NCBI GenBank assembly: GCA_022450595.1
Contig: JAKUPT010000025.1
Span: 1-34,775 of the forward strand
DNA length: 34,775 nt
Direction: 5' to 3'
Source: Bdellovibrionales bacterium
Lineage (GTDB): Bacteria > Bdellovibrionota > Bdellovibrionia > Bdellovibrionales > UBA1609
The translations under genes were made by a program, and so were the position numbers. Of the stretch, positions 1 to 34,775 are shown one piece after another (within the stretch, counting starts at the first letter, position 1; every line of letters starts with the position of its first letter). The notes beneath the pieces are model-generated. The model was given only the letters and a program-made list of their open reading frames with translations. It was not told the DNA's origin and did no database searches.

Positions 1-39
1 TAGTTTAAAGGGCTTAATAATGGCCTCGATCTTTTTCAT
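1..39 (-). CDS. glnB: PII nitrogen-regulatory protein, N-terminal fragment cut by the window edge
   Basis: The first 39 bases, read on the minus strand, give the 13 residues MKKIEAIIKPFKL from an ATG at 39. This is the near-invariant N-terminus of PII signal proteins and is closer to GlnB than to GlnK. PII proteins bind ATP/ADP and 2-oxoglutarate and report nitrogen and energy status to glutamine synthetase, adenylyltransferases and AmtB. The rest, including the T-loop, lies outside the window, so the exact paralogue cannot be fixed. There is no Shine-Dalgarno sequence. A promoter sits so close that the mRNA is probably leaderless (see the promoter entry at 48-75). It is transcribed divergently from trmL. 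Confidence 0.75.
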   Translation of the reverse strand, partial: MKKIEAIIKPFKL

Positions 40-47
40 GATTTTGA

Positions 48-75
48 AACATAGCAGAAAATGAATAGGAGTCAA
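48..75 (-). promoter_or_regulatory. Putative promoter of the PII gene, leaderless geometry
   Basis: On the minus strand a TTGACT -35 box (70-75) and a TATGTT -10 box (48-53) are separated by 16 bp. The -10 box ends 8 nt before the ATG at 39, so transcription would start at or within a base or two of the start codon. No ribosome binding site precedes that ATG. Confidence 0.45.
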
Positions 76-109
76 ATTTTTCAAAATCGTGTTAGAACAT
101 TATGAACAT

Positions 110-140
110 TTGACAGCTTTTTGTGAGTTTTTTTTATAAA
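110..140 (+). promoter_or_regulatory. Putative trmL promoter
   Basis: A perfect TTGACA -35 box (110-115) is followed by TATAAA (135-140), with a spacer of 19 bp (18 if TTATAA is used). The spacing is slightly long, but both boxes are close to consensus. Transcription would start near 147, giving a leader of about 48 nt before the trmL ATG. Confidence 0.45.
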
Positions 141-194
141 ATTCATTTAAAAATATAGCCAAGTGAAACCATCTATAGTTAATCAGAGCAGAGT

Positions 195-662
195 ATGACA
201 GATCAGTTATTTAATATTGTATTAGTAGAGCCAGAAATTCCCAATAACACCGGCAATATTGGGCGCACCTGTGTTGGCACCAACAGTGCTCTGCACTTAG
301 TGGAGCCTTTTGGTTTTGAAATCAATGACAAACAGCTTCGAAGGGCTGGGCTTGATTACTGGGGGGATCTAACTTGGAAGACCTACAAAGACTTCGATCA
401 ACTCTGGCAGCAGATTCCAGATAAAACCCGAGCCTTTTTTATGACCACGAAGAGCCAAAAACCTATCTACAGCTTGAACTTTCAAAAAGGTGATTGGTTT
501 ATCTTTGGCAAAGAAACCAAAGGACTCAATTCGGATATTTTGTCTCTGCAGCCAGAAAATAATATGACTCTTCCTATGCCTGGGCCCATCAGAAGCTACA
601 ACTTGGCCAATTCCGTGGCGATAACGGCGATGGAAGGTGTCAGGCAGCTCCTTCATGCTTAA
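195..662 (+). CDS. trmL: tRNA (cytidine/uridine-2'-O-)-methyltransferase TrmL
   Basis: This is a 155-residue SPOUT-class methyltransferase that 2'-O-methylates the wobble base (C34/U34) of tRNA-Leu isoacceptors using S-adenosylmethionine. The diagnostic motifs are visible: LVEPEIPNNTGNIGRTC at residues 10-26, the GLDYW stretch near 53, FGKETKGL near 105, and the C-terminal knot motif with PMPGPIRSYNLANSVAI near 127-143 that binds SAM. Length and order match the TrmL/YibK family, which consists of little more than the SPOUT domain. The ATG at 195 fits the N-terminus of the family, although the upstream ribosome binding site (GAG) is weak. It stands alone, divergent from the PII gene, and is followed by secA about 120 bp on. 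Confidence 0.93.
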   Translation: MTDQLFNIVLVEPEIPNNTGNIGRTCVGTNSALHLVEPFGFEINDKQLRRAGLDYWGDLTWKTYKDFDQLWQQIPDKTRAFFMTTKSQKPIYSLNFQKGDWFIFGKETKGLNSDILSLQPENNMTLPMPGPIRSYNLANSVAITAMEGVRQLLHA

Positions 663-782
663 TTCCTAAGCTTAGTACCGCGGCTTGCCATTTGTTTAAC
701 TCTTGTAGACAATTAAAAGGTTCTTTTTTGTCATTATATATGTGATATTGTTTGTTTTAATGCATTTTTGAGGTGGAAGCTG

Positions 783-3488
783 ATGATCGCAAACATTATG
801 ACCAAGATTCTTGGCACAAAACACGACCGTGATATGAAGAAGATTCGCCCTTTAGTGGATCAAATCAATGACCTAGAAGCGGAATACGAAGCTCTGTCCG
901 ATGAGCAAATTAAAGCCAAAACAACTGAGTTCAAAGAGAGAGTCGAAAAAGGTGAGACCCTTGACGACATTCTGCCTGAGGCGTTTGCCGTTTGCCGGGA
1001 GGCTTCAAAGCGGGTTTTAGGAATGCGCCACTACGATGTGCAGCTCATTGGAGGGATTGTTCTTCACCGAGGCAGTATTGCTGAGATGAAAACTGGTGAA
1101 GGGAAAACCCTTGTGGCCACTCTATCTGTTTACCTTAATGCTTTGAGTGGTAAAGGCGTTCATGTGGTGACTGTGAATGATTACTTGGCTCATCGTGACA
1201 GTGAGTGGATGGGGCAAGTCTATCGTTGGCTGGGATTGACGGTGGGTTGTATCACTCATGAGCTCAGTGACCAAGAAAGAAAGCAAGCTTACGGCGCTGA
1301 TATCACTTATGGAACCAACAATGAGTTTGGATTTGATTATTTAAGAGACAATATGAAGTACGACTTAGAGGACTATGTTCAAAGAGAATTGAACTATGCC
1401 ATTGTCGATGAGTGTGACTCCATTTTAGTGGATGAAGCTCGTACACCACTAATTATCTCTGGGCCTTCGGAAGAGTCTACAGAAAAGTACTACGTCATTA
1501 ACCAAGTGATTCCACATTTAAAAATGGAAGAGCACTTTACAATTGAAGAAAAAACCAAAACCGCATCATTAACGGATGAAGGGAATGAAAAGGTTGAGGA
1601 GCTTTTAGGCATTAAAAACCTCTATGACCCCGAGCACATTTCAACTCTTCATAATATTTATCAAGGCTTAAAGGCCTATCACTTGTTTCACAAAGATGTG
1701 GATTATATGGTGAAAAATGATGAGATTGTCATTGTTGATGAATTCACTGGTCGGTTGATGGCCGGGCGTCGCTGGAGTGATGGTTTACACCAAGCCATTG
1801 AAGCCAAAGAGGGCGTAAAAATTAAAAGTGAAAACCAAACCTTGGCATCAATCACTTTCCAGAACTATTTTAGAATGTACAACAAGCTAAGTGGTATGAC
1901 CGGGACGGCTGAAACTGAGTCTGTTGAATTTAAAAAGATTTATGATTTAGACGTGGTAGTTATCCCTACAAATAGACCAATTCAAAGAAAAGACCACAAC
2001 GATGTGGTCTACAAAACGGAGCCGGCAAAGTATAAGGCTATGGCCGAGGATATTAAAGAGCGTGCCGACAAAGGTCAGCCAATTCTTGTAGGTACTGTGA
2101 GTATTGAAAAGTCTGAGGAAATTAGTAAAGCCCTACAGAAGTTAAATATTAAACATAATGTTCTAAACGCCAAACACCACGAAAAAGAGGCGGAGATTGT
2201 GGCGCAAGCCGGGCGTAAAGGCTCAGTGACCATTGCGACTAACATGGCCGGTCGTGGAACAGATATTGTTTTAGGTGGTAACCCAGAATTTTTGGCTAAA
2301 GATGAAGTTGAAGATGTCGACAGTGAAGCCTATGAGCAGGCACTAAAAAAATACACTGAGCTTTGTGAAAAAGAAAAGCAAGAGGTGATTGAAGCTGGTG
2401 GGCTCTATATCATGGGGACCGAAAGACACGAGTCTCGTCGTATTGATAACCAGTTAAGAGGCCGTGCCGGTCGTCAGGGAGATCCAGGGGCGTCACGTTT
2501 TTACCTCTCACTTGAAGACAACTTAATGCGTATTTTTAATGGTGAGCGCATTCAGCAAATTATGTCTATGTTAAAAGTGCCAGACGATGAGCCGATCACT
2601 GCCAAAAGCGTGAACCGCGCCATTGAGTCGGCTCAAAAGAAAGTGGAAGGCCATCACTTTGACATACGTAAACACTTATTGGAATACGACGATGTGATGA
2701 ACCAACAACGTCATGGGGTGTACACTCTAAGACGTCATGTCCTTGAGGGCGATAATTTAGACCGAACCATTTTAGATTGGTTAGGGGAAGTCACTTCAGA
2801 CATGTTAGATGTTTTTGCTGGCGAAAAAATGAAGCCAGAGCAGTGGGATTTAGAGGGGTTGAATAAAGCCCTTGAGCGACAATTTGGTTTAAATATTGAG
2901 TTTGGCGACAGAAGCCAACTCAATCCAGAAAAAATCACTGACCTTGTCAGTCGTGGTGTAAAGGCTGTTTTTGATGACCAAAAAGAGAAGCTGGGTGATC
3001 ATTTTGCACAAATTCAAAAAATGCTTATGCTTCAAACCATTGATCAAAAATGGAAAGAGCATTTGCAGGGTATTGATCAGCTTAAAGAGGGGATTAACCT
3101 CCGCGCTTATGCTCAAAAAGATCCCCTGATTGAATATAAAAAAGAGGCCTTTGCCGCTTATGAAAAAATGCATCAGCAAATTCAATCAGAAGTTATTGAA
3201 AAGCTGTTAAAAATCCAAATCGTATCACCAGAGCGAGCACGTGAGTTGGAGCAAATGTCACAACAAAGAGAGCTAGACGATTCAGGCTTTCAATATGCAG
3301 GTGCTGATGAGTCAGATGCTGGTGGTGGCTTTGATGATATACCGCTGGGGATGATGGCCAACCAACAAGGTGGTCAGCAGCAGATGAATTACTCCCATGG
3401 TGGTAACAGCGGCGGCGCTGAGGCCGAGAGAACGATGAATCGTGCAGAGCGCAGGCGACTTGAGCGCAAAAAGAAAAAGCGTAAATAA
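783..3488 (+). CDS. secA: Preprotein translocase ATPase SecA, without C-terminal zinc-binding domain
   Basis: SecA drives unfolded preproteins through SecYEG by ATP hydrolysis. The ATG at 783 (901 residues) is preferred over an in-frame TTG at 768 because a GAGGTGG ribosome binding site lies 6 nt before it and the resulting N-terminus aligns with known SecA. Visible motifs are Walker A MKTGEGKT (about 102-109), the DEAD-like Walker [26 protein letters not shown] and the arginine-finger region [11 protein letters not shown] of nucleotide-binding domain 2, and the helical wing and scaffold. The usual C-terminal CxCxSGxx...CH zinc motif that contacts SecB and ribosomes is absent. Instead a Gly/Gln/Met-rich linker ends in a very basic tail, [17 protein letters not shown] bidirectional terminator follows directly. 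Confidence 0.97.
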
Positions 3489-3491
3489 GCG

Positions 3492-3523
3492 AAAAAAGCC
3501 AAACAAGTTGTTTGGCTTTTTTT
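3492..3523. terminator. Bidirectional intrinsic terminator after secA
   Basis: GCCAAAC (3498-3504), a five-base loop and GTTTGGC (3510-3516) are flanked by six A on the left and seven T on the right. The hairpin can therefore terminate transcription arriving from either side. It would serve secA on the plus strand and the small minus-strand gene ending at 3522. Confidence 0.9.
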
Positions 3524-3611
3524 ATATGTTAAAGATCAAACTAGATAGATAGAAAAAACAGACGATAAATAAGAATTCTACAACGTATCCGATAAAAAGA
3601 CGACTTTCCAT
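3522..3611 (-). CDS. Possible 29-residue single-span membrane peptide
   Basis: On the minus strand an ATG at 3611 follows an AAAAAGGAG ribosome binding site with 5-nt spacing. It opens a 29-codon frame ending in TAA inside the A-tract of the secA terminator. The product begins MESRLFIGYVVEFLF and continues almost entirely hydrophobic (Ile, Phe, Val, Leu, Tyr), which suits one transmembrane helix with a short charged N-terminus. The strong ribosome binding site, hydrophobic composition and use of the shared terminator argue for a real small gene. Its shortness and the lack of a comparison argue for caution. I recognise no family. The region 3612-3705 would hold its promoter, back to back with the next gene. 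Confidence 0.45.
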   Translation of the reverse strand: MESRLFIGYVVEFLFIVCFFYLSSLIFNI

Positions 3612-3692
3612 AACATCTCCTTTTTGACTTAACTCTAAGACTTTTGTGTGAGTGTTCTATGAGAAAGCTATGTGAAATCTGTAAAGACAATG

Positions 3693-3698
3693 TATAAT
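3693..3698 (+). promoter_or_regulatory. -10 box of the zinc-ribbon gene, leaderless geometry
   Basis: A perfect TATAAT at 3693-3698 ends 7 nt before the ATG at 3706. There is no ribosome binding site in between. The -35 region is weak, with no good TTGACA match 16-18 bp upstream. The transcript probably starts at the ATG. Confidence 0.4.
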
Positions 3699-3705
3699 AA
3701 AGTTT

Positions 3706-4527
3706 ATGGTTCAATGTACTCAGTGTAATAGCGAATTGGATGAAGACTTTGGTCTGGTGACTTGTCAAAACTGTGGCGCGCAGTTGTTGATTGAAATGGA
3801 CGGCCAAGTTGTGGATGCACACTCCAATGAGTCCAACCAGTCAGCAGAGCCGGCACAAGAAGAGGCGTCTTCAGATGCATTTTCTGCAGTTCAAGAGCTG
3901 ACTCAGAATATGCTCTCAGAGCTAGATGAAAACAATCAGACAGCCGATGTGTTTGACTCGCCACAAGCAGAAGAGTCCTCACCGGAAGAGCTTGAAGGCT
4001 TTGATGAGAATCAGGAGATGGTGAGTGAAGAGCCCGTGCAAGAGCCTGAAAATCAATGGGATTTGGAGCAAGAAGTATCATATCCTGAGCAAGACCAAGA
4101 AGAGTTCGAAGAGCCTCAAGATTCCCCAAGCGTGGCCCAAGAGATGGAGCCTCCAGTACAGCAAAATATTTCTGAGCCCGTTGAAGATTCTGTGATTCAA
4201 GAGTCTTGGCCAGAAGAGGAATCTCACCATCCCAATGATATGATGCAAGAGATACAAGACTTTGCAAATTCTGATGAATCGGCTTTAGAGCAGGGGGCTT
4301 TACTTTATGACATCAGAATACAGGGTATTGATACAAAAGAGCTTAGAGGTGAAATTTTAGAGTATTTAAACGACTCAAAATTGGGGTTGGATTTAGAGAG
4401 TTTAAAAATAGATCAAGGCACTTTAATTGTAAAAAGCCTGAACCCTGTGGTTGTCTCAGTGATAGCTCAACGTTTAAAGCCCTTACCTATAGTTTTAGAT
4501 TGGAGGCAACATGCGGCTTATTCTTAG
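3706..4527 (+). CDS. Zinc-ribbon protein with long acidic linker and conserved-looking C-terminal domain
   Basis: This is a 273-residue protein of unknown function. Residues 4-23 form a four-cysteine zinc ribbon (C4-x2-C7, C20-x2-C23) of the rubredoxin/MJ0042-like kind. Residues 30-195 are almost wholly Glu, Asp, Gln, Ser and Pro and should be disordered and strongly acidic. Residues 200-273 form a compact alpha/beta segment with a run near DIRIQGIDTKELRGEILEYL and a hydrophobic end. There is no signal peptide or membrane span, so it is probably cytoplasmic. The stop codon lies 17 nt inside the next gene, which implies co-transcription and translational coupling. A long antisense frame across the acidic stretch is a by-product of the skewed composition. 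I do not recognise a named family. Confidence 0.8.
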   Translation: MVQCTQCNSELDEDFGLVTCQNCGAQLLIEMDGQVVDAHSNESNQSAEPAQEEASSDAFSAVQELTQNMLSELDENNQTADVFDSPQAEESSPEELEGFDENQEMVSEEPVQEPENQWDLEQEVSYPEQDQEEFEEPQDSPSVAQEMEPPVQQNISEPVEDSVIQESWPEEESHHPNDMMQEIQDFANSDESALEQGALLYDIRIQGIDTKELRGEILEYLNDSKLGLDLESLKIDQGTLIVKSLNPVVVSVIAQRLKPLPIVLDWRQHAAYS

Positions 4528-5020
4528 TGTGATTATGGTTTTTGTATCAATATCTGCATTTGCTGTAGATGAGTACGGCAGGCTGTCAGCTAAATTAAAT
4601 ACTATTGAAACAAGAATTAGAGATCAGCGCAAAACCATTATGGAGTTGGCTGTTGAAAAAAATAATGTCTCAGAAAAACAGCAAAAGCTTAAGTTAATAG
4701 AGCAAATGAAAACAGTTAATCAGGCTTTGAATACAGACATTGATGAGTACAACGAGATTAAATCAAAAATTGAGCACAGATACCCAAAGCGCAAAGGGGA
4801 GATTGAAAGGCGTTATCGCCCTCAGAAAAGACAGTCTGTGGAAGAAGTTGAAAGCAATGTTGGGCTTGTTAAAAATATAGAGCAAGTTGAGGCCTTACTT
4901 GAAAAGCAGTACGGACAATTTAAAAAAACGAAAGAAGTTGAAGCTTTTGAAAAGCACATTGAAAAAAAAGAAACTCAAAAAAAAGAAGAGTCTAAAAAGA
5001 AGTTAAGACTCATAAATTAG
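4511..5020 (+). CDS. Secreted coiled-coil protein of unknown function
   Basis: This 169-residue protein has a clear Sec signal peptide (MRLILSVIMVFVSISAFA, cleavage expected before VDEYG). The rest is nearly continuous helix with heptad-like Leu/Ile/Val spacing and many Lys, Glu and Gln, as expected of a periplasmic coiled coil. The end is strongly Lys/Glu-rich. GGAGG at 4502-4506 gives a proper ribosome binding site inside the upstream gene, and the two genes overlap by 17 nt. This ties an exported protein to a cytoplasmic zinc-ribbon protein in one transcript. Its 3' end overlaps the convergent lipoprotein gene by 4 bp. I recognise no family. Confidence 0.75.
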   Translation: MRLILSVIMVFVSISAFAVDEYGRLSAKLNTIETRIRDQRKTIMELAVEKNNVSEKQQKLKLIEQMKTVNQALNTDIDEYNEIKSKIEHRYPKRKGEIERRYRPQKRQSVEEVESNVGLVKNIEQVEALLEKQYGQFKKTKEVEAFEKHIEKKETQKKEESKKKLRLIN

Positions 5021-5376
5021 TTTTGGGCTCTTTGGTATTGCATGATTTTAGCTTCATAGGCCTCCATGGTGGGGGCATCTTTTGCTTGCTCTAGCAGAGA
5101 ATAGCGCTTTTGTTTGTCGCTGACCTCAGTCACCTCACCATGGTGAATGGTGATGAAGGATCTCGTGGGTTTGTCTTCTTGATAATACGTGTATATCCAT
5201 ATGTCTTTGCCACTTTCACGTCGTTTGAAGTTTGGGGACCCCAATCTTTCAATAACGTCTCCCTTGGTCATTCCAGGGTGAACTCTTTCGATGGCCTTGT
5301 GCATTGGGCTAACACACCCAGAAAAAAACAGGCCTAGGGCCAGTAAAGTGACTGTTGTTTTTATAGACAGAGACAT
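5017..5376 (-). CDS. BamE/SmpA/OmlA-like outer-membrane lipoprotein
   Basis: The ATG at 5376 (119 residues) follows AAAGGAG with 6-nt spacing and is preferred over an in-frame codon at 5406. The N-terminus is a lipoprotein signal ending in a lipobox LFFSGC, so the mature protein should be acylated at that Cys. The following segment, HPGMTKGDVIERLGSPNFKR...WIYTYY, is the hallmark of the SmpA/OmlA fold, seen in BamE of the beta-barrel assembly machine and in other small envelope lipoproteins. The rest is a short charged tail. A role in the outer envelope is likely, but whether it is the true BamE cannot be decided from sequence alone. Its end overlaps the convergent coiled-coil gene. Confidence 0.75.
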   Translation of the reverse strand: MSLSIKTTVTLLALGLFFSGCVSPMHKAIERVHPGMTKGDVIERLGSPNFKRRESGKDIWIYTYYQEDKPTRSFITIHHGEVTEVSDKQKRYSLLEQAKDAPTMEAYEAKIMQYQRAQN

Positions 5377-5543
5377 TTTTTGCTCCTTTAAACTCAATAT
5401 AACCAATAATTAACATCCGTAGTTATAATTAGCATGTTCAGTGCCAGGGGGCAAAAAAGCCCACCGAAGCCTCTTTTAAGTGATTTAGTTCTACTTTGGA
5501 ACCAAAATCTAAAGTCTATTTAGAATATCAACATACAAAAGAA

Positions 5544-5589
5544 AATGATTTGAGAATGATTTGACTCTCCGGTAGCCTTAAAGTATCAA
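5544..5589 (+). promoter_or_regulatory. Promoter of the cytochrome oxidase operon with upstream direct repeat
   Basis: TTGACT (5561-5566), a 17-bp spacer and TATCAA (5584-5589) form a good promoter with a start near 5596. AATGATTTGA is directly repeated at 5544-5553 and 5555-5564, one helical turn apart (11-bp period), with the second copy running into the -35 box. This looks like a tandem site for a regulator, acting on the same DNA face. Confidence 0.5.
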
Positions 5590-5632
5590 AAATTAAATTT
5601 TATTATAACTATTATTAAGGTTGGTTGTCGTT

Positions 5633-6163
5633 ATGAGCACTTACGATCCAGGTTCCTTCAACAAGTCCGGACTATTTATCTTTTTGTTCTCCTTTGGTTT
5701 TTCCATCCTCTTCATTTTTGCAATCTCTTTTATGCATCCAGGAGTGGAAAATCTGGATCAAATCAGATCTGATGCAAAGGCCGTGTCAGAACAGGCGGAA
5801 GAAAAGTCCGTTGAATTTAGTGAAGATTCTGTGGAAAAGCCTTGGATCTCATCTGAAGAGCTTATTGCCTATGGGAAAAAACAGTATCAAGCCAATTGTG
5901 TCGCTTGCCACATGGCTGATGGAAAAGGTGGCGGTCCGGTTGCTGCGCGTAATCTTGTTGAGGGTAACTGGCAGCAGGGTGGAAGTTCAATTGCTCTTTA
6001 TAAGACTCTTAAAAACGGTATTGAAGGCACATCTATGGCCAGCTTTGCCCACCTATCAAAAGTAAAGCGTTGGGCTTTAGTTCATTACGTAAGATCTATT
6101 ACTAACAACAAAGTTGAAGACGACATGAGCAAATTAGAAGAGTTTGGTAAAAACGCCGAGTAA
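5633..6163 (+). CDS. Membrane-anchored class I cytochrome c
   Basis: The protein has 176 residues from the ATG at 5633; an upstream in-frame TTG would add only four. A hydrophobic segment at residues 14-34 anchors it in the inner membrane with the haem domain outside. After an acidic linker the haem-binding motif CVACH lies at 89-93, followed by DGKGGG, and a Met in the C-terminal half (GTSMASF) is the likely second iron ligand. It opens the oxidase operon, and the next gene starts about 20 bp later, so it most likely carries electrons from the bc1 complex or another quinol donor to the caa3 oxidase. The ribosome binding site (AAGG) is 12 nt away and weak. Confidence 0.88.
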   Translation: MSTYDPGSFNKSGLFIFLFSFGFSILFIFAISFMHPGVENLDQIRSDAKAVSEQAEEKSVEFSEDSVEKPWISSEELIAYGKKQYQANCVACHMADGKGGGPVAARNLVEGNWQQGGSSIALYKTLKNGIEGTSMASFAHLSKVKRWALVHYVRSITNNKVEDDMSKLEEFGKNAE

Positions 6164-6183
6164 TTTGCTGAAAGGTTTTAACT

Positions 6184-7023
6184 GTGTATAAGTGGTTTTT
6201 TGCTGTATTTACGTGTTTGATTTTAATGATCTCACTGCACACTTATGCCTATGAACCAAGCTTTAACAAAGCCTCAGATGTGAAGCCTCATGAGCTAGAG
6301 GGTGTAGGCATTACACCTAAAATTGGTGAGTATGTTGATCTTTCAACTGAGTTTACTGACGCCAATGGAAATAACGTCACTTTAGGGCAATACTTCCAGG
6401 GGACAAAACCAGTTATTTTTAGTGTGGTTTATTATAACTGTCCAAGTCTTTGTAATTTTCATTTAAACGGTTTAACCGACACAATGAAAAAGCTTAAGTG
6501 GACGGTTGGAGACAAGTTTGAGTTAGTGGCATTAACGATGAATCATCGAGAGGGCTACGAGCTGGCTGCTCAAAAAAAACAAAGCTATATTGATGAGTAT
6601 GGCAGGCCGGAATCGAAAGATGGCTGGCATTTTTTAACGGGCACTGAAGAGAATATAAAAAAAGTTGCCGATCAGGTCGGTTTTGGCTTTAAGTGGCTAG
6701 ACGATCAGCAAGAATATGCGCACGCGTCGGCAGCTATTGTTATGACTCCTGGTGGTAAAATCTCTCGTTATTTAAACGGGATTGAATTTGATAAAAAAGA
6801 TCTGCGTTTGGCTTTGTTAGAGGCATCCAGCGGTAAGATTGGAAATGTTGTTGATCAAATTGTCATGTTTTGTTTTCAGTTTGATCCAACAAAAAATAAA
6901 TATTCGCTATACGCGTTTAATTTAATGAGATTAGGTGCTGGTCTAATGGTTTTAGTACTGGCTATAATACTTATTCCAATGTGGATTAGGGAACGTAAGA
7001 AAAAAGCAAGCTTAGAGCCTTAA
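6184..7023 (+). CDS. SCO1/SenC/PrrC-type copper chaperone for cytochrome oxidase
   Basis: This is a 279-residue protein starting at GTG, with AAAGG 8 nt upstream. It has a signal peptide/anchor (1-22), a thioredoxin-like domain and a second transmembrane helix at about 250-268 followed by a positive tail. The copper-binding pair C86-PSL-C90 and H180 (EYAHASA), the three conserved SCO ligands, are all present. SCO proteins insert copper into the CuA site of subunit II, which is encoded next. Position between the cytochrome c and coxB supports this. The C-terminal membrane anchor is an extra compared with short SCO proteins but is common in bacterial oxidase operons of this layout. Confidence 0.92.
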   Translation: MYKWFFAVFTCLILMISLHTYAYEPSFNKASDVKPHELEGVGITPKIGEYVDLSTEFTDANGNNVTLGQYFQGTKPVIFSVVYYNCPSLCNFHLNGLTDTMKKLKWTVGDKFELVALTMNHREGYELAAQKKQSYIDEYGRPESKDGWHFLTGTEENIKKVADQVGFGFKWLDDQQEYAHASAAIVMTPGGKISRYLNGIEFDKKDLRLALLEASSGKIGNVVDQIVMFCFQFDPTKNKYSLYAFNLMRLGAGLMVLVLAIILIPMWIRERKKKASLEP

Positions 7024-7037
7024 AGGAGAGAGTAATA

Positions 7038-8003
7038 ATGTTTGGGCTGATTATATCGCTACTTGTAGGAAAGACAATTAAGGCATCAACTTTTATGCCG
7101 GTTCAAGGTTCACAAGTGGCTGCACAAGTTGATAGTTTATATATGTTTTTATTGGTAACAAGCGCTATATTCTGCGTACTTGTTATTGGTGGCTTGATTT
7201 ATTTTGTTCTCAAATACAGAAGAAAGTCTGACGATGATAAAACAGCCTATATTTCACATAACAACTTTCTTGAGTTTTTATGGAGTTTTATTCCTTTTGT
7301 ACTATTCATGATCATGTTTGGTTGGGGTTGGCATGTTTTTCACCAAATGAGAGACTTTTCAAAAGACTCTTTAGAAGTTCACGCTGTTGGACAAAAGTGG
7401 TTTTGGGACTTTAAATACAAAAGTGGTAAGTCTTCAGCTGGAGAGTTTTATGTTCCAGTGAACACACCTATTAAACTGATCATGACATCTAAAGATGTTC
7501 TACACAGTTTCTTTTTACCAGGTATGAGAATAAAGCAAGATGTGATCCCAGGCCGATACACGGCTTTAGCTTTTACACCGAACAAAGAGGGTACTTACCA
7601 AGTTTTTTGTACAGAGTATTGTGGAGACCAACACTCTTCAATGTTAGCTAAAATGAAAGTTGTAAGCCAAGAAGAGTACGAGCAGTGGCTGCAAGAAGAC
7701 GCATCAGCGGGTTTAAGCTTAGTTGAGGTTGGGCAAAAAGTTTATGAGCAAAAATGTGCTGTTTGCCACAACACAAATGCAGAAAGAAAAGTAGGACCCG
7801 GCTTTGCTGGTCTGTATAATTCTGAAAGACAGTTTGCTGACGGCAGTAGCGCTGTTGCAGATGAAAATTATATTCGTGAGTCAATCTTAGTTCCAGGAGC
7901 AAAGGTGGTAAATGGCTACCCTCCAGCAATGCCTAGTTTTCAAGGGCAGCTAAGTGAAGACGAATTATCTGGTTTAATTGAATTTATTAAGAGCTTAAAG
8001 TAA
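7038..8003 (+). CDS. coxB: Cytochrome c oxidase subunit II with fused cytochrome c domain (caa3 type)
   Basis: A 321-residue protein with AAAGGAGAG before the ATG. Two transmembrane helices (about 36-58 and 80-100) precede a cupredoxin domain that holds the CuA centre: H156, C191, C195, H199 and M202, in the pattern CTEYCGDQHSSM. At residues 225-321 a class I cytochrome c domain follows, with CAVCH at 240-244 and a probable axial Met at 298. This fusion defines caa3-type oxidases, in which electrons pass from soluble or anchored cytochrome c through the fused haem to CuA and then to subunit I. It is co-transcribed with sco upstream (14-bp gap) and coxA downstream (13-bp gap). Confidence 0.96.
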   Translation: MFGLIISLLVGKTIKASTFMPVQGSQVAAQVDSLYMFLLVTSAIFCVLVIGGLIYFVLKYRRKSDDDKTAYISHNNFLEFLWSFIPFVLFMIMFGWGWHVFHQMRDFSKDSLEVHAVGQKWFWDFKYKSGKSSAGEFYVPVNTPIKLIMTSKDVLHSFFLPGMRIKQDVIPGRYTALAFTPNKEGTYQVFCTEYCGDQHSSMLAKMKVVSQEEYEQWLQEDASAGLSLVEVGQKVYEQKCAVCHNTNAERKVGPGFAGLYNSERQFADGSSAVADENYIRESILVPGAKVVNGYPPAMPSFQGQLSEDELSGLIEFIKSLK

Positions 8004-8016
8004 TTAGGGAGAACTC

Positions 8017-9597
8017 ATGGCATCATCTACCCACAACTATTTAAATCATGAAAAAGGTTTGTGGTCTTGGCTAACAACCTTAGATCATAAGCGAATTGGA
8101 ATTATGTATATGATCACCGTTCTGTTGTTCTTTGCAATAGGTGGAACCTTTGCAATGCTTTTAAGAACAGAGCTGATTGCGCCAGGTGAGACAATATTTG
8201 GGGCACAACTATACAACCAAGCAATGACCTTTCATGGGGCCATTATGGTGTTTATGGTGATTATCCCAGGTATTCCTGCCTTTATTGGTAACTTTATTTT
8301 ACCATTACACATTGGTGCTAAGGACGTGGCCTTTCCAAGGCTGAACCTTCTAAGTTGGTACTGCTTGATTGTTGGTGCAGCGATCACTTTTGTATCTTTA
8401 ATCTACCATGGCTCAGACACAGGTTGGACATTCTACACCCCATACAGTATCGAAACCGACAACGGCACAACTTGGGTGGTGCTCGGTGCATTTGTTATGG
8501 GTTTTTCATCTATTCTTACAGGTGTAAACTTTGTAACAACTGTTCACAAACTTCGTTGTAAGGGTATGACCTTTTTCAGAATGCCACTTATGGTTTGGGG
8601 GTTGTACTCAACAGCCATTCTTCAAATATTAGCAACACCGGTTTTAGGTATCACGCTCTTACTCTTGGCTGCTGAGCGAATCTTAGGTGTTGGTATTTTT
8701 GATCCAAAACTTGGTGGAGACCCCGTTCTTTTCCAACACTTTTTCTGGTTTTACTCGCACCCTGCGGTTTACATTATGATTCTTCCAGCTATGGGTATTA
8801 TAAGTGAGTTAATCACAGCCTTTTCACGAAAAACAATTTTTGGATATAGAGCCATTGCCTTTTCAAGTATTGGTATTGCAGCAGTGAGTTTCTTTGTTTG
8901 GGGTCACCACATGTTTGTGAGTGGTCAGTCAGAGCTTGCGGGCGTGATTTTTTCTCTATTAACAATGCTTGTTGGTGTTCCAACTGCGATTAAAACTTTT
9001 AACTGGGTGGCCACCCTTTATAAGGGCTCCGTTCAGTTTCAATCTCCCATGCTGTATGCACTAGGGTTCTTGTTTTTATTCACTATTGGTGGTGTGACAG
9101 GAATTATGCTTGCAACTATTGGTATGGATGTTCACTTTCATGACACCTACTTTGTTGTAGCACACTTTCACTATGTGATGGTGGGTGGAACCTTGATGGC
9201 CATTATGGGTGGTATTTACTACTGGTTTCCAAAAATGTTCGGCAAAATGTACAATGAGCTGGCAGCACAACTTAGCTTTTTGTTTATCTTTATTGGTTTT
9301 AACGTGACATTCTTTCCTCAGTTTGTTCTTGGAGCCATGGGGATGCCGAGAAGATATTTTGATTACTTGCCAATTTATGAACCCTTAAATAAAATTTCTA
9401 CTTTCGGTGCATATATGATTGGTTTTGGGTTTTTAATTGGTCTTTATGTAATTATTGACGGATTATTAAAAGGTCCAAAAGCGTCTGATAACCCTTGGGG
9501 AGCAAAAACTCTTGAGTGGCAGACAGCTTCACCACCTCCACATGAAAACTTTTTAACAGAACCAGAAGTAACGGCAGGTCCTTATGAGTACAGATAA
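8017..9597 (+). CDS. coxA: Cytochrome c oxidase subunit I (A2-type haem-copper oxidase)
   Basis: The 526-residue catalytic subunit, with about 12 membrane helices, reduces oxygen to water and pumps protons. Haem and copper ligands are all visible: H73 (low-spin haem a), H248 and Y252 (CuB and the His-Tyr crosslink), H297 and H298 (CuB), H383 (haem a3) and H385 (haem a). The sequence around CuB is YSHPAVY (246-252). The glutamate of A1 oxidases (HPEVY) is therefore replaced by Ala, with Tyr-Ser just before the His, the signature of A2-type oxidases such as Thermus caa3. The stop overlaps the start of coxC by 14 nt. Confidence 0.97.
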
Positions 9598-10237
9598 CAC
9601 AGTCACAGCAGGTGGCCATAAACACGCTCATCACTTTAGAGATGGCTTACATGAGTTTGAAGCCAGTAAGTTTGGCGTATGGTTGTTTTTAGCCACAGAG
9701 ATTTTAATGTTTGGTGGATTATTTGTTGGATACTTTTTGTATCAATCACGATATCCCGAAATGTTTGTTGAAGGGGCAAGTTTTTTAGATTGGAGATACG
9801 GCTCTGTTAACACCATTGTTCTTTTGATCAGCTCTTTAACAATGGCTTTGTCCATTCATTATGCTCAGAAAAACAATAAAAAAGCCTGTGTGACAAACTT
9901 GGTGATCACTCTTGTTTGTGCCGGTGCATTTATGGTTATTAAGTATTTAGAGTACTCTCATAAGTTTCATTTAGGCCTATTTCCCGGAGAGGCGTTTAGC
10001 TATGCAGATGCTGTGGCTCCAAACTTGGCCATGTACTTTTCATTTTACTTTTTAATGACAGGTTTACATGGATCACACGTTTTAATTGGTATGGGGCTTA
10101 TTATTTGGGTGCTTATTAGAGCCAGTAAGGGTGAGTTCAATTCCGAGTATTACACACCACTTGAAGGTGTTGGTCTTTTTTGGCACTTAGTGGATTTAAT
10201 TTGGATTTACCTATTTCCGATACTGTATTTGATTTAA
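9584..10237 (+). CDS. coxC: Cytochrome c oxidase subunit III
   Basis: A 217-residue membrane protein of the CoxC/CtaE family with five predicted helices, the short bacterial form. The N-terminus is His-rich ([24 protein letters not shown]), and the [12 protein letters not shown] segment carries the conserved helix III glutamate. The end [17 protein letters not shown] is typical of the family. Subunit III stabilises subunit I and supports proton uptake. It overlaps coxA by 14 nt in a different frame, which suggests translational coupling. Confidence 0.95.
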
Positions 10238-10248
10238 GGAGTAAAAGC

Positions 10249-10569
10249 ATGAGTCATGGACATCATATCATTCCAATGAAAGTTTTAATTAAAACAATTG
10301 TGGCTTTAGTAATTCTGACAGGCGTTACTGTAGTTGCTGCCCTTGATGTAGTGACTGCGACTATTGGAAGTCATGCAATTAACACATTAATTGCTATCTT
10401 AATTGCCTCAGTAAAAGCTTACTTAGTGGCCGCTTATTTTATGGGGTTAAAGTATGACAGCAGAACCCACACATTGGTTTTAATCTCTTCGGTGGGATTT
10501 GTTATTTTGCTCTATCTTTTTAGCGCAATAGATATATTTAGCCGAACGCCGATTGAAAGCACTTTATAA
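10249..10569 (+). CDS. coxD: Cytochrome c oxidase subunit IV (CtaF-like)
   Basis: A 106-residue protein from the ATG at 10249, preceded by AAGGAG that overlaps the coxC stop codon. An in-frame TTG at 10180 lies inside coxC and is unlikely. Three hydrophobic helices (about 11-32, 41-62 and 74-94) and the N-terminus SHGHHIIPMKVLIKTIVALVIL match the prokaryotic oxidase subunit IV/CtaF family, a small assembly or stability subunit of caa3 and bo3 oxidases. It is the last gene before the operon terminator. Confidence 0.88.
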   Translation: MSHGHHIIPMKVLIKTIVALVILTGVTVVAALDVVTATIGSHAINTLIAILIASVKAYLVAAYFMGLKYDSRTHTLVLISSVGFVILLYLFSAIDIFSRTPIESTL

Positions 10570-10601
10570 GCCTATAGTTTTATAGTTATTTCAACAAATC
10601 T

Positions 10602-10630
10602 AAAGCTCTCAGATTTGAGAGCTTTTTTAT
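10602..10630 (+). terminator. Intrinsic terminator of the oxidase operon
   Basis: AAAGCTCTCA (10602-10611), loop GATT and TGAGAGCTTT (10616-10625) form a perfect 10-bp stem that runs into T residues. It separates the oxidase operon from ctaB. Confidence 0.92.
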
Positions 10631-10668
10631 TATTCACTGCTTAAAAGTTGTGCTATTACAAAACCACT

Positions 10669-11538
10669 ATGAACGCCTATCTTCAATTAACTAAATTTGG
10701 AATTATTGTTTTTGTTCTTATTACTGGAGCTGCAGGCTTTGCATTAAGCTATCACTCTCATGAAAGTTTTGTGTGGGGCTCACTTTTTGTATTACTTCTG
10801 GGTTTGTATTTTTTAAGTGCTGGAAGTTTTGCTTTAAATCAAGCTCAAGAGTGGCAACTTGATCGAAAAATGCCACGAACTTTTTCTCGCCCCATTCCCA
10901 GTGGAATCATCTCGCCCTTTCAAGCGTACTTAATCGCTTTTATCTTTATAATCACTGGCTCATTTATGCTTTCGCTCTTAAGCCTGACCTCTATGGCCTT
11001 AGGTCTTTTTACGGTGGCTTTATATAATGGACTTTACACTTTGTACTGGAAAAAGAAGTGGGCTTTTGGAGCAGTTCCAGGGGCGATACCTGGAGCTATG
11101 CCAGTGGTGATTGGCTACTCCGCCAACCATGCCAATGTTTTTACGCCAGAGTGTATGTATTTATTTTTGATTATGTTTTTGTGGCAAATGCCGCACTTTT
11201 GGTCCCTGGCGATTCGTTACAAGGACGATTATAAAAAGGGAGGATTCCCAGTATTGCCAGCAGTCATTGGTGTGCCTAAGACGTTATTTCACATAGGTTT
11301 ATACACTTTCACATATATTGGCTTTGCTTTGGCCTCGCCCTGGTTTGTTCAAGCCCATGTGTCTTATATTGTGCTTGTCTTGCCATTTGCCTTTATGGTG
11401 CTTTGGGCTTTTTTCAAATATTATCAGGCTGGTGGCCATAAAAAATGGCTTCCATTTTTCTTATGGGTGAACTTCAGCCTAATTGCCTTTGTTGTAGCCC
11501 CGGTGATTGATAAATGGGTTTACCTTTTAAAGATATAA
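10669..11538 (+). CDS. ctaB: Protohaem IX farnesyltransferase (haem O synthase)
   Basis: A 289-residue UbiA-family membrane enzyme with about nine helices that transfers a farnesyl group from farnesyl diphosphate to haem B, giving haem O, the precursor of haem A for the neighbouring oxidase. The first prenyl-binding motif reads NQAQEWQLDRKMPRTFSRP, with Glu where many homologues have Asp. The second is LWQMPHFWSLAIRYKDDY...GGFPVLP. The ATG at 10669 is chosen over an in-frame TTG at 10648. No ribosome binding site precedes it; a TATTAC -10-like box at 10654-10659 lies 9 nt upstream, so the mRNA may be leaderless. Haem A synthase (CtaA) is not in this window. Confidence 0.95.
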   Translation: MNAYLQLTKFGIIVFVLITGAAGFALSYHSHESFVWGSLFVLLLGLYFLSAGSFALNQAQEWQLDRKMPRTFSRPIPSGIISPFQAYLIAFIFIITGSFMLSLLSLTSMALGLFTVALYNGLYTLYWKKKWAFGAVPGAIPGAMPVVIGYSANHANVFTPECMYLFLIMFLWQMPHFWSLAIRYKDDYKKGGFPVLPAVIGVPKTLFHIGLYTFTYIGFALASPWFVQAHVSYIVLVLPFAFMVLWAFFKYYQAGGHKKWLPFFLWVNFSLIAFVVAPVIDKWVYLLKI

Positions 11539-11555
11539 AATTGTTTAAATTTTAT
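11535..11555. other. AT-only inverted repeat spanning two convergent stop codons
   Basis: ATAAAATT (11535-11542), a five-base loop and AATTTTAT (11548-11555) pair perfectly. The repeat contains the ctaB stop (11536-11538) and the maiA stop (11545-11547). It may mark the end of both convergent transcripts, but with no GC pairs the hairpin would be weak. Confidence 0.3.
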
Positions 11556-12207
11556 AAGGCGAAGAGTAGTCCTCGGGAGTGTCTGGCTGATGTACTGGAT
11601 CGGCTTTAATAAACTCTTCTAACTTTAAACAGTTTTTCCAGATGCCTTGAATTTTAGGAAACTCATTTAAATCCACATTGTAGCGAAGGCTGTTGTAAAC
11701 CTGTGGAGCTAAAAACATATCGGCTGCGGTGACTTGGTCACCAAAACAGTACTTACCTGAGTTTTTATTTAGAAAACTCTCAAGAGCAAAAAAACCTTGT
11801 TCAATCCAGTGGTGTGACCAACTTTGAATTTCGTCTTGCTCAAAATGATATTTGTTTTTTAGATACTGTAAGACTCTAAGATTCTGTATGGGCTGAATGC
11901 CAGAGTTGATCACCTCACAAAACTCAACCACATGTTGACCAATGTCTTTAGGGAACAGCTCCGGGCCCTCAAAGTTCTGATCTAAATAGTAAAAAATAGC
12001 CATAGATTGAGTAAGGCACATTTTATTATGAATAAAGGTTGGGACCTGAGACAAAGCATTAAGCTTTTTATAATCATCCAAGTGCTGCTCTCCACCATCT
12101 TTAACTAAATGTACGGGTTGAATGGAGTAATTCACTTTTTTAAAGTTTAAAGCGATTCGAACTCTGTAAGCCGATGAACTTCTAAAATAGCTGTATAATT
12201 TAGTCAT
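11545..12207 (-). CDS. maiA: Maleylacetoacetate isomerase (zeta-class glutathione transferase fold)
   Basis: A 220-residue protein from the ATG at 12207 (GAGGA 8 nt upstream; an in-frame TTG at 12222 is less likely). The N-terminal thioredoxin-like domain starts MTKLYSYFRSSSAYRVRIAL, whose SSS-x-YRVRIAL is the zeta-class glutathione-binding motif. QVPTFI and TQSMAIFYYLDQ (the cis-Pro and SQSxAI-like motifs) follow. The helical C-terminal domain includes GDQVTAADMFLAPQVYN. The enzyme isomerises maleylacetoacetate to fumarylacetoacetate in tyrosine/homogentisate breakdown. The next step is encoded divergently by the gene at 12797, which supports the assignment. A generic glutathione transferase is the alternative. 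Confidence 0.85.
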   Translation of the reverse strand: MTKLYSYFRSSSAYRVRIALNFKKVNYSIQPVHLVKDGGEQHLDDYKKLNALSQVPTFIHNKMCLTQSMAIFYYLDQNFEGPELFPKDIGQHVVEFCEVINSGIQPIQNLRVLQYLKNKYHFEQDEIQSWSHHWIEQGFFALESFLNKNSGKYCFGDQVTAADMFLAPQVYNSLRYNVDLNEFPKIQGIWKNCLKLEEFIKADPVHQPDTPEDYSSPYKI

Positions 12208-12796
12208 ACGCTCGTTCCTCAAGTGGATTGGATTTATGACTAATATATATCATTCCTACAATTTTAAAATACCCTCAGCGTCTTATTCACAGATCTTCTA
12301 TGCCGCAAATGGAGGAGGACGGGGATTAAAGCTCATAAAATTTGCAGAGGTTAAATTTAATAACTGCTTACTTTAAGTCTTAAGCGCTGGCACTTTTGCA
12401 TATAAAGGCTTTTTTCTTCTGATAGGTAGTACCTATAAGGAGAATGGGAGGAGGGGCATTTCTTCTAGACGGTGGTTAGAAAGTGCACCTACTGCAAAAC
12501 TTAAAGTTTAGTGCTGTTATCTAAAATGTTGATTTTATTGGATTTTGATTTAACAAATTTTTATTTTATATCGGTTTTCTTCAAAAAAATGAATGGGCTT
12601 GCCTGAACTGGCTCAATGTCCAGTTCGAACGAGTTGAATTTTACATTATTTGGGGCTGGGGTAAAATACCAGAACGAGTAAAACATTGCAGTATGGTGCA
12701 GGAGAGGTTAATTTCTGGCGTGTGTGTTTAATATGCTTTAGGCCATTATGACATTTCTTTAAAAGGTCTAAGGCTCACAGCCGGAAGGAATTAATT
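12208..12796. promoter_or_regulatory. 589-bp intergenic region with operator-like palindromes between maiA and the FAH-family gene
   Basis: No convincing gene lies here. A 46-codon frame at 12236 has no good ribosome binding site and no recognisable content. Two perfect inverted repeats stand out. One is ATAGGTA-G-TACCTAT at 12422-12436. The other is GAACTGG (12605-12611) with CCAGTTC (12620-12626), and the right arm runs into the palindrome GTTCGAAC (12623-12630). Both are plausible operators for a divergently controlled tyrosine-degradation pair, or short hairpins in a long leader of the downstream gene. The length is large for so compact a genome. I could not match it to a known riboswitch or RNA. 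Confidence 0.35.
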
Positions 12797-13777
12797 ATGA
12801 AATTAGGAACTCTTAAAAGTAAGCAATCTAGAGATGGAGAATTGGTTGTTGTCAGTCAAGACAACAAAAAAGCTGTTAAGGTCAAAGACATTGCTTCAAG
12901 TCTGCTATTTGCTATGGATCACTGGAGTGAAGTGGAGCCTAAGCTTCAAGGGGTTTACCAAAAGCTTAATGCTGGTGATATGCCAGAGGCTTTTGATGTG
13001 GATCAAGCGCAGTTTCATTCGCCGCTTCCTAGAACTTTTCAGTGGGCTGATGGTTCGGCCTTTATTCATCATATTAAATTAGTGCGCATGGCAAGAAATG
13101 CTCCTTTGCCAGAAACTTTGGAGACTGTGCCTTTAATGTATCAAGGAGGCAGTGACAGTTTTCTTGCCCCAACACAAGACATTCCCCAAGTGGACTTTGA
13201 ACACGGAACTGACTTTGAAGGAGAAGTGGCTGTTGTGACAGGCGATGTTCCAATGGGGGTTTCTTCAGATGAGGCTTTAAAATACATACGATTATTTTTA
13301 ATCTGTAATGATGTTTCACTAAGAGGCCTTATCCCCGCTGAATTAAAGCAAGGATTTGGATTTTTTCAAAGTAAACCATCCAGCGCGTTTGCTCCTTTTG
13401 CCGTGACTCCAGAGGAGTTAGGCTCTGCTTGGAAAGAAGGCCGTGTTCATTTGCCTTTAAATGTTGATTACAATGGTGAGTTTTTTGGTAAGGCCAATGC
13501 TGGACAAATGCATTTTGATTTTGGACAACTCATTGCTCATGCGGCAATGACTCGCCCCTTGGCTGCAGGAACAATTATTGGCAGTGGAACAGTTTCAAAC
13601 GAAGACCCAAGTGTGGGAAGCAGTTGTTTGGCTGAAAAAAGAATGCTTGAAAAGATTAATGATGGTGAATTTAAAACACCTTTTATGAAGGTCGGCGACA
13701 CCATTAAAATGCAAATGTTTAGCGAAAATGGGGAAGATATCTTCGGAACTATTTTTCAAAAAGTAACAAAGGCATAA
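12797..13777 (+). CDS. Fumarylacetoacetate hydrolase family protein (probable fumarylacetoacetase)
   Basis: A 326-residue enzyme with GGAAGGA before the ATG. The C-terminal two-thirds has the FAH fold: the metal-binding DFEGEVAVV motif (about 138-146), NDVSLRGLIPAE, GFGFFQSKPSSAFAPFAVTP, and GTIIGSGTVSNEDP. The N-terminal part is the shorter cap domain seen in bacterial two-domain FAH proteins. The reaction expected from context is hydrolysis of fumarylacetoacetate to fumarate and acetoacetate, because maiA is divergent and next door. FAH-fold proteins also include other hydrolases and decarboxylases of beta-diketo acids, so the substrate is inferred. Confidence 0.85.
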   Translation: MKLGTLKSKQSRDGELVVVSQDNKKAVKVKDIASSLLFAMDHWSEVEPKLQGVYQKLNAGDMPEAFDVDQAQFHSPLPRTFQWADGSAFIHHIKLVRMARNAPLPETLETVPLMYQGGSDSFLAPTQDIPQVDFEHGTDFEGEVAVVTGDVPMGVSSDEALKYIRLFLICNDVSLRGLIPAELKQGFGFFQSKPSSAFAPFAVTPEELGSAWKEGRVHLPLNVDYNGEFFGKANAGQMHFDFGQLIAHAAMTRPLAAGTIIGSGTVSNEDPSVGSSCLAEKRMLEKINDGEFKTPFMKVGDTIKMQMFSENGEDIFGTIFQKVTKA

Positions 13778-13876
13778 AATTTTAAAACTATAATGCAAGG
13801 ATGCTTGTAGTGAAAAAACAAAATAGCTCCTGGCTTTGGAGCAAATAGGTCTTTTAACTTCGACAAGGAGGTCGTT

Positions 13877-15031
13877 GTGAGATGGGGATGGATCTTATCT
13901 GCACTACTATTTGTAGTCTCTAACTCTGCATTCGGGGATGCTGAGTTAAAAAGAGATTACTCAACACCAACTAGAGCTTTGGAGCCTTCACAGTATCCAA
14001 ATTTTTCAGATGACTTAAACTTTGAAGAAATGGATTTGGCATTAGACAGGCAAATCAAACGCTTTCAACAACGAGACTTAAGCGGAACCATTCAGTTTGG
14101 TTCAGAGCAGTACCCGCAACAAAAGCTTTTAGATACAATGTTGTCATTTAAAGCAGATGTTCAGCTTATGAGACAATGCCTGACCACAAAAACCAAAACA
14201 CAGTGTAATGAGTGGCTGGATCGTAGAATTAAAGAAAACTATGATGTTTTTGTGCCAGATATGGGAGACATCGATTATCAAGACACCGCCTTTGCTCACT
14301 TCACGGCTTACTATACGCCGACATTAAAAGCCTCTTACAGTAAAACAAAAGCAAAACCACATGCTATATACAGCATGCCGAAAGAGGGTTATCTACGCTC
14401 TAAAACTCGTGAAGAGATTGATTTTCTTGGAGCGCTTCGAGGTTATGGCTACGAGATGTTTTATACTAAAGATATGTTTGAGCTTTATTTAATGCAAATT
14501 GAAGGTGGTGGTAAGGTTGTTGTTGAATACGATGATGGCAGCACAAAAAGCTACTATTTAAGTTATGCAGGAACCAATAGAAAAGCTTGGCGTTTTATTT
14601 CAAAGTACATGTACGAACGGGGCATGATCAAAGATCGTAGTGTGGCTTCACAACGAAAGTATTTAAAAGAAAACCCTCGAGATTGGCGAAGAATCTATTC
14701 TTATTGTCCAAGCTATGTGTACTTTAAAGTGACTGAAGACCCACCACTTGGAAGTGATATGGTGTCTTTAACAGACAACCGCTCCATTGCCACCGATTAT
14801 CGTCGCTACAGCTTAAAGGGAACATTGAGTTTTATCAGAGGAAAACGCCCCAATCCTGTGGGCGAATCTGGTTACCGAGTTTTCTCAAGGTTTATGATTG
14901 ACCAAGACACTGGTGGAGCCATTAAAGGCAACGCACGCGCTGATCTTTATTTTGGTGAAGGTGCCTATGCCGAAAAAGCCGCCAACTCAGTTAACAACAG
15001 AGGCCAGATGTTTTTCTTATTAAAGAAATAA
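13877..15031 (+). CDS. mltA: Lytic murein transglycosylase A
   Basis: A 384-residue protein starting at GTG, with AAGGAGG 5 nt upstream. A Sec signal peptide (1-20, SNSAFG) has no lipobox Cys, so unlike E. coli MltA it should be soluble or loosely bound in the periplasm. The MltA double-psi-barrel domain includes HFTAYYTPTLKAS and the LYLMQIEGGGKV block. The C-terminal 3D domain reads MIDQDTGGAIKGNARADLYFGEG, with the catalytic Asp in ADLYFG and the other conserved Asp in DQDTGGA. It cleaves the MurNAc-GlcNAc bond of peptidoglycan to form 1,6-anhydro ends. A strong terminator follows. Confidence 0.95.
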   Translation: MRWGWILSALLFVVSNSAFGDAELKRDYSTPTRALEPSQYPNFSDDLNFEEMDLALDRQIKRFQQRDLSGTIQFGSEQYPQQKLLDTMLSFKADVQLMRQCLTTKTKTQCNEWLDRRIKENYDVFVPDMGDIDYQDTAFAHFTAYYTPTLKASYSKTKAKPHAIYSMPKEGYLRSKTREEIDFLGALRGYGYEMFYTKDMFELYLMQIEGGGKVVVEYDDGSTKSYYLSYAGTNRKAWRFISKYMYERGMIKDRSVASQRKYLKENPRDWRRIYSYCPSYVYFKVTEDPPLGSDMVSLTDNRSIATDYRRYSLKGTLSFIRGKRPNPVGESGYRVFSRFMIDQDTGGAIKGNARADLYFGEGAYAEKAANSVNNRGQMFFLLKK

Positions 15032-15054
15032 CTTTGCATATAAAATTTTAAGAG

Positions 15055-15091
15055 AAAAAAGCAAGCTACAATTTATTAGCTTGCTTTTTTT
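15055..15091 (+). terminator. Intrinsic terminator after mltA
   Basis: GCAAGCTA (15061-15068), an 8-nt loop and TAGCTTGC (15077-15084) form the stem, flanked by six A and seven T. It could work in both directions. Confidence 0.9.
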
Positions 15092-15107
15092 ATGTTATGG
15101 AATGAAG

Positions 15108-15289
15108 TTCTTAATTCTTAATTCTTAATTCTTAATTCTTAATTCTTAATTCTTAATTCTTAATTATTAATTCTTAATTCTTAATTATTAATTCTTAATT
15201 CTTAATTATTAATTCTTAATTCTTAATTCTTAATTCTTAATTCTTAATTCTTAATTCTTAATTCTTAATTCTTAATTCTTAATTCTTAA
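15108..15289. repeat. Heptanucleotide tandem repeat, 26 units of TTCTTAA
   Basis: I count 26 consecutive 7-bp units covering 182 bp. All read TTCTTAA except units 9, 12 and 15, which read TTATTAA, so the middle contains a 21-bp higher-order period. Every frame on both strands meets a stop at each 21 bp, so it is non-coding. It fills the space between the mltA terminator and the 3' end of the acetyltransferase gene, whose stop codon lies 6 bp beyond it, and would be in the 3' untranslated region of that gene's mRNA. Slippage should make copy number variable between strains. Confidence 0.98.
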
Positions 15290-15294
15290 TAAGC

Positions 15295-15846
15295 TTACAA
15301 CTTTTTTCCCATAAAGAAATAGTTCTCTGTTTGGCTTTCCGTGTTCACGTATCCTGTTTTTTTGTAAAAATTAATATTCAAAGCTTTAGGGTGGGTCACT
15401 ATGTGTGTTCCCTTAATATTAAGTGGCTTTAAACAGTCTTCAAAGTGGTGGACAAGCTGCTTTCCAATGCCCTTTCCCTGATAGTTGGGATGAACGTTAA
15501 TATGAAAATGAGCCGGATAGTTTTGGTAAAGATGTTGAAATAAAGTCATATAATTAAAATTTAAAGTGTTCATAGCATTTGAGGTGTCTGGGCAGCCAGT
15601 AAGGTAACCTGAAACCACATTGTTTTTATCTATACTAACAAGCGTGTACTCAGGGAATTGATCAAGGTAGGGCATAAGCCATTTTTCAGCAAACTCTTGT
15701 TTTTCAATGTCTGAATCAAAGTCTTTTTTTTGTGATGTTAAGTAAAATATGGTTTTTATTTGGGCTTTGATAAAACCAGTTTTGTCGTTTAAGTCTTTAT
15801 AGCTTAAAATAAAATTTTCTTGTTGTGTGGCTTGTGCAAAGTTCAT
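15295..15846 (-). CDS. GNAT-family N-acetyltransferase
   Basis: A 183-residue protein with AAGGAG 6 nt before its ATG. The acetyl-CoA-binding motif A reads HINVHPNYQGKGIGKQLVHH (Q-x-x-G-x-G/A pattern), and motif B includes NINFYKKTGYVNTE. This identifies the fold but not the substrate. It lies 10 bp downstream of a secreted polysaccharide deacetylase on the same strand and is very likely in its operon, so a role in amino-sugar or cell-wall metabolism is possible but unproved. Its 3' end abuts the heptanucleotide repeat. Confidence 0.85.
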   Translation of the reverse strand: MNFAQATQQENFILSYKDLNDKTGFIKAQIKTIFYLTSQKKDFDSDIEKQEFAEKWLMPYLDQFPEYTLVSIDKNNVVSGYLTGCPDTSNAMNTLNFNYMTLFQHLYQNYPAHFHINVHPNYQGKGIGKQLVHHFEDCLKPLNIKGTHIVTHPKALNINFYKKTGYVNTESQTENYFFMGKKL

Positions 15847-15856
15847 TAATAACTCC

Positions 15857-16867
15857 TTAGTTGCTTTTGAAAATTACTGTTTGAGCAGATCTAGAATTTA
15901 AATAATCGAGTAAATAGGGCAGCATATCTGCTGTTTGATTGTGAATATCATGCATTAAAATAATTCCAGAGGGCTTTTCTTTAATTTTTTTAATACTAAA
16001 TTTTAATAACTCTTCAGGATCTTTGATTTTCCAATCAAAGGTATCTATGTTCCAAAAAAAGCTAACCACATCTTTTTGACCTAGGTATTCCAACTGATCA
16101 AAATTATAAGCTCCATAGGGAAATCTAAAAAATGGTTCGCTGGGGCCGAGCACTTTTTCTATTTCACTGAAGGTGTTTTGTATTTGGCTTACAGCTTCTC
16201 CAAGGCTTAACTTTCTCATATCTGGGTGAGACCAAGAGTGGTTAGCAACCACATGTCCTTGTTGTTGAGTTTGCTTTAAAAGCTCGGGCCAGTACTGAAC
16301 ACGGTTTCCAACAATAAAAAATTGAGAAAGGATTTTATTATTTTCTAAGGTTTTAAGTATTCTGGGAGTGACTCTTGGGTGAGGGCCATCGTCAAATGTA
16401 AGTAGAAAATGGTTGTCAGAGAGCTGACCATCATAAAGAATCTTTCCACCTGTAGGGTCGACATAAAGCTCTTTAGAATTTATTTGAGGCTTTGAAGGCT
16501 TGTAGTTTTTTTTAATGTAATTATTTAACTTATTAGTTTTTAAATATCTAAAATTCACTAAATTTGTAGTCACTTTTGTGTGACAGGATTTAGAAATGGT
16601 TTTGTCAGCAATTAAAAAGCTATCTAAAAAGTACAACTCTAATGCTGGAAGTGATAACAATGATTTGCAATATTGATCTGTTGATTTTTTATTTAAAGCT
16701 GTATGATATAAGTCTTTAAGTTTGTGTGCTGGGTAATAGTCATTAAGTTTCCAATCGGAATATGAATTTGATTGATTATGTATGGTTAAAACTTTTTGAA
16801 TCTCGGCAGTAAAATTTATCTCGGCCGCGGCATGGAATAAAAATGCCCATAATAAAATAAGCAACAC
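15857..16867 (-). CDS. Secreted polysaccharide deacetylase (NodB domain, carbohydrate esterase 4)
   Basis: A 336-residue protein with an N-terminal signal peptide (LLILLWAFLFHAAA). The CE4 motifs occur in order: TFDDGPHPRVTPRIL (motif 1, catalytic Asp and metal Asp), NHSWSHPDM (motif 2, two metal His), RFPYGAYN (motif 3), and a final LMHDIHNQTAD (motif 5-like catalytic His). These enzymes remove acetyl groups from N-acetylglucosamine or N-acetylmuramic acid. Candidate substrates are the cell's own peptidoglycan or, if the organism is a predator, that of prey; the sequence does not choose. AAAGGAG is 3 nt before the GTG at 16867 and 6 nt before the TTG at 16864, so the start could be either. 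Confidence 0.9.
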   Translation of the reverse strand: MLLILLWAFLFHAAAEINFTAEIQKVLTIHNQSNSYSDWKLNDYYPAHKLKDLYHTALNKKSTDQYCKSLLSLPALELYFLDSFLIADKTISKSCHTKVTTNLVNFRYLKTNKLNNYIKKNYKPSKPQINSKELYVDPTGGKILYDGQLSDNHFLLTFDDGPHPRVTPRILKTLENNKILSQFFIVGNRVQYWPELLKQTQQQGHVVANHSWSHPDMRKLSLGEAVSQIQNTFSEIEKVLGPSEPFFRFPYGAYNFDQLEYLGQKDVVSFFWNIDTFDWKIKDPEELLKFSIKKIKEKPSGIILMHDIHNQTADMLPYLLDYLNSRSAQTVIFKSN

Positions 16868-16888
16868 TGACTCCTTTCAGTTCTTTTG

Positions 16889-16905
16889 TTTTGCATCTTG
16901 CAAAA
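16889..16905. promoter_or_regulatory. 17-bp palindrome between the divergent deacetylase and purN genes
   Basis: TTTTGCA, centre TCT and TGCAAAA make a perfect 7-bp inverted repeat in the divergent intergenic region, just upstream of the deacetylase ribosome binding site. It has the size and symmetry of an operator for a dimeric repressor. No regulator for it can be named. Confidence 0.35.
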
Positions 16906-16973
16906 AACCCAATAAATAGTATGCCCTTTAAAAATAATATCTGTTAAGATAAAAAAGATTTTTGGGAAGTGAT

Positions 16974-17546
16974 GTGTCAGTGAATTATTTAAGTATTTTT
17001 GCTTCTGGTGGAGGCTCTCATTTCAAATGTATCCATCAAGCGACTTTAAACAATCAGCTAACTGCAAAAGTTGTTTTATTAGTGTCTAACAAGGCAGATT
17101 GTGGAGCTGTTCACTACGCTCATAAAAACAACATTCCCGTGTTTTTAACCACAAACATAGAAAATGACACTCAAAATCTATTACAAGCTTTAGATCAACA
17201 TCAAGTAACAGATATTATACTGGCGGGTTTTATAAAAAAAATTCCTTTAGAAGTTGTAGCTGAATATAAAGATAAAATTATAAATATCCATCCAAGTCTG
17301 CTGCCAAAATACGGTGGTAAAGGCATGTATGGCTTAAATGTTCATAAAGCGGTTTTAGACAATGCCGAAAAGCACACAGGATGCACCATTCATAAGGTGA
17401 ACGAGTTTTACGATGAGGGCGATATATTAGCTCAACATAAAGTAGAAATACCAAACACAATTAAAACCGCTCAAGAACTGTCGGATTTTTTAAAGCCCAT
17501 TGAAAATGAGTACTACTTAAATTTCATAAAAAACTACTTAAAATAA
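16974..17546 (+). CDS. purN: Phosphoribosylglycinamide formyltransferase (GAR transformylase)
   Basis: A protein of about 190 residues that transfers a formyl group from 10-formyltetrahydrofolate to glycinamide ribonucleotide in purine synthesis. It opens with LSIFASGGGSHFKCI (phosphate-binding loop) and carries the catalytic motif INIHPSLLPKYGGKGMYGLNVH (Asn and His), then HTGCTIHKVNEFYDEGDIL (catalytic Asp). It is slightly shorter than E. coli PurN. The start is uncertain: GTG at 16974, GTG at 16980 and TTG at 16962 are all in frame, and only a weak GGGAAG lies upstream. It stands apart from other purine genes. Confidence 0.92.
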   Translation: MSVNYLSIFASGGGSHFKCIHQATLNNQLTAKVVLLVSNKADCGAVHYAHKNNIPVFLTTNIENDTQNLLQALDQHQVTDIILAGFIKKIPLEVVAEYKDKIINIHPSLLPKYGGKGMYGLNVHKAVLDNAEKHTGCTIHKVNEFYDEGDILAQHKVEIPNTIKTAQELSDFLKPIENEYYLNFIKNYLK

Positions 17547-17706
17547 ACTTATTTATACCACGAATAAAATTTACTTATCTTAAAATGAGTCAAATAATTC
17601 TCTAATACAAATCAAGGTGATTCGAACTGAACTGGACTTGTTTTTCAATTTATCTATTATAAAATAATATAAAGGGCACCAAGGAGGTCGAACCTTCAAT
17701 ACTAAC

Positions 17707-18219
17707 CTGGCAAGCTCACTTGTTTTAAATGCAAGTTACGAACCAATCAAAGTTGTAAATTGGCAAAAGGCCATACTATTGTGGTTAACAAATAAAGTCG
17801 ATGTTTTAGAGTTTCACACAGTACAAGTCCATAGTGCGCAAAGAAGTTTTTTTTTACCAAGTGTTTTAAAATTAAAAAAATATATTAATATGAAATTTCA
17901 AAAACGTGTGCGATTTTGTCGTGAACACATTTTTTTAAGAGATAATTTTACTTGCCAATACTGTTATAAAAAACTCCCTTCAAAGCTGCTAACAATTGAT
18001 CATGTTATGCCTTTATCAAGAGGTGGTAAAAATAAGTGGACCAATGTGGTTGCAGCATGCAGCAAGTGCAACAACGTAAAAGGAAATAAAACTCCTGATG
18101 AGGCAAGAATGCCTTTATTGACTAAACCTTATGCGCCTAAAAGTTTGCCGCAAAAAAAATGGATGAATAAAAAGTCTAAATATCCGGAGGAGTGGATGCC
18201 GTATTTGGGGGCGGGTTAA
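17707..18219 (+). CDS. HNH endonuclease of the McrA-like family, with a non-standard start
   Basis: The HNH domain is plain: CREHIFLRDNFTCQYC, LLTIDHVMPLSRGGKNKWTN and AACSKCNNVKGNKTP, giving the two CxxC zinc knuckles and the catalytic His in DHV. The first in-frame ATG, GTG or TTG is the TTG at 17779, yet the frame is open and clearly family-like before it: LVLNASYEPIKVVNWQKAIL is the conserved N-terminus of this family. A CTG at 17707 would start the protein at MASSLVLNASYEP (170 residues). AAGGAGG lies at 17681-17687, 19 nt from that CTG, with no standard start codon at normal distance. A stop at 17665 bounds the frame. A non-canonical start or a sequence error is implied. The stop codon lies in the long hairpin that follows. 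Confidence 0.82.
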   Translation: MASSLVLNASYEPIKVVNWQKAILLWLTNKVDVLEFHTVQVHSAQRSFFLPSVLKLKKYINMKFQKRVRFCREHIFLRDNFTCQYCYKKLPSKLLTIDHVMPLSRGGKNKWTNVVAACSKCNNVKGNKTPDEARMPLLTKPYAPKSLPQKKWMNKKSKYPEEWMPYLGAG

Positions 18220-18420
18220 CTTCAAAGCTCTGATTTAAAATCCAAAATAAATTTTTGAATGTTCGCAATTAAGAACGGCACGAGCGGGTGCGCAGCGTCT
18301 TCGTATTGCATTAATCCCTTCGGGATCAACGCAACACGGATACGCAGCGCTCGACGTGATGTCCTTAATTGCGAATATTCAAAATTAAATTTGGATTTGA
18401 AATCAGAGCTTTGAAGTTAA
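18216..18420. repeat. 205-bp imperfect palindrome from stop codon to stop codon
   Basis: The outer 21 bp of the two arms (18216-18236 and 18400-18420, starting TTAACTTCAAAGCTCTGATT) pair perfectly. The inner arms pair with scattered mismatches, including TTCGCAATTAAG (left, 18262-18273) with its partner in the right arm. The apex is ATCCC-TTC-GGGAT at 18314-18326. Nearly all of the element folds into a single hairpin of about 100 bp. Its ends contain the TAA of the HNH gene and the TAA of the amidotransferase gene. TTAA at both ends would suit a target duplication. It could be a miniature mobile element, a giant bidirectional terminator or a structured RNA. Confidence 0.92.
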
Positions 18421-19259
18421 TCCAGTTTGGTGAGTTTCATTTTCCAGTCAACGCCGACGACATCATAAGGATTCATATCCAGCCAGATGTTTTCACCGCT
18501 TAAGGGCTCAGAGGTAAAGATCAGATGGTTGATGGTTCCATCTTTTGTCGGGTTCTCGCAAACATCAGCGTAGTGAGAACAGAACTCTTTGTCGGCACAT
18601 GAGGTTTTATAAGTGGAATAAAATAAACGCTTACCACCTTGATGGGCTACCATGGTGGTGCCATTGGTGAGAATAAACGTGGCAAAGGTTTCTGACGGAG
18701 GGGCGTTGTCATCTGGATTGATTTTGCCAATGAGTTTTTCTAGTTTTTGAATACTTTTTTTAACACTTTTTGTAGCAATATCTACGGGACAGTCTTTGCG
18801 GTTTAGATCATATACGTCAGAAAGCTCAGAGAGCAGAAAGTAAAAAATCAATTCGCTGTCAGTGTCTCCTAAAATAAAACGTCTAAGCTGTGGTTTTATA
18901 CTTTTTAGAATATCTTTTCTGAGAGAATCAAAATTTTTAATGTTTCCGTTGTGAGCAAACACCCAGTGGCCAAACTGAAAGGGGTGGGTGTTTAAAATAT
19001 TGTTTTCACCCTTGGTGGCCTTTCTGATGTGGGCAACCACGGTTTCAGAGCTCACGACACCAGAGACTCTTTTAAAGAGCATATCGCTTAAAGCCGATTT
19101 GTCAGTTTTGATCACATGGGGGGAGTGCCCTTGATAGTAGGCCACACCCCATCCATCTGGATGGAACTCACTTTGTACTCTCAAGGCATTGTCGGCGTTG
19201 ACAAGGCTTTGATGGACCTGACTTTGTATAACGGATCTAAACCCAAATAAGCGACACAT
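18417..19259 (-). CDS. Class II glutamine amidotransferase (YafJ-like)
   Basis: A 280-residue N-terminal nucleophile hydrolase. The protein begins MCRLFGFRS, and removal of Met exposes the catalytic Cys. FHPDGWGVAYY, VAHIRKAT, THPFQFGHWVFAHNGNI and LGDTDSELIFYFLL are the conserved class II amidase blocks. The family (YafJ/EgtC-like) has a stand-alone glutaminase-type domain whose acceptor is usually unknown. The presence of the catalytic Cys, the Arg in HIRKAT and the Asn-Gly of AHNGN suggests activity. There is no ribosome binding site, and the promoter geometry suggests a leaderless transcript. The last codon abuts the 205-bp hairpin. Confidence 0.88.
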   Translation of the reverse strand: MCRLFGFRSVIQSQVHQSLVNADNALRVQSEFHPDGWGVAYYQGHSPHVIKTDKSALSDMLFKRVSGVVSSETVVAHIRKATKGENNILNTHPFQFGHWVFAHNGNIKNFDSLRKDILKSIKPQLRRFILGDTDSELIFYFLLSELSDVYDLNRKDCPVDIATKSVKKSIQKLEKLIGKINPDDNAPPSETFATFILTNGTTMVAHQGGKRLFYSTYKTSCADKEFCSHYADVCENPTKDGTINHLIFTSEPLSGENIWLDMNPYDVVGVDWKMKLTKLD

Positions 19260-19266
19260 AAGGGCG

Positions 19267-19295
19267 TTTATCGGCTATGAGCTGGAAATATTCAA
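19267..19295 (-). promoter_or_regulatory. Promoter of the amidotransferase gene, leaderless geometry
   Basis: On the minus strand TTGAAT (19290-19295), a 17-bp spacer and GATAAA (19267-19272) form a good promoter. The -10 box ends 7 nt before the ATG at 19259, with no ribosome binding site, so the mRNA should begin at the start codon. Confidence 0.5.
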
Positions 19296-19377
19296 TGCCT
19301 TGGGGGTGATTTAAAGCAAGCTGAAAAGAATTCAATGAGTAAAATTTTTACTTATGGCCTATATTGTAAATTCTATC

Positions 19378-19406
19378 TTGTGATTGGTTCAATTATTGTC
19401 TAAAAA
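19378..19406 (+). promoter_or_regulatory. Promoter of the exported RelA/SpoT-fold gene, leaderless geometry
   Basis: TTGTGA (19378-19383), a 17-bp spacer and TAAAAA (19401-19406) precede the ATG at 19415 by 8 nt. No Shine-Dalgarno sequence is present beyond a short GAG, so this again suggests a leaderless mRNA. Confidence 0.4.
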
Positions 19407-19414
19407 TAGAGCTC

Positions 19415-20608
19415 ATGTCTTTCAAGTTTTGGTCGCTATTATTTATTACATTATTTTTTAATGTATCGTTATTTGCCTCTCAATGTGTGGAGCTATTTCC
19501 CACTTATATTGCTAAAACCTCTGAGTTATTTAAAGCTCCCGATCACAATTTTTTTTACAGTCAGTTGAAAGACTCAGGGCTCTCTGAAAAAAACTTAAGG
19601 TTAGAGGTGCTGCATGAGCTAGTGCCTCCCAAAAGTCCTTTTTATGATCATGTAAGAGTGCGTGCAGTTAACACTTATAATGCCTCAAAGACATCCTATG
19701 AAGGATTGGTCGATGTGCTTCACATTGCCCTTGATGGAGCCATGAGTGTTAAGTCTTATCCCGTACATGTGGTAGAGGGCAGTATAATAAATAAAGCGAA
19801 TATTTTAAATTTTTTATCAATAGAGTTTAAATCTCAGTATCATATTCTAGATTTAAAAACCATGCTCAATGAAGCCTACCAAAACAAAGATTTTTTAAAA
19901 GCCGTGATTCAAGATGTGGCAAAACATCACAATTGGGGAGCTTTAGATTCTGTACCAACTGTGCAAAGAAGTACTAAGGGGTATAGACTTAAAAATTATT
20001 TTCGTCTGAAAGAAAAAGTTTTTTCAAGAACACTAGATAAAATGATTGCCAAAATTCAAAGGCCCACATCAGTGGAGCTTTTCAAAATTGAGCGGGTGGA
20101 TGATTTATTGGCTGCTAGAATTGTGGTGAAAAGTTCAAGCCCATTATTAGATAAGCATTTTGTAAATAAGAATTTAACTAAGATTTTAAAAAAGCATAAA
20201 GCTAAAATTGTTAATATTGAAAAAAAAGGTGTGGATGATGTGAAGGCCTCTGGTTACTCAGCCGTTCATATTACCATTGCTAATAGTCAAAATAGACATG
20301 AAATACAAATCATGACTGAGGCTATGAGCATTTGGCACAGATGGGAACACCATATTTATAAAACTAAACACCTTTATAACAAAGAGTATAGATTTGCTTT
20401 AGAGTCTTACAGCCGAGACCTAGCAGAGCTTGTAAGTCTTTTAGAAAAACAGATCTCGCAAAAAAAGTTATTCTTTAAGACCAGAAAAGACGGTGTTACT
20501 GAGGAAAGTTTTGCTCAATTGAATCAGTACTACCAAAAGCACTATAGAATTCAGTCTGAGCACATATTCACTCAAGAGCATATTACAGAAGTGTTACAAG
20601 CCAGATAG
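19415..20608 (+). CDS. Exported protein with RelA/SpoT-type nucleotide pyrophosphokinase domain
   Basis: A 397-residue protein with a Sec signal peptide (1-22, FITLFFNVSLFA) and no lipobox. Residues 25-190 match no family I know. Residues 190-320 carry the RelA/SpoT synthetase fold with its key residues: the ATP-binding arm RLKEKVFS (197-204), the Mg-binding Asp in VDDLLAARIVV (228-238), the G-loop GYSAVH (280-285, Tyr stacking on the acceptor nucleotide), the catalytic Glu in HEIQIMTEAM (E296), and WHRWEHHIYK (307-316). The hydrolase (HD) domain of bifunctional Rel proteins is absent. Cytoplasmic Rel enzymes make (p)ppGpp, so export with an intact active site points to an effector or toxin acting in another cell, or to an unknown envelope role. 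Both are inference. It stands as a single gene. Confidence 0.82.
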   Translation: MSFKFWSLLFITLFFNVSLFASQCVELFPTYIAKTSELFKAPDHNFFYSQLKDSGLSEKNLRLEVLHELVPPKSPFYDHVRVRAVNTYNASKTSYEGLVDVLHIALDGAMSVKSYPVHVVEGSIINKANILNFLSIEFKSQYHILDLKTMLNEAYQNKDFLKAVIQDVAKHHNWGALDSVPTVQRSTKGYRLKNYFRLKEKVFSRTLDKMIAKIQRPTSVELFKIERVDDLLAARIVVKSSSPLLDKHFVNKNLTKILKKHKAKIVNIEKKGVDDVKASGYSAVHITIANSQNRHEIQIMTEAMSIWHRWEHHIYKTKHLYNKEYRFALESYSRDLAELVSLLEKQISQKKLFFKTRKDGVTEESFAQLNQYYQKHYRIQSEHIFTQEHITEVLQAR

Positions 20609-20646
20609 TCTATGACTGCTAGTCAATAATAACTGGACATTGACCA

Positions 20647-20658
20647 AATACTAGTATT
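20647..20658. promoter_or_regulatory. Perfect 12-bp palindrome upstream of tetR
   Basis: AATACTAGTATT is a perfect palindrome about 50 bp before the tetR start. Its symmetry and position suit an operator for autoregulation by the TetR-family protein encoded downstream. Confidence 0.4.
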
Positions 20659-20709
20659 AAAAGATAAGTAATACCTAAATGAGTAAATATTTGAAATAAT
20701 GGTCTAGTT

Positions 20710-21369
20710 ATGAAGAAAAAACTACGTTCAACAACTGAGGCTGAAAAGCTTGAGAAAAAAAACTTCATCATGCAAACCGCATTGAAGTTGTATGAAGAGG
20801 AGAACTATCATCTTCCTTCTGCTGAAAAAATTGCGAAAGCCTGTGGCTTTGCTAAAGGCACCTTATACACATACTTCACCACCAAAGAAGAAATCTTTTT
20901 AGCCATTCTTAATCAGTTTTTTGACAATTGGTTTTCCGCGGTTAAAGAAGGTGTTCCCAAGTATATTGAAAACACTGATGGTTCAGTTGATGTGGATGTG
21001 ATGATTGATATGATCTTAACTCCAATTATTGATAACCATGCTTTTTTTAGTTTGGCCAGCAGAATTGAATTGGTTTTAGAGGACAATGTTTCCGTTGAAC
21101 GTGCAAAAGACTACAAGCTCAATGTGATGCGTGGTGTGCGAATCATATCTCAACAGTTAAAAAACTATGATAGTTTTTTTGCGACTGAGAGAGGTTTAAG
21201 AGTGATTGTTGAAACCTATGCCTTAATCATTGGTTTTTGGCACCAAGCAAAAGTTCCTGGTGTTTTAAAGCAGTTAATGAAAGATAAAGAAATTGAAATT
21301 TTATTTATCGACTTTAAAAAGGATTTAAAAGTCGCTATTAAAAATTACTGGAAGGGCTGCCTGCAGTAA
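20710..21369 (+). CDS. TetR/AcrR-family transcriptional regulator
   Basis: A 219-residue protein. The N-terminal helix-turn-helix is typical: residues 17-65 include FIMQTALKLYEEENYHLPSA and KIAKACGFAKGTLYTYFTTK, which contain the recognition helix and the conserved YTYF-x-x-K motif. The rest is a helical ligand-binding domain with no recognisable ligand. Position upstream of a secreted hydrolase, a porin and the FMN-protein gene, all on the same strand, makes these plausible targets. A 12-bp palindrome at 20647 is a candidate operator. A hairpin at 21373-21392 separates it from the next gene. Confidence 0.9.
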   Translation: MKKKLRSTTEAEKLEKKNFIMQTALKLYEEENYHLPSAEKIAKACGFAKGTLYTYFTTKEEIFLAILNQFFDNWFSAVKEGVPKYIENTDGSVDVDVMIDMILTPIIDNHAFFSLASRIELVLEDNVSVERAKDYKLNVMRGVRIISQQLKNYDSFFATERGLRVIVETYALIIGFWHQAKVPGVLKQLMKDKEIEILFIDFKKDLKVAIKNYWKGCLQ

Positions 21370-21372
21370 CTA

Positions 21373-21392
21373 AGTCCATCAAAGGATGGACT
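21373..21392 (+). other. Stem-loop after tetR
   Basis: AGTCCATC, loop AAAG and GATGGACT form a perfect 8-bp stem 4 bp past the tetR stop codon. No U-tract follows, so it may protect the mRNA 3' end or terminate poorly rather than act as a full terminator. Confidence 0.4.
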
Positions 21393-21442
21393 CAAAATAA
21401 AATCAAATATCTATAGTTCACCTTATAACCAAGGAGGGTTTG

Positions 21443-22420
21443 GTGAAAAAGTTAGTATTTATACTACCGATTGTGTTGTTTTGTTTTTCTTCCTACGCTC
21501 GTGACTGGCAAAGAATTTACATCCCCGAAGCTCAATGTGGAGATGGCTCGCCTTATTATGTTTACATTGATTATAAGAACACCAAAAAAATGACCATTGA
21601 GTTTATGGGCGGTGGTGCTTGTTGGGATTATGAATCTTGCTATGGCAAAGACACTCGCACTAAACTAAATCCCATCAAAAAATGGCCGTTGTTTTCAGTG
21701 ATCTCTTCTGGTTATAAAATATTAAGTCCTGTACATGATCATTCCATGATTTATTTTCCCTATTGCACAGGAGATGTTCATTCCGGGGACCATGTAGCAC
21801 GCTATGATGGTAAGGCTGTAAACCACAAAGGGTTTACCAATGTGCAAAAAGCGATCTCTTACATTCAATCCGAAAACTTTTTTGACTTTTATCAACTCAA
21901 TGAACTGATTTTAACTGGGGCTTCTGCTGGAGCTATTGGGGCTGTGGTTCACACACAAACTTTGCAAAACTACGTGTCGTCTCAAACAAAATTACGACTG
22001 ATTGCCGACTCTCCGGGTCTTCATTTTGGAAAGACTTTTTGGCATAAGTTTTCAAGTTCTTTGCTTAGAGATTTTGAGCGCTCCTTTATGGGAATTGGTT
22101 TAAGTATTGATCGCAATGATGGTTTGGTGGCAAAACAGTTGCCGCAAGTCTGTAGAGCTCTTCGGCAGTGGAGAGTGGGTATCATGCAAAGCACTTACGA
22201 CCTTGTGATGTCCAGAAGCTTTGGTGAAATTTCTCCGTGGAAGCACCGAAAGCTAGTGCTGGGCCCAGAAGGTGTTTTAGCTCAAACCCAATACACAGAT
22301 AACTGTAAGGCCTGGGTGCATGACTCTATTGCCCACACTTTTATGCTGGTGCCCATCACCAGTTGGTTTAAGTCCAAGGGCATATCAGCCATGCGTTTTT
22401 TTAAAAATATCATGCAATAA
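21443..22420 (+). CDS. Secreted pectinacetylesterase/Notum-family serine hydrolase
   Basis: A 325-residue protein from the GTG at 21443, with AAGGAGGG 4 nt upstream; a TTG one codon earlier is less well placed. A signal peptide (about 1-19, VLFCFSSYA) directs export. The family marks are EFMGGGACWDYESC (oxyanion loop), PYCTGDVHSGDH, the nucleophile elbow LTGASAGAIGA (Ser at about 161) and a final His in WVHDSIAHTFMLV. Plant and bacterial members remove acetyl groups from pectin, and animal Notum removes a lipid from Wnt. The substrate here could be any acyl ester, such as polysaccharide or lipid, and is unknown. It follows tetR closely. Confidence 0.82.
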   Translation: MKKLVFILPIVLFCFSSYARDWQRIYIPEAQCGDGSPYYVYIDYKNTKKMTIEFMGGGACWDYESCYGKDTRTKLNPIKKWPLFSVISSGYKILSPVHDHSMIYFPYCTGDVHSGDHVARYDGKAVNHKGFTNVQKAISYIQSENFFDFYQLNELILTGASAGAIGAVVHTQTLQNYVSSQTKLRLIADSPGLHFGKTFWHKFSSSLLRDFERSFMGIGLSIDRNDGLVAKQLPQVCRALRQWRVGIMQSTYDLVMSRSFGEISPWKHRKLVLGPEGVLAQTQYTDNCKAWVHDSIAHTFMLVPITSWFKSKGISAMRFFKNIMQ

Positions 22421-22557
22421 TCAATTAACTTTCAGTTAGATGAGCTTCTATCAATACCTTTTCAATTGGTATGTCATATTGTTTTCAAAAACTGATTTCT
22501 GATGACCTCGTTGATATTTCACTGCAAGGTGAGAAAAAATATAAAGAGAGGGAATTT

Positions 22558-23784
22558 ATGAAGTCACTACTTATAGCTACTTTGGTATTTGCTACAAGCT
22601 TTGCATTTGCCAATACGGAAGATCGTTTAGAAAAGCTTGAAAGTGAAATCAATGCTCTTAAGGAAACTTTAGTAAAACAAGACGAAGCCAGAGCCGGTAT
22701 TCAGGTGGGCGATGAGATCTATGGTTTAGGGGCTGGAGCTTCAAAAGTTTACAGACTGTCTCCAGGTGTTTCTTTAGGTGGTTATGGTGAAATCGTTTGG
22801 CGCACCTATGGTGGCGATTCCACGAAGACTGCTGATACCGATGTTTACAGATTTATTCCTTACATTGGTTACAAATTTAACGACAACTTAGTGTTTAACG
22901 CCGAGCTTGAGTTTGAACACGGCAGCACTTCCGCTTCAGGTAAAGTGGTGGTGGAGTTTGCTTACTTGGACCACTTAATTCACCCTTTATTCAATGTAAG
23001 AGTGGGGCACGTGTTGGCGCCAGTAGGGTTGATCAACCAACTGCATGAGCCAATTTACTTCCCAATGGTGGATCGCCCAAGTGTAGAAAGATACATCATT
23101 CCAAGCACATGGAGTGAAAATGGGATTTTATTACACGGTGAAAACGAAACCCTCAGATACTCTTTTGGTTTTATGACGGCTCCAAAAGCTGAAAACTTTA
23201 AATCCAAAGACTGGGTTCGTAGCGGCCGTCAGTCTGGCTCTAAGGCCACAAACAGTGATCACTTAGCTGTAGCAAGATTTGACTATTTTCTTGGCTCTCA
23301 CGGCTTTGTAGGGGTGAGTGGAGCTTATGGTTCTACCAACCAAAGCAATGCTGCTCTGGGGGATGCAACCCTTGGTTTGGTAGACCTTCACGCAGCTTTA
23401 AACTTTGGCCATACAGAAATTAACCTTTTAACCACTCAAGGCACTATGACTGACACTGACAAAATTCTTGCTCAAACATCAGAATTAGTAGGTAAAAAAG
23501 TGGAAGGCTCCTATGTAACTTTAAAACATAACATTATGCCTTACATCAACTCAGGTACTGATCAAAAACTAAAGCTTTTTGCTCATTATGAGGTGATGGA
23601 CCTTCATAAAGAGGTGATAGAGGGGCAAACAAAAGACAAAACCCTAGATCAAGAATTGACAAGTGTTGGCCTCAACTACCATATTGATCCAAAAACGGTA
23701 TTAAAATATGAGTATCAAATTAAATCTGACGAAACTGGTAAAGACTACACTGCTTCTAAATTTGGTGTTGGTTTCGTATTCTAA
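22558..23784 (+). CDS. Outer-membrane porin-like beta-barrel with N-terminal coiled coil
   Basis: A 408-residue protein from the ATG at 22558, which follows AGAGGGA and starts a proper signal peptide (MKSLLIATLVFATSFAFA). An upstream in-frame ATG at 22471 would bury the signal and is rejected. A short coiled coil after cleavage (EDRLEKLESEINALKETLVK) resembles the trimerisation region of some porins. The remainder has alternating polar and apolar residues and ends in Phe (FGVGFVF), as outer-membrane barrels do. Segments such as FNAELEFEHG and VRVGHVLAPVGLINQLHEP recall phosphate-selective-type porins. The substrate is unknown. The last 77 nt also encode the start of the next gene in another frame. 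Confidence 0.82.
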   Translation: MKSLLIATLVFATSFAFANTEDRLEKLESEINALKETLVKQDEARAGIQVGDEIYGLGAGASKVYRLSPGVSLGGYGEIVWRTYGGDSTKTADTDVYRFIPYIGYKFNDNLVFNAELEFEHGSTSASGKVVVEFAYLDHLIHPLFNVRVGHVLAPVGLINQLHEPIYFPMVDRPSVERYIIPSTWSENGILLHGENETLRYSFGFMTAPKAENFKSKDWVRSGRQSGSKATNSDHLAVARFDYFLGSHGFVGVSGAYGSTNQSNAALGDATLGLVDLHAALNFGHTEINLLTTQGTMTDTDKILAQTSELVGKKVEGSYVTLKHNIMPYINSGTDQKLKLFAHYEVMDLHKEVIEGQTKDKTLDQELTSVGLNYHIDPKTVLKYEYQIKSDETGKDYTASKFGVGFVF

Positions 23785-24232
23785 TGCAGCTATTGACCCA
23801 GAGGCTTTGGTGAAATCTCACTTTAAAGCCTCTAAGGTTATTAAAGACACCATCTTATTAACTGCAAAAAATAAAACAAGTTTGAGTGAAAAGGCTCAAA
23901 CTCGTTTTCCTAAAAGCCTCTATCGTGTGATTAAAGCTGTGGATAAAAAGGGTAATGTGATAGGCTACGGCCTTATCGACAGTCACATTGTCAGAACTAA
24001 AACACAGGCTTTATTGTTTTATTATAACACCAACCAAGAGCTTCAAGCCGTGGAGCTATTAGCTTTCCAAGAGCCCGATGAGTATAAGCCCAAAAAAGCT
24101 TATTTGGAGCAAACAGTGAGTTCAGATCCCACCATTCCCACCGGCGCCACCCTGACATATTCATCTATAGAAAAGGCCAAAAAGCGCACCAAAGCTTTAG
24201 CTGAGTTTTACATAAAGGCTCAAGAGCCATGA
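23708..24232 (+). CDS. Exported FMN-binding-domain protein (RnfG/NqrC-like) with flavinylation motif
   Basis: A 174-residue protein. The signal peptide (1-27, LLLNLVLVSYSNA) lies wholly in the 77-nt overlap with the porin gene, read in another frame; the mature protein starts right after the porin stop. The rest matches the FMN_bind fold: VIGYGLIDSHIVRTKTQALLF, ELQAVELLAF, and the motif DPTIPTGATLTYSS, which fits the D-x-x-[ST]GAT-x-[ST] site where the transferase ApbE attaches FMN covalently to Thr (T148). In Rnf, Nqr and related systems such domains carry electrons on the outer face of the membrane. Two membrane proteins follow, the first overlapping it by 4 bp. ApbE is not in this window. 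Confidence 0.75.
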   Translation: MSIKLNLTKLVKTTLLLNLVLVSYSNAAIDPEALVKSHFKASKVIKDTILLTAKNKTSLSEKAQTRFPKSLYRVIKAVDKKGNVIGYGLIDSHIVRTKTQALLFYYNTNQELQAVELLAFQEPDEYKPKKAYLEQTVSSDPTIPTGATLTYSSIEKAKKRTKALAEFYIKAQEP

Positions 24233-24705
24233 AGGCTTTATTAAGTGATAAAATCACCAGAAAAACTAAAACCCTGTTCAGATCACTTAGCTATATCATT
24301 CTTTGTTACAGTTTTTTTTCGATTCTAACGGAACAAAAAATAGGCCTGTTGCCTGAGCAAGTTTATTTAACTATTCAAGGCTCCATGGATCTTTTTATAG
24401 AGCCCATGCCTATCAATGAGGTGTTTTTTCACATTCATGTGCGTGCTTTTTTAGAACTATTTTTGTTTTACTTCACCTCATCCATGTCAATGTTGGTGTT
24501 TAAAAGCTCATGGATAAGTCGACTACAAAACCTTTGGGCTGTCTGTGTGGTTATTGAGCTTTGTAGTTTAATCGCACTTAGCTTTTATAACCTGGAGTTT
24601 TTAGCCTTCTTAAAAGTTTTTAGCTTTATGTTGAGTCGATTAATTTTATTTGTTTCAAGTTTTGGTTTTTTAGTAAAACTTTTTAAAAATAAAGGTGTTG
24701 TATAA
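24229..24705 (+). CDS. Four-helix membrane protein, possible redox partner
   Basis: A 158-residue protein overlapping the FMN-protein gene by 4 bp (ATGA). Four hydrophobic helices are visible at about 19-35, 64-88, 99-119 and 127-150. HIHVR at the start of the second helix provides histidines that could bind haem b, but this is conjecture. I do not recognise a family. Coupling to an exported flavoprotein and a second four-helix protein suggests a membrane electron conduit feeding the FMN domain. The neighbouring gene starts immediately after its stop. Confidence 0.7.
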   Translation: MKALLSDKITRKTKTLFRSLSYIILCYSFFSILTEQKIGLLPEQVYLTIQGSMDLFIEPMPINEVFFHIHVRAFLELFLFYFTSSMSMLVFKSSWISRLQNLWAVCVVIELCSLIALSFYNLEFLAFLKVFSFMLSRLILFVSSFGFLVKLFKNKGVV

Positions 24706-25101
24706 ATGGCATTGGGGGCCGGGCTTTTATACGTTTTATTAATTACCACGGCTGGTGTATTACACGCCCAAAGCTTAATATCTATTTTCAATCAAAGCTA
24801 TATTTTCTCTTATGAGGTGGAAGCCTATAAAGCCATGGCTCATATATTCACTTATTTTTTAATGATTTTTATGCCTGTGCATTTGCTTTATTTCTTTAAT
24901 GTAAAGTTACTAAAAGTAAGAGACTTAACCAGGATCACAATAGTCTTGATCTTTATTCAAGTGCTATCTGGATTTTTGTATCCCCTGTCGGTAAGTTTTT
25001 GTTTACTTGTTAAGTTTCTATCCGGGGTTAGTTTAATCATTTCAATGACTTATTTGCACATTTTAGTTTATAAAAACCTCCCTAGAATGTTTCCTGAATA
25101 G
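24706..25101 (+). CDS. Second four-helix membrane protein, possible redox partner
   Basis: A 131-residue protein whose ATG directly follows the stop codon of the preceding gene, a sign of translational coupling. Helices are at about 5-22, 44-66, 77-104 and 104-124. Histidines occur at H20 (end of helix 1), H46 and H59 (helix 2) and one near the end of helix 4 (TYLHILVYK), an arrangement that could hold one or two b-type haems. I recognise no family. The frames of the two membrane proteins differ and both are well formed, so this is not one gene broken by a frameshift. Confidence 0.7.
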   Translation: MALGAGLLYVLLITTAGVLHAQSLISIFNQSYIFSYEVEAYKAMAHIFTYFLMIFMPVHLLYFFNVKLLKVRDLTRITIVLIFIQVLSGFLYPLSVSFCLLVKFLSGVSLIISMTYLHILVYKNLPRMFPE

Positions 25102-25171
25102 CCAAAAATCCATAGACAGTTCAAATTTCAGATGCTAGTTTTTGCACTCTTAAATCAACCAACAATTCCCT

Positions 25172-25262
25172 GGAGAGGTGGCAGAGTGGTTGAATGCGCA
25201 CGCCTGGAACGCGTGTAGGCGTTAATAGCGTCTCGAGGGTTCGAATCCCTCCCTCTCCGCCA
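25172..25262 (+). tRNA. tRNA-Ser, anticodon GGA
   Basis: A 91-nt serine tRNA. The acceptor stem GGAGAGG (25172-25178) pairs with CCTCTCC (25252-25258), then discriminator G and encoded CCA. The anticodon stem CACGC/GCGTG encloses the loop CTGGAAC, giving anticodon GGA for UCC/UCU codons. The long variable arm of class II tRNAs is present, and the T arm carries GGTTCGAATCCC. The DNA beyond it looks like an accessory segment. Confidence 0.97.
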
Positions 25263-25284
25263 ATTTTGCTCCCGCAAAATTGGC
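25259..25284 (+). other. Perfect 11-bp hairpin overlapping the tRNA-Ser CCA end
   Basis: GCCAATTTTGC (25259-25269), loop TCCC and GCAAAATTGGC (25274-25284) pair perfectly. The left arm includes the discriminator base and CCA of the tRNA. No T-run follows. It could aid 3' processing or terminate transcription, or be the left part of the palindromic repeat that follows. Confidence 0.6.
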
Positions 25285-25312
25285 CCGCCGAAGCCTCGGC
25301 GTAGGCGGCCCC
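25282..25312. repeat. Dispersed palindromic repeat, copy 1
   Basis: The core reads CCGCCGAAGCCTCGGC followed by GTAGGCGGCCCC. Outer CCGCC pairs with GGCGG. Related copies are at 27816-27841 and 29921-29950, with a degraded half copy near 5458-5473. All are intergenic and at gene ends, as with REP-type elements. Confidence 0.7.
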
Positions 25313-25349
25313 AAACTTCACCATAGTCTCTACTTAAAATAACTTATTG

Positions 25350-26099
25350 TTATAAAAATTTATCCATCATAATCAAAGATATTTTCTGCACTAACTCTTT
25401 TGTGTCCATAAAATAGTTTGGATAACTCACTTCAAGTTTTTTAATGTCACCAGTATTTACTAACACTATGTTGACCTGATCATCATTCAGGTGTTTTTGC
25501 TCTAATTCTAAATATAAATTTGCAGCTTCATCAAAGTGAATGGTGCCAAATGTTTTATAAGAAATAGTTTTTTCCCGAGAGTCTAGCACTACAAGCTGAT
25601 ATTTACCTTTTCTTCCTGAAGACATTTTTTTGGCTACAGTTTTGTATACTGCTGTGTATACATTAAGATTTTCAAGTACTTTAAGTTCATGATTTAAGTG
25701 TTTTATCTTTTTAAGTAATTCGTTCTTAGAATATTTTCGATGTTTTTTAAGGATTGGTTTACCTTCAAATAAAGCAAAAACAGAACTTAGTAATGCAAAA
25801 AATTCTAACCATTTTTTGTTTCCTTGTCCTGACTTAAAGGAGCTGTTTTGTAATGTTCCAAATACTTCAACACCAGTGGCCCACATATGTTGTAACTTAG
25901 AACGCATTTGTATTTCGAGAAAAATAGTTGGTTCTTTTTTTAACTTGTAAACTAGATGAATACTTCGGTACCCATCAGATTTTGGGTTATCAATATAATC
26001 ATGTAGTGAGTTTAATCTATGTTTGGATTTTGATTTTTTGTAAAGCTCCAAAAGTTTGTAGACCTCATCTACATTGTCCATTATAGCTCTTAATCCACA
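25350..26099 (-). pseudogene. Decayed RelA/SpoT-domain gene lacking its N-terminal half
   Basis: The open frame runs from the ATG at 26081 (243 residues), but matching sequence continues upstream to about 26099: CGLRAI before MDNVDEVYKLLEL corresponds to the family's GGCRAI-x-NV-x-x-VY. A stop codon precedes this, and no further match was found. Retained parts are YIDNPKSDGYRSIHLVYKL (G-loop), FLEIQMRSKLQHMWATGVEV (catalytic Glu block) and the C-terminal region of the longer GTP-pyrophosphokinase-like family (about 350 residues). The ATP-binding arm and the Mg-binding Asp are missing, so it cannot be an active synthetase. It sits just past tRNA-Ser and may be a leftover of horizontally acquired DNA. 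Confidence 0.7.
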
Positions 26100-26331
26100 T
26101 TTAAATTTTTAAAAACAAATCTTTTTAAAAAGTTTAAATCTCTAACATATTGATTTTATTGAATACTTATTTTTTGAAGCTAAGCTGTCAAATTTTATAA
26201 TTATTCGATATTAATGCACATTAATTGAGTTGCTCTATATTTGGCTCACGATTTGTTAACTAAGCAAGATGACTAGTGATTTAGAGCTGTATGCTCGAAT
26301 TCGCCATTATCAACTCGATTTGATTGGTCAG

Positions 26332-27174
26332 TTATTTAAAGCAATTTGAGACTAGTTTAATAAAAACCCGACCTCGCTCGACCCGCCTAAACTCTGGTTT
26401 GTAAACAAGGCAAATGCGATCCTTATAAACAGGAGCATTCTTAACGATTGAAGCTGTTTTAGTTTGCAGAGAATCCACAACTCTCTTAGGAAGAATCGCA
26501 CATCCTACTCCGGCAAGCAGCAACTGTGCTATTACCTCAAGACTTGATGATTCTAAATGGTTCTTAAAAGTAATTTTCTTTTGACTCAGCTTTCTTAGAA
26601 TTTCTTGTGTTTGCAAGAGTTCAGGAGCGAGCATCAGTAATTGAGCATTGACACATTTTTTAGGAGCCCACAATGTTACAAGATCCGTACAAAGTTCTTT
26701 AATGATAAGATCATTGTGTTCTATGGGATTCACAGCAATGGCGGCGTCAATTTTGGAAGTGATCACGGCCTCAACCAGGTGTCTTGATAATCCATGATTG
26801 AGCCGAATCCTTATATCAGGATAGTTTGTCGCCAATTTAGGTAAGAACAAAGGCAAAGAGTATTGTGCTACTGCTGTATGGCAACCTAGCCGGATGAGTC
26901 CTTGAGGGAGTTCGACCTCGTCGTGAGTAGATCGAACTACTTGTTCCCAGGCATCTTTCAATCTGTCCGCTTCTTCATACAGTCGTTGTCCAGAAGGCGT
27001 AAGTTCGACCCCCTTCTTAGATCGAAAAAAGAGCTGAAGACCCAGTGCCTGTTCCATGCGTTTAACACAGTGACTTAGAGATGGTTGTGTGACCCCCAAA
27101 CGCTCGGCAGCGCGCGAAATATGGCCAGACTTTGCAATTTCAATAAAATATTCTAAATCTGTATTTGATATCAT
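26332..27174 (-). CDS. LysR-family transcriptional regulator
   Basis: A 280-residue protein. The N-terminal winged helix reads LEYFIEIAKSGHISRAAERL, then VTQPSLSHCVKRMEQALGLQ and LFFRSKKGVELTPSG, the standard LysR pattern. Residues about 90-280 form the two-lobed effector-binding domain (GLIRLGCHTAVAQ at its start, LLLAGVGCAILPKRVV near its end). The effector is unknown. It is divergent from the small secreted-protein gene at 27280, with a 105-bp AT-rich gap, the usual layout of a LysR regulator and its target. The sequence is more GC-rich in places than its neighbours, which would suit transfer. Confidence 0.92.
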   Translation of the reverse strand: MISNTDLEYFIEIAKSGHISRAAERLGVTQPSLSHCVKRMEQALGLQLFFRSKKGVELTPSGQRLYEEADRLKDAWEQVVRSTHDEVELPQGLIRLGCHTAVAQYSLPLFLPKLATNYPDIRIRLNHGLSRHLVEAVITSKIDAAIAVNPIEHNDLIIKELCTDLVTLWAPKKCVNAQLLMLAPELLQTQEILRKLSQKKITFKNHLESSSLEVIAQLLLAGVGCAILPKRVVDSLQTKTASIVKNAPVYKDRICLVYKPEFRRVERGRVFIKLVSNCFK

Positions 27175-27279
27175 TATTTTTACCTATCATATCTATTTTT
27201 ATTATTCATTATATTTATGTAGTTAAAATGGCTACTTTGTCTGTGTCTCCATAATGGGACAAAACGGGAGGAACTAAAA

Positions 27280-27744
27280 ATGAAAATAAATATTCTACTA
27301 ACACTAGCTATTGTCTTTAGCGGGTCTCTGTCATTTGCACAAGGCAATGAGGTTCTAATTTCAGAACGAAACGTTGAATTGAACGTCGACATTTCTTCAA
27401 CAAAACTGAAATGGTCGCAGGCGGACTACTCTTCTCCGATGGTTAAGGTTCTGGTGCCTGATTTGGCTGATGTGACTATTCTTAATCATCGAAATACAGG
27501 TGAAGGTGCGCCTTGTATGGCGTCCTACCAAGCGATGTCTCCAGAGGACGTTATTCAAAACAACCCCTCCGTTGAGGTAGTTCCGATGACTATAACTTTG
27601 AACAAGCTGTTAACTCCAGATTCAGCAAACGGAATCTGTCATGTCTCTCTTAAAGAATCTATTGTCGGGAAAATTAGAGGCTTTAGATTTGAACATCACG
27701 AGTCTATGGGCGTTGGCACGCGTCACATTGATGACTGTCGATAA
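27280..27744 (+). CDS. Small secreted protein of unknown function
   Basis: A 154-residue protein with GGGAGG 8 nt before its ATG and a clean signal peptide (MKINILLTLAIVFSGSLSFA, cleavage before QGNEV). The mature part has about 134 residues with three cysteines (GAPCMAS, NGICHVS, DDCR), so one disulphide is possible, and a His pair near FEHHESMGVGTRH. I recognise no family. Divergence from a LysR regulator suggests that it responds to the regulator's effector. A GC-rich hairpin follows the stop codon. Confidence 0.82.
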   Translation: MKINILLTLAIVFSGSLSFAQGNEVLISERNVELNVDISSTKLKWSQADYSSPMVKVLVPDLADVTILNHRNTGEGAPCMASYQAMSPEDVIQNNPSVEVVPMTITLNKLLTPDSANGICHVSLKESIVGKIRGFRFEHHESMGVGTRHIDDCR

Positions 27745-27750
27745 CCTAAA

Positions 27751-27783
27751 GGGCTCCCTGGATTTTCCCTGGGAGCCCCATAT
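27751..27783 (+). terminator. GC-rich hairpin after the secreted-protein gene
   Basis: GGGCTCCC (27751-27758) and GGGAGCCC (27771-27778) form a strong 8-bp stem 6 bp past the stop codon. The following sequence (CATATATTTCTTT) has only a partial U-tract, so terminator function is likely but not ideal. Confidence 0.7.
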
Positions 27784-27815
27784 ATTTCTTTGAAATCACA
27801 CATCTGCCGACCAAT

Positions 27816-27841
27816 CCGCCAAAGCTTCAGCACAGGCGGCC
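27816..27841. repeat. Dispersed palindromic repeat, copy 2
   Basis: CCGCCAAAGCTTCAGC followed by ACAGGCGGCC aligns with the copies at 25282 and 29921. It lies in the non-coding stretch between the secreted-protein terminator and the ABC-F promoter. Confidence 0.7.
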
Positions 27842-27972
27842 TTAAATTCAAACTTAGAATAGCAAAATTACCAACAGACACTTTTTTATGCTCAATCAAC
27901 CCAAAGTAAGTTTATAGCGCTGGCAAGTTGAAACTAGTTCCGTACCAAATCGAATCAAAAGTGAATTTAGAC

Positions 27973-28001
27973 TTGAGAAATCTATCATTTCGCCCGATAA
28001 T
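27973..28001 (+). promoter_or_regulatory. Promoter of the ABC-F leader
   Basis: TTGAGA (27973-27978), an exact 17-bp spacer and GATAAT (27996-28001) are close to the sigma-70-type consensus. Transcription would begin near 28008, about 14 nt before the ribosome binding site of the leader peptide. The region 27842-27972 upstream holds nothing I recognise. Confidence 0.65.
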
Positions 28002-28032
28002 GAATATATCAATACCTAACCGGAGAGCTTTG

Positions 28033-28077
28033 ATGAACAATACATCTATAAATTATATTAAAAGGAGCAGAGGTTAG
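28033..28077 (+). CDS. 14-codon leader peptide of the ABC-F gene
   Basis: GGAGAG (28022-28027) precedes an ATG by 5 nt and opens the frame MNNTSINYIKRSRG followed by TAG. The last codons and the stop lie inside the left arm of the antiterminator pairing. Position, size and the structures around it are those of a sensor peptide on which a drug-inhibited ribosome would pause. Confidence 0.65.
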   Translation: MNNTSINYIKRSRG

Positions 28078-28135
28078 GTCCATTCATAAATTTTAATTTT
28101 GTCTTATAAAACCTAGGCTCTGTCCTGGGTTTTTT
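28064..28135 (+). promoter_or_regulatory. Transcription attenuator: antiterminator and mutually exclusive intrinsic terminator
   Basis: The terminator is AAAACCTAGG (28108-28117), loop CTCTGT and CCTGGGTTTT (28124-28133) with one G-T pair, then a T-run. The antiterminator pairs 28064-28078 (GGA, CAGAG, TAGG segments) with 28112-28125 (CCTA, CTCTG, TCC): 12 Watson-Crick pairs, one G-T pair, one mismatch and one bulge. Both use 28112-28117, so only one can form. A ribosome finishing the leader at 28077 covers the left arm and lets the terminator form; one stalled near the start leaves it free and lets RNA polymerase through. Ribosome-mediated attenuation of this kind is known for other ABC-F resistance genes. 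Confidence 0.7.
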
Positions 28136-28172
28136 AGTTTTTATTCCCTTTAACAATAACAAGGAGATCAAC

Positions 28173-28316
28173 ATGAACAATTCTATCTCAACCAATTTCT
28201 GTTTTGGAAAACCAAAAACAACTGTTGAGAGGAGTTTGAATTTATGTTGTTGGTTAAGGGCGATAAAATCACATTTAAATATGAATCACAAACCCACGAA
28301 CTACTTACAGGAGTGA
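28173..28316 (+). CDS. Possible second leader ORF overlapping the ABC-F start
   Basis: AAGGAG lies 6 nt before an ATG at 28173 that opens a 47-codon frame beginning MNNSISTNFCFGKPKTTVE, similar in its first residues to the upstream leader (MNNTSIN). It runs 73 nt into the ABC-F gene in another frame and ends at 28316. Its excellent ribosome binding site suggests that it is translated. It could add a translational layer, by uncovering or competing with the ABC-F ribosome binding site, or be a chance frame. The peptide itself has no recognisable function. Confidence 0.4.
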   Translation: MNNSISTNFCFGKPKTTVERSLNLCCWLRAIKSHLNMNHKPTNYLQE

Positions 28317-29920
28317 GTTTTAGTGTCGACAATCATTCACGTATAGGTGTAGTTGGTAAAAACGGATCCGGTAAATCAACTCTATTAAAGATTTTGCTGG
28401 GAGAGTTACGGCCAATTACGGGTCATCTTCAGGCTTCGTCAGAGTTAAGTGTTGGGTACTTAAGGCAAGTGCAACCACAAGATGAGGGCTTAACGGTGCT
28501 TAACTATGTTTGGAGTACAAGACCAAAACTTCAAGCAATCAAAAAGACATTGTTAGTGGCTGAAAGCAACCCGGAACATCAAGATTGGTCTGTTTTTGCA
28601 GAATATGAAGAGAGTGGGGGATATGACTTTGAAGTTTCAATTGAAAAAAACTTAGCTCAGCTTGGGCTCGATTCGAGTTTTCTTCAGCGAAACGTTCAAT
28701 CATTAAGTGGTGGGGAGAAGACCAAGGTAGGACTTTTAAGAATTCTAGTTACAAATCCTTCGCTTTTACTTCTTGATGAGCCCACAAACAATTTAGACAT
28801 GGATTCCATTGAATGGCTGAAGGGGTATCTAGAAGCGACCTCCTTACCTTTTATTCTGGTCAGCCATGATCGTAGGCTTCTCAATGAGAGTGTTAGTGAA
28901 ATTTGGGAGATTGAAAAAGGCGAGCTCAAAATCTATTCTGGAGACTATAACTTTTTTAACAAGGCAAAAGATCAAAAGTATAAATCTGATCTTGAACAGT
29001 TTAAGCAGCAACAAAATAAAATAGGTCAACTACAATCAGCAGCCTCTGTAAGACGAGTGGACGCCCACAGGATGCAGAACTTTAAACCCACTCGCTCAAT
29101 TAAAAACAATGGAGGCTTATGTAAAAAAGATGAAGGTTCTGGTTCTGCTCAAGCCAACCCGGCAAAACAGATGAGGGCTGCTAAAGCAGTAGAGAAGCGC
29201 ATCCAACTTATGATTGATCGAGAAGAGGCAAAAAAGCCTTGGATAGAAAAAAAGCGCAAGATGGATCTTCCAGTAATTAATCCCTGTAAAAGTAAAACTG
29301 TGGTGAAGGTGAAGGAGCTAAGTCTTTATTATGACAACAAGATCCTTTTCTCCAATGTGACTTTTGCCGTTGAAAGGGGGCAGAGGTTAGCAATTGTAGG
29401 AAGTAATGGCAGCGGCAAAACCTCTTTAATTCAAACTTTGAATAGTGAAATCCAACATGATGGCGGAGATTACAAATGGTCACCCACTGTTGAAAAAAGT
29501 GTCTTTTATCAAGAAAACACAGATTTAAGAGATGATATGACTGTCTTAGATTCTGTCTGGAACCCAGAGGTTGTTGAGCAAAGTGTTGCTAGAACAATTT
29601 TAGGTAGCCTTGGCATAGGGGAAAACCTCATTGGCAGAAAAATAGCTCAGTTAAGTCCTGGTGAAAAAGTTAAAGTTGCTCTAGCAAAGTCAGTCCTTTC
29701 TGGGGCTAACACCTTGGTTCTGGATGAACCGACTAATCATTTAGAAATTCAAGGTCGAGAGATGCTAGAGGGGGCACTTCAAGATTATGGAGGCACTTTG
29801 ATTTTTGCATCTCATGATGTTTCGTTTATTGAGAAAGTCTCAACACGAGTTTTTGATCTCTCTTTGAACCAAGAGTTTGATTCTTTTGAGGAGTGGTATG
29901 ATGTGAAAAACTTCACATAG
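28244..29920 (+). CDS. ABC-F family ATPase, probable antibiotic-resistance ribosome-protection protein
   Basis: A 558-residue protein with GAGAGGAG 9 nt before its ATG. It has two ABC ATPase domains and no membrane spans. Domain 1 has Walker A GKNGSGKST (38-46), signature LSGGEK (154-159), Walker B LLLLDEPTNNLD (174-185) and SHD (207-209). Domain 2 has GSNGSGKTS (386-394), LSPGEK (470-475) and TLVLDEPTNHLE (490-501). The charged linker of about 240-345 is the P-site tRNA-interacting motif that reaches into the ribosome. Resistance ABC-Fs enter the E site and dislodge drugs from the peptidyl transferase centre or exit tunnel. The inducible attenuator upstream argues for resistance rather than a housekeeping role such as EttA or Uup. 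The drug class cannot be told from sequence. Confidence 0.88.
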   Translation: MLLVKGDKITFKYESQTHELLTGVSFSVDNHSRIGVVGKNGSGKSTLLKILLGELRPITGHLQASSELSVGYLRQVQPQDEGLTVLNYVWSTRPKLQAIKKTLLVAESNPEHQDWSVFAEYEESGGYDFEVSIEKNLAQLGLDSSFLQRNVQSLSGGEKTKVGLLRILVTNPSLLLLDEPTNNLDMDSIEWLKGYLEATSLPFILVSHDRRLLNESVSEIWEIEKGELKIYSGDYNFFNKAKDQKYKSDLEQFKQQQNKIGQLQSAASVRRVDAHRMQNFKPTRSIKNNGGLCKKDEGSGSAQANPAKQMRAAKAVEKRIQLMIDREEAKKPWIEKKRKMDLPVINPCKSKTVVKVKELSLYYDNKILFSNVTFAVERGQRLAIVGSNGSGKTSLIQTLNSEIQHDGGDYKWSPTVEKSVFYQENTDLRDDMTVLDSVWNPEVVEQSVARTILGSLGIGENLIGRKIAQLSPGEKVKVALAKSVLSGANTLVLDEPTNHLEIQGREMLEGALQDYGGTLIFASHDVSFIEKVSTRVFDLSLNQEFDSFEEWYDVKNFT

Positions 29921-29950
29921 GGCACGTCGAAGCTTAAGTGAAGGCGGCCC
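29921..29950. repeat. Dispersed palindromic repeat, copy 3
   Basis: GGCACGTCGAAGCTTAAG followed by TGAAGGCGGCCC is the third copy of the repeat, starting right after the ABC-F stop codon. It matches copies 1 and 2 in the GAAGCTT and AGGCGGCC parts. Confidence 0.65.
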
Positions 29951-30019
29951 CTAAAATCACTTAAATAATATAGTGCAGACTCACTTTTAATAATCATCGA
30001 AATAAACTAATTTCTTTTT

Positions 30020-30655
30020 ATGGAAAACATTGAGCTTTGGAAAGAACAGTTTGAAAATTACCTAAGAGAACACCCCACATCAGATGGCTCACACGACATC
30101 AGTCACTTTCAAAGAGTGTGGAGTGTAGCCAATAAATTATCAAAGGGCTCTGAGGACAAACTCACCTTACTCGCTGCTTGTTACTTTCACGATATCGTAA
30201 GCTATCCTAAAAATGACCCTAGACGGTCCCGTTCATCCCTGGATGCTGCTGAAAAAGCGACATCGATTCTTTCAAGTCTAGGCTTTCCAGAAGAGAAGTT
30301 AAAAAATGTAAAGCATTGTATAGAAGCTCACTCTTATTCAGCCAACATTCCAACAAAAACGCCCGAAGCAGAAATCGTTCAAGATGCAGACAGAATGGAG
30401 GCTCTTGGAGCGATTGGGTTGGCGCGAACTTTTTACGTGGCTGGATCTATGGGGTTAAAGCTTTTTTCAACCGAGGATCCATTTGCTGAGCAAAGGAACT
30501 TAGATGACAAGAAGTATGCTATAGATCACTTTTATGAAAAACTCCTAAAACTGCCATCAACTATGAAAACCCAAAAAGGCAAAGTGGAGGCAGAGAGAAG
30601 AGCAAAAGTGCTAAAAGCTTTTTTAGAGGATTTAAGGGCTGAATTAGTAACCTGA
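30020..30655 (+). CDS. HD-domain metal-dependent phosphohydrolase (YedJ-like)
   Basis: A 211-residue soluble protein. The HD motifs are complete: HDISHFQRVW (first His and partner), AACYFHDIV (the HD pair), EAHSYS, and QDADRMEALGAIGLAR (final Asp). The length and the LDAAEKATSILSSLGFPEEKL segment match the YedJ/predicted-hydrolase branch of the HD superfamily. The substrate is unknown, probably a nucleotide or phosphate ester. There is no ribosome binding site before the ATG. It does not seem to be part of an operon. Confidence 0.88.
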   Translation: MENIELWKEQFENYLREHPTSDGSHDISHFQRVWSVANKLSKGSEDKLTLLAACYFHDIVSYPKNDPRRSRSSLDAAEKATSILSSLGFPEEKLKNVKHCIEAHSYSANIPTKTPEAEIVQDADRMEALGAIGLARTFYVAGSMGLKLFSTEDPFAEQRNLDDKKYAIDHFYEKLLKLPSTMKTQKGKVEAERRAKVLKAFLEDLRAELVT

Positions 30656-30832
30656 CAGCCTCTCAATACATATAAAAATGCCACTCTTATATTAATTTGT
30701 TAACAAATTATGATTAAAACTAGTCATTTTCTAAAAATATCTACTCAACAAATATATTAAAATAAAGCTCATTAAAAATTAAATTTATTTATTTTTTTAT
30801 ACGTAATAAAATAACGATTTGGAGAAAAAGGT

Positions 30833-32341
30833 ATGAACACAAACAATTTTTTGGCTGAGCTGCAAAGCTTATTTACTGGTTATTTGCCTAATATTCTAGC
30901 GGCTTTAGGAATATTGATTGTTGGATCTTTAGTCTCATATATTTGCATGAGTTATTTTAGAAAGTTTCTTCGAAAAATTAATATAGAGAATAAAATTATA
31001 AAAATATCTAAATATTCAGAAAAAGAGAAACTTCCTATTGTTAAGTGGTCTGGCTGGGCTTTGTTTTCATTATTAATGATTTTTGTACTTATTGGTTTTT
31101 TTCAAGCTTTAGGATTTTCTGTTGCAGAGGGGCCCTTGAACTACTTTTTAGAAACCATACTAGGATATCTTCCACGCTTAGTTGCACCTTTAATTATATT
31201 TTTTATTGCTTGGGTTGTAGCTAATGGGTTGAAGATCATTATTATTAATTTTTCTGAAAAAACAAAAATAGATGAAAAGTTTAGTTCTTTGGAGTACATG
31301 TCAGATAAAGATAAAACTCCTTCTAAAGCATATAATATTAGTCATACATTTGCAGAAATTGTTTATTGGTTAGTCTTTTTACTCTTTTTACCAGCAGTTT
31401 TAGATTCACTGGCTATTGAGGGACTGCTTGGACCTGTAAATACTATGGTTAATAAGTTTCTTAGTTTTTTACCGAATCTTTTTGCGGCCTCTTTAATAAT
31501 TATTGCAGGCTGGGTTGTTGCTAAAATTATTCAAAAAATTGTTTTTAATTTTGTTAAATCTCTAGGTGCCAATAGTATTTCTGAAAAAGTTGGTCTAGCA
31601 AAACTTACCGGAAGTCATAGTTTTTCAGAAATTATTGGTTCAGTAGTATATATTTTAGTTTTACTGCCTGTTGCCATTGCAGGGCTTAATGCCTTAAAAG
31701 TAGAAGCAATAACTCAGCCTGCAAGTGAAATGCTGTCGACCTTTCTAGGTATTATACCCACGTTATTTGGAGCAGCTTTAATACTGCTTTTATCTTTTAT
31801 TGTTGCAAGGCTAATTTGTTCTGTTCTAACAGACTTCTTAAAAGGAATTGGTTTTGATGACCTACTTATTAAGTTAGGTATTAGTTCTGAGTTGCAATCG
31901 GACAAATACTCACTCTCTCAACTGGGTGGTTATGTAGCAATGCTGATTATAATGTTATTTGCAACAATAGAAGCTTTTAATGTTATTGGATTAACACAGT
32001 TAAGTGACATTATAACAAGATTTACAGTTTTTCTTGGTCATGTTGGTCTTGGGCTTGTTATTTTGGCCATTGGTCTTTACTTAGCAAATTTTGTAGCTAA
32101 GCTAATAAAGCATTCAACAACACCCCATGCGGGAATTTTATCACTAATAAGCCGGGTAAGTATTATTGCATTGGCTGCATCGATGGCTCTAGAGCAAATT
32201 GTAATAGCTAACGAAGTTGTTATTACGGCTTTTGGGGTGATATTGGCAGGTGCTTCTTTAGCTTTCGGCTTAGCTTTTGGCTTAGGTGGTCGTGAAGAAG
32301 CAGCCAAAATATTATCTGATATAAAAAATAAATTTAAATAA
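30833..32341 (+). CDS. Membrane protein of five TM-helix repeats (CmpX/MscS-related)
   Basis: A 502-residue protein with GGAGAAAAAGG before its ATG. It carries about five repeats of a unit like SFLPNLFAASLIIIAGWVVAKIIQKIV: a pro-rich loop, a long helix, then a polar linker. They start near residues 15, 112, 212, 304 and 398. This is the conserved TM helix repeat found in proteins related to small mechanosensitive channels (such as CmpX), which lack the MscS beta domain. The last part, ASLAFGLAFGLGGREEAAKIL, resembles the pore helix end of MscS. A role in ion passage or osmotic stress is inferred from the family. The 177-bp region before it is AT-rich and holds no gene. Confidence 0.85.
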   Translation: MNTNNFLAELQSLFTGYLPNILAALGILIVGSLVSYICMSYFRKFLRKINIENKIIKISKYSEKEKLPIVKWSGWALFSLLMIFVLIGFFQALGFSVAEGPLNYFLETILGYLPRLVAPLIIFFIAWVVANGLKIIIINFSEKTKIDEKFSSLEYMSDKDKTPSKAYNISHTFAEIVYWLVFLLFLPAVLDSLAIEGLLGPVNTMVNKFLSFLPNLFAASLIIIAGWVVAKIIQKIVFNFVKSLGANSISEKVGLAKLTGSHSFSEIIGSVVYILVLLPVAIAGLNALKVEAITQPASEMLSTFLGIIPTLFGAALILLLSFIVARLICSVLTDFLKGIGFDDLLIKLGISSELQSDKYSLSQLGGYVAMLIIMLFATIEAFNVIGLTQLSDIITRFTVFLGHVGLGLVILAIGLYLANFVAKLIKHSTTPHAGILSLISRVSIIALAASMALEQIVIANEVVITAFGVILAGASLAFGLAFGLGGREEAAKILSDIKNKFK

Positions 32342-32453
32342 TTTAAAGATGAACAATCATGGCTAAATTAAATTTTTACTAAAAATATTTATTAATATAT
32401 TTAAAAGCTTAAGTCGGGTTAAAAAAATATTATTATTTCATCAAATGTAAGCT

Positions 32454-32903
32454 TTAAGCTTTTGCAACAAATCGACTTTTGAAGCGAGCTTTAAACTCTG
32501 AATTATTGCTGGATGTGATTTTGGCCTCGGTTGAGACACGAGCCATCGACCTCTTTTGAAACATCTCAATAAATTTATCTATGCAATTAACAGGAATAGT
32601 AGCTGTGGCTATAAAATCAGAATCAACAGGCTTGAGGTATTGGATGCTACTATCTTGAATAACTAGTGAGCTAAATTCGATCTTATGGGATTTAAGTATA
32701 TGATGAATTAATAGATATGAGGAAAGTACGCACAAGGTATTAATACTGCCTCCGAATGCTGTACCTTCATAATTTATATTTTTATTAAGAGGAGCAATGA
32801 TACTTATTTTATTAGATTCAATTTTTACGATATCTATGTTCATTGATTGAACTATAGGTATAGAGTTTAGTAGTTGTTTTTTATAGATCTGTTTATTACT
32901 CAT
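32454..32903 (-). CDS. Putative thioesterase of the hot-dog fold (YiiD C-terminal domain-like)
   Basis: A 149-residue protein from the ATG at 32903; an ATG ten codons upstream would add VVCCNIFII-type residues and is less likely. ISIIAPLNKNINYEGTAFGGSINTL is the central hot-dog helix and its flank as in the YiiD C-terminal and MaoC/PaaI-type thioesterase families, and VIQDSSIQYLKPVDSDFIATATIP is the typical next strand. The substrate acyl-CoA is unknown. There is no ribosome binding site. A TATATT -10 box at 32911-32916 ends 7 nt upstream, as in other leaderless candidates. Confidence 0.75.
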   Translation of the reverse strand: MSNKQIYKKQLLNSIPIVQSMNIDIVKIESNKISIIAPLNKNINYEGTAFGGSINTLCVLSSYLLIHHILKSHKIEFSSLVIQDSSIQYLKPVDSDFIATATIPVNCIDKFIEMFQKRSMARVSTEAKITSSNNSEFKARFKSRFVAKA

Positions 32904-32967
32904 AATTATGAATATATTACAGCAAACAACCATCTTCTAATCAAATTAAAAGCATATAATTTGATAT

Positions 32968-33135
32968 TTATTTTCTTTCAACGCCTTTTTCTGTAAGGCT
33001 TTGTTCATTTTGTGGCAAAGAACTTTCATCATCTTGAACTCCTTCACCTAAAACATCTTTTTTAAGGGCTTCTTCCTCTCTTTCAAGAGCCTTTTTTCGT
33101 CGTTTATTTTCTTCAGTATAGGGTGTATTGCTCAT
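32968..33135 (-). CDS. Small highly charged protein of 55 residues
   Basis: The ATG at 33135 follows AAAGGAG with 8-nt spacing. The product begins MSNTPYTEENKRRKKALERE and continues with Glu, Lys, Asp and Gln, without hydrophobic segments. It should be soluble, probably helical in the first half and disordered in the second. A strong ribosome binding site and a clean frame support a real gene. I recognise no family. It is upstream of and on the same strand as the thioesterase gene, 64 bp apart, but the latter seems to have its own promoter. Confidence 0.65.
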   Translation of the reverse strand: MSNTPYTEENKRRKKALEREEEALKKDVLGEGVQDDESSLPQNEQSLTEKGVERK

Positions 33136-33429
33136 TTGCTTTACTCCTTTGTGCGATTCCTACTCTAGTAACACTTAAGATAAAAATCTTTTTTAAATTA
33201 ATAAAAAATGTGTAAAAACTTAAAAATTACAGTGAGATAGCAGTAAACTGCAAGTATTGGAAACTGTCTGCTTTTGAATAGCATGGCGCCTGTATGCATA
33301 AGGAGCGGTCATAATTGTTTTAAGCCCTATAAGTAATATAGCTGTGAATTAAAAGATTTACTCATATATAAATTAAAATAGTAAAGATCTGTGCCGTGAA
33401 TTAGTTTTAAGCTTCAAAAGAGGTATAAT

Positions 33430-34775
33430 ATGAAAGTCATAATAATTACGGCCTGTCTTTTATTTAGTGGGGTTTTGTCGGCTGCAGAATCATTACAGCT
33501 TGAGCACTTAATGTTAGTCGTTCCTGAAGATGTGCAAAGACCAAGTATGCCAAATTTTCATGTTTATCGCTCAGAAGATATATTTTTAAATGAAGAGCTT
33601 TTAACTTTTGAGCAAATGTTAAGAGATAGAAGTATGTCAGAGCTTTCTGTCAAAAACTATGTTGTGATTCCTAGATTCCAAATGACAAGTCACAACTTAC
33701 CTCATCAAGAATTAATGCATTTCGAAAATGGGGGGCTGTTTATCAAGCATATTATTGATAACGGGGCTAGAGTGATACAATCCAAAATCGCCACGGTGGG
33801 CAGGTTCACTGGTTTTGCGTCACCAGATCCAAATGGTAAATATCAAAATTATAGAATCTATGAAGTTAAATTTGAAAAAGGAGTAGAACTCACTCAAAGG
33901 CCTGAATATAGAATTTCACCTGGCAGCGAATTTATTTTAAATATTGAAAAACGGTTAGAAGATGAAGTGCAAGAACGAAAGTTACAAAAACTAAGAACAA
34001 CGATTTTAGAAAACCCGGGTTATGACATTTCAAGAGCTGAAATGAAAAAAATTAAGTCTTTATATCCGGGCTTAAAAAATAGCATTAATGAAATGTTAGA
34101 TATGCTAGAAATTCAGCTTTTAGAAGCAAGATACACTAGGCCCCAGGCCAAAAAACTCCTGTCTGAGCTTGAGGTGCACTTATATGGTTTATCTAAAAAT
34201 GTACAAAGCCTCCATCATAAAAATGGCCACTCCATAACTAAAGATACAGCACAAATATTTTTAAAAGACAAGCATGCCAAAAGATTTCAACAAGACCATG
34301 TCGATGACAGGGTTATCGATTTGATGAAATTGTTTTTTGATACAGTAGATCAGCTAGATGAAGCTCGAAAGTCAAAAAACGCCACAGAGGTAGAGCGCTA
34401 CTCCTTGGAGGCGCTGAGGTTGATTGGTGAGGTCTATCTCACGGCTGGACTGACAGCGGGCTCTATTGGACAGCAAAAGACCTACTCGGGCCTAATATCA
34501 ATGACTGCCAGTGTGGGGGTTGCTGTGGCAGCTTTTTTACTAGAGGGGGCAGAACTTAAAATGGGGCTGGGTTCATTGTCGGCTGTGCTTTTTACTCATT
34601 CACTATATGAACTGTACTCAAGACAATATACTTATAAACAAAGTCGCTGGATTTATCCGGGTGTTAAAAAACTTGTACAAAAATTAAATTCTAAAGAGAT
34701 AAGAGATGAAAGAGCCAACCTAGGGTATGAGATTGCCGTTCGTGGCAATTCAAATTATATGAATAAAAATTCTAA
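33430..34775 (+). CDS. Large secreted protein of unknown function, incomplete at window end
   Basis: The frame opens at the ATG at 33430 (AAGAGG 8 nt upstream) and is still open after 448 codons at the window edge. A signal peptide (MKVIIITACLLFSGVLSAA) is followed by a globular part with RFTGFASPDPNGKYQNYRIYEV, a helical Lys/Glu-rich middle and a hydrophobic pair of segments at about 353-400 (SMTASVGVAVAAFLLEGAEL, then SLSAVLFTHSLYEL), which suggests one or two membrane passes or a buried helical hairpin. I recognise no family. The 294-bp stretch upstream (33136-33429) holds no gene that I can support. Confidence 0.75.
   Translation, partial: MKVIIITACLLFSGVLSAAESLQLEHLMLVVPEDVQRPSMPNFHVYRSEDIFLNEELLTFEQMLRDRSMSELSVKNYVVIPRFQMTSHNLPHQELMHFENGGLFIKHIIDNGARVIQSKIATVGRFTGFASPDPNGKYQNYRIYEVKFEKGVELTQRPEYRISPGSEFILNIEKRLEDEVQERKLQKLRTTILENPGYDISRAEMKKIKSLYPGLKNSINEMLDMLEIQLLEARYTRPQAKKLLSELEVHLYGLSKNVQSLHHKNGHSITKDTAQIFLKDKHAKRFQQDHVDDRVIDLMKLFFDTVDQLDEARKSKNATEVERYSLEALRLIGEVYLTAGLTAGSIGQQKTYSGLISMTASVGVAVAAFLLEGAELKMGLGSLSAVLFTHSLYELYSRQYTYKQSRWIYPGVKKLVQKLNSKEIRDERANLGYEIAVRGNSNYMNKNS

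Follow-up and report, generated by a model that had tools for sequence, protein, structure and literature searches.

The gene for an ABC-F ATPase in the window (the whole stretch of 34,775 nucleotides analysed here) is preceded by a real attenuator of the vmlR kind. It is conserved, gene-specific and located in a diderm phylum, and it carries an extra overlapping upstream open reading frame (uORF); induction by drugs and a resistance function are predicted. On the sequence evidence, the elements, their mutual exclusiveness and their conservation are well established. We consider it likely that the leader as a whole acts as a transcription attenuator controlled by the position of the ribosome, with a second reading frame, uORF2, as a second lock, and that it is drug-responsive as proposed.

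Architecture of the leader

The features of the transcription attenuator and the regulated gene are as follows, all on the + strand.

27973..28001, +, sigma-70-type promoter TTGAGA-17-GATAAT, 10 of 12 consensus matches
28014..28021, +, outer 5' arm of the anti-antiterminator, ACCUAACC, pairing with GGUUAGGU at 28072-28079 in the fold of 28010-28145
28022..28027, +, uORF1 ribosome binding site GGAGAG, read from the sequence, enclosed by the anti-antiterminator
28027..28031, +, inner 5' arm of the anti-antiterminator, GCUUU, pairing with GGAGC at 28064-28068
28033..28077, +, uORF1, 14 codons, MNNTSINYIKRSRG, start ATG at 28033, stop TAG at 28075-28077
28063..28079, +, 5' arm of the antiterminator, overlapping the end of uORF1 (last codons and stop) as well as both 3' arms of the anti-antiterminator
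28086..28102, +, small hairpin at the antiterminator apex, from folding, AUAAA/UUUGU in the window
28108..28135, +, intrinsic terminator, 10-bp stem 28108-28117/28124-28133, U-run 28130-28135
28244..29920, +, ABC-F ATPase of 558 aa, the regulated gene, NCBIfam NF000355

The promoter was the best of eight candidates in the region (TTGAGA at 27973-27978, GATAAT at 27996-28001), and transcription is expected to start near 28008. Homologous leaders have counterparts at the matching place, TTGAGA-17-GATACT in L009 and TTGAGA-17-GATAAT in L010. In seven leaders, a short uORF with a ribosome binding site lies between the promoter and the terminator. This uORF1 has 14 codons in the window, L009, L010, L171 and L094, 15 in L093 and 17 in L092, and all seven are preceded by a similar ribosome binding site.

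Folding paired the antiterminator 5' arm with 28111-28126 over 15 base pairs. The isolated antiterminator stretch reached -20.3 kcal/mol, compared with a mean of -10.3 for shuffled sequences (z = -4.2; none of 200 shuffles was equal), and the value of the duplex, -21.7, was reached by 0.15% of 2000 dinucleotide shuffles. The 5' arm and loop of the terminator double as the 3' arm of the antiterminator, and the two structures are mutually exclusive. The apex hairpin reads ACAAA/UUUGU in L009 and L171 and GUAUU/AAUAC in L092 and L094. In a crude scan, the terminator by itself showed no excess over chance (two found, 2.1 expected). The whole architecture was rare, since only three of 731 background genes scored; these were looser look-alikes, in which no antiterminator fell below -15 kcal/mol.

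The arms of the anti-antiterminator flank the uORF1 ribosome binding site, and their 3' partners are bases of the antiterminator left arm. Its duplex in the window amounts to -16.0 kcal/mol, with 5.3% of shuffles as good. An anti-antiterminator was found at uORF1 in six leaders, with single-leader p values of 0.04-0.20 that are individually weak. Its inner pairs are GCUUU/GGAGC in the window, GUUCC/GGAAC in L009 and GCUCC/GGAGC in L171, with double changes in L009 and L171.

A preliminary description of this DNA had placed the promoter and the 14-codon leader with its ribosome binding site where we read them, and the stop codon of the leader indeed falls within the left antiterminator arm. Its antiterminator (28064-28078 with 28112-28125) was off by a base or two, and the stem and U-run of its terminator are present. 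The statement that every element is visible was right for all parts that it named, but the anti-antiterminator and uORF2 had been overlooked.

Ribosome position and the choice of structure

Leaders were folded with a ribosome footprint, extending 15 nt to each side, on each codon of uORF1. In RNA ending at the terminator loop, the antiterminator persisted for ribosome positions from codon 1 up to about codon 7 and was lost from about codon 8-9; this result covers the window, L009, L010, L092, L094 and L093. The decayed copy L171 was irregular in constrained folding. In the full-length window RNA, about 15 pairs of the antiterminator and none of the terminator formed with a ribosome on codons 1-2; codons 3-4 gave a mixed outcome, and codons 6-14 gave the terminator. 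Without a ribosome this RNA terminated, with 8.8 terminator pairs.

The truncated window RNA at equilibrium formed the antiterminator even without a ribosome. Hence, the default 'off' state depends on the anti-antiterminator forming first. Furthermore, the full-length folds of L009, L010, L092 and L171 favoured the terminator at every ribosome position, and L093 favoured the antiterminator without a ribosome. These deviating equilibrium folds imply that the switch must be kinetic and that the order of folding matters.

The constrained folding supports the earlier proposal that full translation leads to termination and an early stall to read-through, and suggests that the position of the ribosome decides between terminator and antiterminator. 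That model needs a correction, as an untranslated leader probably terminates as well, via the anti-antiterminator.

In the mechanism that we propose, RNA from the promoter at 27973 would carry uORF1. Without a ribosome, the anti-antiterminator (28014-28031 with 28064-28079) would sequester the left arm of the antiterminator and let the terminator form. During normal translation, the ribosome would cover this same arm (28063-28079), with the same outcome. The footprint of a ribosome held on about codons 1-5 would disrupt the anti-antiterminator and stop short of the left arm, which would then be free to form the antiterminator, and RNA polymerase would continue into the ABC-F gene. By rescuing stalled ribosomes, the ABC-F protein would switch off its own gene.

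Inhibitors of the peptidyl transferase centre that act in the start region or in early elongation hold ribosomes at early codons. Because early stalling is typical of such start-site and early-elongation inhibitors, these drugs would be the expected inducers, as for vmlR, cplR and the ARE5 genes. Chloramphenicol arrest is favoured when the residue preceding the stall site is Ala, Ser or Thr (PMC12121999). The conserved Thr4 of uORF1 was considered as a phenicol or oxazolidinone sensor and kept as a lead only, with two of the seven leaders lacking Thr4.

Conservation among homologous leaders

The ABC-F protein was searched against 369 genomes of the host phylum. Six more homologues were found, 36-64% identical (L009, L010, L092, L094, L093 and L011), of which L092 and L094 are two copies in genome G204. 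The same layout precedes five homologues in four other genomes and a gene remnant (L171) in a fifth. Before the five homologues, a uORF1 of 14-17 codons comes first, followed by the left arm of the antiterminator, the terminator and, in the readable leaders, uORF2. Conservation of the leader and its paired arms in relatives, on which the preliminary description had made its model depend, was thus found in six further leaders.

Counted from the uORF1 start, the left arm of the antiterminator begins at +29 to +37 in six leaders, and the duplexes of the window, L009, L010, L092, L094 and L093 always lie at +29 to +50. Compared with dinucleotide shuffles, the p values of these duplexes were 0.0015 in the window, 0.029 in L009, 0.077 in L010, 0.020 in L092, 0.054 in L094 and 0.0005 in L093. 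The antiterminator of L093 is an unrelated pairing, GGAUCAAUGU with ACAUUGAUCC, in the same place. A single difference between L092 and L094 recurs in each of the three competing arms, as C/U in the 5' arm of the antiterminator, as G/A in the arm common to both structures and as C/U in the 3' arm of the terminator, and both helices are kept. DNA identity was 79% in the leader versus 65% in the coding region for the window and L009, and 92% versus 75% for L092 and L094; the DNA upstream of the promoter was 49% identical.

The comparison of homologous leaders that had been suggested as a check for covariation thus yielded the layout and some compensating changes, but formal covariation counts in this handful of leaders were small and not above shuffles, because few sequences exist. 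The pair counts on alignment A4 are too low for L092, because MAFFT misaligns its terminator by one base. Masking by N at the gene start of L010 leaves only the start of uORF2 visible, and L093 has one stop within its ABC-F reading frame.

Genome G002 (L171; contig 3326-6462) has the leader, with a uORF1 of 14 codons, upstream of an ABC-F remnant without the first ABC domain, and uORF2 is lost as well. The homologue L011 has the tip-loop motif described below and two uORFs, MIQIS and MKLSTSINFQK..., the second of which overlaps the gene start, and no recognisable terminator was found upstream of it. It is perhaps a translational-only variant.

Specificity of the leader

A covariance model (R1) built from five leaders was scanned over the 369 genomes. 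Six of its matches were strong (90-136 bits); five of these precede intact genes of the window ABC-F family and one (L171) precedes the remnant, and nowhere else in these genomes did the leader rise above chance level. The next-best matches, L172 and L173 (29 bits), were rejected as leaders, being ordinary end-of-gene terminators. The upstream regions of 24 further ABC-F genes from the phylum were scanned and none contained a terminator with a matching uORF, and no Rfam family matches the leader. A contig profile search with a four-protein alignment was dominated by generic ABC motifs and returned only common ABC-Fs; viral contigs contained ABC-Fs at 35% identity or less only, and plasmids only relatives at about 32% identity or less.

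An ABC-F gene near 3988 in a Haloplasma assembly (L083) scored in the scan for terminator, antiterminator and uORF. Its uORF has 29 codons, and it is a possible further attenuator.

A second reading frame across the ABC-F start

Three further features, also on the + strand, lie between the terminator and the ABC-F gene or overlap its start.

28161..28167, +, uORF2 ribosome binding site AAGGAGA, strong, read from the sequence
28173..28316, +, uORF2, 47 codons, MNNSISTNFCFGKPKTT..., in the +2 frame, overlapping the ABC-F start by 73 nt
28180..28235, +, hairpin 28180-28192/28224-28235, in which early uORF2 codons mask the ABC-F ribosome binding site (28227-28234)

Located past the terminator, uORF2 crosses the ribosome site and start codon (28244) of the ABC-F gene out of frame. 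It is kept in all five fully readable genes (window, L009, L092, L094 and L093), where it has 41-49 codons, starts 62-71 nt before the ABC-F gene, uses the same frame and overlaps the gene by 64-85 nt. Its ribosome site is AACAAGGAGA in the window, L010, L092 and L094, AGCAAGGAGA in L009 and AACTAGGAGA in L093. An open frame past the gene start has a chance probability of 0.2-0.3 per leader and about 0.017 over three lineages, a figure that leaves the shared frame, spacing and ribosome site out of account. The N-termini of the two uORFs in the window are similar, MNNTSINYI in uORF1 (28033-28060) and MNNSISTNF in uORF2 (28173-28200).

In the folds of the window RNA, the ABC-F ribosome site was 6% unpaired without a ribosome, versus 45-57% with a ribosome on codon 1 or 5 of uORF2. 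The hairpin over this site is weaker in L009 and absent in L092, L094 and L093. We dropped the hairpin as a conserved translational attenuator, because only the window and L009 have it.

Read-through RNA would face uORF2 as a second lock. Ribosomes translating uORF2 would travel across the ribosome site and start codon of the ABC-F gene and thereby occlude them, and a ribosome stalled near the uORF2 start would free the ABC-F start and, in the window genome, open the hairpin. Occlusion is our preferred reading, because the overlap and not the hairpin is conserved in the five readable genes. That uORF2 occludes the ABC-F start when translated is moderately supported, and uORF2 may be both translated and regulatory. 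The full double lock in a diderm, where uORF1 would gate transcription, uORF2 would gate translation by occlusion and a drug would have to stall ribosomes at both, is a tentative reading, and we lean slightly against it. We know of no ABC-F leader with a uORF past the terminator that overlaps the gene start.

The ABC-F protein and its host

The window ABC-F scored 451.8 bits with NF000355 (ribosomal-protection-like ABC-F; cut-off 380). A paralogue of 604 aa in the same genome also passed, just over the cut-off at 380.9 bits, and NF000355 alone was therefore rejected as proof of a resistance function. Matches to named resistance families (Vga, Lsa, Sal, Msr, CplR, OptrA) reached at most 323 bits, compared with cut-offs of 680-1450, and the ABC-F subfamily involved belongs to no named resistance family. 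Among solved structures, the family profile ranked VmlR2 first, followed by Uup and YbiT; the fold comparison ranked PoxtA and VmlR2 first and EttA next, and a single-sequence search ranked YbiT first.

The structure model (pLDDT 84.5) has tandem ABC domains joined by a two-helix linker of the type that reaches the P site, with helices at 235-279 and 306-330. Between the linker helices lies a 26-residue tip loop of low model confidence, with the motif MENFKxTRSxKxNGGxCKRDEGSGS common to all but one aligned member. The gene had been described as an ABC-F resistance gene; the ABC-F part of this name is confirmed, whereas the resistance part derives from homology, for which NF000355 is unspecific. 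By this homology, the window ABC-F may confer resistance. The window genome encodes LptD, and hence its host is a diderm with an LPS outer membrane, in agreement with the Gram-negative lineage that had been assumed.

The motif is lacking in L094. The proteins of L092 and L094 are 75% identical, with the strongest divergence around the interdomain linker, where DNA identity is 48% (codons 251-300); possibly they combine the same sensor with a different drug range.

Nature of the signal

The same attenuator could respond to general trouble in initiation or early elongation, caused by ribosome assembly defects, difficult sequences, cold or starvation, with the ABC-F protein as a stress-induced rescue factor. 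Such a role would fit the induction of vmlR by ribosome assembly defects without a drug (PMC9226507), the fold scores of housekeeping ABC-Fs, which come close to those of resistance ones, and the passing NF000355 score of the paralogue. However, the distribution of the gene is patchy, with a homologue (E 1e-90) in only six of the 369 genomes, one decayed copy and one double copy, and looks like that of an accessory resistance gene. A long tip loop is a further trait of the family, and it is around the linker bearing this loop (codons 251-300) that the two G204 copies are least alike. We therefore regard a general stress signal as unlikely, and drug-responsive attenuation remains our preferred reading.

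Two other explanations are much less probable still. A weak constitutive terminator could simply lower expression, the alternative pairings being accidental and uORF2 a chance frame; the chance-level terminator count and the chance probability of the open uORF2 frame, which is not negligible, are what this account would expect. It is nevertheless very improbable, as the antiterminator recurs in place in six leaders, once with an unrelated sequence, the leader is more conserved than the gene, and so few background genes score. The least probable explanation is an amino-acid-starvation attenuator like those of the trp and thr operons, in which uORF1 would sense charged tRNA for Thr, Ile or Asn. 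Codon 4 encodes Thr (ACA) in five of the seven uORF1s, and Asn and Ile recur, but uORF1 contains no run of one amino acid, its composition varies freely (MNNTSINYIKRSRG, MKFTFLQEFWRSRG, MKNLFIQPIWRSIS), and the ABC-F gene is not biosynthetic.

Comparison with known systems

Attenuators with the same logic are known from vmlR (PMC9226507), cplR (PMC10201436) and are5/tiaA (PMC12421871), and the Bacillus precedent invoked in the preliminary description is borne out by vmlR. As in vmlR of Bacillus subtilis (PMC9226507), the uORF lies within an anti-antiterminator, the antiterminator has an apex hairpin, an intrinsic terminator follows, a hairpin covers the ribosome site of the gene, and an ABC-F is encoded downstream. 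The position of the apex hairpin in the window (28086-28102) matches that of the vmlR pause hairpin SL-2. In contrast, the vmlR uORF has 3 codons (MIN) instead of 14-17, and the leader described here has a second, overlapping uORF past the terminator, a diderm host and no sequence match to vmlR.

The cplR leader of Clostridioides difficile (PMC10201436) likewise controls an ABC-F gene by uORF-dependent attenuation at both the transcriptional and the translational level. However, its terminator hairpin itself hides the ribosome site of the gene, transcription ends at the gene start, its uORF is MR[I/M], and it has no uORF2. Ribosome-mediated attenuation of ABC-F genes also occurs for are5sc and tiaA in Streptomyces (PMC12421871), and are5sc has two predicted uORFs; unlike those in the window, these two overlap one another upstream, with translation limited to one of them, and the hosts are actinobacteria. 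Two leader peptides in one regulatory region are also present in ermB (ermBL and ermBL2; PMC8274638), but ermB encodes an rRNA methylase under translational control only, and ermBL2 overlaps the end of ermBL and is not reported to run through the gene start (PMC8274638). In the diderm Escherichia coli, the toiL uORF of toiL-topAI (PMC12121999) senses several classes of ribosome-targeting drugs. That system differs in being translational with Rho-dependent termination, in having a toxin-antitoxin target and in lacking an intrinsic terminator switch.

In the open-access literature, ABC-F attenuators were found in Gram-positive bacteria only and none in a diderm, an absence that is not proof, and the nearest drug-sensing uORF in a diderm was toiL of E. 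coli (PMC12121999). Pending the predicted drug induction, the leader would extend antibiotic-sensing ABC-F attenuation from Gram-positives to an outer-membrane phylum. It makes a sharp prediction as to which codons of the 14-codon leader must hold the ribosome and hence which drugs induce, and it could be used as a reporter for early-elongation inhibitors. The layout with two uORFs, if true, would be a new way of coupling both levels of control.

Other features of the window

At 25350-26081 (- strand), the window encodes a RelA/SpoT-domain protein whose match to the PADLOC candidate PDC-S33 begins only at profile position 103. A tRNA-Ser gene (25172-25262) lies near it, and a second RelA/SpoT-domain protein is encoded at 19415-20605. 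A small protein encoded at 17779-18219 (+ strand) has weak matches to defence models that contain an HNH nuclease (PtuB, and the nuclease part of Cas9).
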